DNA of 64,000 bases, from NCBI GenBank assembly GCA_009777095.1, contig WRMN01000001.1, positions 1 through 64,000 on the forward strand. Direction: 5' to 3'. A program made the translations under genes and the position numbers. Numbering within the stretch: the first letter of the stretch is position 1; each line of letters starts with the position of its first letter. A model generated the notes under the pieces. That model was not told the origin of the DNA, did no database searches, and saw only the letters and a list, made by a program, of their open reading frames with translations. Below, piece by piece: positions 1 to 64,000 of the stretch. The stretch is from Bacteroidales bacterium. GTDB lineage: Bacteria > Bacteroidota > Bacteroidia > Bacteroidales > UBA932.

Positions 1-157
1 CCATTTCTTACAATGTGTACAGATGTACAATAAAAGCAACGTTTTTAACCATTTCTCTATAAATGCTGCAAATATATAAATATCAAATGACTATAGCGTT
101 TTCATCATACTTTTTGACCATTAAGCCAAAAAACCGTAAAAACAACCCTGCTACAGT

Positions 158-230
158 GTTATCAAAGTTTAGCTCCTGCGGAGCTTTACGGCAAATAATA
201 TTTCATCTGACAAATTAATTTTTGTCATGT
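158..230 (+). repeat. 73-bp direct repeat, copy 1
   Basis: This copy matches 478-550 at nearly every position over 73 bp; I count four differences. Both contain the palindrome AGCTCCTGCGGAGCT and end in TTTGTCATGT. The copies lie 320 bp apart and flank a hairpin-rich core. Origin unknown. Confidence 0.85.
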
Positions 231-326
231 GCGAAAGCGCAAAGGTTTAAAAATGAGCCTGCCGAAAGCTAAGCAAAGTGGTAAATCAAATATAAGTGAC
301 AAGTCCCGCAAGGGACACGATGTGGA

Positions 327-427
327 TAACCGCAGGTTACGCTTCGCTTACCTGCGGTTAGACGAACCGACGCGGCCTTTCGCGCGGAGTAGGGACTGCG
401 CCTTGAAAAACGCAGTTGCTCCGCGCG
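327..427. repeat. Two adjacent hairpins between the direct repeats
   Basis: Hairpin one pairs TAACCGCAGGT (327-337) with ACCTGCGGTTA (350-360), an 11-bp perfect stem. Hairpin two pairs CGCGCGGAG (381-389) with CTCCGCGCG (419-427), and inside it ACTGCG (395-400) with CGCAGT (411-416). Neither ends in a T-run, so they do not look like terminators. They resemble REP-type palindromic elements. Confidence 0.7.
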
Positions 428-477
428 AGGAGAGCCGGCCTGTCATCAACCCTGCATTTCGCTACGCTACATACAGG

Positions 478-550
478 GTTATCAAAGTTTAGCTCCTGCG
501 GAGCTTTACGGCGAATAATAGTTCACCTGACAGATTAATTTTTGTCATGT
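478..550 (+). repeat. 73-bp direct repeat, copy 2
   Basis: Second copy of the repeat at 158-230. Just before it, AACCCTG (448-454) and CAGGGTT (474-480) form an inverted repeat. In copy 1 the matching hairpin is collapsed to a few bases, so copy 2 looks like the more complete version. Confidence 0.85.
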
Positions 551-795
551 ACTAAACGCTTTGCATAAAAAGTATTAGATATTTCGGCCGCAAAATACAA
601 TTCATGCTTCAACGAACATATCTTGTAATTAGATACATTCATTTCTTTAAACCAATTTTCTCAAAAATAATTTGTTAAAAAGACGATGTTGAAATTATTT
701 TCTAAAAATGTCAAAAAAATAAACAAAAACCAAGGTCGCGCAACAGCTACGCTCGTTAGACGCCACTCATTTTTGTTTTGTCATTATATTTATTA

Positions 796-1098
796 TTAAT
801 CTGTGCATTGATATTTAAATATAACTTTACACCCTCGACACCCCATCATAGGTAGGTCCATAATTTCAGCACCATTATATCCCCAATTTTTACATCTTGT
901 AATGGCTTTTCGCTTGGCATCTTCCCATTCAATAGCAGCGTTTCCACCCTCATAAACCATAGACATATAAATTATACCATCTGCTCTACTTCCTCCATCA
1001 ACAGAAAGAGTATATGTTTTTGTCGGAGTAGCACAACTAATTAAAAAATAAGTACAAATACATAACTGTAATAACCTTTTAAAATTTCTCCTACTCAT
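796..1098 (-). CDS. YecR-like lipoprotein
   Basis: A 100-residue exported lipoprotein. The start chosen (1098) gives a basic N-terminus, a hydrophobic stretch and a lipobox ending LISC near residue 21; the longer frame from 1197 adds a non-signal-like extension. The mature part has the layout of the YecR-like family: a Gly/Ala segment, then an alanine/arginine helix ending in a Cys (AITRCKNWGY), and a C-terminus ending KYQC. YecR belongs to the flagellar regulon in E. coli but its function is unknown, and no flagellar gene lies here. Promoter and partners are not obvious. The family call rests on pattern recognition only. Confidence 0.65.
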   Translation of the reverse strand: MSRRNFKRLLQLCICTYFLISCATPTKTYTLSVDGGSRADGIIYMSMVYEGGNAAIEWEDAKRKAITRCKNWGYNGAEIMDLPMMGCRGCKVIFKYQCTD

Positions 1099-1252
1099 TT
1101 GGCCTTTCGGACTCGCCCCGTTTTTTGAATGGTATCTGGACTCCATTGCACTGCATCTTTCAACAGTTGCATTTGTTTTTGAAAATTTTTGATACATAAA
1201 ATATAATTTAAAAAGGTTATGATTAGCCTGTAACTTATCTTATCACAATTAC

Positions 1253-1503
1253 AAAAAAATAGCGTGGAAACAACCTGTCTGAACATCAGGTTCCCACGCC
1301 TATAGTATCCAACAAGTCATTCCACGCCGAATACACGGCGTTTTACTAACTTATTCCTGATACTATGAACTCAAAAAATGAGCCAAATGTGAGAAATGAT
1401 GTTCAAGAATAACAGCAAATCGCTATTTTATATGTCTTATTTTGTGCATGTTAGCACTTCTTTTTTCTGTTTTATACCATACGATAAAATTTTATTTATA
1501 ATT
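1253..1503 (-). ncRNA. Candidate structured small RNA with intrinsic terminator
   Basis: On the minus strand a TATATTTG (-7 type) element lies at 1517-1510, with a poor -33 match. About 250 nt downstream there is a good intrinsic terminator: the stem GCGTGGGAACCTG pairs with CAGGTTGTTTCCACGC and is followed by a T-rich run (1259-1253). Just before it is a second long hairpin closed by ATAGTATC/GATACTAT, with inner stems AAGTTA/TGACTT and ACGCCG/CGGCGT. No open frame fits. It could instead be the 3' untranslated end of the patatin gene mRNA. It does not match tmRNA, RNase P or SRP RNA signatures that I know. Confidence 0.4.
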
Positions 1504-1601
1504 CCTTTGCAAATATAGATGAAATTTTTCTAACTACATGACTATAATTCAACTATTTTTCATAATACTTTGAATATCAATCAATAAAATTAAAATTGCT
1601 G

Positions 1602-3902
1602 TTAATCAAGTCCTTTTTTGTTAAACAATAAATATCCAAAACTCGCTTGTATGTACCAATTATTGGTAGCATGGCTATAATAATTGGCAGAAAAACTCAG
1701 AGGGCCCAGCGGCGTATGCCAGACAAAGGCGCCGGTAGCAATATAGGCATGTCTGTCCCATGGTTTGGAGTAATACATTCCCGTAGAACCTAACAATAAG
1801 GATTCGTAAGGCTGAAAATAATACCCGCCAAAATGCAATAAAAGTCGGTCGGTAATGGTAACTATAGGGATAAACCCGAAACCGCCAAAAATATTGGCGC
1901 GGTAATCGGGTAAAAACAGGGTTTTGCTGTGTGCGGTTGGGGTAAAGGCGGGCAACATTAATTGTGAAGAAAAATGATTGCCAAATCTCGATTGGGTAGA
2001 ATACATCAAATCAACATAAGTCCCTATGGAAACCCAGGGGCTCAGGCGGAAGTACCATTCGCTCTGAAAACGGGCAGCTACCCAGTTATGATACTTGACA
2101 GCGGGGTCTGTCCAAACGATACTATATAAATTTCCCGGTATAAAATCTTCTCGTCCATACACATAACGCAGGGACAGCTGCTGTTTCTTTCCTCGCCATG
2201 CGTATTCTTTATAGTTCAGGGTATTCCGCTCCATTAGCACAGAAGGCGAGATATAATTTAACTGCATGCAATCGGTAGTGTCTAAGGAAGAAAAATTATC
2301 GGTCTGAAAATAATTATTAATGGAAACGCCGACCGAGGTTCCGAGTTTGAGCATAAAATGCTGTTTCGGAAAAACAGGCACGCCTACATTTATTCGGGCA
2401 TGAGCGTCGTTTTCCTGTAAATAACTCGGACGTTTATCGGCAAACAGCAAGTCCTGCGACCCTTTATAGTAGTCGAACCGCAAAGCGCTTAATTCCATCT
2501 CATAAAAATAAGCAGGCCACGCCTTAAAATAGCCTCTGCCTGTAAGTTTTGCGCCGGAAAAGAAGCGCCCGATGTTTAATTGTAAACCTGCTCTGTAGCT
2601 ATTTCTATCCATTATATGCCAATCGAGGCCGAGATATAACTGGTTCAAAGATAAAGAAGAAATATGTCCGCCTATAGCGGCATAAAAATGCGAGGCAGGC
2701 GTAGCTCTGATATGCAAATCAAAAAGTCCGCAAAGGCTATCGTATTCGGCTACAGGGAAAAAGGTATTGACATGATTCGTTGATATGGTACGAAAATAAC
2801 GTTGCTTCAAAGTATTAAAATCGAAGGTCTCATATTTGCCGGCGCGCATCATATCGTCGATAAAACTAATTTGTCGTTCATCAACCTTTCCCGATACTTT
2901 AACCTTTCTAAAACGAAGTTCGGGCATGCGCGCTTTAAAAGCCGTTCGTTTAGCCTTTACTTCCTCAGACGATACCCGTCGTTGTACTCTTGCCTTAATG
3001 CTATCCATCTTCGCCATGGTATTTTTATAGCCTTCTTCCACCAGCATGGTCAGTTTGTGAAAATCGAGCAGCGACACATCGTCCAGTATGGTTTCAATCA
3101 TCAGCCCCTTATCATCGGGCAGTAGGTAATTGGTTTCCAGCATCAACATATTTTCCATCTGATTATACAAATCGTCCTCGTCGGGGCGGGTGGGGTTCGT
3201 AGCGCATTTTGCACCGATAATAAAACCGGGGTGAAAATCACGCTCCATTACATTCCATGGAAAATTATTATAAAAACCGCCGTCAAACAACATGGTAGAG
3301 TCCACTTTTACGCCTTTGAAGTAAAAAGGGAAGGACATGGAAGCGCGCACCATAGTGCCTAAATTTCCGCTCCGTGCAATGTAAGGCTTTTTTTCCACTA
3401 TATCGGAAGCCACACAGCGGAAAGGCACCATCAGGCTATCGAAATTATGTTGCGCCACCGCATTGGCCGCAGAAAAAATCTGCATTACCAGCAAATCCAT
3501 CTGATAAGAAGAAATCAGACTGCTGGGAAAACTCGGGTGAAAGCCGTCTTTTTTAATATCAAACCTCAGTCCCAGTATTTCAGGCGTTTTCTCTTTATCA
3601 AATATATAAGTTTGATATTTTTCCTGAACCTCGCCCTTATAACTGTTACGAAAATCGTTCGACAGCAACAGGACCATCATCTCATCGGGCGCATATCCTA
3701 TAGCGTATAATGAAGCAATGATAGCGCCGATGGAGGTTCCTGCCACATAGTCAACAGGAATATTGTTTTCCTCCAAGGCCTTAATCACGCCTATATGGCT
3801 TAATCCCTTGGCTCCGCCGCCGCTCAATACCAGACCCACTGTCTGGGAAAATCCCGACTGAAAGGTAGAAATAAGCAATATGGATAGCAGTATCCTTTTC
3901 AT
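1602..3902 (-). CDS. Patatin-like phospholipase with C-terminal beta-barrel
   Basis: A 766-residue exported protein with signal peptide (about residues 1-20, ending FSQ). The patatin domain carries the oxyanion loop SGGGAKG (27-33), the nucleophile elbow GTSIG (Ser57) and the catalytic aspartate in DGG (207-209), so the Ser-Asp dyad of a lipase/phospholipase is complete. The region around 330-400 resembles a POTRA-like segment. The C-terminal half, rich in alternating aromatic strands, fits an Omp85/surface-antigen barrel, as in PlpD-type (type Vd) secreted patatins common in Bacteroidota. It likely sits in the outer membrane. The gene is monocistronic and divergent from the cyclophilin gene at 3999. 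Confidence 0.9.
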   Translation of the reverse strand: MKRILLSILLISTFQSGFSQTVGLVLSGGGAKGLSHIGVIKALEENNIPVDYVAGTSIGAIIASLYAIGYAPDEMMVLLLSNDFRNSYKGEVQEKYQTYIFDKEKTPEILGLRFDIKKDGFHPSFPSSLISSYQMDLLVMQIFSAANAVAQHNFDSLMVPFRCVASDIVEKKPYIARSGNLGTMVRASMSFPFYFKGVKVDSTMLFDGGFYNNFPWNVMERDFHPGFIIGAKCATNPTRPDEDDLYNQMENMLMLETNYLLPDDKGLMIETILDDVSLLDFHKLTMLVEEGYKNTMAKMDSIKARVQRRVSSEEVKAKRTAFKARMPELRFRKVKVSGKVDERQISFIDDMMRAGKYETFDFNTLKQRYFRTISTNHVNTFFPVAEYDSLCGLFDLHIRATPASHFYAAIGGHISSLSLNQLYLGLDWHIMDRNSYRAGLQLNIGRFFSGAKLTGRGYFKAWPAYFYEMELSALRFDYYKGSQDLLFADKRPSYLQENDAHARINVGVPVFPKQHFMLKLGTSVGVSINNYFQTDNFSSLDTTDCMQLNYISPSVLMERNTLNYKEYAWRGKKQQLSLRYVYGREDFIPGNLYSIVWTDPAVKYHNWVAARFQSEWYFRLSPWVSIGTYVDLMYSTQSRFGNHFSSQLMLPAFTPTAHSKTLFLPDYRANIFGGFGFIPIVTITDRLLLHFGGYYFQPYESLLLGSTGMYYSKPWDRHAYIATGAFVWHTPLGPLSFSANYYSHATNNWYIQASFGYLLFNKKGLD

Positions 3903-3924
3903 TTCCGACAGTTCAATATATTTT

Positions 3925-3956
3925 TTTGTCTATTTCAATAAAAACACTTACCTTTG
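3925..3956 (+). promoter_or_regulatory. Bacteroidota-type promoter for the cyclophilin gene
   Basis: TTTG at 3925-3928, a 20-bp spacer, then TACCTTTG at 3949-3956, an exact match to the Bacteroidota housekeeping consensus. Transcription should start near 3963, about 36 nt before the ATG at 3999. Confidence 0.8.
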
Positions 3957-3998
3957 CCTACACAATAAACTTCAAAGTTAGATATAAAATACCAAATT

Positions 3999-4655
3999 AT
4001 GAAAACAACAGCTACTTTTATCAGCTTTTTTGCCGCTCTCCTGTTTATAGCCTGCGGCAGCAGCCCTTCTCCTAAAGCAACAAATCAAGCATCAACAAGT
4101 ATGGAAACACAAGCAACAATCGACTGGACGGCATTAGGCGAAGAGCCTCTGTTAGACATTGAAACCAGTATGGGCATTATTACTGTTAAATTATTTAAAG
4201 AAACGCCCTTGCACCGCGATAATTTTGTAAAATTGGCCTCCGAGGGCTATTTTGACGGACTGATTTTTCATCGGGTAATTAATAATTTCATGATTCAGGC
4301 CGGCGACCCGCAGTCGCGCCACCCCCAACCCGGTGCAAACTATGGCAGCGGCGGCCCCGGTTATACCATTCCTGCCGAAATCTTACCTCATTACAAGCAT
4401 AAAAAAGGCGCAGTAGCAGCAGCACGCATGGGCGATCATGTTAATCCGGAAAGAGCCTCGTCGGGTTCGCAATTTTATATTGTTCATAATGATAACGGCA
4501 CTCCGCATTTAGACGGTGCGTACACCGTATTCGGCGAGACCGTTAAGGGATTAGAAATTATCGACAAAATTGCCGCTACGCCCACCATTAATCCGGGTTC
4601 TAACGACCGCCCTGTAAACGATGTGTTCATTATTAACATACGGCCGGCAGAATAA
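3999..4655 (+). CDS. Cyclophilin-type peptidyl-prolyl isomerase, lipoprotein
   Basis: A 218-residue lipoprotein: hydrophobic signal followed by the lipobox FIAC near residue 19, then a Ser/Thr-rich linker to about residue 45. The rest is one cyclophilin domain, with the family core LFKETPLHRDNFVKLASEGY, FHRVINNFMIQAGDP and SGSQFYIV. It catalyses cis-trans isomerisation of proline peptide bonds and probably helps folding of envelope proteins. It has its own promoter. The 16-bp inverted repeat that follows (4671-4759) may end or stabilise its transcript. Confidence 0.93.
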   Translation: MKTTATFISFFAALLFIACGSSPSPKATNQASTSMETQATIDWTALGEEPLLDIETSMGIITVKLFKETPLHRDNFVKLASEGYFDGLIFHRVINNFMIQAGDPQSRHPQPGANYGSGGPGYTIPAEILPHYKHKKGAVAAARMGDHVNPERASSGSQFYIVHNDNGTPHLDGAYTVFGETVKGLEIIDKIAATPTINPGSNDRPVNDVFIINIRPAE

Positions 4656-4670
4656 TTTATGCGTTATGAT

Positions 4671-4759
4671 TTATGAATTATGAGTTTAAGCTCTTGAAAA
4701 ATAAGGGCTCAAAATACTCTTGTTATGCTTTACTTTTATTCCCAACTCATAATTCATAA
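4671..4759. repeat. Perfect 16-bp inverted repeat of spacer type
   Basis: TTATGAATTATGAGTT (4671-4686) and its exact reverse complement (4744-4759) enclose a 57-nt loop between the cyclophilin gene and pheS. Further TAATTCATAA units continue to about 4785. Similar ATTCATAATTCAT spacer DNA is common between genes in some Bacteroidales. Confidence 0.8.
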
Positions 4760-4789
4760 TTCATAACCCATAATTCATAACTCAATAAC

Positions 4790-5812
4790 ATGCGCAACAA
4801 AATAACCCAACTGCTGGCGGACATACCGCATTTAACCGCTAAAAATAAGGAAGAAGTAGAAGCTTTGCGCGTACAACTGCTCGGAAAAAGAGGCAGTATT
4901 ACCATGCTGTTTGACGATTTTAAGCAGGCGCCCGCCGAAGAAAAACGCGAGTTGGGGCAATTATTGAACCAACTGAAGGTAAAAGCTGCCGAGCAAATCA
5001 ATCGACTGCGGGAGCAGGTGGAAATACAGTCTGAGGCAGCCGCTTCCATAGACACGAGTATGCCGGGGCAGGCCGCACCGCTCGGCACGCGCCACCCGCT
5101 TTCCATTGTGCGCAACGAGATTATTGATATATTTAAACACTTGGGGTACACGGTGGCCGAGGGTCCGGAAGTGGAAGACGATTATCATGTCTTCGGTGCG
5201 CTTAACTTTCCGCCCGAGCACCCTGCCCGCGATATGCAAGACACCTTTTTTGTTACTACCGACGAAAATCCCATTCTCCTGCGTACGCATACCAGTTCGG
5301 TGCAGGTACGCGCTATGGAAACACAAGAGCCGCCGGTTCGCATTATTTGTCCCGGCCGCGTGTTCCGTAATGAGGCTATTTCGGCGCGGGCGCACTGCAT
5401 TTTCCATCAGGTAGAAGGCTTGTATATCGACGAAAACGTTTCGTTTGCCGACCTCAAACAGTCAATACTGTATTTTTCCCGCGAAATGTTCGGCGCCGAG
5501 GCGCAAATACGGCTGCGTCCCTCCTATTTCCCTTTCACCGAACCCAGCGCCGAAGTGGACGTGAGTTGCAATATCTGCAAAGGGAAAGGCTGCAATATCT
5601 GTAAATATACCGGCTGGCTCGAAATTATGGGCGCCGGCATGGTTGACCCTAACGTGCTCGAAGCTTCGGGCATCGACAGTCAAAAATATACAGGCTTTGC
5701 TTTCGGCATGGGCATCGAACGTATTGCCATGCTCAAATGGCAGGTGAAAGACTTGCGCCATTATTTTGAGAATGACGTGCGCTTCCTGAATCAGTTTAAA
5801 ACGGCGATGTAG
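4790..5812 (+). CDS. pheS: Phenylalanine-tRNA ligase alpha subunit
   Basis: 340 residues, the normal length of bacterial PheS. It attaches phenylalanine to tRNA-Phe in the cytoplasm as an alpha2-beta2 enzyme; the beta subunit gene is not in this window. The N-terminal coiled coil (1-85) is followed by the class II catalytic core: RHPLSIVRNEI opens motif 1, FRNEAISARAHCIFHQVEGL is motif 2, and GMGIERIAMLKW is motif 3. A Cys-rich insertion with three CxxC-type pairs (CNICKGKGCNICK) precedes motif 3, as in many Bacteroidota and Gram-positive PheS. Start is the first ATG after the spacer repeat. Confidence 0.97.
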   Translation: MRNKITQLLADIPHLTAKNKEEVEALRVQLLGKRGSITMLFDDFKQAPAEEKRELGQLLNQLKVKAAEQINRLREQVEIQSEAAASIDTSMPGQAAPLGTRHPLSIVRNEIIDIFKHLGYTVAEGPEVEDDYHVFGALNFPPEHPARDMQDTFFVTTDENPILLRTHTSSVQVRAMETQEPPVRIICPGRVFRNEAISARAHCIFHQVEGLYIDENVSFADLKQSILYFSREMFGAEAQIRLRPSYFPFTEPSAEVDVSCNICKGKGCNICKYTGWLEIMGAGMVDPNVLEASGIDSQKYTGFAFGMGIERIAMLKWQVKDLRHYFENDVRFLNQFKTAM

Positions 5813-5825
5813 TTCAAGGTTTAAT

Positions 5826-5858
5826 CGTTATTGCGGGCTGCAGCAGCGGGGAAGCAAT
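5826..5858 (+). repeat. Degenerate copy of the dispersed GTCATTGCGAGG repeat
   Basis: Begins CGTTATTGCGGG and ends GAAGCAAT, a diverged member of the dispersed family seen best at 17589-17613 and 46159-46183. It lies between the convergent genes pheS and purE. Confidence 0.5.
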
Positions 5859-5862
5859 ATAT

Positions 5863-6372
5863 TTAAATTTTAAAATCGTAGTGGATTTCTGCCAATTCTT
5901 CGTTAGCAGCGGTAATTTTTTCGGCTAATTCGCGTTTAAATTGCTGTACTTTAGCAAATAAGTCAATATCGGCTGTGGCTAAGATTTGTGCGGCTAATAT
6001 GGCAGCATTGCGCGCCCCGTCAAGGGCTACGGTGGCTACAGGAATACCGGCAGGCATTTGTAGAATAGAAAGAATGGAATCCCAACCATCAATTGATATT
6101 GAAGACCTTACGGGAACTCCGATAACCGGCAGGGGGGTAAAGGCTGCAATAACGCCAGGCAGATGTGCAGCGCCGCCGGCTCCGGCTATAATCACCTTAA
6201 TGCCGCGTGTGTGAGCCTCTTTTGCAAAGTTTGCCACCTGTTCGGGAACACGATGAGCCGACAAGGCATTCATCTCAAAAGGTATTCTCATGTCATTCAA
6301 AAACTTAGCAGCTTCTTCCATTACTTTTAAGTCGGAGGTGCTGCCCATAATTATGCTGACTATAGCTTTCAT
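5863..6372 (-). CDS. purE: N5-carboxyaminoimidazole ribonucleotide mutase
   Basis: 169 residues after choosing the start at 6372 (MKAIVSIIMGS); upstream codons in the frame belong to the divergent hpt promoter region. PurE class I converts N5-CAIR to CAIR in purine synthesis. Seen in the sequence: the substrate loop MGSTSDL (9-15), NALSAHRVP with the family Ser-Ala-His-Arg, and GAGGAAHLPG (77-86). purK is not in the window. The gene is divergent from hpt (purine salvage) with 61 bp between them. A TATTTTTG element at 6402-6395 could serve purE. Confidence 0.96.
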   Translation of the reverse strand: MKAIVSIIMGSTSDLKVMEEAAKFLNDMRIPFEMNALSAHRVPEQVANFAKEAHTRGIKVIIAGAGGAAHLPGVIAAFTPLPVIGVPVRSSISIDGWDSILSILQMPAGIPVATVALDGARNAAILAAQILATADIDLFAKVQQFKRELAEKITAANEELAEIHYDFKI

Positions 6373-6433
6373 TGTAAAATAAATTTTATAAACTGCAAAA
6401 ATAATATTAATTTCGCAATTTAAAAGAAGTCCT

Positions 6434-6970
6434 ATGAAAAAAGTTACTTTACACGATAAAACTTTCGCCCTTTCCATTCCCTATTCCGATATTCAGCAAG
6501 CGATTGAAAAGATAGCTGCTCAAATCAATAAGGATACGGTCGGCGAAACGCCTATCTTTGTCTGCCTGCTGAACGGCGCTTTTATGTTTGCTGCCGATCT
6601 GTTGAAATTAATTGAGATGCCGGCGGAAGTCTCCTTTATTAAATATTCTTCTTACGCCGGAACCCAATCTGTGGGCGAAGTTTCGGAATTGATAGGCCTG
6701 AATACCGATCTGAAAGGCCGTACGGTGATTGTGATAGAAGACATTATTGATACCGGCCTGACTATTAATAAGTTGCTGAAAGATTTACAGCCGAAAGAAT
6801 TAAAACGGGTAAAAATCGCCACCTTATTATTTAAGCCCGAAGCCTTTAAAGGAGATTATGTCATTGACTACGTTGGAATGTCCATACCTAACGATTTTAT
6901 TGTGGGCTATGGGCTTGATTATAATGAGTTGGGGCGTAATTTGAAAGATATTTACACATTGGTGCAGTAA
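6434..6970 (+). CDS. hpt: Hypoxanthine phosphoribosyltransferase
   Basis: 178 residues, normal for the family. It salvages hypoxanthine (and usually guanine) with PRPP to make IMP/GMP. The PRPP-binding loop is VIVIEDIIDTGLT (about 97-109), with the paired acidic residues before DTG. KYSSYAGTQS matches the flexible loop II, and the FIVGYGLDYNE motif near the C-terminus is typical of this family. adk follows 30 bp downstream, so the two may be cotranscribed with obg: a nucleotide-metabolism run. Confidence 0.95.
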   Translation: MKKVTLHDKTFALSIPYSDIQQAIEKIAAQINKDTVGETPIFVCLLNGAFMFAADLLKLIEMPAEVSFIKYSSYAGTQSVGEVSELIGLNTDLKGRTVIVIEDIIDTGLTINKLLKDLQPKELKRVKIATLLFKPEAFKGDYVIDYVGMSIPNDFIVGYGLDYNELGRNLKDIYTLVQ

Positions 6971-7000
6971 TGTGCTGTCATCAATTTAAAATTTAATAAC

Positions 7001-7573
7001 ATGTTGAACATCGTAATATTTGGACCTCCGGGCGCCGGTAAAGGAACGCAAGCAGCTTTATTGGTCGAAAAATATGGCTTGGTACACTTATCTACCGGTG
7101 AAATGTTGCGCGATGAAATAAAACGCGGCACAGCGCTCGGAGAAGAAGTGAAGCAGCTCATGGGTGCCGGTCATTTGGTATCCGACGAGATTGTGTTTGA
7201 ACTGCTGCGCGGACGTTTGGAAGAAAGTAAAACGTCCAAAGGATTTATCTTCGATGGTTTTCCGCGTACAACAAAACAGGCGGAAATGCTCGACAAGGCA
7301 ATGGCCGACCACGATATACAAATCAACCTGACGATAGTTCTTCAACTCGACGACAGTACCATTATCAAGCGTATTTTGCACAGGGCTGAGGTTGAAGGCC
7401 GCGCCGATGATGCCAATATTGATATTATCCGTACAAGGATAAAAAATTATAATGAACAAACGGCTGTGGTGATGGATTATTATAAGGCGCAAAATAAACT
7501 ATACACTGTAGATAGCGAAAATACAATACAAGATACCTTTGAGCATCTTAGTAGAATTATAGCGGAGATGTAA
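7001..7573 (+). CDS. adk: Adenylate kinase
   Basis: 190 residues. It interconverts ATP + AMP and 2 ADP. The P-loop GPPGAGKGT lies at residues 8-16, the AMP-binding STGEMLR near 31-37, and the FIFDGFPRT motif near 82-90. The lid is the short form without zinc-binding cysteines, as is usual in Bacteroidota. Preceded by hpt and followed 33 bp later by obg. Confidence 0.97.
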   Translation: MLNIVIFGPPGAGKGTQAALLVEKYGLVHLSTGEMLRDEIKRGTALGEEVKQLMGAGHLVSDEIVFELLRGRLEESKTSKGFIFDGFPRTTKQAEMLDKAMADHDIQINLTIVLQLDDSTIIKRILHRAEVEGRADDANIDIIRTRIKNYNEQTAVVMDYYKAQNKLYTVDSENTIQDTFEHLSRIIAEM

Positions 7574-7606
7574 AACTTTGAACTTTAGACTTTGAATTAA
7601 TTGTGC

Positions 7607-8605
7607 ATGTCCAACTTTATTGATTATGTACGTCTTTTCTGTGCCTCCGGCGACGGCGGAAAGGGATCTATGCACCTGCACAGGGAAAAATACGTTCCGA
7701 AGGGCGGCCCCGACGGAGGTAATGGCGGTCGCGGCGGACATATCATATTGCGCGGAAACAGCCAATTCTGGACCTTAATACACTTGAAATACCGCAAGCA
7801 TATTAAGGCGGAAGCGGGCGGGGCCGGCAGCGGCGCCTTGCGCACCGGAGCAGACGGCGCTGATATTGTGCTTGATGTACCGCTGGGAACAGTTGCAAAA
7901 AACGCTGAAACCGAAGAAATTTTATTTGAGATTACTGCTGACGGAGAAGAAAAAATTTTATGCAAGGGCGGCCGCGGCGGCATGGGCAACGCCTTCTTCA
8001 AATCGGCAACCAACCAAACTCCCCGCTATGCACAGTCGGGCGATCCGCGTGAAGAAGGCTGGTTCATTCTTGAGTTGAAACTCTTAGCCGACCTTGGCTT
8101 GGTGGGATTTCCCAATGCTGGCAAATCGACCCTGCTCTCTGTGGTATCTGCTGCAAAACCGAAGATTGCCGATTATGCCTTTACCACCTTAGAGCCTAAT
8201 TTAGGCATCGTATCTGTACGAGACGGACATTCCTTTGTGATGGCCGACATACCCGGAATTATCGAAGGGGCGCACGAAGGCAGGGGTATTGGATTGCGCT
8301 TCCTGCGTCATATTGAGCGAAATTCCATGCTGCTTTTCCTCGTACCGGCCGACAGTAAAGATATTTTGGCAGAGTATAAAATTCTGTTGAACGAACTCAA
8401 GCAATATAATCCCGAATTGCTTGATAAACAAAGAATATTAGCTATATCTAAAAGTGATATGTTAGACGAAGAACTGATGATGGAAATTAAACGGCAACTG
8501 CCGAAAAAAATACCGCATATCTTTATTTCTTCGCTTACAGGGTTTAATATTATCGCCTTGAAAGATATGCTTTGGAAACATTTAAACATTGCCGATGATG
8601 CTTGA
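7607..8605 (+). CDS. obgE: Obg family GTPase
   Basis: 332 residues from the ATG at 7607; a TTG six bases upstream is in frame but less likely. Obg GTPases act in late 50S ribosome assembly. The N-terminal glycine-rich Obg fold (1-160, for example [20 protein letters not shown]-like segments) is followed by the G domain: G1 GFPNAGKST (about 167), switch motif [10 protein letters not shown]3 [10 protein letters not shown]4 near ISKSDML. The C-terminal OCT domain of some Obg proteins is absent, which is common in this phylum. The 3' end overlaps the next start. Confidence 0.96.
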
Positions 8606-9167
8606 TTATATTGTACAACTTGACCAGTCGCTGTTCCTTTTTCTGAACAGCCTGCACTGCACCTTTTTAGACCCTGTAATGGTATTCATTACCGGTGATT
8701 TCGCCTGGGTGCCTTTATATGTTACTGTTGTCTTCTTTTTCTTTTGGAAACGCAACTGGCGTTGGGGTTTATTGGCCTTAGCGGCAGTGTTGCTTGCCTT
8801 CGCGCTGACCGACCAATTGAGTGTTCATCTCTTTAAAAACACCATTCAGCGCATACGCCCCTGTCATGAGGCTGACTTTTTTGGAATAATGCGCTCATTA
8901 GAACATTGCGGCGGACAGTTTAGTTTTATTTCCTCTCATGCCGCCAATACCTTTGGCTTTGCAACCATCACCTCGCTCCTTTTGGGTAAAAAATGGTATA
9001 GCTGGTGCATCTTTAGCTGGGCTGCTCTTGTGTCTTATAGCCGTATTTATGTAGGGAAACATTACCCCTTAGATATTATTTGCGGAGCGCTCTTCGGCAT
9101 CTTAGTCGGCTACTGCATCTGGAAATTATTTCAATTTATTAAAATAAAATACACTTCAATCCTTTAA
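8598..9167 (+). CDS. PAP2-family membrane phosphatase
   Basis: 189 residues with five or six membrane segments. The three PAP2 signature blocks are present: [18 protein letters not shown] (catalytic His) and [12 protein letters not shown]. Such enzymes remove phosphate from lipid pyrophosphates, such as undecaprenyl pyrophosphate, or from lipid A or phosphatidate; the substrate cannot be told. The start at 8598 overlaps the last codons of obg (an ATG at 8595 is equally possible), implying translational coupling. It is followed by a second lipid enzyme, plsC, after a dispersed repeat. Confidence 0.88.
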
Positions 9168-9168
9168 C

Positions 9169-9227
9169 CGTCATTGCAGGTTGCTTCCTGCTTCGTCCCT
9201 CGCAGTCGCAATGACGGCGAAGCAATC
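9169..9227. repeat. Dispersed GTCATTGCGAGG repeat, compound inverted copy
   Basis: Two diverged arms lie head to head: CGTCATTGCAGG on the plus strand, and a reverse-complement arm TTCGTCCCTCGC...GCAATGACG, ending GAAGCAATC. It is followed at 9228-9269 by a tandem spacer of CAACTCTCAATT-type units. The frame upstream of plsC (from 9174) translates this repeat and is not a real N-terminus. Confidence 0.75.
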
Positions 9228-9269
9228 AACTCTCAACTCTCAATTTTCAATTCTCAACTCTCAATTATT

Positions 9270-10004
9270 ATGTACGCTCTCTACTTTTGGCCGATAATTA
9301 TTCTGATGGAATTTTTCATGTTCATCACGGGCCTAATTATCTTATTATTTACCTTTCCCTTCGACCCTATGCGAAAGGCGGTGGACTGGCATTCTACTAT
9401 TTGGGCAAAACTGCACTACTGGCTGAATCCATGTTGGAAAGTGCATTACTCCGGAGGAGAACATGTTAAAAAAGACAAACCTTACGTAATCATTAGCAAT
9501 CATCAATCAATGCTTGATATTGTGCTGATGTACTACGTACCGCGCATTTTTAAATGGGTATCGAAAAAAGAAGCCCTGTGGATTCCCTTTGCCGGACAGG
9601 CCCTGTGGATGCACCGCGATATTCTTATCCGCCGCGGCGAGAAGTCCAGTATGAAAAAGATGATTAAAAAAGCGCAGTATTTTTTAGCCCGCAATGTATG
9701 CGTAAGCGTATTTCCTGAAGGAACACGTACGCTCGACGGACAAATACACCGTTTCAAAGACGGTGCTTTTGTATTGGCTAAGCTTACGCATACGGCCATA
9801 CTTCCGGTGGTAATGGACGGTAATTTTGATGTGATGCCGAAGAAAGGGTATACAATTAAAGCTAAGCATAATTTTCATATTAAAGTGCTGCCGGAAATAA
9901 GTGTAGAAGAAATAGACAGGCTGTCGGTAAAGGAACTTTCAGAAAAAATACACGATTTAATGCTGTCCGAACACAAAAAAATCGCTCCCGAAAAGTACAA
10001 TTAA
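9270..10004 (+). CDS. plsC: 1-acyl-glycerol-3-phosphate acyltransferase
   Basis: 244 residues from the ATG at 9270; the 32 codons upstream are repeat DNA. It adds the second acyl chain to lysophosphatidate on the cytoplasmic membrane face. An N-terminal membrane helix (about 5-28) precedes the catalytic NHQSMLD (the HX4D motif) and FPEGTRTLDG, the phosphate-binding block. The next gene is an acyl-ACP thioesterase 13 bp away, so phospholipid and fatty-acid handling are grouped here. Confidence 0.93.
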   Translation: MYALYFWPIIILMEFFMFITGLIILLFTFPFDPMRKAVDWHSTIWAKLHYWLNPCWKVHYSGGEHVKKDKPYVIISNHQSMLDIVLMYYVPRIFKWVSKKEALWIPFAGQALWMHRDILIRRGEKSSMKKMIKKAQYFLARNVCVSVFPEGTRTLDGQIHRFKDGAFVLAKLTHTAILPVVMDGNFDVMPKKGYTIKAKHNFHIKVLPEISVEEIDRLSVKELSEKIHDLMLSEHKKIAPEKYN

Positions 10005-10017
10005 AATTTTTTATATT

Positions 10018-10761
10018 ATGACTGTTCCCGAACATGTTTTTGCTGTTAATTTTCCCATTCGTACCGACTATGTGGATTGGGAAAAAAAATTAAGTATTCC
10101 CGGACTCTTTCTTTTCTTGCAGGAAATAGCTTGGAAACATGCCAATATCTGGAGTTTTGGCTACGAACAATTGAAAGAAAAAGAACAGTTTTGGGTGTTG
10201 GCCAAATTGAAAGTGCAGATTGACCGCTACCTGCAATGGAACGACGAACTGCATTTGCAGACATGGAGTAAGGAGCCCGAACTGCTTACGGCCTATCGTG
10301 ATTTTATCGGTTATGACCAACATGGCGCCCTAATGTTCAAAGCAACTTCGGCATGGCATGTGTTGAGCATGGCTACAGGCCGCCCGCAGCGGGTAGATGA
10401 GCTGAAACAAGGCATTCCTATTCCTGAAAACCTGCATGCCATAGAACGTAAGCCGGAAAAATTGCCGACTCCGGCAAGCGAAGTAATCGGCGAGCCGCTT
10501 AAGGTAGTGTTGAGCGATATTGATATAAACCTGCATGTAAACAATACCCGCTATATCCAGTGGGTATTAGACAGCTTTCCCCATGATTTTGCCCTGTCGC
10601 ATAAAATTATGGAAATTGAGGTAAATTTCTTACAGCAAGCTAAGCTGGGAGATAACTATTATATTGTTACGCAGAATCTTGGAGACGGAACCTATCTTTC
10701 GGCAGCCCTAAGGGCGGAAGACAGCAAGGCCTTGGTTTATATAAAAACTGTTTGGAACTAA
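10018..10761 (+). CDS. Acyl-ACP thioesterase (FatA/FatB-like)
   Basis: 247 residues, two hot-dog folds as in plant and bacterial acyl-ACP thioesterases. The enzyme releases fatty acids from acyl carrier protein. The second hot-dog carries the family active-site segment DINLHVNNTRYIQW, where the Asn and His of the NxHxNN-type motif are visible. The first half contains ATSAWHVLSMATGRPQR, also typical. Probably in one transcript with plsC. Bacteroidota commonly have one such gene. Confidence 0.9.
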   Translation: MTVPEHVFAVNFPIRTDYVDWEKKLSIPGLFLFLQEIAWKHANIWSFGYEQLKEKEQFWVLAKLKVQIDRYLQWNDELHLQTWSKEPELLTAYRDFIGYDQHGALMFKATSAWHVLSMATGRPQRVDELKQGIPIPENLHAIERKPEKLPTPASEVIGEPLKVVLSDIDINLHVNNTRYIQWVLDSFPHDFALSHKIMEIEVNFLQQAKLGDNYYIVTQNLGDGTYLSAALRAEDSKALVYIKTVWN

Positions 10762-10838
10762 GAATGTTGAAAACTTTTAATTTCTAATTCATAAAATTTT
10801 TCCTACCTTCGCAAGTTATTTAAAGAATACCTGTAAAG

Positions 10839-12710
10839 ATGGAAGCAGCCTTGCAAAATTATTCAGAAGAAAATATAATAACCCTTGATTGGCAAGAACA
10901 TATACGCCGCCGTCCGGGAATGTATATTGGCAAGTTAGGCGATGGATCGCAGCCCGACGATGGTATTTATGTCTTGCTTAAAGAAGTGTTAGACAATTCG
11001 GTGGACGAATATGCCATGGGCTTCGGTACAAAAATTGAAATTACCGTTGATAACCGTGAAGTAAGCGTGCGCGACTATGGCCGCGGTATTCCCTTAGGTA
11101 AATTGGTAGATGTGGTGAACAAAATGAATACCGGCGCTAAATACGACAACAAGGCCTTTAAAAAATCGGTAGGGTTAAACGGAGTAGGCGTGAAGGCGGT
11201 GAATGCCTTGTCGAGCGCTTTTCTTATTCAGTCGGTACGCGAGGGGCAAAGCGCTTTGGCCGCCTTCGAAAAGGGTTTGATGCAACAAAAAAAAGATGCA
11301 AAATCGACCGAAAAGAACGGTACATTAGTGCGTTTTGTGCCCGATGAAGAGCTGTTCGGCAACTATGCTTTCAACATGGAGTTTGTAGAGCAGATGGTGC
11401 GTAACTATACTTATCTGAATGCAGGCCTTACCCTAAGGCTGAACGGAGTTAATTATGTATCCCGTAATGGTTTGCTTGATTTGTTGAATGAAAATATCGG
11501 GGAAGAGCCTCTGTATGCGCCTATCCACCTTAAAGGAACAGATATAGAAGTGGTGATTACCCACGGCAACGAATATGGCGAAACCATTTATTCCTTTGTA
11601 AACGGCCAAAACACTACGCAGGGAGGAACACATCTTACGGCTTTCCGAGAAGCGGTAGGTAAAACCATTAAGGATTTTTATCGAAAAGATTTTGAACCGA
11701 TCGATATTCGCCATTCTATAGTGGCGGCGGTAAGCGTACGGGTCGAAGAGCCTGTTTTTGAATCGCAGACTAAAACTAAGCTCGGATCCAAAGACATGGG
11801 TCCCGACGGCCCGTCTGTACGTAATTTTATACTTGACTTCCTTACGGAACAGTTGGATAATTATTTGCACAAGCACCCTGAAGTGGCCGATACCTTGTTG
11901 AAGAAGATATTAGAATCGGAAAAGGAGCGCAAGGCCATATCGGGCATTCAGAAATTAGCGCGAGAACGGGCTAAGAAAGCTAATTTGCACAATAAGAAAC
12001 TGCGCGATTGCCGTGTTCACTACGGCGATAAGCATGAATTGGCGCAGGCCTCTACGTTGTTTATTACCGAGGGCGATTCGGCCAGCGGCTCTATTACCAA
12101 AAGCCGCGATGTGAATACCCAAGCGGTGTTCAGCCTCCGCGGAAAACCTTTGAACACCTACGGTATGACCAAAAAAGTGGTCTATGAGAATGAAGAATTT
12201 AACTTGTTGCAGGCAGCTTTGGATATTGAAAACGACATAGATGACCTGCGTTACAACAACGTGGTAATTGCTACAGACGCTGATGTTGACGGCATGCATA
12301 TCCGCCTGTTGTTGATTACTTTCTTCTTGCAGTTCTTCCCCGATCTTATCCGCCAAGGACATTTGTCGATATTGCAAACGCCCTTATTCCGTGTGCGCAA
12401 CAAGAAAGAAACCATTTATTGCTATAATGAAGACGAAAAGAATACTGCCATAAAAAAATTAGGCACTCACCCCGAAATTACGCGATTCAAAGGCTTAGGA
12501 GAAATATCACCCGACGAGTTTCGTAATTTTATAGGTGAGAATATCCGCTTAGAAAAAGTGCGCCTGAGTAAAGACGACAGTATCCACGACCTGCTGGAGT
12601 TTTATATGGGTAAAAACACCCCCGACCGGCAAGTCTTTATTATTGACAATCTCCGTGTAGAAGAAGGCTTGGACGCAGAGGAGGAATTAGTGGAAGAAAT
12701 AGAGTTGTGA
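10839..12710 (+). CDS. parE: DNA topoisomerase IV subunit B
   Basis: 623 residues. It is the ATPase subunit that, with ParC, decatenates and relaxes DNA. The GHKL ATPase domain shows [10 protein letters not shown] (ATP-binding Asn), RDYGRGIP and [14 protein letters not shown]; the TOPRIM domain shows [10 protein letters not shown] near residue 410 and [12 protein letters not shown]. The length and absence of the GyrB insert, plus the parC-type partner at 14294, favour ParE over GyrB. A TACCTTCG element at 10804-10811 is a plausible -7 site. Its expected operon partner parC is separated by an inserted two-gene cassette. Confidence 0.94.
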
Positions 12711-12776
12711 TGGGGAATGAGAGATTTATTATTTATATAATCTGCAATTTTTTAAGAATTTAAATAAAATAAAGCG

Positions 12777-13766
12777 ATGAACCACATAACACACATACAA
12801 ATCAACAATTTCAAATCTATACGTGATTTGAAAATAGATGATTGCCGGCGAATCAATCTGTTTATCGGTTATCCGAATGTAGGCAAGTCGAATATTTTGG
12901 AAGCGTTGAGTTTGTTTTCCGTACCGTTTTTGAAAATCGGAGAAAACTTAAACCGTTTGGTTAGGGTAGAAAATAAAAATGAATTGTTTTATAATGTATC
13001 GAAAAATAGTTGCATTATAGCAACAAATTTGAAACAAGCATTGCTTGAAAATGACCAGCAAGTGTTACGATTATTTTTTGATAAGACGAAAACTATAGAT
13101 AAAGGAGGTCGTTTTACTAATGATTTAATTCTAGAATATTTGTCTTCATTTGAAGATGAATTTTATATTATTAAACGATATTTGTTTAAATCCAAAAAAC
13201 ATTGTAAATCAACTGGATATAAATTATTATTACCGCCATTTGGGGAAAACATTATAGATGTTTTATCATATAATGATGAGATGAATAATGTGAAAAATTG
13301 GATAAAAAAAGAACTTGAGACATTCGGATTAGAATATGTTCTTGATAAATCGTCAAATAGCATAAAAGTTCAAAAAAAATTGGGAGGTGATGAGGTCTTC
13401 CAACTTCCTTATTCTTCTATTGCCGACACACTCCAACGTCTGATTTTTTATAAAACGGCTATTGCGTCCAATCAAAATTCCGTACTCCTGTTTGAAGAAC
13501 CGGAGGCACACGCTTTTCCGCCATACATCAGAACTGTAACACAAGACATAGTAGAAAATGTTAGTAATCAATTTTTTATAGCGACACATAGCCCTGTCAT
13601 TGTTAATAATTTTATTGAATATGAAGATGTCAGACAAGAAGTTGCTATCTACTTGATTGACTTTAAAGATGAGCAAACAATTGCTAAACGCTTGTCTGAT
13701 AAAGAGGTGGACGAGATATATAATTATGGTGAAGACCTGTTTTTTAATCTCGAAAAATTTTTGTAA
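12777..13766 (+). CDS. AAA ATPase, SMC/OLD-like (AAA_15/AAA_21 type)
   Basis: 329 residues. The N-terminus ITHIQINNFKSIRDL is the classic opening of SMC-like ATPases, with Walker A GYPNVGKS (31-38), Walker B LLFEEPEAH (about 238-246), and ATHSP (about 267-271) as the H-loop. The signature region reads YSSIADTLQRL. No TOPRIM or nuclease domain follows in the same chain, unlike OLD or GajA. Codons and composition are clearly more AT-rich than the flanking parE and parC. Two bases separate it from the TOPRIM-like gene downstream. Related ATPase/effector pairs (AbiL, PARIS, RloAB types) act in phage defence; function here is inferred only. Confidence 0.85.
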   Translation: MNHITHIQINNFKSIRDLKIDDCRRINLFIGYPNVGKSNILEALSLFSVPFLKIGENLNRLVRVENKNELFYNVSKNSCIIATNLKQALLENDQQVLRLFFDKTKTIDKGGRFTNDLILEYLSSFEDEFYIIKRYLFKSKKHCKSTGYKLLLPPFGENIIDVLSYNDEMNNVKNWIKKELETFGLEYVLDKSSNSIKVQKKLGGDEVFQLPYSSIADTLQRLIFYKTAIASNQNSVLLFEEPEAHAFPPYIRTVTQDIVENVSNQFFIATHSPVIVNNFIEYEDVRQEVAIYLIDFKDEQTIAKRLSDKEVDEIYNYGEDLFFNLEKFL

Positions 13767-13768
13767 AA

Positions 13769-14290
13769 ATGGCTGTGCATATTTTAACCGAATGTTATAT
13801 GGACACTCTTCTTATGGAGACAATCGTCCCTCCGGTAAAAGGATATAATCATCAACATTCTTGCAATAAAGTTTTAAGTACAATGAAGAATAAATTAAAT
13901 AATGAATTTGCCATTGGAATTATTGATGATGACAAGGTTGTTCCAAAGGACTTAAATGATTTTGAATATGTGAAAACATACCATAAAACTATAAAGTTAT
14001 ATAAGCACCGCAGTCGGCCGCATTACGTTATTAAGATTGTTCCAGCAGTAGAGCAATTTATCCTTAATGATGCGAACCGAAGTGCCATTTCACTTGCAAC
14101 ATATAATTTGCCAAGTGATGTGAAATTATTTACTAAGATAACGAAGCATAATACAAGCAAAAATCATAAAGACTTAAAGAATTTACTTACTGCATTAAAA
14201 CAAAATAACTCGCAAGGAATATTTCAATTAACACAGTTGGTTGAACACCTGAAAGCCAATCCTTATAATCCACAATTTGATTTATTATAA
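13769..14290 (+). CDS. Small TOPRIM-like partner of the ATPase
   Basis: 173 residues, no family recognised outright. The N-terminus reads VHILTECYMDTLLME, with Glu8 where TOPRIM nucleases have their first catalytic acid, and GIIDDDK (Asp53-55) sits where the DxD motif belongs, with the polar segment NHQHSCNKVL between them. The block PHYVIKIVPAVEQFIL (about 90-105) resembles the C-terminal part of DUF4276/DUF4435-like proteins, but this is a weak likeness. It is tightly coupled to the ATPase (2-bp gap) and to parC (3-bp gap). A metal-dependent nuclease or an effector released by the ATPase is the natural hypothesis. AT-rich like its partner. Confidence 0.6.
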   Translation: MAVHILTECYMDTLLMETIVPPVKGYNHQHSCNKVLSTMKNKLNNEFAIGIIDDDKVVPKDLNDFEYVKTYHKTIKLYKHRSRPHYVIKIVPAVEQFILNDANRSAISLATYNLPSDVKLFTKITKHNTSKNHKDLKNLLTALKQNNSQGIFQLTQLVEHLKANPYNPQFDLL

Positions 14291-14293
14291 TTT

Positions 14294-16918
14294 ATGTCCG
14301 AAGAAATAGAACTCATAGACGATAATGATGCCGGTGTTGCTGCCGAGCCGCAGGGGAAGTACGCCAAACTGTTGATAGATGGTGAAAAGCGCTATAAACT
14401 TACCGGTATGTACAAAGACTGGTTCTTGGATTATGCCTCTTATGTAATCCTTGAGCGGGCTGTTCCGCATATTAATGATGGGCTGAAGCCGGTGCAGCGG
14501 CGTATCCTGCATTCGATGAAACGCATGGACGATGGCCGCTACAACAAAGTGGCCAACATCATAGGACACACTATGCAGTTCCACCCTCATGGCGACGCCT
14601 CTATCGGCGATGCTTTGGTGCAGTTGGGGCAGAAAGATTTGGCGGTTGACTGCCAGGGTAACTGGGGCAATATTTTTACCGGCGACGGCGCAGCAGCGCC
14701 GCGTTATATCGAAGCCCGTCTCTCGAAATTTGCACTCGAAGTGGTATTTAATTCCAAAACTACCGAGTGGATGGCTTCCTACGATGGACGAAATCAGGAG
14801 CCGGTAACCCTGCCGGTGAAATTCCCGCTATTGTTGGCGCAGGGAGTGGAAGGTATTGCTGTGGGCTTAGCTTCAAAAATCTTACCGCATAATTTCAATG
14901 AACTGATTGATGGCGCTATTGCCCACCTTAAAGGGAAGGACTTTGAATTGTACCCCGATTTTCCAACCGGAGGAATGGCCGACTGTATCCGCTACAATGA
15001 CGGACTGCGCGGCGGAGCAGTGAAAGTGCGCGCTAATATTACCAAGCAGGATAAAAAAACCTTGCTGATTACCAATCTCCCTTACGGAAAAACAAGTTCT
15101 GCGCTTATTGAATCTATCCTCAAGGCAAACGATAAAGGCAAAATCAAGGTACGGAAAGTAGATGATAATACGGCGCAGAATGTGGAAATTGTCGTTCATC
15201 TGCACAATGACATTTCGCCCGACAAAACTATTGATGCGCTTTACGCTTTCACCGATTGCGAAATATCTATTTCACCCAATGCCTGTGTGATTAAGGAAGA
15301 AAAACCGCACTTTATTGGCGTAAAAGATATTTTACGGCACAATGCAGATTATACCAAAGAACTTTTACGTCGGGAATTAGAAATACGTTTGAAAGAGTTG
15401 AACGAGGATTGGCATTATTCTTCTTTGGAAAAAATCTTCTTTGAAAAACGAATTTACAAGGAATTGGAAAATAATGAAATCAAATCGTGGGAACTTCAGT
15501 TGGCAGCGGTGGAAAAGGCGTTGAAACCTTATGAAAAGAAATTGAAAGCGCCCATTACTTTCGAAAATATAGAATGGTTGGTAGAAAAACCTGTGCGGAA
15601 AATTTCTAAATTCGACATCAAAGCAGCAACCGAGCGTATTAAAAACATAGAGATAGAAATAGAAGAGGTAGAAAATAATCTGGCCAATCTGGTTGAATTT
15701 ACGGTGAATTATTTCCGTCAGTTGAAAAAGAAATACGGAAAGAATTTTGAGCGTAAGACGGAACTGCGCAGTTTTGAAACTATTGAGGCTACGAATGTGG
15801 TAGTGGCTAATGCCAAACTGTATGTCAACTACTCGGAAGGCTTTGTGGGAATGGATTTAAAGCGCGACGATAATGCCCAATACTTGTGCGACTGTTCGGA
15901 TATTGACGAGGTAATTGTGTTCCTGCGCAATGGAAAATACGTGATTAGCAAGGTTTCCGACAAGGCTTTCTTCGGTAAGGATATTATTCATGCGGCAGTA
16001 TTCAAGCGCAATGATGAACGCACGATTTATAATGTGGTTTACCGCGACGGAAGAAACGGCGATATCTATGTAAAACGTTTCTTTGTGTCGGGAGTTACCC
16101 GCGATAAGGACTATGATGTTACACAGGGGAACGATGGCTCGCAGGTGCTGTGGTTTACGGCTAACCCCAATGGTGAAGCAGAGGTGCTGAAAGTATATCT
16201 GAAGCCCCGTCCGAAATTGAAAAAATTGATTTTTGACTTTGAATTTAGCGGTTTGGCGATCAAGGGGCGCGGGTCGATGGGGAATATTCTTTCGCGTTAT
16301 GCCATTCATAAAATTGTGTTGAAAGAAAAGGGTGTTTCGACCTTTGGCGGTCAGCAAATATGGTTCGACAACGATATTCAACGCCTTAATGTTGATGCTC
16401 GTGGCGAGCTGCTCGGAGAGTTTCTGGCCGGCGACCGTATTTTAGCAGTAACACAGCAGGGCTTGTTCTACACTACCAATTTCGACTTGAGCAACCGCTA
16501 TGAACAGCAGCTATTATTGATAGAGAAATTTGACGCTAAAAAGGTTTATTCGGCTACTTATTATGACGCCGAATTGGGAAGCTGCTATGTGAAACGCTTT
16601 ACCTTTGAACCCAGTGATAATACGCCTCAATTATTTATTAGTGATACGGCCGGATCTTACTTGCTGCAAATTACTTCCGACCATTTTCCGCAGTTGGAAA
16701 TTACCTTCAAGGGCAAACATGCCAAGCGAGAACCTGAATATGTAGATGTGGAAGAATTTATAGGCGTAAAGAGCTTCAGGGCTAAGGGAAAGCGGGTAAC
16801 TACTTACGATGTGAAAACCATTTCGTTTATCGAACCGCTCGAAAAAGAAGTTTCGGAAGAAATCACAGACCTGTCCGATGCGCACGAGGAGCAAGCGGTG
16901 CAGATGACACTATTATAG
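14294..16918 (+). CDS. parC: DNA topoisomerase IV subunit A
   Basis: 874 residues. It is the DNA breakage-reunion subunit of topoisomerase IV. The active-site tyrosine is Tyr138 in APRYIEARLS; the quinolone-resistance region HPHGDASIGDALVQLGQ precedes it. The C-terminal half (about 500 on) consists of degenerate blades of the DNA-wrapping beta-pinwheel, without a clear GyrA box, which supports ParC. The ATG follows the TOPRIM-like gene by three bases, so its translation now probably depends on a transcript reading through the inserted cassette. Confidence 0.94.
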   Translation: MSEEIELIDDNDAGVAAEPQGKYAKLLIDGEKRYKLTGMYKDWFLDYASYVILERAVPHINDGLKPVQRRILHSMKRMDDGRYNKVANIIGHTMQFHPHGDASIGDALVQLGQKDLAVDCQGNWGNIFTGDGAAAPRYIEARLSKFALEVVFNSKTTEWMASYDGRNQEPVTLPVKFPLLLAQGVEGIAVGLASKILPHNFNELIDGAIAHLKGKDFELYPDFPTGGMADCIRYNDGLRGGAVKVRANITKQDKKTLLITNLPYGKTSSALIESILKANDKGKIKVRKVDDNTAQNVEIVVHLHNDISPDKTIDALYAFTDCEISISPNACVIKEEKPHFIGVKDILRHNADYTKELLRRELEIRLKELNEDWHYSSLEKIFFEKRIYKELENNEIKSWELQLAAVEKALKPYEKKLKAPITFENIEWLVEKPVRKISKFDIKAATERIKNIEIEIEEVENNLANLVEFTVNYFRQLKKKYGKNFERKTELRSFETIEATNVVVANAKLYVNYSEGFVGMDLKRDDNAQYLCDCSDIDEVIVFLRNGKYVISKVSDKAFFGKDIIHAAVFKRNDERTIYNVVYRDGRNGDIYVKRFFVSGVTRDKDYDVTQGNDGSQVLWFTANPNGEAEVLKVYLKPRPKLKKLIFDFEFSGLAIKGRGSMGNILSRYAIHKIVLKEKGVSTFGGQQIWFDNDIQRLNVDARGELLGEFLAGDRILAVTQQGLFYTTNFDLSNRYEQQLLLIEKFDAKKVYSATYYDAELGSCYVKRFTFEPSDNTPQLFISDTAGSYLLQITSDHFPQLEITFKGKHAKREPEYVDVEEFIGVKSFRAKGKRVTTYDVKTISFIEPLEKEVSEEITDLSDAHEEQAVQMTLL

Positions 16919-16953
16919 TTTAAAGTTCAAAGTTTAAAGTTTAAAGTTCAAAT

Positions 16954-16977
16954 GTCATTGCGAGGTACGAAGCAATC
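16954..16977 (+). repeat. Dispersed GTCATTGCGAGG repeat
   Basis: A full copy in the parC-aroK spacer, preceded by tandem TTTAAAGTTCAAAG spacer units (16920-16950). Read in frame with aroK it gives the N-terminal artefact MSLRGTKQS, so it should not be counted as part of the protein. Confidence 0.85.
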
Positions 16978-16996
16978 AAGGTTCAAGGTTGAGGTT

Positions 16997-17497
16997 ATGT
17001 TATCAGAGATTAACAAGCGGGAGTCTTCAATTATTTTTTTGATTGGGTTTATGTGTTGCGGTAAAACAACCTATGGTAAAATTTTGGCTGAAGAACTACG
17101 GTATGATTTTGTAGATACTGATGCCTTGATTGAGCAAAGGCATGGTAAAACCATTGCTGAAATTTTTGCTGTGGAAGGAGAAGAAAAATTTCGGCAATAT
17201 GAGCAAGACGTTTTATGTGATTTATTGCATCAAAAAAACTTGGTAATAGCTTGCGGCGGCGGCCTGCCCTGTTTTTTCGATAATATGGAACGAATGAATG
17301 CCTGCGGCGCTACGATTTATTTAAAAGCAGAGGTGGAATTGTTGGCACAACGTATAGAGAAAGAGAACAACAACCGACAACGGCCTCTTTTGGAAGGCAA
17401 AACAGGCCCGGAATTGCGGGAACATATAGCGCAATTACTGGTGCAGCGCGAGCCTTACTATGAACAGGCAACGATTGTATCGGAGCAGATGTTATAG
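16997..17497 (+). CDS. aroK: Shikimate kinase
   Basis: 166 residues from the ATG at 16997; the frame opens at 16952 but those codons are a dispersed repeat. It phosphorylates shikimate at the 3-OH in aromatic amino-acid synthesis. Walker A is GFMCCGKT, DTDALIE provides the substrate/metal aspartates, and CGGGLPCF is the glycine-rich shikimate site. The C-terminus (EPYYEQATIVSEQML) stops earlier than typical family members, by roughly 20 residues. The stop codon falls inside the 17-bp direct repeat that bounds the following cassette, and the last 115 bp recur at 20340-20454. Confidence 0.92.
   Translation: MLSEINKRESSIIFLIGFMCCGKTTYGKILAEELRYDFVDTDALIEQRHGKTIAEIFAVEGEEKFRQYEQDVLCDLLHQKNLVIACGGGLPCFFDNMERMNACGATIYLKAEVELLAQRIEKENNNRQRPLLEGKTGPELREHIAQLLVQREPYYEQATIVSEQML
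17380..17494 (+). repeat. aroK 3'-end duplication, copy A
   Basis: 115 bp that recur at 20340-20454 with an offset of exactly 2,960 bp. I count five differences: three at third codon positions, two at first. That pattern suggests the copies diverged as coding sequence before being brought together. Confidence 0.92.
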
Positions 17498-17511
17498 GGA
17501 TATTCAGTAAA
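17495..17511 (+). repeat. 17-bp direct repeat, left copy
   Basis: TAGGGATATTCAGTAAA, identical to 20013-20029. Its first three bases are the aroK stop codon. Together the two copies bound the three-gene cassette. Confidence 0.85.
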
Positions 17512-17588
17512 ATCAAAAAAAATCTGCTCATAATGTAAGCACCCCTAAAATCCTACAGCAAATATAGGGATTTTAGCTAACAAGTTTA

Positions 17589-17613
17589 CGTCATTGCGAG
17601 GCACGAAGCAATC
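17589..17613 (+). repeat. Dispersed GTCATTGCGAGG repeat inside the cassette
   Basis: An intact copy (begins CGTCATTGCGAGG, ends CACGAAGCAATC) within the cassette, so the cassette shares the genome's own repeat family. That argues for a close-relative donor rather than a distant one. Confidence 0.85.
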
Positions 17614-17628
17614 TTTTTTCCAAAAAAT

Positions 17629-17659
17629 TTTGCAAATTCAAGAAATATCTCTACATTTG
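17629..17659 (+). promoter_or_regulatory. Bacteroidota-type promoter inside the cassette
   Basis: TTTG (17629-17632), 19-bp spacer, TACATTTG (17652-17659). The transcript should begin near 17666, giving either a small protein from 17696 or a leader of about 420 nt before the lipoprotein gene at 18087. Confidence 0.75.
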
Positions 17660-18086
17660 CCATATAGGAATAAATAAACATCTCCATAACAAACAATGCG
17701 AATTGAATATCAATATGGCATGGTCAGGCTAATGACAATTAAAAGTTTATTAGTTGTTTGCAGCCGTGTCAGTTGTCGGCTTTGCTCGCTTGTTGCCGAA
17801 ATTAGTTATTCAATTATTTGGCGACCGAAAACCTTGTATCTTGCTGAAAATCAATATTTTACCCCCCCCCAACGTGTATAATAAATTCATTATCAATACT
17901 TTACAAGAAATTAACTATTTGGCAATTGGGGAAGAATAATTTTACTTAACTTAGGCGTTGCTATGGTTTCCCTTGTTAGCAACGGCCTGTAAAACAAAAA
18001 TTTACGAAATAGCAAAGGGAACGTTTTTGTAATGTTACACGAGATATAACATCTATTAAAATTATACAAATTTTTAAATTTATGAT

Positions 18087-18869
18087 ATGAAAAAAATAAT
18101 ATTTACCATAATAGGGTTGTTTATTGTTGGAGTCTATTCTTGTAACGATAAGGAATTTGGCATTATTGACAATCAGGCAACTGAAACAGCAATATCAACA
18201 AGGGCGCAAATGGATATTGAATTAATGTGTGAACAATTAGTATCTTCTCCAGAGTTTGCTGAATTTGGAAAACTTTTGGAAAATGTAGGAATGAAATTGT
18301 ATTCAGAAAAGGAGAAGAAACTGGATATGAATATTGATAATATGGATGAATTGATGGTATGGGTTAAACAAAACATTAAGTACACAGCTTATAAAAACAT
18401 TTCTGAATTTGAGAAAGATGTAGAAAAACTATACTCTATTGCTCAGCCCCTTAGACTTCAGTATAGTGATATTTTTTTGAATAATAATATTGAGTTATTA
18501 AAGGCAGTGGCACTAAAAGAAGCCTTAAAGAAGCCAAGTGCTATTCCTTATCAAGCTAAATACCAAGATGCTGAGTTAAGCGCAGATTGTATAGGTGATA
18601 TGTGGAATTGTTTACAAACAGCTGTGAACAACTATGACGGAAAGATGCCCGGTATAATAGTTATGGGTATCTTTTGCCCTCTTTGTGCACTAGGTGCATG
18701 GAGTTATGCCTATAATACCTTTCAGGATGAAAAAAAAGTATGTGAAAAAACAGCTTATGACTGTTTGGGGCTGCAAGCGATAGACGAGACTATAATAGAC
18801 GATGGTGTAGCGGAAGAAGAAATTATAATAAACGAGGATGTGATGGAAGAAGATATGATAGATGAGTAG
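18087..18869 (+). CDS. Lipoprotein of unknown function
   Basis: 260 residues, family not recognised. A signal peptide ends in the lipobox VYSC (Cys about 19). The middle is a helical, charged region. Near residues 170-215 lies a short Cys-rich hydrophobic segment with IFCPLCALGAWSYAY and then VCEKTAYDCLGL, reminiscent of short Bacteroidota exported proteins or peptides with a membrane-active patch. The last 30 residues are almost purely acidic and hydrophobic (EEEIIINEDVMEED). AT-rich compared with aroK. First of three cassette genes on one strand. Confidence 0.7.
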   Translation: MKKIIFTIIGLFIVGVYSCNDKEFGIIDNQATETAISTRAQMDIELMCEQLVSSPEFAEFGKLLENVGMKLYSEKEKKLDMNIDNMDELMVWVKQNIKYTAYKNISEFEKDVEKLYSIAQPLRLQYSDIFLNNNIELLKAVALKEALKKPSAIPYQAKYQDAELSADCIGDMWNCLQTAVNNYDGKMPGIIVMGIFCPLCALGAWSYAYNTFQDEKKVCEKTAYDCLGLQAIDETIIDDGVAEEEIIINEDVMEEDMIDE

Positions 18870-18981
18870 GAAGTGGCAGACGGAGCGGGGTTATAATAAG
18901 TAATCTGAGTAATGCCACAATTTGTTAAAAATAAAACAGTTGACATTTATGCATTTTACTAATTCCTAAAAATAATATGAT

Positions 18982-19266
18982 ATGACTATAAAGAAAAAGA
19001 ATTTGATACTACAATTTAGAGGAGTATTTGCATTGATAATTTTGGTATTTTTTGCACTTCCTTTATTCTTTAAAAAAATTCACGTTGCAGTACCAAAATG
19101 GATGGAGTCGGAGATGAGAGGAGTAATCATTATGATAATACTGATAGTATATTCTATTCTTGAACTTTGGCTGCAAAACTTTTTTAAGAAAAAATGGAAC
19201 GAAAGGGATTATACTCCGATTATTGTTATAATAATTGCTGTATTACTGGGCATAGCATTAATGTAA
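18982..19266 (+). CDS. Small membrane protein
   Basis: 94 residues with three predicted membrane segments (about 14-30, 46-66 and 78-94), the first two joined by a short amphipathic loop with KIHVAVPKWMESEMRG, and a basic stretch KKKWNERDY before the last. No family recognised. It lies 112 bp after the lipoprotein gene and 27 bp before the next gene, so it is probably cotranscribed with the latter. Confidence 0.6.
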   Translation: MTIKKKNLILQFRGVFALIILVFFALPLFFKKIHVAVPKWMESEMRGVIIMIILIVYSILELWLQNFFKKKWNERDYTPIIVIIIAVLLGIALM

Positions 19267-19293
19267 TATTAACACTTTTAAAAATAAGTTTTT

Positions 19294-19920
19294 ATGAAAA
19301 AACACATTTTATTAATGATTTTGGCAGTCGTAATAGTGTCTGCTGCCTTTGGACAGGATAGACGTTATGAGTTTGAAAGCGCTATTCTGAAAAAGAACAC
19401 CGTAACGAGAATCGGATTAACAGAACAAACTTTTTCCACTGTATCCTATATTGTCGACTACGGCCGCAAGGAGGTCGGGGAAATTGTCATGAACATAGGC
19501 GGTCAGACGGTTACTATGTTAGCCATAATGAAAGATGGCTATATTTACGGTGCCAACATGGCCTTAAAGCAAGGGACCAAAACCAACATAGCCACTATGA
19601 GCGATTTCAAGACTATAAATTTTTTAAACTTGACCGATGAGGTAAAAGAGACATACCAAATTGAGGAAAAGGGCAATGAACAGGTTTTAGGAAAAGACTG
19701 CAAGCGTTACAACATGGCTTTTACAACCCAAGGACAGAGCGTGAAAGGTTCCGTATGGGTATGGCAGGGATTGATGCTCAAAACATTTATGGCCACTGAC
19801 GAAATTATCATTGTGGACGAAGTAACCGAGATACAGGAAGGTGTGGAAATCGCAGAAGAAAAGTTCGAATTACCCGAAGACATTGATTTTGTGGAAGGAA
19901 TACCACAGCTATTTCCTTGA
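19294..19920 (+). CDS. Exported protein, DUF4412/LolA-like in outline
   Basis: 208 residues with a signal peptide ending AAFGQ (about 21). The mature protein is beta-rich; the segment VLGKDCKRYNMAF followed later by VWVWQGLMLK recalls the conserved GxxCxxY...W...G layout of DUF4412-type periplasmic proteins, but I cannot confirm a family. The C-terminus is acidic (EEKFELPEDIDF). Codon use is closer to the chromosomal genes than that of the lipoprotein upstream. Last gene of the cassette. Confidence 0.65.
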   Translation: MKKHILLMILAVVIVSAAFGQDRRYEFESAILKKNTVTRIGLTEQTFSTVSYIVDYGRKEVGEIVMNIGGQTVTMLAIMKDGYIYGANMALKQGTKTNIATMSDFKTINFLNLTDEVKETYQIEEKGNEQVLGKDCKRYNMAFTTQGQSVKGSVWVWQGLMLKTFMATDEIIIVDEVTEIQEGVEIAEEKFELPEDIDFVEGIPQLFP

Positions 19921-20012
19921 AAAACTGCCACTTTGAATGGATTGATTGTTGAAACGAGCGGGAACCAATCGCTATTTGCCAATATCGTGTTTATAGCTAC
20001 AGGCCGTCAAAG

Positions 20013-20029
20013 TAGGGATATTCAGTAAA
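20013..20029 (+). repeat. 17-bp direct repeat, right copy
   Basis: TAGGGATATTCAGTAAA, identical to 17495-17511. It is followed within ten bases by the terminator hairpin at 20038. Confidence 0.85.
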
Positions 20030-20037
20030 TAAAATTC

Positions 20038-20079
20038 AAATCCCAATAAATTTATTTTGAATATGTTGGGATTTTTTTT
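20038..20079 (+). terminator. Intrinsic terminator
   Basis: Stem AAATCCCAA (20038-20046) with TTGGGATTT (20066-20074), followed by a run of T to 20079. It would end the cassette transcript, and in an uninterrupted locus would end aroK. Confidence 0.8.
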
Positions 20080-20098
20080 GTCTTTGTCCATTAAGCCT

Positions 20099-20155
20099 CA
20101 TACAATAATAATTATAAATTTACGCATTAAAAATTACTCACACAATCTCCTCTCC
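20099..20155 (-). pseudogene. Remnant of recJ 3' end and its flank
   Basis: This 57-bp stretch matches 20980-21037, the end of recJ plus the spacer up to the next ATG. The blocks CATACAATAATAATTATAAA and TTACTCACACAATCTCCTCTC are shared, with a diverged stretch between. It lies where recJ would end if the cassette-bearing arrangement had its own recJ. Confidence 0.75.
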
Positions 20156-20339
20156 TGACTTCGACACTGGGGCTCCCAAAAACCAAAACAACAAATTAGA
20201 GCCATATATCTTAGTACAATCGTTGGTGAATTAAGCGTTTTTCTTAAACAAGTGTCAAACTCAAAAGGCTTTCAGCCTTTATTCCCTCGTTCAATTTTTC
20301 TTTGGGACACCCAAAATGGCGTTGCAAAAATCGCAATAT

Positions 20340-20454
20340 ACGGCCTCTTTTGGAAGGCAAAACAGGTACGGAATTGCGGGAACATATAGCGCAATTACTG
20401 GTGCAGCGCGAGCCTTACTATGAACAGGCTGCGATTGTGTCGGAGCAGATGTTT
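20340..20454 (+). pseudogene. aroK 3'-end remnant, copy B
   Basis: It encodes the last 38 or so residues of shikimate kinase in frame, ending SEQMF and a stop, with no start or kinase core. It is about 96% identical to the end of aroK at 17380-17494. Confidence 0.9.
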
Positions 20455-20520
20455 TAAGCAGGACTTTTGTAGATAGTGGAAACTTCGATGCAGAGGTTCA
20501 TAATTCCGCACGAAGAACAA

Positions 20521-20982
20521 CTAAAAATTAAGGCATAAGCTAATCCCTATGGGCGTAGGAGTAATATAGAGTGCTGTAGAATTATTTTTATGCAAAGTTA
20601 AGGCTTTTTTCATCTTACCTTCACCTACATAATACATAATAATTCCTCCTATCATAACTCCGCCGCCGCCAATCAGTAGAGCCGTATTTCCTTTACCTCC
20701 GGCAATACGGGTTCCTATATCATAGCCAAAACAAAACGAACCAATAGAGCCAACAACAATTCCGACTACGCTTAGATTTTTCCCGGATTTAAACATATTA
20801 CCGACAGCTGCATTTTGAGTATTTAATTCACTCATAAATACATCAAAAGAGACTTGTTGACTACCTACATAGTAATTGTGGCCCCATGTTCCTGCTTTGA
20901 AGCTCAAATCTCCCATTTGTTCTTGTGCTATAAGTACAATTGGGGTAATCATAAATAATAAACACCAAAAAACTGTTTTCAT
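20521..20982 (-). CDS. Exported protein of unknown function
   Basis: 153 residues with a signal peptide ending LIAQ (about 20). Two glycine-rich hydrophobic segments follow (about 72-92 and 98-118, including LLIGGGGVMIGGIIMYY), then GEGKMKKALTLHK and a beta-strand-like tail ending SLCLNF. This plan, signal peptide, glycine-rich hairpin helix and short barrel-like end, is common among unnamed Bacteroidota envelope proteins. The gene lies 37 bp upstream of the recJ stop, on the same strand as recJ. It occupies the position in unit 2 that the three-gene cassette occupies in unit 1. Confidence 0.7.
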   Translation of the reverse strand: MKTVFWCLLFMITPIVLIAQEQMGDLSFKAGTWGHNYYVGSQQVSFDVFMSELNTQNAAVGNMFKSGKNLSVVGIVVGSIGSFCFGYDIGTRIAGGKGNTALLIGGGGVMIGGIIMYYVGEGKMKKALTLHKNNSTALYITPTPIGISLCLNF

Positions 20983-21019
20983 ACAATAATAATTATAAAA
21001 TTTATATCCTAAAACTTAC

Positions 21020-22789
21020 TCACACAATCTCCTCTCTCCGCTTGATGTCTTTGACGCGCAGCTGTATGTTGGCTATGCCGCGGTAGTAGTTCTCGGCTAC
21101 AGAGTAGCAGACATCTGCCGAATTGCCGCTTTGCAGATAATCAAAATGTTCCGACTGGTAAAAAGCTATGGCCGAAATGGGACGATAAGGCTCGTCTTCC
21201 TGTATTAATTCCAATTTTAAATGTCCTGCGTCGCTGCCTACAACACGGCCGTTGCCGTTGTCATACACATTTTCGGTCAGAAATACCGGCGACATATTGC
21301 CCGGCCCGAATGGCTGGAACTGTTTGAGCAGTCGGAAAAACTTAGGGGTAATCTGCTTAAAGTCGAGATAGGCATCAATATCTATTTGCGGGGTGAGTAT
21401 CTCTTCGGAAATGTGTTCAACTACATAAGTTTCAAAACGATGACAGAATTGTTCAAAGTTCTCTTCGCGCAAAGTAAGTCCGGCGGCATACATGTGTCCG
21501 CCGAAAGTTTCCAGCAGGTCAGAGCAATTCTCTATGGCTTCATAAAGGTCGAAGCCGGGAATACTGCGTGCAGAGCCGGTAATAAACCCATTGCTTTGCG
21601 TCAGTACAATAGACGGACGGTAAAAAGTTTCCACTAAGCGCGATGCAACAATACCTACAACACCCTTATGCCAATTAGGATTGTAAAGAACGGTACTCTT
21701 CTTGCTCATTATCTCAGCATCGTTCATTACCATGTTTATGGCTTCCTGCGTAGTTTCACGGTCAACGCTCTTACGGTCGTTGTTGTGGGTATTAATCGTT
21801 AAACCGATTCGTGTTGCTACTTCCTCATTTTCGGCAACCAACAGTTCTACGGCAGCTTTTCCCGACTCCATACGGCCTGCGGCGTTAATGCGCGGCCCTA
21901 TTTTGAACACAATGTCGTCTATCGCAATATGGTGTTTTTCTAAACCTGCCAATTTAATCATAGAAAGCAAACCTCTTCTTGGCTTGGTATTCAGTTGTTT
22001 GAGACCATAATGCGCCAAAATGCGGTTTTCGCCCGTAATAGATACCAAATCGGCAGAAATACTTACTACCACTAAGTCAAGATAAGGGTAAAGCTGTTCC
22101 AAGGGCATCTTATGCTTTATACAGTAAGCCTGCATCATTTTAAAGCCCACGCCGCAGCCCGAAAGGTCATTGAAAGGATAATTGCAGTCGTGCCGTTTAG
22201 GGTCAAGCACCGCTACGGCTTTTGGCAAGATTTCGTCGGGGAGGTGGTGGTCGCAGACAATGAAATCAATACTGCGATCGTTGGCATAGTCGATTTTTTC
22301 ATTGGCCTTAATACCGCAGTCGAGCGCTATAATAAGCGAAATGCTGTGCTCCTTTGCATAATTAATGCCTTGGTAAGAAATTCCGTACCCTTCATCGTAA
22401 CGGTCTGGAATATAAAAAGCAACGTTAGCGCCAAGCTCTTTTAGAAAACTGTAAACCAAAGCGACGGCGGTAGTTCCGTCCACATCGTAATCGCCATATA
22501 CCATAATCTTTTCCTGCTTAGCTATAGCCCTGTCAATACGGTCAATAGCCTTATCCATGTCTTTCATCAGGAACGGGTCATGAAGGTTAGCCAACTCAGG
22601 ACGGAAAAAATTTTTTGCCTCGTCAAATGTGTTTATATTCCTCTGTATTAATAAATTAGACAGAGTATGGTCAATACCGAGTTCTGAAGCCAAATGACGT
22701 ACAGCTATCGGATTTCCTTGTTCCTTTAATATCCACTTTTTATCAAGCGCCAAAACAAAAATTTTCACAAAGATACTATTTTTTTCCAA
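21020..22789 (-). CDS. recJ: Single-stranded-DNA exonuclease RecJ
   Basis: About 577-589 residues. RecJ degrades single-stranded DNA 5' to 3' in recombination and mismatch repair. DHH-family motifs are visible: VYGDYDVDGTTAV, ALDCGI, VCDHHLPDE, and in the DHHA1 part GSARSIPGFDLYEAI with FGGHMYAAGL. No ATG lies near the 5' end: candidates are TTG 22789, GTG 22768 or TTG 22753, the last just before DKKWILK, where most homologues begin. The start is therefore uncertain. Confidence 0.95.
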   Translation of the reverse strand: MEKNSIFVKIFVLALDKKWILKEQGNPIAVRHLASELGIDHTLSNLLIQRNINTFDEAKNFFRPELANLHDPFLMKDMDKAIDRIDRAIAKQEKIMVYGDYDVDGTTAVALVYSFLKELGANVAFYIPDRYDEGYGISYQGINYAKEHSISLIIALDCGIKANEKIDYANDRSIDFIVCDHHLPDEILPKAVAVLDPKRHDCNYPFNDLSGCGVGFKMMQAYCIKHKMPLEQLYPYLDLVVVSISADLVSITGENRILAHYGLKQLNTKPRRGLLSMIKLAGLEKHHIAIDDIVFKIGPRINAAGRMESGKAAVELLVAENEEVATRIGLTINTHNNDRKSVDRETTQEAINMVMNDAEIMSKKSTVLYNPNWHKGVVGIVASRLVETFYRPSIVLTQSNGFITGSARSIPGFDLYEAIENCSDLLETFGGHMYAAGLTLREENFEQFCHRFETYVVEHISEEILTPQIDIDAYLDFKQITPKFFRLLKQFQPFGPGNMSPVFLTENVYDNGNGRVVGSDAGHLKLELIQEDEPYRPISAIAFYQSEHFDYLQSGNSADVCYSVAENYYRGIANIQLRVKDIKRREEIV

Positions 22790-22837
22790 AAATTCCTCAT
22801 AAAATCTTATCTTTGTGAATTAAATTTTTAAATTCTT

Positions 22838-23707
22838 ATGAAAGTCAGTGGTTTCACCTTTGTGCGAAATGCCATTAAATACGATTACCCTGTGATAGAA
22901 GCAATTAGCTCTATGTTGCCGCTGTGTAACGAATTTGTGGTTTGTGTGGGGAACTCGGACGATGAAACCTTGGCTTTGGTGGAAAGCATAGCCTCCGATA
23001 AGATAAAGATTGTTCATTCGGTGTGGGACGACAGCCTGAGGGAAGGCGGAAGGGTGTTGGCTGTAGAAACCGATAAGGCCTTTGACGCTGTGGCGGCAGA
23101 CTCCGATTGGGCTTTTTATATCCAAGCCGATGAGGTGGTGCATGAGCAATACCTGCCTGTAATTAAGCAGGCCATGGAAGACCACCAAGAAAATAAAAAT
23201 GTAGAAGGCCTTTTATTCAATTATATGCACTTCTTTGGCTCTTACGATTATATAGGGACATCGCGTTTGTGGTACAGGCACGAAATCAGGGTCATTCGCA
23301 ACGACAAATCCATTCGCTCCTATCGTGATGCGCAGGGTTTTCGTAAAAACAATAAGAAATTGAACGTAAAACCGATAGATGCTTATATGTACCATTATGG
23401 TTGGGTAAGACCGCCGAAGTTCATGCAGGCTAAGGTGCGGAATTTCCACAGCCTGTACCATGATGACCAATGGTCGGAAAAGCATCTGTCTAAGTCCGAG
23501 GAATTTGATTATTCCGACATTGATGTCTTGGCGCGGTTTACAGCAACCCACCCGACGGTTATGCGCGAACGGATTGAACGTAAGAGCTGGACTTTTGAAC
23601 GAGACCTCAGCAAAAATAACCGAAAACCTAAGGAAAAGGTATTGCACTTTATTGAAAAACTAACAGGAAAACGTTTATTCGAATATCAAAATTATAAGAT
23701 TATATAA
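22838..23707 (+). CDS. Family 2 glycosyltransferase
   Basis: 289 residues. The N-terminal half is a GT-A fold: [20 protein letters not shown] opens it, ECVGNSDD-like acidic residues bind the nucleotide, and [11 protein letters not shown] gives the QADE variant of the DxD motif. The C-terminal half is basic and Tyr/Trp-rich. Likely a sugar transferase for lipopolysaccharide or other surface glycan; the sugar is unknown. A TATCTTTG element lies at 22808-22815. Two bases separate it from lysS, and an LTA-synthase-like gene follows lysS, so the three form one transcription unit. Confidence 0.87.
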
Positions 23708-23709
23708 CA

Positions 23710-25224
23710 ATGGAGCATCATGAATTTAGCGAACAGGAAGCTATCCGCCGTTCGTCATTGAAAGAATTAGAAAATTTAAACATTAACGCTTATCCGGCCG
23801 AAGCATTTATTGTGAATGCTACTACGCAGGAAATCAAAGAACAGTTTAACCCTGAGAAAAACAATTTTCAAGAAATAAGTATTGCAGGCCGTATCATGAC
23901 CCGCCGTATTATGGGCGCGGCCGCTTTTTTTGAGTTGCAAGACGAAAAGGGACGCATACAGGTATATGTTAAACGTGATGATATATGCCCGAACGAAGAT
24001 AAAACGCTTTACAATACCGTATTCAAAAAATTATTGGATATAGGCGACATTGTTGGCGTGTGTGGCTATGCTTTTATTACCCAAACAGGCGCTTTGTCTA
24101 TTCATGCCAAGAAATTGAAAGTGCTCTGCAAATCGTTGCGCGTACTGCCTATTGTAAAGGAAAAAGACGGCGAGGTATATGACGCCTTTTCCGACCCTGA
24201 ACAGCGCTACCGTATGCGCTACGTTGACCTTATTGTGAATCCTCAGGTGCGCGAGGTATTCATCAAGCGTACCAAAATAATTAACACCATGCGCGAATTT
24301 TTTAATGCTAAGGGCTATTTGGAAGTAGATACGCCGGTGCTGCAATCCATACCAGGAGGCGCACAGGCGCGTCCTTTTATTACGCACCACAACGCCTTGG
24401 ATATTCCTTTGTACCTGCGCATCGCTAACGAATTATACCTGAAAAGGCTTATCGTAGGCGGGTTTACAGGCGTGTATGAATTTTCGCGTAACTTTCGTAA
24501 CGAAGGAATGGACCGCACGCATAATCCCGAGTTCACTTGTCTGGAAATCTATGTGGCCTATAAGGATTACTTGTGGATGATGGAATTTACGGAGCAGTTA
24601 TTTGAAAAAATAGCTATAGAAGTAAATGGCAACACTACTGCTAAGTTTGGCGATAATTTGGTTAATTTCAAAGGTCCTTACCGTCGCCTGCAGATGCTCG
24701 AAGCGATTAAAGAATATGCGGGAGTGGATATTTCCGATATGAATGAAGACGAAATCCGCACAGTGTGTAACCAATTACATATTCCTGTGGACAAAACAAT
24801 GGGTAAAGGAAAATTAATAGATGCTATTTTCGGAGAAAAGTGTGAACCTCATTTAATACAGCCCACTTTCATTATTGATTATCCTATTGAATTATCGCCA
24901 CTGACTAAGCGCCACCGCAGTATCCTCGGCCTTACGGAACGTTTTGAACTTTTTGTCAATGGAAAAGAAATATGCAATGCTTACTCGGAGTTGAACGACC
25001 CCATTGACCAGTTGGAGCGTTTTCAGGAACAAGCTAAATTGAAAGAAAAAGGCGACGATGAAGCCATGTTTATCGACATGGATTTTGTGCGTGCACTTGA
25101 ATTCGGCATGCCGCCTACTTCCGGCATGGGCATTGGCATTGACCGCTTGGTGATGATGATGACCGGCGCCTCGTCTATTCAGGACGTCTTACTGTTCCCG
25201 CAAATGCGGCCGGAAAATAAATAA
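23710..25224 (+). CDS. lysS: Lysine-tRNA ligase, class II
   Basis: 504 residues, the length of E. coli LysRS and without the C-terminal extension seen in Bacteroides. OB-fold anticodon domain at 55-150 ([20 protein letters not shown]). Class II core: motif 1 [15 protein letters not shown], motif 2 [19 protein letters not shown], motif 3 [14 protein letters not shown]. It charges tRNA-Lys in the cytoplasm. Placed between a glycosyltransferase and a membrane phosphotransferase in a tight operon. Confidence 0.97.
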
Positions 25225-25227
25225 AAA

Positions 25228-27192
25228 ATGCGCCGAATTGTACCATCGTTACGTTTATTGTCGCCATTTGTTTATCTTTACTTATTGGCGATATTGCTGT
25301 TTTTTATTTTCAGGTTAACGCTGTTGGCGATGAATACCGCTCATCTGAACGGCGCAGGAGAAGGACTTGTTGTTAAGGCTTTTCTCATAGGTTGGCGGTT
25401 TGATACCACAGTTATTTGTTATATTTTATTTGCTGTTGTTTTGGCTTATGCTGCATTGTTAGCCGTTAACAAGTGTAATAAGTTGGCGTTGAAAATTATT
25501 TACATTTTTTGCGGCATGTTCTTTTCCTTAGCCTTCTTTATTTCTACAGCTGACATTCCGTTTTTCGAACATTTTTTTGTTCGATTTAATAACACGGCTT
25601 TTCTCTGGAAAAATGATATAAACTTTGCAGTGTTGATGATATTAAAAGAAAAAAATTTCTACCTTTTCTTTGTTTTGTTTATTGCTGTTGAATGTTTTTT
25701 TATTTTCTTTTTAAGGAGAATTTACCGCTATCATCGGCAATTGATACAGCAGCATAATTATTCGGACCTGTCTTTACCGATTTTTATGCCTTTTATCTTG
25801 TTGGTTTGTGGTTTGATATTTATTGGTATTCGCGGACGCATCGCTAAAATTCCTATTCATGAAGGCTTAGCCTATTATTGCGACAATGCTTTTTTAAATC
25901 AGTTAGGCTTAAATCCGATTTTCACCTTAGGACGAAGTATGGAAGAAGCGGCAAGGTCTGAGAACGCCCTTCTGCATTTCATGCCCGACGAAGAAGCCTT
26001 ACGTATTTGTGCCGTTGATTTACGCGCTGACCCTGATTTAAAAGATATTTCACCCATAGCCCGCCGACAGACGACAGACGATTTATTTAAAGGCCGAAAT
26101 ATTGTGTTGGTTATTATGGAGTCAATGTCAACCGCTAAGATGGAACGATATGGGAATACCAGCCACCTGACGCCTTTTCTTGATAGCTTAGCGGCTGTGG
26201 CATGGTCGTTTGATAATGTATATACAGCAGGTATTCATACTTTCAATGGTGTTTATACCACCTTGTTTGCTCACCCGGCTTTAATGGCGCGGCACAGTAT
26301 GCAGAGTTATGTGCGGCCGATAAGCATGGCGGGCTTTTCCAACATATTATCGCAGCATGGGTATCAAACTGTTTTCTTTACTACGCATGATGAACAGTTT
26401 GATAACATGGCAGGCTTTTTGTCTAATAATAGCTTTCAACGCATTGTCGGTCGGAAAGATTATCCTGCGGCAGCGGTGAAAAATAACATGAAGGTTTCCG
26501 ATTATTTTATGTTCAATTATGCTTTACCCATTCTTTCGGAACTGCATAATACCGATGCGCCTTTCTTTTCGGTATTGTTGACCTGTAGCGACCATGCGCC
26601 TTACGGTATTGATATGAGGTCGGGATTTAAGCCCCGCAGTGATGATATTAAGAAACAAGCTACAGAGTTTGCCGATTGGTCTTTACAGCAGTTTATGCGA
26701 AAAGCGGCGCTGCAAGATTGGTTTGACCGCACCGTATTTGTATTTATTGCCGACCATGGAAGTTTGGCGGATAAGATGGTATATGATATTATGCTCTCGT
26801 TTCATCATACGCCCTTTATTATTTATGCACCGGGTTGTACTACGCCGTTTGAGTCTCCGCATTTAGGCTTGCAGAGCGATGTGTTTCCCACGGTAATGGC
26901 GCGTATGGGAATTCCTTTTATTAATAATACTTTTGGTATTGATTTGCTGACGGAACAGCACGAATACATAGTGTTTTCAAGTAATGATAAATTAGCGGCC
27001 ATGAATGACTCTCTGCTATATATTTATCGAACAACTATGCCCGATGGGCTTTACCGTTACAGGGAAGAAAGCGTGTCGAACGATAAAGAATTGTATCCCT
27101 TACAATATGAATATTTGCAAACGAAAGCTTTCTCCCGACTGCAAGCTTCGCAGTGGATGCTGGAAAATAATAAGACAGCTTTAATTTTTTAA
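25228..27192 (+). CDS. LTA-synthase-like membrane phosphotransferase (sulfatase fold)
   Basis: 654 residues. Five membrane segments (about 10-32, 50-72, 76-98, 135-155, 185-205) precede an extracytoplasmic alkaline-phosphatase/sulfatase domain. Metal and catalytic positions of LtaS-type enzymes are present: IMESMS (Glu), FNGVYTTLFA (Thr nucleophile) and IADHGSLAD (Asp-His). In Gram-positives the family polymerises glycerol phosphate; in Bacteroidota homologues are thought to decorate glycans or lipids with phosphoglycerol or phosphoethanolamine. Starts three bases after lysS stops. Confidence 0.87.
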   Translation: MRRIVPSLRLLSPFVYLYLLAILLFFIFRLTLLAMNTAHLNGAGEGLVVKAFLIGWRFDTTVICYILFAVVLAYAALLAVNKCNKLALKIIYIFCGMFFSLAFFISTADIPFFEHFFVRFNNTAFLWKNDINFAVLMILKEKNFYLFFVLFIAVECFFIFFLRRIYRYHRQLIQQHNYSDLSLPIFMPFILLVCGLIFIGIRGRIAKIPIHEGLAYYCDNAFLNQLGLNPIFTLGRSMEEAARSENALLHFMPDEEALRICAVDLRADPDLKDISPIARRQTTDDLFKGRNIVLVIMESMSTAKMERYGNTSHLTPFLDSLAAVAWSFDNVYTAGIHTFNGVYTTLFAHPALMARHSMQSYVRPISMAGFSNILSQHGYQTVFFTTHDEQFDNMAGFLSNNSFQRIVGRKDYPAAAVKNNMKVSDYFMFNYALPILSELHNTDAPFFSVLLTCSDHAPYGIDMRSGFKPRSDDIKKQATEFADWSLQQFMRKAALQDWFDRTVFVFIADHGSLADKMVYDIMLSFHHTPFIIYAPGCTTPFESPHLGLQSDVFPTVMARMGIPFINNTFGIDLLTEQHEYIVFSSNDKLAAMNDSLLYIYRTTMPDGLYRYREESVSNDKELYPLQYEYLQTKAFSRLQASQWMLENNKTALIF

Positions 27193-27202
27193 TTCATTAA
27201 AC

Positions 27203-28282
27203 TTAATCGTAGGCCTCCATTGTTTTTTTGAAGAAAATATCATAAGAAAGAAATTCTTCACAATAATGCTTTGCATTTGCTCCTATATGCTGCCGCTTTT
27301 GCTCGTCATTCAACAGTTCCACCAAGGCTTGTTCCACTTCGGCAACAGTGGGATTGACTAATATTCCAGTTTCACCATTTTTAACAAATTCGGACTGAGC
27401 TCCTGTATTACTTGTAATAGTGGGCACGCCCGCTCTCATAAATTGCAATATCGACAAGCCAAACGATTCTACACAGAGCGAAGGAAGAACGGCAATAGTC
27501 ATTTTTTCCATAAAATTTGCAGGATTATTCAAAAAACCCATCAAAAACAACTTGCTGTCCAACTGTTTTTCTTTAATTAACGTATGTAAATGGTGTTCAT
27601 AGTCTTTATCTCCGCTGCCCGCCAATAAGAAAGCCACATTTTTTTCGATAAATTTCTCCGCTACTTCTATTAACAGTTCCACTCCTTTAAAATCAACAAG
27701 GCGTCCCACGTAACCTATCAGCATACATTGCTCGTCCAGACCTAATTGCTTACGGTAGTCTATATCGCCGCCTGCGGCTAAAGAAGGAGCAATGCTATTA
27801 TGAATAATCGGCGTTTTAATATCGGGGAGCGAAATATGCGTAGAAAACTTTTCTTTTGCCAATTTCGACACAAAAATAAGTTTGTGAATTTTCCTGTATA
27901 ACCAACAGTACAAAAAATTAGCCTTGCCTTTTCTTACCAAATGCCTTGTCATAACCACCCTTGGGCGTTTAGCCGCAGGGATTGACAAAGCGGCAAAAAC
28001 AGCTATAAAGGCATCTTGAAATTGATTGACATGCACAACATCTATCTTATGTTGGCTGATAATTTTTCTGAAATGATAAATTGAACAGGGATTAAAACGG
28101 CTTCTGTGCTTTATTACAAAATGAGAACAGGCAAGTTGACTTACTTTTTCTTCTATGCCTGTACTCGGTGCGGATAATACCGCTACTTTATGCCCGCAGG
28201 TAATTTGCCTTTGCGCTAAATCATAAACATACTGCTCGCCGCCGCCCCATTCCGCTTGCGCCATGATATGCAGTACGTTCAT
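27203..28282 (-). CDS. Family 4 glycosyltransferase
   Basis: 359 residues. N-terminal Rossmann half begins MNVLHIMAQAEWGGGEQYV, with the acceptor-side glycine loop. C-terminal half shows GYVGRLVDFKGVELLIE and the donor-site ESFGLSILQFMRAGVPTI, close to the EX7E motif, as in retaining GT4 enzymes. Probably adds sugars to lipopolysaccharide or capsule. It converges with the LTA-synthase-like gene (10 bp gap) and lies 22 bp downstream of rho on the same strand. Confidence 0.9.
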   Translation of the reverse strand: MNVLHIMAQAEWGGGEQYVYDLAQRQITCGHKVAVLSAPSTGIEEKVSQLACSHFVIKHRSRFNPCSIYHFRKIISQHKIDVVHVNQFQDAFIAVFAALSIPAAKRPRVVMTRHLVRKGKANFLYCWLYRKIHKLIFVSKLAKEKFSTHISLPDIKTPIIHNSIAPSLAAGGDIDYRKQLGLDEQCMLIGYVGRLVDFKGVELLIEVAEKFIEKNVAFLLAGSGDKDYEHHLHTLIKEKQLDSKLFLMGFLNNPANFMEKMTIAVLPSLCVESFGLSILQFMRAGVPTITSNTGAQSEFVKNGETGILVNPTVAEVEQALVELLNDEQKRQHIGANAKHYCEEFLSYDIFFKKTMEAYD

Positions 28283-28304
28283 AAGAAATTTGGTTTAGCC
28301 TTTT

Positions 28305-30047
28305 CTAATCTTTGTCCATTGACAACAAGAACTCATCGTTGCTGACGGTACGCAGCATACGGTCTTTCATAAATTCCATGGCTTCTACTGAGTTCATATC
28401 AGTGAGGTAGTTGCGTAGTATCCATATACGGTTCAACTTGTCTTTTTCTACCAATAAATCATCGCGGCGGGTGCTGCTGAGCGTAACGTCAATAGCAGGG
28501 AAGATGCGTTTGTTCGACAATTTGCGGTCGAGCTGCAACTCCATATTGCCCGTGCCTTTAAATTCTTCAAAGATTACTTCGTCCATCTTAGAGCCTGTGT
28601 CGGTCAATGCTGTGGCAAGAATAGTAAGAGAGCCGCCGCCTTCAATGTTGCGGGCGGCGCCGAAGAAACGTTTCGGTTTGTGCAGGGCATTAGCGTCCAC
28701 GCCGCCGCTCAACACCTTTCCTGAGGCGGGTTGTACGGTGTTAAACGCGCGGGCTAAACGTGTAATGGAGTCTAAGAGAATAACCACATCATGACCGCAC
28801 TCTACCAATCGTTTTGCTTTTTCAAGCACGATATTAGCCACTTTCACATGGCGGTCGGCCGGTTCGTCGAAGGTAGAAGCTACCACTTCTGCGCGCACGC
28901 TGCGGGCCATGTCGGTAACTTCTTCGGGACGCTCGTCAATGAGAAGTACAATCATATATACTTCAGGGTGATTATCGGCTATGGCATTGGCAATTTCTTT
29001 AAGCAGAATAGTTTTTCCTGTTTTTGGTTGCGCCACAATAAGCCCACGCTGTCCCTTTCCGATAGGGGTAAACATATCCACAACACGAGTCTCTAATTTA
29101 TTGTGTCCGTTGCCTGTAATTTCAAATTTTTCGGTGGGGAAAAGCGGAGTGAGGAAATCAAAGGGCACACGGTCGCGAATATATGCAGGCGTACGGCCGT
29201 TAATATGCTCTACCTGTACTAAAGGCAGGTACTTTTCGCCTTCGCGCGGAGGGCGGATATTTCCTGTTACCAAGTCCCCTGTTTTGAGGCCGAACAGTTT
29301 GATTTGCGACTGTGAAACATACACATCATCGGGTGAGCTCAGGTAATTATAGTCCGACGATCGGAGGAAGCCATATCCTTCAGGCATTAATTCCAAAACG
29401 CCTGTAGCCTCAACCGTTCCTTCAAATTCTAAAGGCTTTTCTACCGTAGTTGGAGCGGGAGTTGGGGCAGGAGTTGGGAGCTCATTATTGTCTTGAATAT
29501 CAGGGGTATTGCTGTTAGCGCTTTCCTTATTGCTCTCGCCAGGGAAAAGCGTCTTTTCCTGCTGTTGTTTTCTCTTTGTCCGCTGTTTTTGCTGCCGTGG
29601 AGCAGGGGTTTCAGGTGTAACCGCCGCGGCTTCATCGGTAGTTGGCGTAACAGTCGGAATAGCAACCAAATCAGCATTTTCTGCTTGTTTTTCAGTCTCT
29701 TTCTCTATCGGTTTTTCGGTTTTACGTTTCCGACCGCGCTTCTTTTTCTCCGGTTGCGCTTGTTCCGAAGTCGGCTCCGACGGCGGTGCCTGTACCTGAG
29801 GAGCAGGTTCAGTCGGTTTTACGGCTGCAACGATTTCGACAGGCGGCTTGGCTTCCGGAACAATACGTTCGCGCCGCTTTTTCTTTTTCGGAGCAGATTG
29901 AGGTACGCCTTGAATGGCTTGTTCATCAATAATTCTGTAAATTAACGTCTCTTTTTCAAGGGCATTAATTTTCTTTAATTTCAAACCTTCGGCAATGGAG
30001 CGCAACTCCTCTATGCTCTTTTTGGTCAGTTCTAAAATGTCGTACAT
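28305..30047 (-). CDS. rho: Transcription termination factor Rho
   Basis: 580 residues from the ATG at 30047. The upstream frame to 30158 lies within and before the promoter and is excluded. N-terminal helical Rho_N domain (1-40), then a Lys/Pro/Glu-rich disordered insert (about 45-190), then the cold-shock RNA-binding domain ([15 protein letters not shown]), then the RecA-like motor with Walker A QPKTGKT and Walker [11 protein letters not shown]. Rho ends untranslated transcripts. The insert is typical of Bacteroidota Rho and in some species promotes phase separation. Confidence 0.97.
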
Positions 30048-30128
30048 AATAATATGTTTAACTAAAAAATATTGGAGAGTGGAAAATAGGTCTATTAGGA
30101 ATATGTGATCTTTGATGAAAAGAAGATG

Positions 30129-30159
30129 CAAATGTACAACAATATTTTTAATCTGCAAA
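30129..30159 (-). promoter_or_regulatory. rho promoter
   Basis: On the minus strand TTTG (30159-30156), 19-bp spacer, TACATTTG (30136-30129). Transcription near 30122 gives a 75-nt leader and decides against the longer frame. A plus-strand TATCTTTG at 30179-30186 probably serves rpe. Confidence 0.78.
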
Positions 30160-30207
30160 TTTTATAAAAAAAAATGTTTATCTTTGTAGTATACATTTTT
30201 GTTATTT

Positions 30208-30918
30208 ATGGATAGATTACTGTCAGTTTCAATGTTATCTGCTAATTTTGGACGATTGGACGATAGCGTAGATATGGTAAATGAAAGTGTAGCCGACTGG
30301 TTTCATTTGGATATCATGGACGGGGTATTTGTACCTAATATTTCTTTTGGAATTCCTGTTATTCAGGCTATTGCAAAAAAAGCGATAAAGCCTTTGGACG
30401 TGCATTTGATGATTGTTGACCCCGACCGTTATATAGAGGCCTTCAAAGAAGTCGGCGCACACTTGTTAAGCATTCATTATGAGGCGTGTACACATCTTCA
30501 TCGAAGTCTGCACCGTATTAAAGCATTAGGCATGAAAGCGGGAGTGGTCTTAAATCCCCATACCTCGGTAGAAGTTTTAAGCGATATTATACAAGAGACT
30601 GATTTTGTATTGCTTATGTCTGTAAATCCGGGTTTTGGCGGACAAAGTTTCATAGAAAACACCTACAATAAGATTACACGTTTAAAAGAAATGATTGTAA
30701 AGGCTGGCAGTACGACCTTAATAGAGATAGACGGCGGTGTAAGTCAGCAAAATGCGGACCGTCTTTATGCCGCCGGAGCAGATATTTTAGTGGCAGGAAA
30801 CGCCATTTTTGCCACAGGCGACCCCTTGCAGAATATAAAACAGTTCAAAGTTCAAACGTTATTGCAGGAACAGGTTGCTTCGTGCCTCGCAATGACAACG
30901 AAGCAATCAACTTTATAA
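30208..30918 (+). CDS. rpe: Ribulose-phosphate 3-epimerase
   Basis: 236 residues from ATG 30208. It interconverts ribulose 5-phosphate and xylulose 5-phosphate in the pentose phosphate pathway. TIM-barrel motifs: [41 protein letters not shown] and [12 protein letters not shown], with the metal-binding His and Asp residues in place. The natural end is near [14 protein letters not shown]; the last two dozen residues ([16 protein letters not shown]) are translated from a dispersed repeat, an acquired tail. pgi follows 22 bp downstream, a carbohydrate pair. Confidence 0.96.
30857..30907. repeat. Dispersed repeat, compound copy fused to rpe
   Basis: A plus-strand arm CGTTATTGCAGG and a reverse arm TTGCTTCGTGCCTCGCAATGAC, then GAAGCAATC. 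It lies inside the reading frame at the 3' end of rpe, preceded by the AGTTCAAAGTTCAAA spacer unit. Confidence 0.85.
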
Positions 30919-30940
30919 ACTTTATAACTTTTTAACCTCA

Positions 30941-32269
30941 ATGAATATCAATTTAAAATCAGCGTTACCATTTATTAAGGAGCAGGAATTTGCCGATTGG
31001 CAGCATAAGGCATTGCAGGCCTTGTCCGAATTGGAAGGACGAGGCGGAAAGGGGAATGAATTTTTAGGCTGGCTTAATTTGCCCTCTTCTATTACGGCAG
31101 ATGAAATCAATGCTTTGAAAATTACAGCCCAAAATCTGTCGAAAGGAATTGAAATAGTAGTGGTTATCGGCATTGGCGGCTCTTATTTGGGCGCAAAGGC
31201 CGTAATTGATGCTTTGTCGCATAGCTTCAATGCCTTGTTGCCTGCGCGTAAAAGTCCTTTAGTAGTATTTGCGGGACAAAATATCAGCGAAGATTATCAT
31301 GCCGAATTGTTGGAAATATTGCGTGAAAAATCGGCAGCCTGTATTGTGATTTCCAAATCGGGAACTACAACTGAGCCTGCTATAGCCTTCCGTTTAATTA
31401 AACAGCATTTCGAAGAAAAATATGGTAAAGCCGAAACGAAGCACCGTATCGTAGCAATTACTGATGCTGCCAAAGGAGCCCTGCGTACCTTGGCTGTGCA
31501 GGAAGGCTATCAAACCTTTGTGATCCCCGATGATGTGGGCGGACGTTTCTCGGTGCTCACGCCGGTGGGACTGCTGCCAATTGCCGTGGCAGGATTTGAT
31601 ATTGCAGCGTTGATTAAAGGAGCAGTGGAAATGGAAGAATGTACGGCTAAGTCGGAGGCCTCAAATCCTGCGGTGCAATATGCAGCAATGCGTAGCGCAC
31701 TTTATCATGGCAATAAAAAAATAGAAGTTTTGGTTAATTATAATCCTAAATTGCATTTTATTACCGAATGGTGGAAGCAATTGTATGGCGAAAGTGAAGG
31801 AAAAGAACACAAGGGTATTTTTCCTGCAGGGGTTGATTTTACTTCCGATTTACATTCTATGGGACAATACCTGCAGGAAGGCGAACGTGTTTTGTTTGAA
31901 ACCGTACTCAGTGTGAAACAAGAACAGCATACGCTGACTATCCCGAAAGATGAACAGGACCTTGATCAGCTGAACTTCTTGTCGGGTCGCCGTTTAAGTG
32001 AGTGTAATAAGATGGCCGAATTAGGAACCTTGTTGGCGCACGTAGATGGCGGAGTTCCTAATATTCATATAGAAATACCGACTATTAATGAGCATAGTTT
32101 GGGCGCGCTCTTGTATTTCTTTGAAAAGGCTTGCGGCATCAGCGGCTACATGCTCGGTGTTAATCCCTTTGACCAGCCGGGAGTGGAAGCCTACAAGAAG
32201 AATATGTTTGCCTTGCTGAACAAACCCGGCTTTGAACAAGAAGGTGCGGAATTGCGGAAGCGGCTGTAA
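30941..32269 (+). CDS. pgi: Glucose-6-phosphate isomerase
   Basis: 442 residues, the shorter form typical of Bacteroidota and Firmicutes. It interconverts glucose 6-phosphate and fructose 6-phosphate. Visible: [13 protein letters not shown] (phosphate loop), [16 protein letters not shown] (sugar-phosphate SIS motif), the catalytic Glu region [11 protein letters not shown], and [14 protein letters not shown] with the catalytic Lys near the C-terminus. Follows rpe by 22 bp. Confidence 0.97.
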
Positions 32270-32301
32270 TAATGAATTTTAATTTAATACTTTAATATTT
32301 T

Positions 32302-33813
32302 ATGGAACGACGAGATTTTCTTAAAACATGCGGCGTAACCGTTGCCGGAGCAGTGTTATTGCCCCACCTGCTGGGGTCATGCGACTCCGGTGCAAAAGAA
32401 GGCGTAGCATTGATGCTTTCACATTTCGGTGTGACGGAAAATGACCTTAAAAAAATAATGGCCGCAGCCCTCGAAAATGGTGGCGATTATGTTGACTTAT
32501 TTTTTGAACACACCTTCGGCAATTCTCTCTCTTTGCGCGATGGAGCTGTAAATCGCGCCTCGTCTGCTATTGACTTTGGCATGGGCGTGCGTGTGATAGT
32601 GGGCGACCAAACAGGTTATGCCTACGTTGAAAATATTACGATGGCCGAAATGCTGAAAGCTGCCCGTACAGCCTCGCGCATTGCCTCAAGCGGTCAAAAA
32701 ACAACAAGTGTTAACATCAGCGAAAAAATATTTCCCAACTACTATCCTATTGTAAATTCATGGGAAGATGTATCGGTAAAAGATAAAGCGCCGTACGTGC
32801 AGAAACTCAACGACCGTTGTTTTGCCTTGGATAAACGCACCAGCAAAGTAACCGTTTCGCAGTCCGACACTACCTCCTACATTCTGTTTTGCAATTCCGA
32901 GGGCGTGCTGTGCCACGACTATCGCCCAATGGTAACTTTGTCGGCCTTCTGTATTATGGAAGATAATGGAAAGATAGAGAATTTCCATTCTGCCCGATCG
33001 TTCCGCAAAGGTGTGGAATTTCTTACCGACGATGTGGTAGAAGTGATTGCACGGGAAGCGGTGGAAGGAGCTGCCCGTATGTTTACAGCGGTGAAACCGA
33101 AAGGCGGTGAAATGCCGGTAGTAATGGCGGCCGGCGGCTCCGGTATTTTACTGCACGAAGCCATAGGCCATGCTTTTGAGGCCGACTTCAACCGTAAAAA
33201 TATTTCTATCTTCTCCGACCTGTTGAATAAACAAATCTGCGATACGCACATTAACATTGTTGACGATGGCACCATTGCCGGCAATCGCGGCTCTACCAAC
33301 TTTGATGATGAGGGTACCGCCAGCCAGAAAACCTATATCGTAACCAATGGCGTGCTTACAAGTTATCTGCACGATCGTATCAGTGCGAAACATTATGGCA
33401 TTGCTTCTACCGGTAACGGAAGGCGCGAATCGTTCCGTCATACGCCTATGCCGCGTATGCGTTGTACTTATATGGAAAATGGAAATTTTGACGAGCAGGA
33501 AATTATTGCCGATGTGAAAAAAGGCATCTATGCTGCAAACTTTACCAACGGACAAGTTCAGATTGGCGCCGGCGATTTTACCTTCTTTGTTAAATCGGGC
33601 TACCTGATAGAAAACGGCAAACTCACTCAACCCATCAAAGACATTAATATCATAGGCAACGGGCCTAAGGCGCTTGCGGATATCAGCATGGTTGGCCGCA
33701 ATCTGAAATTAGACGATAGCACCTGGACCTGCGGCAAAGATGGACAGGGAATGCCCGTAACGCAAGGACTTCCATCGGTATTGGTAAAGAAACTTACCGT
33801 CGGCGGAGAATAA
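32302..33813 (+). CDS. tldD: TldD-family metalloprotease with export signal
   Basis: 503 residues. TldD/TldE proteases process or degrade peptides and unfolded proteins. The zinc motif HEAIGH (about 285-290) with downstream GNRGSTNFDDEGT and Cys in MRCTYMENG is intact. Unusually, the N-terminus is a twin-arginine-like signal (ERRDFLKTCGVTVAGA) ending in a lipobox-like LLGSC, so the protein is predicted to leave the cytoplasm. The partner gene follows 40 bp downstream. E. coli TldD is cytosolic, so the compartment is the open question. Confidence 0.93.
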   Translation: MERRDFLKTCGVTVAGAVLLPHLLGSCDSGAKEGVALMLSHFGVTENDLKKIMAAALENGGDYVDLFFEHTFGNSLSLRDGAVNRASSAIDFGMGVRVIVGDQTGYAYVENITMAEMLKAARTASRIASSGQKTTSVNISEKIFPNYYPIVNSWEDVSVKDKAPYVQKLNDRCFALDKRTSKVTVSQSDTTSYILFCNSEGVLCHDYRPMVTLSAFCIMEDNGKIENFHSARSFRKGVEFLTDDVVEVIAREAVEGAARMFTAVKPKGGEMPVVMAAGGSGILLHEAIGHAFEADFNRKNISIFSDLLNKQICDTHINIVDDGTIAGNRGSTNFDDEGTASQKTYIVTNGVLTSYLHDRISAKHYGIASTGNGRRESFRHTPMPRMRCTYMENGNFDEQEIIADVKKGIYAANFTNGQVQIGAGDFTFFVKSGYLIENGKLTQPIKDINIIGNGPKALADISMVGRNLKLDDSTWTCGKDGQGMPVTQGLPSVLVKKLTVGGE

Positions 33814-33853
33814 AATTCTTATTTTACATCACATATCTAAATATTAACAACTC

Positions 33854-35173
33854 ATGATATCTCAAAAACATAAAGAACTTGCGCAACAAATGATGGAATT
33901 TGCCCGCAAGAATGGCTGTTCGGCCAGCCGTATAAGGATTGATGCCGGCACTGAAACCACTTTCGAATACCGCGATGAGCAACTTGAAAAATTACAGCAA
34001 GCCTCAGAAAACAGATTTTCTATCGACCTGTTTGTTGATGACCGCTATGGTTCTTATTCTTCCAATAGAATGGAGAAAAAAGAATTGGAAAAGTTTATTC
34101 AGAATGCTATTGAGTCCACGCGTTATTTAGCCGCCGATGATTGCCGTACCTTGCCTAACTCCGATTTGTATTACAAAGGGAATGACGCTCCGGACACCTG
34201 TTTCGATAAAACAATTGATAATTTGCAGCCCGATGAGAAACTACAATTAGCGAAGGCTACCGTAGAAGAAGTCTATAAAACCGATCCGCATATTATTTCC
34301 GTATCGGCAGGCTACAGCGATTCCTCTAACTTCAATTACCTCATCGACAGTAATGGTTTTGAAGGCGAAAAAGCACAAACTTACTTTGGTCTTAGCGCCA
34401 GCATATCGCTTAAAGGAGACGGCGATGCACGGCCTGAATCGTGGTGGTACGATGCCTCGCTGTTTTGGAACGAACTGCAAAAAACAGGTATCGGCAAGAA
34501 AGCGCTGGAACGTGCATTACGCAAGCTGGGACAGGAAAAAATAAAATCGGGCAACTATACCATGGTGGTCGATAATATGAACGCAGCTAATCTTCTTTCT
34601 CCTATTATCTCTGCGCTTAACGGTAATTCGCTGCAACAAAAAAATTCATTTCTGATAGATAAAATCGGCAAAAAAATTGCCGCCGAAAAACTCACGCTCA
34701 TTGATGATCCGCACATTCCGCAAGCCATGGGCAGCCGTTGGTACGACTATGAAGGTGTGGCCACTAAAAAACGCGCAGTGATTGAAAACGGTATATTGCG
34801 CACTTATTATATTGATACCTACAACGCCAATAAAATGAAGGTGGAACCAACCATTAGCGGCGCTTCCATTCTTACCTTCAACCAAGGCACTAAAGATTTG
34901 GACGGCTTGATTGGCGATGTAAAAAAAGGCATATTGGTTACAGGCTTCAATGGCGGTAACAGCAATAGCAGTACCGGCGATTTCTCCTTTGGCATAGAAG
35001 GGTTCCTGATAGAGAACGGCCAGTTGGTCAAACCTGTTTCCGAAATGAACATTACCGGCAACATGCTTAGCTTATGGGAATACTTGGCGGCAGTGGGCAA
35101 TGATGTCCGCACAACTTCCTCATGGCGTACTCCCTCGTTGGTGTTTGAGAAAGTTGCATTTAGCGGATTGTAA
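33854..35173 (+). CDS. tldE: TldE/PmbA-family protein
   Basis: 439 residues, non-metal partner of TldD. It lacks HEAxGH but shares the fold: GIGKKALERALRKLGQEKI before the central domain, and GNSNSSTGDFSFGIEGFLIENG near the C-terminus, typical of PmbA/TldE. The N-terminus is charged, with no signal peptide, in contrast to the adjacent TldD. In known systems the two form a heterodimer that cleaves peptides threaded into a closed cavity. Confidence 0.93.
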   Translation: MISQKHKELAQQMMEFARKNGCSASRIRIDAGTETTFEYRDEQLEKLQQASENRFSIDLFVDDRYGSYSSNRMEKKELEKFIQNAIESTRYLAADDCRTLPNSDLYYKGNDAPDTCFDKTIDNLQPDEKLQLAKATVEEVYKTDPHIISVSAGYSDSSNFNYLIDSNGFEGEKAQTYFGLSASISLKGDGDARPESWWYDASLFWNELQKTGIGKKALERALRKLGQEKIKSGNYTMVVDNMNAANLLSPIISALNGNSLQQKNSFLIDKIGKKIAAEKLTLIDDPHIPQAMGSRWYDYEGVATKKRAVIENGILRTYYIDTYNANKMKVEPTISGASILTFNQGTKDLDGLIGDVKKGILVTGFNGGNSNSSTGDFSFGIEGFLIENGQLVKPVSEMNITGNMLSLWEYLAAVGNDVRTTSSWRTPSLVFEKVAFSGL

Positions 35174-35263
35174 ATAAATGAATTGCTATAACTATTTCAG
35201 GAACCTTAACGACCATAGAGGTGACAAAGGCTCTTGAAATCATCAGTTTCCTGTTAATGATGC

Positions 35264-35293
35264 TTGCTTAGTAGAAAAATTTGTGTACCTTTG
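35264..35293 (+). promoter_or_regulatory. Promoter of the TPR/HTH regulator gene
   Basis: TTG (35264-35266), 19-bp spacer, TACCTTTG (35286-35293). The start near 35300 lies 32 nt before the ATG at 35332 and rules out the longer frame opening at 35281. Confidence 0.75.
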
Positions 35294-35331
35294 CAGATAA
35301 TTTTTACCACTTTAAATTATCTCCAGGACCT

Positions 35332-37017
35332 ATGGTAATACGTTTTTTTGCTTTTGCAAGTTTTGTATTATTATTTACTGCTTGCAATCACCACACTGAA
35401 CAGCGTTTGGCACGTGAGGCGATAGTCGGCGCTGAGGCTATTATGGAACAGCAGGCTGATAGCGCCTTACATCTTTTACAATCCATTCCGGAACATAGGG
35501 TGTTATCGGAAGACTTGCAAATGCGCTACCGGTTACGCTTGTTGCAAGCTAAGGATAAATGTGATCGGGATATTACGGCCGACACCACAGAGGTAGAAGT
35601 CTTGCATTATTTTGAGCAGCAAAAAGATTGGGCGCATGCTGCCTTGGCGGCCTTTTACTGTGCACGGGCATGGCAGGAAGGCAAAAATAATCCGCAAGCA
35701 ATGAAAATGTATTTAATTGCTGAAACTTATGCCGGTTATACTAATGATAATAAACTAAAGGGCATGATACAGTATAACATAGGCATACTGTATTATAAAC
35801 AATTAGTCTTTCAAAAGTCCATAATAGCTTATAAGAAGGCTGATAATTATTTTCGACAAACAGATAGTCTTCTATATCGACATATAGTTTGTAATTATCA
35901 AGCTATTAGCAGTTACTATATTGCACAAAAGCAATTAGATAGCGCCTTGTATTATAATGACAGAGGGTTAAGTGTAGCACAATCTCATCAGGATTCTACG
36001 CTATTATCTGCTGCTTATCAAGCTCGTGCTATTATTTACAGGGAAAAGGGAGAGCTGTTGAAGGCAAAAGAATCTTTGGACAAGGTCTTTCTATATTCTC
36101 CGAATGAATGCTATAAATCGCAATTATGTATTACATTAATAAAATTTTTTAAAGAAACACAGCAAATTGATTCGGCTGTTTTTTATGCTCAAAAATCATT
36201 GCAACTATTTGATAGTTTGCCTAATAGTGAAAATTTACGAGCTATTGTTTATTATTTACTTTCCGGTATAGCGCAGGAACAGAAAAAATACAAGGAGGCC
36301 CTGGCTTATTATGTACAGTATAGGGATATCAATATACAAATTTATCAGGAGACTCAGGAACGTTCTATCATAGGCTTGCAGGAAAAGTATGAGTTAGCTA
36401 TGGTCAAAAATGCCCACCAGCAATTATCAATTAAAAATCAGCAAAAAACACGCTTATTGTTATGGTTGTTTATAGCGCTGATCTTAATAGGTTTTGCCTT
36501 TTATTACTACCATACGCGAAAGAAAACAGTCTTATTGGAGGTTAAGCAGCAATTGGCACAGTTGAAAATTATGGCGGCTAATTATGACGACAAGGATAAA
36601 ACTTTGAAAAGTATGCTGATGCGAAGTTTTGATATGGCTAAGAAACTCAGTCTTTTAGAGGTAACGCTTAACCAAGAGGAGAAAAAACATGGAGCGAAAT
36701 TATTACGCCGGTTTAAAGAAATTATTTACGATACTCCGGACGGTAATTATTGGCAACGTCTTTATCCTACTATTAATCACTATTATAATGGCCGATTGAA
36801 TCTTTTAAAACAACGTTATCCTTCTTTGGACGAAACGGAATTTAAGGTTTGTTGCTTGAGTTTGGCTGATTTTAGAAACGATGAAATGGCTATTTTTATG
36901 GATTGCTCGGAGAGTACTGTTCGGGCGAAAAAAACAAGTATTCGGAAGAAAATTGGTATTACTCAAGGTGGAGATTTGGCCCAATATTTAGCGCAATATT
37001 TGTTAGACAGCCGCTAA
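35332..37017 (+). CDS. TPR lipoprotein regulator with C-terminal HTH
   Basis: 561 residues from ATG 35332. A lipobox LFTAC (Cys near 17) or a signal-anchor opens it, followed by six or so TPR-like repeats (about 30-350), one membrane helix (about 373-393, LLLWLFIALILIGFAFYYY), a coiled coil, and a cytoplasmic LuxR-type helix-turn-helix at the end (EFKVCCLSLADFRNDEMAIF, then STVRAKKTSIRKK). This plan is common in Bacteroidales: an envelope sensor whose inner end binds DNA. The target may be the DUF3244 gene just downstream. Confidence 0.82.
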   Translation: MVIRFFAFASFVLLFTACNHHTEQRLAREAIVGAEAIMEQQADSALHLLQSIPEHRVLSEDLQMRYRLRLLQAKDKCDRDITADTTEVEVLHYFEQQKDWAHAALAAFYCARAWQEGKNNPQAMKMYLIAETYAGYTNDNKLKGMIQYNIGILYYKQLVFQKSIIAYKKADNYFRQTDSLLYRHIVCNYQAISSYYIAQKQLDSALYYNDRGLSVAQSHQDSTLLSAAYQARAIIYREKGELLKAKESLDKVFLYSPNECYKSQLCITLIKFFKETQQIDSAVFYAQKSLQLFDSLPNSENLRAIVYYLLSGIAQEQKKYKEALAYYVQYRDINIQIYQETQERSIIGLQEKYELAMVKNAHQQLSIKNQQKTRLLLWLFIALILIGFAFYYYHTRKKTVLLEVKQQLAQLKIMAANYDDKDKTLKSMLMRSFDMAKKLSLLEVTLNQEEKKHGAKLLRRFKEIIYDTPDGNYWQRLYPTINHYYNGRLNLLKQRYPSLDETEFKVCCLSLADFRNDEMAIFMDCSESTVRAKKTSIRKKIGITQGGDLAQYLAQYLLDSR

Positions 37018-37154
37018 ATATGCGCTAATTTTTTATATTAAATAATTTATTATTAATAGTTTAACATTTTAAAATGCGCTAACAGGGCGCTAAGTACTTG
37101 TTTTTAGTTTTTTTTGCCCTTAGCTTTACAGCCTAAACCTTAAAAAACAAACGT

Positions 37155-37511
37155 ATGATGAAAAAATTTTTATTTAGCTTACTGATGTCCTTGCTTGTTG
37201 CAGGGGCTATTGCTCAGGTTGAGGACCACCTTCTTTTAGTTGGTGAAATGCCTATAGGTCCCATGAAGAGTCCTACTTCGATAATTGCTGTACAGAGCGA
37301 TGGGCAGGTAGCAATTTCTTTTGTTTATAACATTGGCTTCGTGGACATTTCTGTTAAAGATGCCCAAGAGAATGTTGTTTCCCATGAAGTAGTTGATACA
37401 GGGCTTACGCCGACAGTAGTAATCAATACCAGTTCATGGCCTTCCGGCGACTATGTGCTTGTAATAATATGGGATAAAAATAAACGGATAACAGGAGAAT
37501 TTACCTTGTAA
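37155..37511 (+). CDS. DUF3244-type small exported protein
   Basis: 118 residues with signal peptide ending GAIAQ (about 21). The mature part is a single small beta-sandwich with the DUF3244 ending: SSWPSGDYVLVIIWDKNKRITGEF. DUF3244 proteins are short secreted or periplasmic Bacteroidales proteins of unknown function. The gene follows a TPR/HTH regulator, and three GCGCTAA heptamers lie in the spacer (37022, 37076 and 37087). Confidence 0.8.
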   Translation: MMKKFLFSLLMSLLVAGAIAQVEDHLLLVGEMPIGPMKSPTSIIAVQSDGQVAISFVYNIGFVDISVKDAQENVVSHEVVDTGLTPTVVINTSSWPSGDYVLVIIWDKNKRITGEFTL

Positions 37512-37629
37512 TGTAACGACGGGATGGGTTTTTATGCAGGGCTAGCCCCCCTGCTAACGGGAAGATAACATTCTATTGATTATCCACTGTTGATAAACGG
37601 TTTTCAATCATAAATCATCAATAATCAAT

Positions 37630-37710
37630 CATAAATGAAAGCCTTCTCACGAAAGAAAGACCTGAAAATGCACACCTAATGCTACGGAATCTAACTTATG
37701 TAAGAAGGCT
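37630..37710 (-). ncRNA. Candidate small RNA with closing stem
   Basis: A consensus promoter points left into this stretch. The predicted RNA begins at about 37708 with AGCCTTCT (37710-37703 on the minus strand) and ends with AGAAGGCT (37647-37640) followed by TTCATTT, so its two ends pair exactly over eight bases. No open frame of note. Length about 75 nt. Confidence 0.45.
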
Positions 37711-37714
37711 CCTG

Positions 37715-37746
37715 CAAAGGTATATAAAATAAAACAACCAACCAAA
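37715..37746 (-). promoter_or_regulatory. Orphan consensus promoter, minus strand
   Basis: TTTG (37746-37743), 20-bp spacer, TACCTTTG (37722-37715), an exact consensus with no protein gene downstream on this strand until tldE-side DNA far to the left, which is on the other strand. Confidence 0.7.
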
Positions 37747-37856
37747 ATCTCCCGCAAAGCGTAGGACAGGTTTGGCGTATCTGTCAGATAATCTTGTATC
37801 CGGCGGTTGTGTGAAAAAAACGAACAGTATGCCGAAAAGCGTTATGAGTAGGCAAT

Positions 37857-37888
37857 AGGAGCGATTTCATAGGCATCGCTCCTTTTTT
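37857..37888 (+). terminator. Intrinsic terminator without an adjacent gene
   Basis: Stem AGGAGCGAT (37857-37865) pairs with ATCGCTCC (37875-37882), followed by TTTTTT. The nearest plus-strand gene ends 345 bp upstream, so it ends either a long DUF3244 3' tail or an unannotated RNA. Confidence 0.75.
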
Positions 37889-38007
37889 ATTTACTATTAG
37901 ATCATTCTATTTACGATTTAAAGTTCAAGGATTAAAAATTTGTTATCTGTAATTTTTTCTGTAACTTGCCACTGTTTATGTTTTTTGTCAAAACAATTGT
38001 CAACGCT

Positions 38008-38859
38008 ATGAAACTAAAGGACCTATATGAACAAATCCTATTGAAACGCAGCTTTTTATGCGTGGGGTTAGACACAGATAGAGAAAGACTTCCTGCGCAT
38101 TTACTCAACTCAGATGAACCCTTATTTACTTTCAATAAGGCAGTTATTGATGCCACAGTCGCTCATACCATTGCTTATAAGCCCAATCTGGCCTTTTATG
38201 AGGCGGAAGGCTCCTCCGGCTGGCTGCAATTGGAGAAAACAGTGGCTTATATCCGGCAGCATTATCCGAAAATCTTTATTATTGCCGATGCTAAACGCGG
38301 CGATATCGGCAACACCTCAAAATTATATGCCGAGGCTTTTTTCAAAAAGATGAATGTAGATGCGGTAACCCTCTCGCCTTACATGGGGCGCGATACCGTG
38401 GACCCCTTCCTCCAATATGAAGAAAAATGGGCTGTGTTGCTGGCGTTGACCTCCAATCCCTCGGCAAACGATTTTGAATTAACCGAAGAAGCCGGCGCCG
38501 GTCGGAAGTTATATGAAAAGGTGATAGCAACTTCGATGCAATGGGGAAATATCGACAATCTAATGTATGTGGTGGGCGCCACGCAAGTTTCTCAATTAGA
38601 AAGTATTCGAAAGATTATCCCCGACCACTTCCTTTTGATTCCGGGAATAGGGGAGCAGGGAGGCAGTCTCGAAGAAGTGGCTAAATATGGTATGAATAAA
38701 CACTGCGGCTTGCTAGTCAACTCTTCGCGGGCTATTATTTTTGCCGACACCGGCGAGCGCTTTGCCAAGGCAGCCGGGCAAAAAGCGCAGGAACTTCAAC
38801 AGCAGATGGCGCAACTGTTGAGAGATATGAGTGATGAGAGACACGATATGCGGATATGA
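38008..38859 (+). CDS. pyrF: Orotidine 5'-phosphate decarboxylase, type 2
   Basis: 283 residues from ATG 38008; the frame to 37966 adds a non-conserved lead. It makes UMP in pyrimidine synthesis. The type 2 family is recognised by FLCVGLDTD at the N-terminus, the catalytic [13 protein letters not shown] (Lys/Asp array), [14 protein letters not shown] and the phosphate-binding PGIGEQGGS. Converges with lnt, nine bases apart. Confidence 0.96.
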
Positions 38860-38868
38860 GTTTGAATT

Positions 38869-40509
38869 TTAAATCGGGATACCCTTCACCCTTTTATGCT
38901 TGAGAACCAAGCGGGACAAAGTATATAAGCACAGCAGGACTAAGGCAAAAACCGCTATGCGGCCAATCATGTCGCCGTTCCGCACGTAAAAGGTAATATC
39001 TTCATTAGCATTGATGCTGCCTTTTAAAGCGGCGGGTGCCCACCATTCGGTACGTTGTTCGATTTCGCCGCGCTGGTTAATCAAAGCCGAGATGCCGGTG
39101 TTGGCGCTTCGGGCAATACTCCGCCGCGTTTCAATAGCCCGCAGCGATGATTGATATAACAGTTGTTTATATCCCGCCGTATGATTTCCCCACCAGCCGT
39201 CGTTTGAAATAATAAACATCAAATTAGCACCCTTTTTTACGTATTCCGTATAAAAACGGCCGTAAATACCTTCATAACAAATAGCTGTTCCTATCCTGAA
39301 AGGCCGGCCGGGCGACTTGAACACCTTACGCACCGAATCAATTCCCATCGTGCCGACATTACCGCCCAAGTCAATATAATAATTTTCCAAAAAACGGAAA
39401 AATTTCGGATAAGGCGTTTTTTCCGCGCCAATCACTAACTTTGATTTATGGTAAAGTTGAATGACCGTATCCGCAGCAATTTGCACGGCCGTATTGTAAG
39501 TATCGTAAAAGCCTCCTTCCATCTTACGGGCTGTCTCAGTGGGACGCTGGTCGGTATAATACTTATAGGCGGTAGTCGCTCCTGTAACTATGGCTAAATG
39601 CGGGTGTTGAGCTACAAAGTCGTATAGTCGCCGAATGTCGCGATGGAATATAATCTGCTGTTCAATAATGTGGCTCAGCGCCGTTTCAGGACCAATAACA
39701 TAATCGGTAGCGGTGTCTATTTTAGCAGCGCCCAACGACAAGAATATATCCAACTGCTCCTCAGCCGACATCCCGCTGTATTTATCGCTATAAGGGTCAA
39801 TATTCGGCTGTATAACCACTACATTGCAGGGAGCAGTTTTTTCTTCGTAAGTATAAAACCGTACCAAGGAAATAACGATGGGCAAGATTATTAGAATGAA
39901 TAAAGAACAATGAATAAAGAACCATCTTTTGAACTTTAAACCTTGATTGCTTCGTACCTCGCAATGACGATTAAACTTTGAACTAAGGTGCTTCAAATAA
40001 GCGAAAAGCGATAAGTTAACTAACCAGGCCCAAAGAGAGCCGCCGAGTACGCCAGTGTATTCAAACCATTGGACAAGCTGAATATCCTTGGAAAAGCCAT
40101 TCCCCAGCACTAACCATGGCCAGGAGATTTCCGCATCAAAATAGAAATATTCCCAGGCTATCCATAAAGCCACTAAAAAGGCATAACCGATGGCATTGGT
40201 AGTTTTCTTTTTCACCCAACGGAAAAGGGCAAAAATCAGCACCATCTGCACACTATTGCCGATAATAGCCCCCACTGCGCCAAACAAGGTTGCCTTATAG
40301 ATCCAGTAGGTAGTAATAATATTCCAAACTATAAAAGTAAGCGTATAATACTTCCAGCACCCACGGGCCGACCGGCGGCTAAAGTCTTCTTCTACCAATA
40401 ATAAGGGCAACCAGGCAACTAAGAGGATAAGCCCTGAAAAGGGAGCATGCCAGGGCAAACTCAATAAAACAGCGCTTAAGAGCGAAAGCAAGAGGTTTCG
40501 TTTCAACAT
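38869..40509 (-). CDS. lnt: Apolipoprotein N-acyltransferase
   Basis: 546 residues. Lnt adds the third acyl chain to lipoproteins in the inner membrane. Membrane segments fill residues 5-175 and about 200-215, then a nitrilase domain with the triad Glu in IGPETALSH, Lys in GAEKTPYP and Cys in AICYEGIYG, and one last membrane helix (about 515-535). Residues 181-190 (RHCEVRSNQG) and their flanks are translated from a dispersed repeat inserted in frame, in the loop before the nitrilase domain. Three-residue periodicity is kept, so the enzyme is probably functional. Confidence 0.94.
   Translation of the reverse strand: MLKRNLLLSLLSAVLLSLPWHAPFSGLILLVAWLPLLLVEEDFSRRSARGCWKYYTLTFIVWNIITTYWIYKATLFGAVGAIIGNSVQMVLIFALFRWVKKKTTNAIGYAFLVALWIAWEYFYFDAEISWPWLVLGNGFSKDIQLVQWFEYTGVLGGSLWAWLVNLSLFAYLKHLSSKFNRHCEVRSNQGLKFKRWFFIHCSLFILIILPIVISLVRFYTYEEKTAPCNVVVIQPNIDPYSDKYSGMSAEEQLDIFLSLGAAKIDTATDYVIGPETALSHIIEQQIIFHRDIRRLYDFVAQHPHLAIVTGATTAYKYYTDQRPTETARKMEGGFYDTYNTAVQIAADTVIQLYHKSKLVIGAEKTPYPKFFRFLENYYIDLGGNVGTMGIDSVRKVFKSPGRPFRIGTAICYEGIYGRFYTEYVKKGANLMFIISNDGWWGNHTAGYKQLLYQSSLRAIETRRSIARSANTGISALINQRGEIEQRTEWWAPAALKGSINANEDITFYVRNGDMIGRIAVFALVLLCLYTLSRLVLKHKRVKGIPI
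39945..39969 (-). repeat. Dispersed repeat inside lnt
   Basis: A full copy in minus orientation (begins CGTCATTGCGAGG, ends TACGAAGCAATC when read on that strand), with adjoining TTCAAAGTTTAA spacer units on both sides. It lies within the coding sequence of lnt without breaking the frame. Confidence 0.9.
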
Positions 40510-40588
40510 AAAAAATTACATATCTGCAACAAAAGTACAAATTTATCAAAAGAATTTATAACTTTGTATAATATTTTCCGGAATATTC

Positions 40589-41239
40589 ATGTTAATGACA
40601 TTAATAAAAGGAATTCTAGTGGGTCTGGGAGCCTCTATACCTTTGGGCCCCATTGGAGTATTGTGTGTACAGCGCACCTTGAGCAAGGGGCGTTTGTCGG
40701 GGTTTATTTCCGGCATGGGGGCGGCATTTGCCGATACTATCTTTGCAGTCATTGCCATCATGGGCTTAGCCGTTGTATTAGTGGTGTTTGAGGCTAACCG
40801 CAATTTATTTTTGATTATCGGCGGATTCATTGTGGTAGCTATTGGCCTTAAAATATATTTCACGAACCCCATCAAGCAAATCAGGCAAAAGCGGCGGGGC
40901 CGGCAGCATTTATTTGAAGATTTTATTTCGGTAGCCATGCTTACCTTTTCCAATCCGGGAGCCTTGTTCCTCGTTTTGGGCTTACTTGCCTTGGTAGGCT
41001 TAAATATTGACAGCGAATCAAGCTATTTGAGCATTACATTAGCATTGTGCGGAGTGCTTATAGGCGCCACATTATGGTGGTTTATCCTAAGCACTCTAAT
41101 TAGTCTCTATCGTAGGCGATTTAGAATAAAGCAATTATGGATTATTAATCGGGTAGCCGGCATAGTTATTGTCGCCTTAGGCTTTATTTCCATCATCGAC
41201 GGGCTCTACGAATTGGTTAAGCAACTAATGATTGAATAG
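40589..41239 (+). CDS. LysE-family transporter
   Basis: 216 residues, six membrane segments. The family motif GASIPLGPIGVLCVQRTLSKG is at residues 14-34; SNPGALFLVLGL begins the fourth segment. LysE/RhtB proteins export amino acids or related small molecules; the substrate is unknown. A TAACTTTG element at 40559-40566 may be its -7 site, and a TACTTTTG on the other strand (40537-40530) may serve lnt, giving a divergent promoter region of 79 bp. Confidence 0.88.
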   Translation: MLMTLIKGILVGLGASIPLGPIGVLCVQRTLSKGRLSGFISGMGAAFADTIFAVIAIMGLAVVLVVFEANRNLFLIIGGFIVVAIGLKIYFTNPIKQIRQKRRGRQHLFEDFISVAMLTFSNPGALFLVLGLLALVGLNIDSESSYLSITLALCGVLIGATLWWFILSTLISLYRRRFRIKQLWIINRVAGIVIVALGFISIIDGLYELVKQLMIE

Positions 41240-41242
41240 CCG

Positions 41243-41261
41243 GACGAAAACAATTTTCGTC
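41243..41261. terminator. Perfect hairpin between convergent genes
   Basis: GACGAAAA and TTTTCGTC pair over eight bases with a 3-nt loop, four bases after the LysE gene. TTTCGTCA recurs at 41282-41291. Little T-run follows, so termination is only moderately likely. Confidence 0.4.
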
Positions 41262-41326
41262 AATCTTTATCTACCTTTATCAACTTTCGTCAAATATGCA
41301 AAGCCAACAATAACCAATATATAGTG

Positions 41327-42625
41327 TTAATGGGCTATTTCCCCAATGCTTTCCTTGTCATGCTTATACTTGAAAACAAGTGCAAAGATTATTGTTACCA
41401 CCAAGGCGTAGGCTGCAAAAATAAACCAGATATTAAGAAAGACAGGATTGTCAAAACTGCCGATATTCCAAATTTTGATGCTGTCAACTTCAAACCATTT
41501 GGCTATAACTATTCCGGCAATAATATTGCCCAATACCGCACCAATGCCGTTTGTCATCAGCATAAAAAGGCCTTGCGCCGAGGATTGTATTTTTGAATCG
41601 GTATTTTTTTCCACAAACAGGGCGCCCGAAATATTGAAAAAATCGAAAGCCATACCATAAACAATACAGGAAGTAATGATAAGCACAAAGCCTAATCCCG
41701 TATTCTCGGCTAAACCGAATAATGCAAAACGCAAGACCCAGGCAGCCATACTGAACAGCATCACCTTTTTTATGCCGAATTTCCGCATAAAAAATGGTAT
41801 CGCAAGAATAAACAAGGTTTCGGAAATTTGCGAAATGGAAAGAATGATGGTGGAAAAATTATTGATAATTCCGCCTTTGGGAAAAACATGGGCGTCTTGT
41901 AAAAAGCCATCACCATAAGCATTGGTCAACTGCAAGGCAGCGCCAAGTAATAAGCTAAACACAAAGAAGATGGCCATCTTTTTTTGCTTGAACAAAACAA
42001 AGGCCTGTAAGCCGAGCTTTCCAATGAGCGATTCTTTTTGAGGCCTGTCTTCTTTCTTCTTTCTAATAGTTGGCAGGAATAGGAAAGAGAAAAGCGATAA
42101 ACCAAAGGCTCCGACTGCCGAAATTATGAATGAAATTTGTATGCTTTGTCCCAAACCCCATTCTTTGGTACAAAGGTTGGTAAGCCACATGGCAGCAATA
42201 AAACCAACTGTTCCCCAAACTCTTATAGGCGGGAAATCTTTGATTGGATCCTTGCCTTCCTTTTTCAGAATATTGAAGCCTACAGCATTGTTCAAACCGA
42301 TGGTCGGCATATAGAAACACATGGCTACTAAAAGCACCCAGAAGAATGACATCGGCGCATCAATAAGGGGCAAAAAGCACATGGTTGCACCAAATAGCAG
42401 ATGCAAAGCGGCATAAACATAATTAGCCTTCCATTTATCGGCCAAAATTCCGAACAGGGTTGGCATAATCAATGAAGCAAAACCCATGGTAGAAAACACT
42501 AAGCCAAATTGTGCGCCGTCCCATCCTTTTTCTACAAAACCATAATGCGCAAGTGTCATCATCCATGCTCCCCAAACAAAAAATTGGAGAAAATTCATAA
42601 TAATCAATCGAGTTTTAGTAGTCAT
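41327..42625 (-). CDS. MFS transporter, nucleoside permease-like
   Basis: 432 residues and twelve membrane segments. The opening MNFLQFFVWGAWMMTLAHYG and the motif GILADKWKANYV, with PPIRVWGTVGFIAAMW, match the NupG/XapB-type nucleoside:proton symporter branch of the major facilitator superfamily. Substrate assignment is by family only. Single gene, 26 bp downstream of rng on the same strand. Confidence 0.85.
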   Translation of the reverse strand: MTTKTRLIIMNFLQFFVWGAWMMTLAHYGFVEKGWDGAQFGLVFSTMGFASLIMPTLFGILADKWKANYVYAALHLLFGATMCFLPLIDAPMSFFWVLLVAMCFYMPTIGLNNAVGFNILKKEGKDPIKDFPPIRVWGTVGFIAAMWLTNLCTKEWGLGQSIQISFIISAVGAFGLSLFSFLFLPTIRKKKEDRPQKESLIGKLGLQAFVLFKQKKMAIFFVFSLLLGAALQLTNAYGDGFLQDAHVFPKGGIINNFSTIILSISQISETLFILAIPFFMRKFGIKKVMLFSMAAWVLRFALFGLAENTGLGFVLIITSCIVYGMAFDFFNISGALFVEKNTDSKIQSSAQGLFMLMTNGIGAVLGNIIAGIVIAKWFEVDSIKIWNIGSFDNPVFLNIWFIFAAYALVVTIIFALVFKYKHDKESIGEIAH

Positions 42626-42651
42626 ATCGTTTGGTTTAAGTTTACATTATA

Positions 42652-44208
42652 TTACACTACCGTGAGATTATTTCCTGCCTTGTCGCTCCATTGCAGGTCT
42701 AAATACGGCATACTGCTGTCGGGTTTTATAATGAAACGGCAACGGTAGCGCCACATCAGCCGCCGACGGAGCGAGATAAGCCCCTTCGTAAAATAGGCTG
42801 CTACATAGGGGTGAGCTTTCAATACGACCGTTGACAATTTGCGCTGTTGGACAAAATAGATCAATTGGGTGATAATGGTTTTATCAAATCGGACGAATGA
42901 GGCGCTGATTTTTCCGGTACCCCGACAGGAAGGACAGGTTTCGGCTGTATTAATCACCGTTACGGGCCTTACTCTCTGGCGGGTAATCTGCATCAACCCG
43001 AATCTTGATAAGGGGAGGATATTATGTTTCGCCCTATCGTTTTCCATTAGTTCCTGCATTTTTTCGAACAACTGTTGGCGATGTTCGGACTTATCCATAT
43101 CAATGAAATCGACCACTAAGATGCCGCCCATATCGCGCAGGCGGAGCTGACGCGCTATCATTTCGGCAGCGGTCAGATTCACATTGAGCGCATGTTGCTC
43201 CTGGTCTTTGGCATTCTTCAGCCTTACCCCGCTATTCACATCAATAACATGAAGGGCTTCGGTGTGTTCCACAATTAAGTAAGCGCCTTGTTTCAGCGGC
43301 ACTAACCTGCCAAAGGAGGAACGTATTTGTTTCGACACATTAAAATAGTCGAAAATCGGCGTATTTCCATTATACAGCTTAACGATTTTTTCATGTTCAG
43401 GGGCTATTCCCGCAACATATTCCTGCATTTCCCGAAACACCGTTTCGTCGTTCACATAAACAGAATTAAACGACTCGCTCAGTACATCGCGCAGAATGGT
43501 TGAGGTGCGGTTCAGTTCCCTCAACAGCAGTTGAGGCGCATTGCTCTTATACATCTTGTCGCAACAAATATTCCAGCGCTTCACCAAGGCCTCTAATTCG
43601 GGTACTAAGGTAGCTGTTTTTTTACCCTCGGCTACCGTGCGCACCACCACGCCGTAATTAGGCGGCAGTATGCTGATCATCAAACGTTCAAGTCGCCCGC
43701 GTTCTTCGCGGGAGCTGATTTTTTGGGAAATATGCACCTTGCTGGCAAAGGGAATTAAGACCATATTTCGGCCGGCAATAGAAATTTCTCCGGTTACACG
43801 GGCGCCTTTAGTAGAAATAGGTTCTTTAACAACCTGCACCAATATTTCCTGCCCGGGGTGAAGCACATCGCTTATTTGTCCTTCTTTTCCCAGTCCGCCC
43901 ACCTTGGGCATAGCAGCAAAGTCTTCTTTATTGGCCTTTCCGATAATTAATTGCTGCGTAAGCTGGTTTTGTTTTTTAAAGTTGATGCCAAGGTCAAGAT
44001 AATGCACAAAAGCATCTTTATCATCGCCGATATCAACAAAGGCCGAATTTAAGGCCGGCATAAGGCGGGTAACTTTACCCAAAAAAATATCGCCTACAGA
44101 ATAATGAGAGGTAGAATAATCGGTGTTTAACTCAACTAATACCTTATCTTCTAATAGAGCTACAGTTATTTCGCTTGACGAAACGTCTATTACTAATTCT
44201 TTTTCCAT
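42652..44208 (-). CDS. rng: Ribonuclease G/E family
   Basis: 518 residues. It is a single-strand endoribonuclease for rRNA maturation and mRNA turnover. The S1 domain (about 35-125) with DIFLGKVTRLMPALNSAFVDIG comes first, the RNase H-like domain follows, with metal ligands in ILVVDFIDMDKSEHR, and the Zn-link CPSCRGTGK is near residue 410. It lacks the long disordered tail of RNase E. The HU gene and a 30-residue basic protein gene lie just upstream on the same strand and probably share its transcript. Confidence 0.94.
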   Translation of the reverse strand: MEKELVIDVSSSEITVALLEDKVLVELNTDYSTSHYSVGDIFLGKVTRLMPALNSAFVDIGDDKDAFVHYLDLGINFKKQNQLTQQLIIGKANKEDFAAMPKVGGLGKEGQISDVLHPGQEILVQVVKEPISTKGARVTGEISIAGRNMVLIPFASKVHISQKISSREERGRLERLMISILPPNYGVVVRTVAEGKKTATLVPELEALVKRWNICCDKMYKSNAPQLLLRELNRTSTILRDVLSESFNSVYVNDETVFREMQEYVAGIAPEHEKIVKLYNGNTPIFDYFNVSKQIRSSFGRLVPLKQGAYLIVEHTEALHVIDVNSGVRLKNAKDQEQHALNVNLTAAEMIARQLRLRDMGGILVVDFIDMDKSEHRQQLFEKMQELMENDRAKHNILPLSRFGLMQITRQRVRPVTVINTAETCPSCRGTGKISASFVRFDKTIITQLIYFVQQRKLSTVVLKAHPYVAAYFTKGLISLRRRLMWRYRCRFIIKPDSSMPYLDLQWSDKAGNNLTVV

Positions 44209-44289
44209 CTATACACTCAGAAACAAACTAAACCCAAAGATTCTTAACGATTCTTTAGGTTTAGTCAATTTTACGTTACCCAAAAAAGG

Positions 44290-44382
44290 CTACTTTTTCT
44301 TTTTGTGCCTGTTCTTACGCAAACGTTTTTTACGTTTGTGCGTAGCCATTTTGTGTCTTTTTCTTTTCTTTCCGCTCGGCAT
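44290..44382 (-). CDS. 30-residue basic COX24/AURKAIP1-type protein, likely ribosomal
   Basis: A tiny gene of 30 codons: it begins MPSGKKRKRHKMATHKRKKR and continues with Lys, Arg and His to the end; 20 of its 30 residues are Lys or Arg. This is the highly conserved Bacteroidota protein annotated as AURKAIP1/COX24-domain, related to mitochondrial ribosomal protein mS38 and the mycobacterial bS22. A role on the ribosome is inferred from that relationship. It lies 16 bp after the HU gene and 81 bp before rng. Confidence 0.88.
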   Translation of the reverse strand: MPSGKKRKRHKMATHKRKKRLRKNRHKKKK

Positions 44383-44398
44383 ATATAAAGTAATTAGA

Positions 44399-44686
44399 TT
44401 ATTTCTTTACGTTGTTTTTTACTTTATTCATGAAAACCTTAGCAGGTTTGAACGCAGGAATGAAATGCTCGGGAATAACGATAGTAGTGTTTTTCGAAAT
44501 GTTCCGGGCTGTCTTCTTAGCACGTTTCTTAACAATGAAGCTGCCAAAACCACGAAGGTAAACATTCTTGTCGCTAGCTAAGGCGCCTTTAATAGAATCC
44601 ATAAAACATTCTACCATTTTTTGTACGGCTACTTTTTCCATGCCGGTTTGTTTGGCGATGTCATTTACAATGTCTGCTTTTGTCAT
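44399..44686 (-). CDS. HU/IHF-family DNA-binding protein
   Basis: 95 residues, typical HU length. MTKADIVNDIAKQTG forms the first helices; VYLRGFGSFIVKKRAKKTARN is the beta-saddle and start of the DNA-binding arm; the arm ends with IPEHFIPAFKPAKVF, where HU usually has the intercalating proline. It bends and compacts DNA. It shares a strand with the COX24-type gene and rng. Confidence 0.93.
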   Translation of the reverse strand: MTKADIVNDIAKQTGMEKVAVQKMVECFMDSIKGALASDKNVYLRGFGSFIVKKRAKKTARNISKNTTIVIPEHFIPAFKPAKVFMNKVKNNVKK

Positions 44687-44757
44687 AGTTGTTTTGTTTT
44701 AAATATGAAAAAATTCGTTTTAATTATAGCGCATTCTTTTAAAGAAGAATAGAACTG

Positions 44758-44788
44758 CAAAGATACAACTATTTTCTCAATATCCAAA
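44758..44788 (-). promoter_or_regulatory. Promoter of the HU-COX24-rng unit
   Basis: Minus strand: TTTG (44788-44785), 19-bp spacer, TATCTTTG (44765-44758), start near 44751, 65 nt before the HU ATG. Confidence 0.78.
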
Positions 44789-44950
44789 AGAATTTCAACT
44801 AATTAAGTCTCAAAAAAATACTTAAAAATATTAATTAACTGAAAATCAGCAACATAAAAATCCTATAAGATTTATTTTCAATTATATTTTTTATCACTTT
44901 CAGATTATTTGTTAAATTTGCAGATGTTTTTAAAATAGTAAGAATAAATT

Positions 44951-45430
44951 ATGACACCGTATCACATCGATAGTTTAGACCAGAAAATCCTTGGTTTTTT
45001 GATAAAAAATGCGCGTATGCCCTTTTTGGAAATAGCCAGAGAATGTGGAATTTCCGGGGCGGCTATTCATCAACGTGTAAAGAAAATGGAAGAGGCCGGC
45101 ATCATTACCGGTTCCCGCCTTTTGGTAAAACCTAAAACCTTGGGTTTAGACGTATGCGCCTTTGTTGGCGTGCATGTTAGTGAATGTAATAAATACACGG
45201 CAACAGTAGAGGCATTAAGAGCTATTTCGGAGGTAGTAGAGTGCCATTTTGTAACCGGCTCTTATGAGTTATTGCTGAAGATTTACTGCCGCGACCATGA
45301 ACATTTAATGGATATTTTGGTAAATACGATTCAACATATTCCCAATGTTCAGAAAACAGAATCGCTGATTTCGCTTGACCAGGCATTTGAACGGCAGGTT
45401 TGGGTAAAAGACAAAAAAAACGGTAAATAA
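44951..45430 (+). CDS. Lrp/AsnC-family regulator
   Basis: 159 residues. N-terminal winged helix (LDQKILGFLIKNARMPFLEI, then GISGAAIHQRVKKMEEAGII) and C-terminal RAM ligand-binding domain with GSYELLLKIYCRDHEHLMDI. Such proteins sense amino acids and act as dimers or octamers on DNA. A TAAATTTG element lies at 44913-44920. Its ligand is unknown. comF follows 19 bp later and may be cotranscribed. Confidence 0.92.
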   Translation: MTPYHIDSLDQKILGFLIKNARMPFLEIARECGISGAAIHQRVKKMEEAGIITGSRLLVKPKTLGLDVCAFVGVHVSECNKYTATVEALRAISEVVECHFVTGSYELLLKIYCRDHEHLMDILVNTIQHIPNVQKTESLISLDQAFERQVWVKDKKNGK

Positions 45431-45449
45431 AAATAATTATCTTCGTTTT

Positions 45450-46145
45450 GTGTTTTTGAAACGCATTATACAACAATTTATCGCACTGCTTTACCCTCGT
45501 TTGTGTGAGGCCTGCGGAGCATCGCTGCACCGACACGAAGAGGTTTTGTGCCTTCACTGCCTTTATCATCTGCCGCGCACCGACTATTGGAAAGAAGCGG
45601 GAAATAGCATAGAGCAATTATTCTGGGGGAAAATAAGATTAGAGCATGTGTGCGCCCTGTTTTTCTTTAATAAGGGCAGCCGCTATCGGCATCTTTTACA
45701 TAAATTGAAATATAAGGGCAAAAAATATATAGGCATAGAACTCGGCCGCCGTTTAGGTTTAGAATTAAAATCGGCTGCCTTATACCAAACGGTCGATACG
45801 GTTATCCCTGTACCTTTACACCCGAAGAAACAGCGTCGCAGAGGCTATAACCAAAGTGAGCAAATAGCCATCGGCATTGCCGAGGCTACAGGCTGGAATT
45901 TGGATACACAGTCGGTTTGCCGCCATGAGTTTACCGCCACCCAAACCCGCAAAAGCCGATTAGACCGTTGGCGCAATGTAGCAGAGGTGTTCGCGGTTAA
46001 GCGCCCAAGTGCGCTGCAAGGCAAACACGTACTTTTGGTGGACGATGTGATTACCACGGGCGCTACCATTGAAGCCTGCGCACAACACTTGATCAATATC
46101 GAAGGGTGCAGGGTGAGCGTGGCAGCATTAGCCTGTGTAAAATAG
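45450..46145 (+). CDS. comF: ComF-family phosphoribosyltransferase-like protein
   Basis: 231 residues if read from the GTG at 45450; a TTG at 45456 is the other option and no ATG is available. N-terminal zinc finger CEACG...CLHC (19-37), then a PRTase fold with VIPVPLHPKKQRRRGYNQSE and the PRPP loop LLVDDVITTGAT. ComF helps single-stranded DNA handling in natural transformation and, more broadly, DNA repair with PriA-like helicases. Downstream of an Lrp gene. Confidence 0.9.
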   Translation: MFLKRIIQQFIALLYPRLCEACGASLHRHEEVLCLHCLYHLPRTDYWKEAGNSIEQLFWGKIRLEHVCALFFFNKGSRYRHLLHKLKYKGKKYIGIELGRRLGLELKSAALYQTVDTVIPVPLHPKKQRRRGYNQSEQIAIGIAEATGWNLDTQSVCRHEFTATQTRKSRLDRWRNVAEVFAVKRPSALQGKHVLLVDDVITTGATIEACAQHLINIEGCRVSVAALACVK

Positions 46146-46158
46146 TTCAAGGTTCAAT

Positions 46159-46183
46159 CGTCATTGCGAGGAACGAAGCAATC
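46159..46183 (+). repeat. Dispersed GTCATTGCGAGG repeat
   Basis: Full copy between comF and hutI, flanked by AGTTCAAGGTTCAAT and AAAGTTTAAATT spacer units. Confidence 0.88.
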
Positions 46184-46210
46184 AAAGTTTAAATTTTATT
46201 CATAAGGTAT

Positions 46211-47449
46211 ATGTTGATTATTAAAAATATTAAAAAGTTAGTGCAGGTGGAAGAAGCGCCGCGTGTGAAGGTTTGCGGGGCAGATATGGGACAACTGACT
46301 TGCATTGATAACGCCTTCCTGCTTATAGAAGACGAGCTGATTAAAGATTTCGGCCCGATGGAACAAATGCCGAAAGCGGACGACAATACTGATATTATAG
46401 ATGCAGTCGGCGGCATGGTCTTCCCTTCGTTTTGCGACTCGCACACGCATATCGTATATGCCGGCAGCCGCGAAATAGAATACATTGACAAGATACGCGG
46501 TCTTAGCTATGAAGAAATCGCAAAACGCGGCGGCGGCATTTTGAACTCAGCCCAACTGCTGCATCGCACTTCCGAAGACGAACTGTATGCTCAGGCCTTG
46601 GGACGCATCAACGAAATTATGCGCTTCGGCACCGGAGCTGTGGAAATCAAAAGCGGCTACGGCCTTAATACCGAAGATGAATTAAAGATGCTGCGGGTTA
46701 TTCGCCGCCTGAAAGCCGATACTCCGCTTACTATTAAGGCTACTTTCTTAGGAGCGCACGCCGTTCCGACTGAATATAAGGGCAGGCAAAGCGAGTATGT
46801 TGACCTTATTATTAATGAAATGCTTCCGCAAATAGCCGCAGAAGAATTGGCCGACTACATTGATGTTTTCTGCGAACAGGGATTTTTTACCACTGAAGAT
46901 ACGGAACGCCTGCTGATGGCCGGACTTCATTACGGGCTGCTGCCTAAAATTCATGCCAATCAGATGGCTTATTCCGGCGGTATTCAAACCGGCGTAAAAT
47001 ACGGCGCTTTGTCGGTGGACCACTTGGATTACACGGGCAAGGAGGAAATCAAATGTTTGTTGCATTCCGAGACCATGCCGACCTTGTTGCCCGGTTCTAA
47101 CTTCTTTCTGGCAGTCCCTTACCCCCCTGTCCGCGCCATGATTAACGCCGGATTGTCGGTAGCCATTGCTTCTAACTACAACCCCGGCTCTTCGCCTGCC
47201 GGCGATATGAAGTTTATGCTGTCCTTAGCCTGCATACAAATGAAAATGACTCCCGAAGAAGCTATTAATGCTGCCACCATTAACGGCGCTTATGCTATGG
47301 GCATCAGCGATACCCACGGCAGTATTTCTCGGGGAAAGGCGGCTAATGTATTTATCACTACGCCTATTCCCAATTATGAATTTATGCCCTACGCTTTTAC
47401 TACGCCTTTAATACATAAAATAGTGCTAAAAGGCAACTTATTAGGTTAA
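46211..47449 (+). CDS. hutI: Imidazolonepropionase
   Basis: 412 residues. It hydrolyses imidazolone propionate in histidine breakdown. Amidohydrolase motifs are present: FCDSHTHIVYAG (metal His pair), RGGGILNSAQLL, EIKSGYGL, KIHANQM and SNYNPGSSP. The other hut genes that usually sit beside it (hutH, hutU, ftcD) are not in the window, so it is either solitary or its partners lie elsewhere. Confidence 0.95.
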   Translation: MLIIKNIKKLVQVEEAPRVKVCGADMGQLTCIDNAFLLIEDELIKDFGPMEQMPKADDNTDIIDAVGGMVFPSFCDSHTHIVYAGSREIEYIDKIRGLSYEEIAKRGGGILNSAQLLHRTSEDELYAQALGRINEIMRFGTGAVEIKSGYGLNTEDELKMLRVIRRLKADTPLTIKATFLGAHAVPTEYKGRQSEYVDLIINEMLPQIAAEELADYIDVFCEQGFFTTEDTERLLMAGLHYGLLPKIHANQMAYSGGIQTGVKYGALSVDHLDYTGKEEIKCLLHSETMPTLLPGSNFFLAVPYPPVRAMINAGLSVAIASNYNPGSSPAGDMKFMLSLACIQMKMTPEEAINAATINGAYAMGISDTHGSISRGKAANVFITTPIPNYEFMPYAFTTPLIHKIVLKGNLLG

Positions 47450-47467
47450 AAAAATAATTTCTTAAAA

Positions 47468-47499
47468 TTTGTACGTCTCAAATTTTTGTAATACATTTG
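47468..47499 (+). promoter_or_regulatory. Promoter of the outer-membrane barrel gene
   Basis: TTTG (47468-47471), 20-bp spacer, TACATTTG (47492-47499), an exact consensus match. Start near 47506, 36 nt before the ATG at 47542. Confidence 0.8.
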
Positions 47500-47541
47500 C
47501 AAATGTTATTTTAAAATCTTTTTAAACTAAATTAAAAAACT

Positions 47542-48042
47542 ATGAAAAAACTTTTATTATTAGCTTGTGTAAGCGTAATTGCTTTTTCAACTGTACGTGC
47601 GCAAGAGGAAAGTCTTTCTGCCGGCAGTTTGATGTTTCAAACCAGTATAACCGGCTTGGAGGTTCAATTTACTGACGATTTCAACCTTAGCTTGGTTGTA
47701 CGTGGCGGGTACTTTATTGCCGATAAATTACCTATTTTGGCAGGAGTTGGCCTTCAGCACGTAAAAGATTTCGCCACAACTTTAGGCCTGCAAGCAGGTA
47801 TTGGTTATTTTATTACCAACGGTCTTTATTTGAATGCCTTAGGAACTCTGAATTATATTAGTCTTGAAGGTTATATGATGTCTGGTAACGTGAGCGTATT
47901 TGGCATAATCGGCGAGTTGGGTTATGCTTTATTCCTGAACAAGCATATTGCCATTGACCCTAAGTTGGTTTTGGAAGTTCCTTTCAAAGAAGGTTATAAG
48001 ACCTCATTAGGATTAGGCTGTGGTTTTACTATCTTTTTCTAA
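47542..48042 (+). CDS. Outer-membrane beta-barrel protein
   Basis: 166 residues with signal peptide ending VRAQ (about 20). Eight amphipathic strands with aromatic ends fit a small OmpA/OmpW-size barrel; the C-terminus ends in the barrel-type GFTIFF. Function unknown. Followed by an intrinsic terminator and then a second barrel gene of similar size but little sequence similarity. Confidence 0.8.
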   Translation: MKKLLLLACVSVIAFSTVRAQEESLSAGSLMFQTSITGLEVQFTDDFNLSLVVRGGYFIADKLPILAGVGLQHVKDFATTLGLQAGIGYFITNGLYLNALGTLNYISLEGYMMSGNVSVFGIIGELGYALFLNKHIAIDPKLVLEVPFKEGYKTSLGLGCGFTIFF

Positions 48043-48059
48043 ACAATTAAGCAATTTTA

Positions 48060-48100
48060 AACAGGCTGATTTCTTTCGGAAAGCAGCCTGTTTTCTTTTA
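48060..48100 (+). terminator. Intrinsic terminator after the first barrel gene
   Basis: AACAGGCTG (48060-48068) pairs with CAGCCTGTT (48084-48092), followed by TTTTCTTTTA. Confidence 0.82.
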
Positions 48101-48156
48101 TTATGTAGTTTTGTTCCAAATAACCAAAAAATAAACATTCTTAAAAACTAAAAATT

Positions 48157-48735
48157 ATGAAAAAAACATTGTTAATTGTAGTTGCCGTTATTATGGCAAG
48201 TAGTGTTTCGGCACAAGAAGGAACCTTTTATGTAGGACTTAGCGGAATTTCTGTTCCAATGGGATCCGAGGAAACAGAATGTATTACCGGTATTGCTTTT
48301 GACAAAAGCGGCAGCACCAGTACTACTATGTTTGGTATTGCTCCCGAACTCGGTTATTTTATTTCGAATAACTGGGCTGTTGGTCTTGGCGTAGGTTTTA
48401 ATTATGTCAACAAGGATTTTGGAGGCGGAAACAGCTCCAATGCTATCTTGTGGGGTGTTAAGCCGTATATTCGTTACTATGCTCTGAAAATTGAAAAATT
48501 CAGTTTATACCTTGATGGCGGTTTAAGTTACGCTTCCTCTAAAATAAAAGATCAGAAAGCTGTTCACATTTTCACTATCGGCGTTATACCTGCTGTTTCT
48601 TACAATGTAAGCGAGCGTTTTGCCATTAACGCTTCCATCGGCGGCATAGGCTATTCCGACTATGGTAATTCAAGAAACAGGTTCGCCTTGGCCTTAGATA
48701 GCGGTCTGGAATTTGGTTTGACTTTCTCCTTTTAG
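48157..48735 (+). CDS. Outer-membrane beta-barrel protein
   Basis: 192 residues. Signal peptide ends SVSAQ (about 20). The mature chain is glycine- and aromatic-rich with regular two-residue alternation and ends LEFGLTFSF, the outer-membrane insertion signal. It resembles porin-like outer membrane beta-barrel domain proteins. A TAGTTTTG element at 48106-48113 could be the -7 site. Converges with rplI across a bidirectional terminator. Confidence 0.82.
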   Translation: MKKTLLIVVAVIMASSVSAQEGTFYVGLSGISVPMGSEETECITGIAFDKSGSTSTTMFGIAPELGYFISNNWAVGLGVGFNYVNKDFGGGNSSNAILWGVKPYIRYYALKIEKFSLYLDGGLSYASSKIKDQKAVHIFTIGVIPAVSYNVSERFAINASIGGIGYSDYGNSRNRFALALDSGLEFGLTFSF

Positions 48736-48764
48736 TCCACGATTTTATAAGGATTGATAAATGC

Positions 48765-48797
48765 AAAAGAGAGCGCCTATCAGCGCTCTCTTTGTTT
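48765..48797. terminator. Bidirectional terminator
   Basis: GAGAGCGC (48769-48776) pairs with GCGCTCTC (48783-48790), with TTTGTTT to the right and AAAA (T-run on the other strand) to the left. It serves the barrel gene and the ribosomal operon. Confidence 0.85.
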
Positions 48798-48821
48798 ACA
48801 TTCAGCTATAATTCGCAGATA

Positions 48822-49277
48822 CTATTCGCCCACAACTTCAAATTTGAAGCGAGCCTTCACATCTTTGTAAATCTTCACGTCGGCCTCGTAAGTACCAACT
48901 TCTTTTACGTGGTCGGTGCCGCCTACGATAGTGATATTTCGGCGGTCGATTTCAAAACCGGTAGTAGCGGCTAAAACTTCTGCAATTTGAATATTGTTCA
49001 CCGAACCGAATATTTTACCGGTGCTGCTTACCTTAGCCGGTACATTTACAGTAACGCCTTCTATTTTTGCAGCTAAAGCTACAGCCTCTTCATGACGCTT
49101 CACTTCTTTGTGAGCGCGTTGTTTCATGTTCTCAGCGTGCATTTTTTTAGCCGATTCGGTAGCCAAGGTAGCATAACCTTTTGGAATAAGATAGTTGGTG
49201 GCATAACCGTTGCGTACAGTTACTATATCGTCTTTGTGCCCCAAGTGGGCAACGTCTTGTTTCAAGATAATTTCCAT
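48822..49277 (-). CDS. rplI: 50S ribosomal protein L9
   Basis: 151 residues. N-terminal rRNA-binding domain (MEIILKQDVAHLGHKDDIVT and VRNGYATNYLIPKGYA), a long connecting helix, and the C-terminal domain. L9 sits near the L1 stalk and helps keep reading frame. Last gene of rpsF-rpsR-rplI, 16 bp after rpsR. Confidence 0.97.
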   Translation of the reverse strand: MEIILKQDVAHLGHKDDIVTVRNGYATNYLIPKGYATLATESAKKMHAENMKQRAHKEVKRHEEAVALAAKIEGVTVNVPAKVSSTGKIFGSVNNIQIAEVLAATTGFEIDRRNITIVGGTDHVKEVGTYEADVKIYKDVKARFKFEVVGE

Positions 49278-49293
49278 AATCGTTCTCCTTTTA

Positions 49294-49578
49294 CTATTTG
49301 AGCAAATCGGTTACATAAGGCAACAAGGCCAAGTGGCGGGCGCGTTTAATAGCTTGCGACACCTTGTGCTGGAACTTCAAAGAAGTACCTGTTAAACGGC
49401 GGGGCAATATCTTACCCTGTTCGTTGAGGAATTTTTTCAAGAACTCCGCGTCCTTATAATCAATATACTTAATACCGGCCTTTTTGAAACGGCAGTATTT
49501 CTTCTTTTTCACATCTACTGTAGGCGGATTGAGGTAACGAATTTCGTTATTGCTTGACATTTGAACATTCATACTCAT
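49294..49578 (-). CDS. rpsR: 30S ribosomal protein S18
   Basis: 94 residues. The conserved [20 protein letters not shown] and [20 protein letters not shown] are present. S18 binds S6 on the 30S platform. The frame opens [12 protein letters not shown]; the start could also be the Met at residue 3 or 7. Three bases separate it from rpsF. Confidence 0.97.
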
Positions 49579-49581
49579 GGC

Positions 49582-49932
49582 TTACTCTCCTTTTTTGTTT
49601 TCGGTTTTGTTACTGCGGCGCTTCTCGGCATACTCTATGGCATGTTTGTCCATAGAAAAAACCAGATACCGTATTATCCGCTCGTCGCGACGATACTGAA
49701 TATCTAATTTAGCAATAAATTCCGGATTGGCTTTGAATTCAATCAAATTGTAAAACCCGGTAGTTTTCTTTTGAATGGGGTAGGCCAGCTTTTTCAAACC
49801 CCAGTTTTCTTCGTGCACAATTTCACCGCCGTTTTCGGTAATGATGTCACGATACTTTTTTACCGCTTCCTTTATCTGGCTGTCAGATAAAACGGGAGTT
49901 GCAATGAAAACGGTTTCGTAATGTTTCAACAT
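49582..49932 (-). CDS. rpsF: 30S ribosomal protein S6
   Basis: 116 residues, [20 protein letters not shown] at the start and [20 protein letters not shown] near the end. First gene of the S6-S18-L9 operon. I see no obvious S6:S18 leader structure in the 40 nt between promoter and start. Confidence 0.97.
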
Positions 49933-49973
49933 AACTTTGTTTTTTTGTTAATAACTATTTTTAAAAAGGGCTG

Positions 49974-50005
49974 CAAAGATAGAAAAAATATACGAAACAG
50001 CCAAA
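49974..50005 (-). promoter_or_regulatory. Promoter of rpsF-rpsR-rplI
   Basis: Minus strand TTTG (50005-50002), 20-bp spacer, TATCTTTG (49981-49974). Start near 49967, 35 nt before rpsF. Confidence 0.8.
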
Positions 50006-50122
50006 AAAAATATAAAAACAAGAATTTCAGTGCTGATAATTAATGCATTATGTTTTCTTAATAAAAAGTTTACATTTACTTAACATACTTGTGTTATTTT
50101 TGTTACAAAATACCAAGAACCT

Positions 50123-50773
50123 ATGAAAATTGATAATTTCTTGCAACTATTTGTTGTTAAAGAGCGTAAATTCTTTCCGTTATTTAAGCAACAAGGTGAA
50201 TACCTGTTAACCGCCGCAAAACTGTTAGCCGAACAAGTCAGGGAACCCGATGTAGAAAAACAAAAATTGCTTTATCGCGAAATCAAAATTGTAGAAACAA
50301 AGGGGGATACCATAGCTGCAACAATTTATGATGAAATCAACAGAAGTTTTGTTACGCCCTTTGAGCGTGATGATATCCAATCGCTTACGTCAAATGCCGA
50401 TTCCTTTTTGGATATTATTAACGGTACAGGTAAAAAGATTGTAATGTACCAACCCTGTCCTATTACGCAACACATGGTTCAGATAGCTGACTTTGCTGTA
50501 GAAGCTGCCCAAATATTATGCGATATACTTAGTAATCTGGAAACTATCCGAAAAAACACCCAAAAAGTACTTGAACAATGTAGGCGTATTAAGGTAATTG
50601 AACATGAATGCGATGATCTATACGAACTGTCGGTTGTACATATTTTGTCTCTTGTTGAAAAAGCAATGCCCCTTCTGAAACAAAAAGAGATTGTAACGAA
50701 TTTGGAAGAGCTTACCGACTGCGCCCATGATGTGGGTAATATTATCCGTCGTATTATTGTAAAATTCGCTTAA
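50123..50773 (+). CDS. DUF47/PhoU-like phosphate-transport accessory protein
   Basis: 216 residues, all alpha, with the two three-helix bundles of the PhoU-like DUF47 family: KIVETKGDTIAATIYDEINR then FVTPFERDDIQSL, and KVIEHECDDLYE with LEELTDCAHDVGNII in the second half; the E/DxxxD-type metal residues are visible. Such proteins regulate the Pit transporter encoded next. A TATTTTTG element at 50095-50102 may be the -7 site. Nine bases separate it from the transporter gene. Confidence 0.92.
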   Translation: MKIDNFLQLFVVKERKFFPLFKQQGEYLLTAAKLLAEQVREPDVEKQKLLYREIKIVETKGDTIAATIYDEINRSFVTPFERDDIQSLTSNADSFLDIINGTGKKIVMYQPCPITQHMVQIADFAVEAAQILCDILSNLETIRKNTQKVLEQCRRIKVIEHECDDLYELSVVHILSLVEKAMPLLKQKEIVTNLEELTDCAHDVGNIIRRIIVKFA

Positions 50774-50782
50774 CCCCCTTGT

Positions 50783-51778
50783 ATGCTTACACTTGTTATT
50801 ATAGGCATTGCCATTGCATTGATTTTCGATTTTCTTAACGGAATGAACGATGCTGCTAATTCTATAGCCACTATTGTTGCTTCGCGAGTACTTTCTCCTT
50901 TTGTGGCTGTACTGTGGGCTGCTTTTTGGAACTTTGCCGCCTATTTTCTTTTTAGCGTTACCGTGGCCAATACCGTAGGACAAGGCATTGTATTGCCTCA
51001 ATTTACTGATGTATATATGATTCTTTCTGCTTTGATAGGCGCTGTAATTTGGGTTTATATTTGTACAATGAGAGGCCTGCCCATTAGTGTATCGCACGCC
51101 CTTATCGGCGGATTGGTTGGCTCGGCTTTGTTTGTACACGGCACACAAGCCTTAGTGTGGAGCGGTATCTTAAAAATAGCTTTATTCATAGTGCTGTCTC
51201 CTGTCATAGGATTAGTACTGGGATTTTTATTGATGTGCTTGATGATGTGGTTATTTAAACGCTCCAATCCCTTTAAAACCGACAAACTTTTTCAGGGATT
51301 ACAATTGCTCTCATCGGCTGTTTTTAGTTTGGGGCATGGGGGAAACGATGCACAAAAAACCATGGGAATTATTGCCATATTATTATTCAGCGGCGGATTT
51401 TTAGGAGGCGAATTTCATATCCCCGAATGGGTTGTTTTCACCTGTTACACGACCATCTCCTTAGGCACGCTTGTCGGCGGCCATAAGGTGATTAAAACGC
51501 TGGGCGATGGCTTGGCAAGTATAAAGCCCTTTCAGGGATTTTGCGCCGAAACTTCCGGTGCTATAACCTTAATCGGTACAGCTGTTGCCGGTATTCCGGT
51601 AAGCACTACGCATACCATTACCGGTTCTATCATAGGCGTAGGCGTTACTAAAGGATTTGCTTCCGTGCGTTGGGGGACAGCAGCAAACATAGTGGCGGCC
51701 TGGATTATTACCATTCCGGCTACCTTAGTCATTTCAGGCATAATTTGTTGGATAGTCAGGATGTTTGTGACGGTATAA
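50783..51778 (+). CDS. Low-affinity inorganic phosphate transporter (Pit family)
   Basis: 331 residues, about ten membrane segments. The two inverted repeats of the family each carry the GxNDA-type signature: DFLNGMNDAANSIATIVASR near residue 14 and FSLGHGGNDAQKTMG near residue 185. It couples phosphate uptake to ions. In an operon with its DUF47 regulator. Confidence 0.94.
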   Translation: MLTLVIIGIAIALIFDFLNGMNDAANSIATIVASRVLSPFVAVLWAAFWNFAAYFLFSVTVANTVGQGIVLPQFTDVYMILSALIGAVIWVYICTMRGLPISVSHALIGGLVGSALFVHGTQALVWSGILKIALFIVLSPVIGLVLGFLLMCLMMWLFKRSNPFKTDKLFQGLQLLSSAVFSLGHGGNDAQKTMGIIAILLFSGGFLGGEFHIPEWVVFTCYTTISLGTLVGGHKVIKTLGDGLASIKPFQGFCAETSGAITLIGTAVAGIPVSTTHTITGSIIGVGVTKGFASVRWGTAANIVAAWIITIPATLVISGIICWIVRMFVTV

Positions 51779-51961
51779 GAACAAGTACGTATTTCTTTAA
51801 CCACCTTAAAAAGACTTGTTGTGTAGTTTCTCAATCCACCTCATACCGCCACAGTCAACACCCAAAACAAAAATTTAAAGACCAACGCGTTTTTTAAACA
51901 CTAACAACCTTTTATAATACTTAGGTTGTATTGATAATAACCAAAAGTTTAAAATCCGATG

Positions 51962-51992
51962 CAAATATAAACCATAAATTTATATTATGCAA
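51962..51992 (-). promoter_or_regulatory. Orphan promoter, minus strand
   Basis: Minus strand TTG (51992-51990), 20-bp spacer, TATATTTG (51969-51962). It points into a gene-free stretch (51779-51955) and then antisense to the phosphate transporter's 3' end. A hairpin ACAACCT/AGGTTGT lies about 25-55 nt into the predicted RNA (51902-51928). Confidence 0.6.
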
Positions 51993-52037
51993 CTTTTAGT
52001 TCTTATTTTTTATTTTTAAATGCCCGATTTTTGCAGT

Positions 52038-52436
52038 ATGGAAATGGATAAAAAAATTCTGAAAAAATTGGGCGACCGTATAAGGTTGTTACGAATGGAC
52101 AAAGAATTAACCCAGGAAAATATGGCTATTGATCTGGGGATCTCTATTACAGCTTATTCTAAGATTGAGCGGGGACAAACCAATATATCCTACTTGCGAT
52201 TGTTGCAAATTGCCGAAGTGCTGGGTGTAAGTTCCTTAAAAATCACCCACCCTGACGTGGACAGGCATTCCGACAATAGCATTATTGTAAGAGACTACAA
52301 TCCAAATCAATACGATACTGTTTCCTTGCTGCAACGTGTTCACAGATTAGAAGAGGACATTCATCAATTTCAAAAAATCTTAGTTGATAAGGAAGACATT
52401 ATCACCTTGCTCAAGGAGAAACTGACAGATAAGTGA
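52038..52436 (+). CDS. XRE-family helix-turn-helix regulator
   Basis: 132 residues from ATG 52038 (52044 is an alternative). The N-terminal HTH_3 domain reads LGDRIRLLRMDKELTQENMA then SITAYSKIERGQTNISYLRL; the remaining 65 residues form a probable coiled coil (LLQRVHRLEEDIHQFQKIL) for dimerisation. Targets unknown. A GATTTTTG at 52026-52033 just before the ATG could mean a nearly leaderless transcript. Converges with prfA. Confidence 0.88.
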   Translation: MEMDKKILKKLGDRIRLLRMDKELTQENMAIDLGISITAYSKIERGQTNISYLRLLQIAEVLGVSSLKITHPDVDRHSDNSIIVRDYNPNQYDTVSLLQRVHRLEEDIHQFQKILVDKEDIITLLKEKLTDK

Positions 52437-52507
52437 TTTGATGGACGGTTGGTGTCTCTTTGAACTTTAAACATTCAATCGTAAACAGTCCATTATTCAT
52501 AATTACC

Positions 52508-53593
52508 CTACTGTTCCCCCTCCTTCAGCCGCTCGGCGTTTTCGGCTACTTGCAGTTGATCTATCACGTCCTGAATGTCGCCGTCCATAAAGACCGGAAG
52601 GTTGTACATGGTGTAGTTGATCCGATGGTCGGTAACGCGGCTTTGCGGGTAGTTGTAGGTGCGGATTTTAGCGGAACGGTCGCCGGTGGATACCATGGTC
52701 TTGCGCTTACTCGAAATATCGTTCAGGTATTTTTCGTACTCCAAATTGTACAATCGCGTACGTAATTCTACCAAAGCTTTATCGAAGTTCTTGATCTGTG
52801 ATTTTTCGTCCTGACATTGCACCACAATACCGGAGGGAATATGGGTCAGGCGGATAGCTGAGTAAGTAGTGTTGACTGACTGTCCGCCGGGGCCGGAGGA
52901 GCAAAACGTGTCTTTGCGCACATCGTTCATATTCAGTTCCACGTCGAACTCATCGGCTTCGGGCAACACGGCTACCGAAGCGGCAGAGGTATGCACTCGT
53001 CCCTGTGTTTCGGTTTGCGGCACGCGCTGTACGCGATGCACGCCGCTTTCGTATTTCAGTACGCCGTAAACCCCGTTGCCCTTCACCTCGCAAATAACTT
53101 CCTTAAATCCGCCAACCGTTCCTTCCGATGTGGTATTTACTTCAATTTTCCAACCCTTTTTCTCGGCAAATTTGTTGTACATACGGAACAAATCGCCTGC
53201 AAAAATAGAGGCTTCATCGCCGCCTGTGCCGGCACGGATTTCCAAAATAGCGTTCTTGCTATCTTGCGGGTCGGCCGGAATTAACAATAATTTAATTTCT
53301 TCTTCTAAAACAGGAATTTCTACTTCTAAACTGTCTATTTCTGCTTTAGCCATTTCGCGCAGTTCTTCGTCTTTTTCAGTTGTCAAAATTTCTTTGGCTG
53401 ATGAAAGATGGTTCAGCATCATCTTGTATTTGGCACAGGCGGCCACAATGGGTTCAAGCTCCTTATATTCTTTATTAAGAGCTATATAGCGTTTCATATC
53501 CGCCATTATATTCGGGTCGGAGATTTGTTCGCTAATTTGTTGGTATTTTTCTGTAAGTCCCTCTAACTTAACTAATATACTATTGTCGCTCAT
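52508..53593 (-). CDS. prfA: Peptide chain release factor 1
   Basis: 361 residues. It reads UAA and UAG and triggers peptide release. The catalytic loop GPGGQSVNTTYSAIRLTHIP contains GGQ near residue 235, and the recognition domain lies before it (RVQRVPQTETQGRVHTSAAS follows the GTGGDEAS hinge). No sign of the frameshift used by RF2. Its promoter overlaps that of the divergent acyltransferase gene. Confidence 0.97.
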   Translation of the reverse strand: MSDNSILVKLEGLTEKYQQISEQISDPNIMADMKRYIALNKEYKELEPIVAACAKYKMMLNHLSSAKEILTTEKDEELREMAKAEIDSLEVEIPVLEEEIKLLLIPADPQDSKNAILEIRAGTGGDEASIFAGDLFRMYNKFAEKKGWKIEVNTTSEGTVGGFKEVICEVKGNGVYGVLKYESGVHRVQRVPQTETQGRVHTSAASVAVLPEADEFDVELNMNDVRKDTFCSSGPGGQSVNTTYSAIRLTHIPSGIVVQCQDEKSQIKNFDKALVELRTRLYNLEYEKYLNDISSKRKTMVSTGDRSAKIRTYNYPQSRVTDHRINYTMYNLPVFMDGDIQDVIDQLQVAENAERLKEGEQ

Positions 53594-53615
53594 ATAAAAT
53601 ATTTCTTCATTAAAA

Positions 53616-53651
53616 CTTGCAAAGATAATTATTTTTACCTAAATTTGCAAG
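53616..53651. promoter_or_regulatory. Palindromic overlapping divergent promoters
   Basis: Plus strand: TTG (53617-53619), 20 bp, TAAATTTG (53640-53647) for the acyltransferase. Minus strand: TTG (53650-53648), 20 bp, TATCTTTG (53627-53620) for prfA. Each -33 element is the complement of the end of the other -7 element, in the perfect arms CTTGCAAA (53616-53623) and TTTGCAAG (53644-53651). Confidence 0.75.
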
Positions 53652-53671
53652 ATAAACAATAATTTACCGAA

Positions 53672-54508
53672 GTGGAAGACCAATCGAATATACCTGTTTT
53701 TGTAGATGTTGACAAGCTTATAGCATCTAAAAATCCTGCCTTGCTGAAATGGATTCCGCGCTTTGTGCGTAACTATATCAAGCGGGTGGTGCATCAGGAC
53801 GAGATAAACTACATCATACATACTTATGGCCCCCGTCAAGGCATAGGCTTTGTGAACGGCATTATCTACGAGCATTTTCAGATCTCTTACGCTACTCATG
53901 GTTTAGAGGCTATTCCTGCCGTCGGCCGTTATGTTTTTGCCTCGAATCACCCCTTAGGCGCTTTTGACGGTTTGGTTCTGATGAGCGCTATCGGCGCCCG
54001 TTTTGAACATATTCGTTTTATAGTGAACGACCTGCTGTTGAACATCAAATCGTTCGACCCCTTGTTTGTGCCGGTGAATAAGCATGGCCGCCAATCAACA
54101 ACTTACGCAGGAAAAATAGAAGAAGTGTATGCCGCCGAGGACACGCAGGTATTGAACTTTCCTGCCGGCCTCTGCTCCCGCCGAATTAAGGGAGAAATTA
54201 CCGATTTACCATGGAAACGCAACTTTCTACACAAAGCCATACATTATCGCCGCGACATTGTTCCTGTTTATTTCGACGGACGTAATTCCAATTTCTTTTA
54301 CCGTTTGGCGAATTTTCGGAAATTCTTGGGAATAAAGGCCAATATTGAAATGTTTTATTTGCCCAATGAACTTTTTAAACAGAAAAAAGCGCATTATAAT
54401 GTTTATTTCGGAGAGCCTATACCTTATCAAACCTTTGATAAGAGCAGAACTGTAGAAGAGTGGACAAAAGTGATACGTGAAAAAGCTTATGCATTAAAAC
54501 CAAGATAA
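53672..54508 (+). CDS. glsA: O-acyltransferase of glycine-lipid synthesis (GlsA-like)
   Basis: 278 residues from a GTG start; no ATG is near. PlsC-type acyltransferase fold with the HX4D motif in ASNHPLGAFDG and the pocket residues FPAGLCSRR in place of the usual EGTR. In Bacteroides, GlsB makes N-acyl glycine and GlsA adds the second, O-linked acyl chain to form the glycine (flavolipin-type) lipids. The N-acyltransferase gene follows after one base, which fits that pair. Confidence 0.8.
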   Translation: MEDQSNIPVFVDVDKLIASKNPALLKWIPRFVRNYIKRVVHQDEINYIIHTYGPRQGIGFVNGIIYEHFQISYATHGLEAIPAVGRYVFASNHPLGAFDGLVLMSAIGARFEHIRFIVNDLLLNIKSFDPLFVPVNKHGRQSTTYAGKIEEVYAAEDTQVLNFPAGLCSRRIKGEITDLPWKRNFLHKAIHYRRDIVPVYFDGRNSNFFYRLANFRKFLGIKANIEMFYLPNELFKQKKAHYNVYFGEPIPYQTFDKSRTVEEWTKVIREKAYALKPR

Positions 54509-54509
54509 T

Positions 54510-55460
54510 ATGGAAGCCGTAATTGCCCCTATAGACAGAAAAATATTGAGACAGGAATTAACTCCCGAAAAATTTGTCCGCTATACCAACAATGGCAGTA
54601 ATAAACTTTATGTGATAACAGCCCACGATTCGCCCAATGTGATGCACGAAATCGGGCGCTTGCGCGAAATTTCCTTCCGTGCTGCAGGCGGCGGTACCGG
54701 TAAAAGCATGGATATTGATGCCTTCGACACCAACGAAAATCCATACAAACAATTAATCGTATGGGATCCGAGGGCTAAAGAAATATTGGGCGGCTATCGT
54801 TATATTTATGCAGGCGTAGTGAAAGAAGAAGAGTTGGCTACTTCGGAATTATTTACTTTTTCCGACAAATTCTCCGATAAATACCTGCCGAGAACCATTG
54901 AACTGGGGCGTTCTTTTGTTCAGCCGAATTACCAAAGTACCCGCCTGCACAGTAAAGGGCTGTATGCCCTCGATAACCTCTGGGACGGACTCGGCGCTTT
55001 GGTGCTGCGCTACCCCGAAGTGAATTATTTTTTCGGAAAGGTAACCATGTACGTCTCCTATAATACCGAAGCCCGTAATTTGTTACTGTATTTCCTTCGC
55101 AAACATTTTGCCGACCACGATAAATTGGTTAGGCCCATCTATCCTTTGGAAACCAATATAGATGAAGAACAGATGCAGAAAGTGCTTGTCGGGGTCGATT
55201 ATAAAGAAGATTACCGCATTTTGCTGAGAGAATTACGCGCCATGGGTGAAAATCTTCCTCCCTTAATTAATTCTTATATGAAACTTTCGCCTTCGATGAA
55301 GGTATTCGGAACTGCGGTTAATCCCGGTTTCGGAGGAGTAGAGGAAACAGGCATCTTGATAAAAATCAGTGATATTTATGCCGAAAAAATTGAACGCTAC
55401 ACAGCACCTGTAAGGCGCATGGCACAAAAATTGCGCGCCCGTTGGTGGGTGCAAAGATGA
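54510..55460 (+). CDS. glsB: N-acyltransferase of glycine-lipid synthesis (GlsB-like)
   Basis: 316 residues. A GNAT-like acyltransferase of the OlsB/hemolysin-like type: LREISFRAAGGGTGKSMDID, then GGYRYIYAG and the conserved ELGRSFVQPNYQ. It should transfer a 3-hydroxyacyl chain from acyl carrier protein to an amino acid. Immediately after the glsA-like gene and 40 bp before the alpha-2-macroglobulin gene, so all three may be cotranscribed. Confidence 0.82.
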   Translation: MEAVIAPIDRKILRQELTPEKFVRYTNNGSNKLYVITAHDSPNVMHEIGRLREISFRAAGGGTGKSMDIDAFDTNENPYKQLIVWDPRAKEILGGYRYIYAGVVKEEELATSELFTFSDKFSDKYLPRTIELGRSFVQPNYQSTRLHSKGLYALDNLWDGLGALVLRYPEVNYFFGKVTMYVSYNTEARNLLLYFLRKHFADHDKLVRPIYPLETNIDEEQMQKVLVGVDYKEDYRILLRELRAMGENLPPLINSYMKLSPSMKVFGTAVNPGFGGVEETGILIKISDIYAEKIERYTAPVRRMAQKLRARWWVQR

Positions 55461-55500
55461 GTTATCGCCACTTTTGTTTATTTTTAATTTTTATACGACA

Positions 55501-58500
55501 ATGAAAAAATTACTTGTTGCAATAGCCTTATGTATGGCCTCCCTTGGCCTTTGGGCGCAAAAAGATTATGCCAAGGAATGGCAGCAAATCGACGACCAAA
55601 TGAATACTGCTCAGCCACAGTCGGCGCTGACTATAGTGGAACAGATATACAATGAATCGCGCGTGCAGGACAACCATTCGCAATTCGTAAAAGCTTGCCT
55701 CTACCGTATGCAATTGAAGAAGATGTATGAGGAAGAAGCACTGGTGAAAATCATAGAAGAATTAGAAGTATTGCTTCCTGCAACAACTGTTCCGACAAAA
55801 AATATCTTGCACTCTATTGTCGCCGAACAATATTGGAATTATTATCAGAATAACCGCTGGATTTTTAATAACCGCACGGCCGTAGAGGTGCAGCCCGAAG
55901 ATATTCGCACATGGGATTTACGCTTGATAGTCGCTAAATGCGAAGCGCATTACGCCGCCTCTTTAGACAATATAAATGCTTTACAGAAAATTAATATCAA
56001 CGATTACAAGGTAATATTAGACAAGCAAAAAGATTCGGAAAAATATCGTCCTACGCTCTTTGATTTTCTGGCTTTTCGCGCTGTAGAGTTTTATAATAAC
56101 AATGAAGCAAATTTACTTCAACCGACAGAACAATTCTTAGTTAATAAAGAAGAGTATTTTGCATCGGCGCCGTTTTTTTCTTCCTTAAAAATAACAACAA
56201 GCGATACTGTATCCTTTAACTACCAAGCCTTAAAATACCTGCAACAAATTATAACCTTTCATTTAGCGGACGCCGACCCCACAGCTTTGATAGATGCCGA
56301 TTTACAGCGGTTAGATATGGTTTACAAGCACACTGCTCTATCCAATAAAGACAGTTTATACATAGCCGCCTTACAAGACTTAGACAATCGGTATTCACAT
56401 CATATTTCTTCTACTGAAGTTTTATACCGCATGGCTAAACGGTATAAGGAGCAGGGCGAAGTTTACGATCCTTTTACCAAACCGACAGTACAATGGAAGA
56501 AAAAAGAGGCTATGGCCTTGCTTGAGAAAGCAATGGCGCGATTCCCTAAAAGTTTTGGCGCGGAGAGTTGTCGGGCTTTGAAATCGGAAATAGAACAACC
56601 GGAAATTACCCTTACAATGGATAATGCCGTCTTGCCCAATAAGCCTGTTTTAGCAAGCCTTCAATACCAAAACGTCAAAAAAATATTTTTCAGAATAGCA
56701 GCATTGGACTACAAAGAAGCTATGGAATGGCAGAGAACAGAGAATCAGGATACTTATTATGCTAAGTTAAAAGCCCTGCATACATGGAGCGTGGAATTGC
56801 CCGACCTTGGCGATTACCAAAAACATACCGTAGAATTAGCCTTACCTGAACTAAAGGAGGGTTATTATGTTATACAAAGTTCCATAGATGGTGCTTTTAC
56901 CGATAAATCCATGCTGTGGAAAGAAAATAAATTGTGGGCGACCAATATTAGCCTTGTGCGGCAAAATAAATCTCAAGGAGCAGTGGAAGTAATGGCCTTG
57001 CATCGCGAAAGCGGACAGCCGCTGCGGGGAGTAGAAATACAAACATTTTCCCGCAACTATAATTATACTACCCGCCGTTACGAGGTACTTGTTCGCGATG
57101 CTTTAACTGCCAACTCGGAAGGCATAGTTACCCTGCCGACTACGAATACTTACCTTTCTTTAGGTTTATTGGCTACGCTGGGGAACGACCATTATGTGCA
57201 AGCCGATAATTTGATCTTGTACGGGGAGCACGATGTAGCCGACAGATATACTACTACCTTTTTCACCGACCGCGCGATATACCGTCCCGGACAAACGGTA
57301 TATTTCAAAGGGCTTGTAATGCTGATTAACGAGCAGTCGGAAAAGACGGAAATCGTAAAAAATTACAAACAAAAAATTATTTTCTATAATGTGAACTATG
57401 AAAAAGTAGCGGAGCAGGAGGTGGAGAGCAATGAATTTGGGTCTTTTGCCGGAAGTTTTGTTATTCCGACTATCGGACTAACCGGCCAAATGAGGATTCA
57501 GGCGCAAAAGGCCGGCGGTTCTGTTGCTTTTCAGGTAGAGGAGTACAAACGTCCGAAGTTTGAAGTAAGTTTTGCATCGGTGGCAGGCAGCTACCGCTTA
57601 AACGAAGAACTTACCGTAAGCGGATTGGCGAAGGCTTACGCCGGTAATGCTATCAGCGAAGCTAAGGTGAGCTACAGGGTAATGCGTCAGGCACGCTATC
57701 CTTTCTGGCGCTGGTGGTGGGGTTCCATGCCTTCTTCTCCCGCGCAGGAAATTGCCAACGGTATAATAGAAACCAAGGCCGACGGCTCTTTTGACATCGT
57801 GTTTAAGGCTATGCCCGATGCAGCAATCGCCGAAAAAGAAGCGCCTGTATTCCATTACACTGTGTCGGCCACAGTGAGCGATATCACAGGCGAAACACAT
57901 GAGGCCCAAACAACGGTAGCTGTGGGCTATCAATCGCTCTTACTTTCAACAGACATTTCCGAAAAAATTAATATAGATGAATGGAAAAATCTTACTATCA
58001 ATACTACCAATTTGAACGGACAGCCGCAAGCGGCACAGGGAACGCTTACTATATGGAAGTTGCGGGAGCCGATGCGTGTATTGCAAAGCCGCAATTGGCA
58101 ACGTCCCGACCAATTTATTTTATCGCGTGCGGAATTTGAAAAAATATTTCCTTATAGCGTTTATGATAACGAAGACAATGTTGCCGATTGGGAAAAGGAA
58201 CAAGCAGTATATACCTTGTCGTTCGATACTCAGGAAAACAATAAATATGCAGTGAACGCCAAAGAATGGAAACTCGGAAAATATTTGGTAGAGTTGAAAA
58301 CCCAAGACGCCTTTGGCCAAGCGGTGGAAACTTCTACTATGTTTACAGGATTTTCTACGGCGCAAAAGACTGTGCCTGCAAATGAAATTGCATGGTTTAA
58401 TGTCTTGTCCGCCTCTGCTCAACCGAATGAAACAGTGAAGGTGGCTCTGGGCAGCGCTTGTAAAAACGTAAGGGTACTCCTCGAAGTGAATGAAAAAGAC

Positions 58501-61500
58501 AAAGCGGCGAAACGTCAGTATATAACATTGAATAGCGAACAGAAAGTCATAGAAATTCCTGTATTGGAATCCTATCGTGGAAATTTTGGCATAGATATGT
58601 TTTTTGTAAAGGATAACCGTGTGTATGCAAGACATCAAGTTATTAACGTTCCTTATGATAATAAAAAATTAGCTGTTGAATGGGCAACATTTCGCGATAA
58701 ATTGCTGCCAGGGCAGGAAGAAGAATGGCGCCTTACCATTAAAGACAACAAGGGCGATGCGGTGTTGGCGGAGCTGTTGGCCTCAATGTACGATGCTTCC
58801 TTAGACGTTTTTGCGCCGCATACATGGAACTTCTTCCCATGGTCGGTTAAATACATCATGTCGGCATGGACTACCAATACCTCTTTCCGTATAGGGCTAA
58901 GCACGGCGATGCAATCGAATTATGCGTGGGCTCCGATGCCCGAACGTTTTTATGACAGGTTGATGTTGTCAGGTGGATATTACCAACATGCTTTTAGCGG
59001 CGCTCTTAAAGGTGCAATTTATGGATCAAGAGCTGCAGGGGACGACATCATGGTCAGAAGACTTGCGGCACCGCCAATGGCAGAGGAATCTGTTAAATCA
59101 TACATCGACGATGCAGGGTTCTTTGAGACATCTCCTTCGGTAGAAATCGTACAAGAAAATATACAAGAAAACGTACAGGAAAATGTACAACAATCCGTAC
59201 AAATTCGTCGAAATTTTAATGAAACGGCCTTTTTCTACCCGCAAATAAAAACCAACGAAAAGGGCGAAACCGTTATCGGCTTTACTATTCCGGAAGCCTT
59301 AACCCGTTGGAAAATGCAGGGTTTGGCTTGGACGGAAGACCTGAAAGTCGGCAATGTAACCAAAGAACTGGTAACTCAAAAAGATTTAATGGTAGTAACC
59401 AATCCTCCGCGTTTCTTCCGCGAGAACGATACCCTTTATTTTAGCGCCAAATTATCGAATATCTCCGAACAATCGCTGAGGGTAAAAACCGAACTTCAAT
59501 TTTTTGACGCTTTGACCATGCGGCCGATATCCCTTATCCTCAAAGGGGAAGACTTGACGCCGATAATTGATTTAAACGCCGCCGATAATAAATCGCTGAG
59601 ATGGAAACTATATATTCCGAATGGCTTGCAAGCCGTTACCTACCGCATTGTGGCAAGAGATGAAAAGAGCGGATTTAGCGATGGCGAAGAAAGCGCTATC
59701 CCTGTATTGACTAACCGCATGTTAGTAACCGAAAGCCTGCCCTTGCCTGTAAATGCTAAGCAAACCAAGTCGTTTGAGTTTACCAAACTCTTGCAGAATA
59801 ATAGCAAAACTTTGAGAAATCATGCCTACACTATTGAGTTTACGTCCAATCCCGCATGGTATGCCGTACAAGCCCTGCCTTATATCATGGAATATCCTTA
59901 CGAATGCGCCGAGCAGGTCTTTTCCCGTTATTATGCCAATAGCATTGCAGCGCATATTGTAAACAGCGACCCGAAAATCAAGCAGGTGTTTGACATCTGG
60001 CGCAACTATCAACCCGATGCGCTACGGTCGAATTTAGAAAAGAATGAGGAGTTGAAAGCATTGTTGCTGGAAGAAACGCCCTGGGTGCGTGCAGCGCATA
60101 ATGAAAGCGAACGCAAGCAGCGCATAGCTGTGTTGTTCGACCTGAACCGCATGAGCAGCGAGCTGTCTTCGGTCCTGCGTAAATTGGAAGAAGCGCAAGT
60201 TTCCAATGGAGGCTTTCCATGGTTCCGCGGCGGCCGCGACGACCGTTACATTACGCAGCATATTGTGGCAGGTATCGGGCATCTGCGCAAGATGAATGTG
60301 CCGACTAAGGCCTCAGAGAACATGTTAAGAAAAGCCGTTAAGTATATAGACGATCGACTGGCGGAAGATTTTGCCGAACTGAAAAAACAAGCGGAAAAGA
60401 ACAAAAAAGATTACAGGAAAGACAATAATTTAACGCATTTGGCCATGCACTACCTGTATGCCCGCAGTTTTTTCCTGAAAGATTTTCCTGTTTCGGCGGC
60501 CGCGCAAGAGGCGCTGAATTTCTATAAAACACAGGCCGCAAGCTACTGGACAACTCAGAATAATTACATGAAAGCGATGCTGGCATTAGCGCTGCACCGC
60601 TATGATGATGCTAAGACGGCGCAATTGATACAGCGCTCGTTGACCGAAACAGCCTTGCACAGCGAAGAGATGGGCATGTACTGGCGTAACGATAACCGCG
60701 GCTGGTGGTATCAGGCGCCCATTGAAACCCAAGCCCTGATTATCGAACTGTTCAACGAAACAGGCAATGACGCAAAAGCGGTAGATGATATGAAGACCTG
60801 GTTGCTAAAACAGAAGCAAACCAGCGATTGGAAGACCACCAAGGCTACCGCCGAGGCAGTGTATGCCTTGTTGCATACTCCTGCTCCGCAAAGCGGCCAA
60901 CAGACGAGTTCGTATAGTATTCTCAGTAATGACCAACTCTGCGAAATCACTGTAGGCGGTAAAAAGATAGACCCTTACGCTGCGGACGCTGTCCGACCGG
61001 AGGCTGGAACAGGTTACTTTAAGACCTCGTGGAAGGGCGAAGAAGTGAAGTCGGAGATGGCTAAGATAACGGTGGATAATCCTAATGCAACGGTGGCTTG
61101 GGGCGCTGCTTACTGGCAATATTTTGAACAATTGGACAAAATTACATCGGCTGAGACAGGAGTGAAAATCAAAAAACAGTTGTTTGTGAAAAACAATTCT
61201 CCCATCGGACCTGTATTGAAAGAAATTAAACAGAATGCTTTGATAAAAGTAGGTGATAAAATTACCGTACGCATGGAGATACGCGCCGATCGCGATTTGG
61301 AGTATGTGCATCTGAAAGACATGCGTGCCGCTGCTTTTGAACCGCTGAACGCCTTGTCGGGTTATAAATGGCAGGGCGGTTTGGGTTATTATGAATCTGT
61401 CCGCGATGCGGCGGTCAATTTCTTTATTTCCTATTTGCCGAAAGGAACTTATGTCTTCGAATATGATTTGTTTGCCACGCAACAGGGTGAATTTTCGAAC

Positions 61501-61581
61501 GGCATCACCTCTCTGCAATGTATGTACGCCCCCGAATTCACCACCCACAGCGAAGGCATACGGATAAGGGTGGAGGAATAG
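55501..61581 (+). CDS. Giant alpha-2-macroglobulin-family protein
   Basis: 2026 residues from ATG 55501, with signal peptide ending LWAQ (about 20). These proteins trap proteases in the periplasm or at the surface. An N-terminal helical extension (20-380, TPR-like) is followed by macroglobulin domains, including the MG2 mark DRAIYRPGQTVYFKGLV (near 600). A bait-type segment with four VQEN-like repeats lies near 1215-1235, followed by the ANATO-less core YPQIKTNEKGETVIGFTIPE. The thioester motif is intact: PYECAEQ, with Cys near 1469. Unlike E. coli, no pbpC lies beside it. The C-terminal receptor-like domain ends IRIRVEE. Confidence 0.93.
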   Translation: MKKLLVAIALCMASLGLWAQKDYAKEWQQIDDQMNTAQPQSALTIVEQIYNESRVQDNHSQFVKACLYRMQLKKMYEEEALVKIIEELEVLLPATTVPTKNILHSIVAEQYWNYYQNNRWIFNNRTAVEVQPEDIRTWDLRLIVAKCEAHYAASLDNINALQKININDYKVILDKQKDSEKYRPTLFDFLAFRAVEFYNNNEANLLQPTEQFLVNKEEYFASAPFFSSLKITTSDTVSFNYQALKYLQQIITFHLADADPTALIDADLQRLDMVYKHTALSNKDSLYIAALQDLDNRYSHHISSTEVLYRMAKRYKEQGEVYDPFTKPTVQWKKKEAMALLEKAMARFPKSFGAESCRALKSEIEQPEITLTMDNAVLPNKPVLASLQYQNVKKIFFRIAALDYKEAMEWQRTENQDTYYAKLKALHTWSVELPDLGDYQKHTVELALPELKEGYYVIQSSIDGAFTDKSMLWKENKLWATNISLVRQNKSQGAVEVMALHRESGQPLRGVEIQTFSRNYNYTTRRYEVLVRDALTANSEGIVTLPTTNTYLSLGLLATLGNDHYVQADNLILYGEHDVADRYTTTFFTDRAIYRPGQTVYFKGLVMLINEQSEKTEIVKNYKQKIIFYNVNYEKVAEQEVESNEFGSFAGSFVIPTIGLTGQMRIQAQKAGGSVAFQVEEYKRPKFEVSFASVAGSYRLNEELTVSGLAKAYAGNAISEAKVSYRVMRQARYPFWRWWWGSMPSSPAQEIANGIIETKADGSFDIVFKAMPDAAIAEKEAPVFHYTVSATVSDITGETHEAQTTVAVGYQSLLLSTDISEKINIDEWKNLTINTTNLNGQPQAAQGTLTIWKLREPMRVLQSRNWQRPDQFILSRAEFEKIFPYSVYDNEDNVADWEKEQAVYTLSFDTQENNKYAVNAKEWKLGKYLVELKTQDAFGQAVETSTMFTGFSTAQKTVPANEIAWFNVLSASAQPNETVKVALGSACKNVRVLLEVNEKDKAAKRQYITLNSEQKVIEIPVLESYRGNFGIDMFFVKDNRVYARHQVINVPYDNKKLAVEWATFRDKLLPGQEEEWRLTIKDNKGDAVLAELLASMYDASLDVFAPHTWNFFPWSVKYIMSAWTTNTSFRIGLSTAMQSNYAWAPMPERFYDRLMLSGGYYQHAFSGALKGAIYGSRAAGDDIMVRRLAAPPMAEESVKSYIDDAGFFETSPSVEIVQENIQENVQENVQQSVQIRRNFNETAFFYPQIKTNEKGETVIGFTIPEALTRWKMQGLAWTEDLKVGNVTKELVTQKDLMVVTNPPRFFRENDTLYFSAKLSNISEQSLRVKTELQFFDALTMRPISLILKGEDLTPIIDLNAADNKSLRWKLYIPNGLQAVTYRIVARDEKSGFSDGEESAIPVLTNRMLVTESLPLPVNAKQTKSFEFTKLLQNNSKTLRNHAYTIEFTSNPAWYAVQALPYIMEYPYECAEQVFSRYYANSIAAHIVNSDPKIKQVFDIWRNYQPDALRSNLEKNEELKALLLEETPWVRAAHNESERKQRIAVLFDLNRMSSELSSVLRKLEEAQVSNGGFPWFRGGRDDRYITQHIVAGIGHLRKMNVPTKASENMLRKAVKYIDDRLAEDFAELKKQAEKNKKDYRKDNNLTHLAMHYLYARSFFLKDFPVSAAAQEALNFYKTQAASYWTTQNNYMKAMLALALHRYDDAKTAQLIQRSLTETALHSEEMGMYWRNDNRGWWYQAPIETQALIIELFNETGNDAKAVDDMKTWLLKQKQTSDWKTTKATAEAVYALLHTPAPQSGQQTSSYSILSNDQLCEITVGGKKIDPYAADAVRPEAGTGYFKTSWKGEEVKSEMAKITVDNPNATVAWGAAYWQYFEQLDKITSAETGVKIKKQLFVKNNSPIGPVLKEIKQNALIKVGDKITVRMEIRADRDLEYVHLKDMRAAAFEPLNALSGYKWQGGLGYYESVRDAAVNFFISYLPKGTYVFEYDLFATQQGEFSNGITSLQCMYAPEFTTHSEGIRIRVEE

Positions 61582-61662
61582 AGACGGGGCTCTTTTGTTA
61601 TTAGATGCTTTTTAAGCTAAAAGGTTCAATCGTTGAATTGATATGCGATTTTTAGTTTACGG

Positions 61663-64000
61663 TTAACAGCTTGGTTGCTTCGGCAAACAAATCGTAAAAC
61701 AGGCGCCGCCTAAAGAGGAGCGGGAATAGCTAATACTACCGCCATAGTCTTCCAAAATATTGCGGCAGATGGATAAGCCCAATCCGTTGCCGCTTTTCTT
61801 GCTCGTAAAGTTGGGCGTAAAGAGCTGAGCCTCCATTTCGGCATCTATGCCTCGGCCGTTGTCTTCAATGCTAATACAGTAGTGCGATTCGCTTTCCCGC
61901 AGGGTGGCAACGACAATGCCTTCTTCCTTTTCTTCAAGCGCCTCCACCGCGTTAGTCAGCACATTCATTAATACCCGCGTTATTTGCTCATGATGTGCGC
62001 TAATCGGGGCTTCTACGACCTCAAAATCAGCTCTATAGTCAATATTAGGATAACTGTCGAATAAAGGTTGTTGTTCTTGCAATATAATCTTTAGGTCAAT
62101 AATTGAGGGCGTACTCTTATTTACTTTTGCAAAAGAAGAAAATTCCGAAGCGGTTTTTGTTAAGGTATCAATTTGCTCAAGAAAGGTTTTGGATACCTCA
62201 TCGAAGCGCTTTTTCCACTCCGGACGGTTGTCTTTCTTTAGTCGAACAAGGTGTTGCAGGCTCAACCGCATGGGCGTTAGCGGATTTTTAATCTCGTGGG
62301 CGATTTGCTGCGCCATTTCCCGCCATGCGCTTTCGCGCTCGCTCTTAGCCAATTGCTTGGCGCTTTTATTAAGGACGGTAAGCATTTCATTGTAAGCAGC
62401 CACGACAGCGCCGATTTCATCGTCGGAAGTATAATCAATATAATCGGGAGCGGCTAAAATGTCGAGACCTTGCAAGTGGCGCTGAAGAATACTCAATGGC
62501 CTGATTAATCGGTTCGACAAGGCCCAGCCCATGAATATGGCAATGATCATCAGTACAATATACAGATTGGCAAAGGCAGTGATAATGGTATAGATGTCTT
62601 TTGTAATATTTTTTGTATCTAAAAAATTAGGTAAATTGACGAAGGCAACAAATTCGCCGTTTTGATTATGGTAAGGAGCGTAAATCGACAGGTAGGATTT
62701 AGCTACAAGCTGCTCATTTGTCGTAAATTGCATGGTTCCTTTATGTCGAAGCGCTGTTAATGCGACAGTGTTCATTCGAGAACTTTGTATGTGCTTGGTG
62801 AAAATTTCGGGGCGTGATGATATAATTAATTTGCCGTTGATATCGTACATATTAATATCAAGCAACAATCCGCGAGCTATGCGGGTTACTCTTTGCGCTA
62901 AGTCCTTGTCATTATAAATCTTGTCGACTTGCACATCTTGCAGGTAAGGGTCTAAAGAAGCCAATACTAATTGAAGCCTGTCGTTCATCTTGCTGTCGGT
63001 AAGGTAACGGTATAGGACAATGGTATGCAAGATACTACTCACACCTACAAACAAGACAGAGAAAATAAGCAGGGAAAACAGGGTGAATGTGATGCGCTTA
63101 CGTAGTTTATTTTTTGGTCGGATACCTAAGCGCCTTCTTGTAATACGAAGCAGCAGAATGAAAAAAACAGTAAAAAAAAGCAGGTTATAGGACAATGCCG
63201 CAGTGTAAGCAAAAAAATCAGCATTTCTCCTGGTGATTACCACCGTGCAGCCGTCATCAAAATGGTAGAAAAAATGCCTAAAGCTTTCCTTATCTACCAT
63301 AGGCGACAAGGCGCCTTTCCATTGTTCTTTGAAGTGAAAAGGATAATCATACTCGCCGATACGACTGCTCAGTTGCTCCTTACTATATTTTCCGAAAGAA
63401 TAGGCAGGTGGCCATGCGAAAACTTCGGAACAGTTGTTTCTTTGCAACAACTCAGGATAACCGCTTTCTTGAGAAAAGGTGGTGATTACAGGCTCGTAAT
63501 GCGAAATGAGTTTACATGCCAAAATAGCAGTTTTGTGTTGCTCCAACTGTTGTCTGTAATGCGCAATAACATACAAGGTGTAGGCAGGCATTAAGAGGAG
63601 GAAGAAGAAGAAAAAAGCCCTTTTTATCCATCTGTGGTATTGTTTTTGGCAGAATGTTTTTAAACTTAAATGTATCATCAGGAACAAGGTGGTGTACATA
63701 AAGCCAAAAATAATGTAAGCAATAATCGAATATATATCTAAACTCTGCAGCCGTTGCAGAGCAAGGCCAATGACGGAATTTAGGGAAACCGACCGTACAA
63801 TATAATGAATCAGATAGATTGTTATTGCCGTAACAGCAAAAGCAATAGCGCTGCTTATATATTTTCTCATAGAAGAGGATCGGGCATAGCGTACACGCCA
63901 AACTCTACGCCAATGGTAGAGCATGCTAACAATCAGAAAAGCAAAAATCACATCTAATAATAACGAACCTAAGGAATGAAGATAACAGGAATCGGCAAAG
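61663..64000 (-). CDS. NtrY-like sensor histidine kinase, 5' end outside window
   Basis: At least 779 residues; the frame stays open to the window edge, so the GTG at 63951 is probably internal and the true start lies beyond 64000. N-terminal membrane segments, a periplasmic sensor part, further membrane helices (about 240-260, 275-300, 450-470), HAMP (about 475-530), then the dimerisation block MAQQIAHEIKNPLTPMRLSL with the phospho-His, and the ATPase: LMNVLTNAVEAL (N box), DNGRGID (G1), GNGLGLSIC (G2). This matches the NtrY branch. Its response regulator is not visible here. Confidence 0.92.
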   Translation of the reverse strand, partial: FADSCYLHSLGSLLLDVIFAFLIVSMLYHWRRVWRVRYARSSSMRKYISSAIAFAVTAITIYLIHYIVRSVSLNSVIGLALQRLQSLDIYSIIAYIIFGFMYTTLFLMIHLSLKTFCQKQYHRWIKRAFFFFFLLLMPAYTLYVIAHYRQQLEQHKTAILACKLISHYEPVITTFSQESGYPELLQRNNCSEVFAWPPAYSFGKYSKEQLSSRIGEYDYPFHFKEQWKGALSPMVDKESFRHFFYHFDDGCTVVITRRNADFFAYTAALSYNLLFFTVFFILLLRITRRRLGIRPKNKLRKRITFTLFSLLIFSVLFVGVSSILHTIVLYRYLTDSKMNDRLQLVLASLDPYLQDVQVDKIYNDKDLAQRVTRIARGLLLDINMYDINGKLIISSRPEIFTKHIQSSRMNTVALTALRHKGTMQFTTNEQLVAKSYLSIYAPYHNQNGEFVAFVNLPNFLDTKNITKDIYTIITAFANLYIVLMIIAIFMGWALSNRLIRPLSILQRHLQGLDILAAPDYIDYTSDDEIGAVVAAYNEMLTVLNKSAKQLAKSERESAWREMAQQIAHEIKNPLTPMRLSLQHLVRLKKDNRPEWKKRFDEVSKTFLEQIDTLTKTASEFSSFAKVNKSTPSIIDLKIILQEQQPLFDSYPNIDYRADFEVVEAPISAHHEQITRVLMNVLTNAVEALEEKEEGIVVATLRESESHYCISIEDNGRGIDAEMEAQLFTPNFTSKKSGNGLGLSICRNILEDYGGSISYSRSSLGGACFTICLPKQPSC

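Follow-up and report, generated by a model that had tools for sequence, protein, structure and literature searches.

In attenuators of the trp and erm types, a hairpin comes directly after a leader ORF, and poly-C/poly-G contingency loci are found in Neisseria, Campylobacter, and Helicobacter. The leader described here resembles both. Like the attenuators, it has a leader ORF and then a hairpin, but it lacks a run of any single regulatory codon, and its hairpin is mostly not followed by a U-run. Like the contingency loci, it has a rare homopolymeric run of Cs within or upstream of the expression units of surface genes; however, the tract lies in the leader ORF rather than in a surface gene or a promoter spacer. 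The Sec-monitoring arrest peptides SecM, MifM, VemP, and ApcA/ApdA/ApdP are encoded upstream of secA, secDF, or yidC (PMC10987492). In sequence, our leader resembles them: a short ORF lies upstream, its N-terminal part varies and is in many cases hydrophobic, and it has a brief conserved motif at the C terminus. The motif is IWxLGKNNF here, whereas arrest peptides have RAPP-like, NSP, or NAP motifs (PMC10987492), and here a covarying hairpin follows the leader. No protein-localization gene lies downstream of the leaders; secreted peptides, RiPPs, lipoproteins, and other exported products are encoded there instead. Short ORFs in long 5′ UTRs are also described in Bacteroides thetaiotaomicron (PMC7366714). 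As in our case, these are putative leader ORFs located in the 5′ UTR of Bacteroidales genes, but the parts of that paper on which we draw describe no common motif or hairpin family.

Our leader heads one unit of a duplicated aroK-recJ interval. We think it probable that this interval was duplicated in tandem and patched with insertion sequence (IS) and repeat fragments, and that the unit 1 operon is controlled through translation of the leader peptide and slippage of the C tract.

The duplicated aroK-recJ interval

The window (the whole stretch analyzed, 64,000 nucleotides) comes from a MAG of a gut-type Bacteroidales genome (G000; 46 contigs, 88% complete). The interval contains the following features:

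16952–17497, + strand: aroK (shikimate kinase), intact (SKI, PF01202, E = 1e-42)
17380–17496, + strand: left copy of the duplicated aroK 3′ end
17495–17531, + strand: remnant of end A of a dispersed IS, terminal repeat TAGGGATATTCAGTAAA
18087–18869, + strand: cargo 1a, 260-aa predicted lipoprotein, distant homolog (23%) in G114
18982–19266, + strand: cargo 1b, 94-aa small membrane protein
19294–19920, + strand: cargo 1c, exported protein of 208 aa with a faint resemblance to DUF4412 (E = 0.013, below cut-off)
20013–20093, + strand: remnant of end B, same IS family as end A
20098–20154, unstranded: duplicated remnant with the recJ 3′ end (19 nt), intergenic sequence, and the first codon of the 153-aa gene
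20155–20340, unstranded: linker, of which 20232–20340 matches a dispersed repeat on contig C7 of the same genome
20340–20456, + strand: right copy of the aroK 3′ end, a 39-codon fragment without its own start
20521–20982, − strand: cargo 2 (unit 2), 153-aa exported protein, 57% homolog in G072
21020–22789, − strand: recJ, intact (DHH, DHHA1, and RecJ_OB domains)

The duplication itself is real. A sequence-only reading had reported two aroK ends, a recJ-flank remnant in unit 1, and different cargo in each unit, and all three were confirmed. The aroK-end copies (117 nt, 95% identical, longest exact match 61 nt) form the longest direct repeat of the window. That reading had counted five differences in 115 positions, mostly silent; there are six over the 115 coding nt, three silent and three missense (P/T, T/A, and L/F), and the stop codons also differ (TAG/TAA). 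Given this even split, separate evolution under selection is not demonstrated. The left stop codon, TAG (17495–17497), is the first codon of the inserted repeat end. On the recJ side, the 57-nt remnant matches 20979–21036; the recJ coding end is identical between copies and the intergenic part differs. Since the 153-aa gene's start codon lies in this remnant, that start was once present in unit 1 as well. Both aroK and recJ remain intact; the right-hand aroK end is a defunct fragment. Unit 1 (2.96 kb) holds three ORFs (260, 94, and 208 aa) and unit 2 holds one (153 aa, minus strand); none of the encoded proteins has a confident family in Pfam or NCBIfam.

Both sets of cargo are patchy. Among 200 family genomes, own genome excluded, the unit 1 operon gave three distant matches and the 153-aa gene gave five. 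Next in order to the cargo 1a homolog in G114 is a small membrane protein, and the best homolog of the 153-aa protein (that in G072) does not adjoin recJ. The interval had been taken for an insertion hotspot, a claim that now looks weak: genes lie between aroK and recJ in only two other relatives (one lipoprotein-like gene in G012 and three genes in G007), whereas in the 10 relatives where aroK and recJ were found adjacent they are 21–235 bp apart.

Possible origins of the duplication

The interval would have been duplicated in tandem, either in place or via uptake of a relative's copy, and then patched with IS and dispersed-repeat fragments. Unit 2 would have retained the 153-aa gene; unit 1 would have lost all but its start and now carries the three-gene exported-protein operon. 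A crossover between the 117-nt repeats would be expected to delete unit 1.

Duplication in place, of a segment running from the aroK end through the 153-aa gene to the recJ end, with later loss of that gene from unit 1 and gain of the operon and IS copies, is quite possible. Unit 1 still holds the first codon of the 153-aa gene, and the IS ends at 17495 and 20013 bracket the operon. However, the pseudo-copies must then have diverged while the recJ end stayed identical, and the IS ends are direct rather than inverted. This orientation argues against a simple composite transposon of the IS5/IS1182 type, and only short IS ends are present at unit 1. End A has many copies, frequently paired as A(+)..B(−). 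End B gave 40 matches in the own genome, which was searched piecewise for repeats (E up to 1, short matches counted). A decayed copy of the IS in G001 (Prevotellaceae MAG Cus372_bin5) encodes a fragment of a DUF772 transposase of the IS5/IS1182 group.

The sequence-only reading had favored a fusion by recombination of alternative aroK-recJ intervals from two strains that had diverged apart. The duplication and the differing cargo on which it drew stand, but fusion is indistinguishable from tandem duplication in place. Fusion is possible: the aroK ends have diverged by 6%, the cargo differs, and an identical recJ coding end adjoins a different intergenic part. The mix of silent and missense changes is uninformative here, however, and a dispersed-repeat fragment forms the novel joint, which would suit duplication in place too; the 186-bp linker matches the C7 repeat in part. 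A scan of genome contigs for a conspecific found none, and no strain with only unit 1 or only unit 2 was found among these comparison genomes. We regard duplication in place and an imported haplotype as equal rivals.

A chimeric assembly of two strains, or of one strain and a repeat, is unlikely. Several of the 46 contigs end in or near the IS whose remnants flank the unit 1 operon, and there are exact matches between the aroK copies (61 nt) and between the linker and C7 (52 nt). These stretches are nevertheless shorter than ordinary read lengths, and a misjoin at the 61-mer would have to produce a circle plus a simple chromosome. Far less probable still is an integrative element that used the aroK 3′ end as its attachment site and restored the gene end. 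It would account for the presence of a gene 3′ end at each edge, the left one of which completes aroK, but the ORF list and domain search revealed no integrase gene in unit 1, the recJ end and its neighbor's start are duplicated as well, and the aroK copies differ by six changes. No integrase-bearing relative was seen at aroK. By itself, the duplication is ordinary genome scarring at an insertion site.

A leader with conserved codons and a covarying hairpin

Upstream of cargo 1 lie the parts of the leader:

17652–17659, + strand: TACATTTG, a −7 promoter element of the Bacteroidetes type, 44 nt upstream of the leader ORF
17696–17881, + strand: leader ORF, 61 codons as assembled
17862–17870, + strand: C9 tract inside the leader ORF
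17917–17949, + strand: conserved leader-peptide codons ATT TGG CAA TTG GGG AAG AAT AAT TTT ACT TAA (IWQLGKNNFT, stop), with codon-phased conservation in 34 copies
17954–17987, + strand: covarying hairpin, 10 bp in the consensus

The sequence-only reading had mentioned neither the leader nor the dispersed-repeat ends. Leaders of this set combine a TAnnTTTG promoter, a short ORF, a hairpin with covariation, and codons for IWxLGKN[ND][FL] that are conserved in phase. TAnnTTTG occurs 25–44 nt before the ATG in seven of eight such leader ORFs; its rate in the window is 0.6 per kb per strand. The alternative −7 candidate, TTTGG, was dropped because other families keep the codons without it and TAnnTTTG precedes the leader ORF. 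Models found two copies of the leader in the own genome and eight in G001, and placed it in 18 of 300 family genomes, spanning nine genera. In other Bacteroidales families, inspection of 29 model-hit loci showed the peptide codons in about 14; roughly half of the model hits across the order, together with DNA-search matches in G038 and G044, lacked these codons and were treated as chance.

Among the 34 copies, single-nucleotide codon differences divide 1608:844 into synonymous and nonsynonymous in frame, whereas the other frames give 440:2079 and 388:1975, and diversity is 0.47 at the third codon position versus 0.20 and 0.14 at the others. That the leader is instead a conserved DNA or RNA site for protein binding, merely resembling codons and accompanied by ordinary C tracts, strikes us as rather improbable. 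An in-frame start codon is indeed missing in six of nine copies from the window's genus, window included. However, changes follow synonymous pairs (TTG/TTA/CTG, AAA/AAG, AAT/AAC, and GGN), the upstream region is open in frame for a median of 60 codons versus 18.5 and 8 in the other frames (n = 46), and the promoter precedes the leader ORF. Most family copies have an in-frame ATG 41–66 codons upstream, and their N termini are hydrophobic in many cases, not all.

In the hairpin, all 10 pairs have changes on both sides and 97.6% of cells are paired (34 sequences), a level reached by none of 500 shuffles; slid controls collapse. When sequences from other genera were aligned to a model from the window's genus alone, 96.6% were paired and nine of 10 pairs had both-side changes. 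No U-run follows the hairpin at 17954–17987, which sets it apart from a plain attenuator of the intrinsic-terminator type. The whole leader of the window folds no better than shuffles, and the case therefore rests on the covariation of one hairpin. A second helix, predicted within the peptide codons (75% paired), was dismissed as an effect of the conserved coding sequence.

Genes downstream of the leaders encode NVEALA peptides (PF14055), RiPP precursors (TIGR04149-like, match below cut-off), lipoproteins, and exported proteins. Far from being random cargo, the unit 1 operon belongs to a set of leader-headed operons for surface or secreted products. The leader scores above no family's threshold in Rfam, and a full-text literature search returned no paper with LGKNNF, NVEAL, or NVEALA. 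It is a putative regulatory element, apparently undescribed, that recurs before secreted-peptide genes across Bacteroidales.

C tracts and proposed leader-peptide control

The C9 tract, the only C/G run of seven or more in the window, is a frame-changing homopolymeric tract of the kind that marks phase-variable contingency loci: with C9 the leader ORF is out of frame with the conserved peptide codons, and one extra C (C10) joins them in frame. All five C tracts of nine or more in the own genome, on contigs C1, C10, C18, C22, and C28, lie in leaders or short leader ORFs, as does the sole such tract in G001, and the genes that follow these ORFs in the two genomes are exported-protein or RiPP genes. 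The leaders on contigs C10, C18, and C28 of the own genome lack the IWxLGKNNF motif, and that on C18, of the C-tract type, has a terminator. Five tracts is near simple chance (about 2–3 by our own estimate); only their lengths (11, 12, 12, and 18) and locations are unusual. Three genus copies without a perfect C tract are in frame. One copy without a tract (L161) is out of frame, and in a further copy (L149) TAG replaces TGG; these exceptions may reflect decay of some copies or an error in the frame rule.

Under our proposal, translating the leader peptide would control both the hairpin and expression downstream, and slippage between C9 and C10 would switch the leader. A broader reading we hold tentatively, at a little under even confidence: many operons of Bacteroidales for secreted peptides, RiPPs, and lipoproteins would have in common an undescribed cis-regulator, composed of an ORF that ends in (I)[WF]xLGKN[NDK][FL] and a covarying hairpin after it, and read by the ribosome during translation. 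Poly-C tracts within leader ORFs would add slipped-strand phase variation of the leader's frame in the window's genus, so that surface products would be switched via the leader peptide and not via the gene. If it is true, the leader would be a control element common to NVEALA peptides and RiPP-like precursors. The model is directly testable in culturable Bacteroidales that carry the motif, and it suggests that one cell could switch its secreted peptides jointly, through the common motif, and singly, through the C tracts.

The duplicated aroK-recJ junction

A repeat scan of the window recovered both repeat pairs, confirming that the aroK 3' end and the recJ flank are each present twice, as the sequence-only reading had held.

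17380-17496, left aroK 3' end
20013-20093, end B of a dispersed element
20098-20154, recJ-side remnant of unit 1
20340-20456, right aroK 3' end
20979-21036, match to the remnant

No direct repeat in the window is longer than that of the aroK ends (117 nt, 95% identical). Rather than the five mostly silent differences first reported, we counted six in 115 coding nucleotides, of which three are silent and three missense; the stop codons differ as well (TAG/TAA). At its other edge the remnant carries the start codon of the 153-aa exported-protein gene, which indicates that unit 1 descended from an interval once holding that gene.

TAGGGATATTCAGTAAA, the terminal repeat of the dispersed element, supplies the left aroK stop as its first codon, TAG. 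A loose search gave 40 matches to this element in the same genome, many of them short fragments; further copies are arranged as A(+)...B(-) pairs, and in G001, the sister species, a degenerate copy contains a DUF772 transposase fragment (IS5/IS1182 group). Over its right half, the linker (20155-20340) has a match in a dispersed repeat of contig 7. With repeats at the unit junctions, these are built from sequences able to mediate rearrangement; the same repeats also trouble assembly, and the genome is a 46-contig MAG. A separate dispersed repeat, GTCATTGCGAGGNACGAAGCAATC, has five window copies (16954-16977, 17590-17613, 30873-30895, 39945-39967 and 46161-46183), often within a longer AGTTTAAAGTTCAA-type repeat. 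Close to the window start, 152-236 and 472-556 form an 85-nt direct repeat (92% identical).

The intervals of relatives weakly suggest a variable site. Genome G012 carries one lipoprotein-like gene between aroK and recJ and G007 carries three, all unrelated, which lends the proposed insertion hotspot slight support; against it, the two genes lie only 21-235 bp apart in the ten relatives that have them together. In G001, aroK is located elsewhere. Both cargoes are patchy among relatives, whose intervals offer no support for two known alternative haplotypes. The duplication is ordinary in kind and requires no function, and we favor no one account of its origin. A crossover between the 117-nt repeats could remove unit 1, with aroK remaining complete.

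A leader ahead of cargo 1

A DNA search with the sequence that precedes the gene for the 260-aa lipoprotein of cargo 1 gave matches upstream of several secreted-protein genes in G001 and, on contig 22, of a RiPP-like precursor.

17696, ATG of the leader ORF
17862-17870, C9 tract
17917-17949, IWQLGKNNFT* codons
17954-17987, hairpin

An alignment and covariance model located this leader twice in the same genome, eight times in G001 and weakly in other genera. A second model placed it in at least 18 of 300 family genomes (nine genera), a lower bound, since scoring was limited to a few candidates in each genome. Elsewhere in the order, roughly 14 of 29 hits inspected in other families have the peptide codons, ahead of exported or GG-type genes; the remainder lack them and look like chance. 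The region (17887-17987) matched no Rfam family, and a literature search covering few subscription journals turned up no publication mentioning the motif, NVEAL or NVEALA.

At the core, the codons spell (I)W-x-L-G-K-N-[ND]-[FL]-[DET]. Single-nucleotide codon differences, counted pairwise among related copies and so not independent events, are silent:non-silent 1608:844 in the peptide frame versus 440:2079 and 388:1975 in the others. The three codon positions have diversities of 0.20, 0.14 and 0.47 (column-permutation p = 4e-4). Upstream of the motif, the peptide frame is free of stops over a median of 60 codons, versus 18.5 and 8 in the other two, and an ATG usually lies 41-66 codons ahead. 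Across 34 sequences, the hairpin has both-side changes at 10/10 pairs with 97.6% of cells paired; in slid controls, pairing drops to 32-51% for the whole structure. Values in other genera (9/10 pairs, 96.6%) come from alignment with a model of this genus alone, which leans towards that model. A TAnnTTTG promoter precedes the ORF by 25-44 nt in seven of eight genus leader ORFs examined.

Downstream genes encode NVEALA peptides (PF14055), GG-type RiPP-like precursors, lipoproteins and exported proteins. The contig-22 precursor (L063, 3800-4070, minus strand; MKTLTELNNNYKDIDSTNVLSDEEMRNALGGACKSGC...) lies behind the same leader type, and its sister copy L169, in G001, shares its neighbor genes. 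Four leader copies occur within 12 kb of one contig in another relative (G084:C114:43873-56033), at least two ahead of NVEALA-type genes, possibly a peptide gene cluster.

C tracts and reading frame

Apart from C9, no C or G run in the 64 kb reaches 7 nt. The leader ORF enters the C9 tract and then misses the motif frame by a single base; with one extra C, reading would continue into the motif. The G001 copy, with C14, is out of frame by the same step, and three copies lacking a C tract are in frame. Genome-wide, tracts of at least nine C number just five here and one in G001 (the C14); each of them is located in a leader of this kind or in a short leader ORF.

C tracts of at least nine in the genome (G000; C before a colon, contig; L, locus)
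G000:C1:17862-17870 (window), 9 C
G000:C10:114-125 (L230), 12 C
G000:C18:33256-33267 (L239), 12 C
G000:C22:28311-28328 (L244), 18 C
G000:C28:17930-17940 (L254), 11 C

In every case, the G001 tract included, the gene that follows codes for a lipoprotein, a TonB-receptor-like protein or a RiPP precursor. The contig-18 leader also carries an intrinsic terminator; its ORF and that of contig 10 have a common N-terminal pattern, GKYI....RN.VI.N..

Proposed working of the leader

We infer the following as the most likely working. A ribosome arriving in frame at IWxLGKNNF would end or pause at the hairpin foot and alter hairpin folding, which may in turn change how far the downstream mRNA is read through, how stable it is or how well it is translated, in either direction. 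Slippage at the C tract would set whether ribosomes reach the motif in the right frame. In architecture the leader is similar to ORFs that encode arrest peptides (PMC10987492); it differs from them in motif, hairpin and the genes downstream, and we do not claim membership of that group. Putative leader ORFs have been described in long 5' UTRs of Bacteroides thetaiotaomicron (PMC7366714). The leader in cargo 1, rather than the duplication, is the part worth following.
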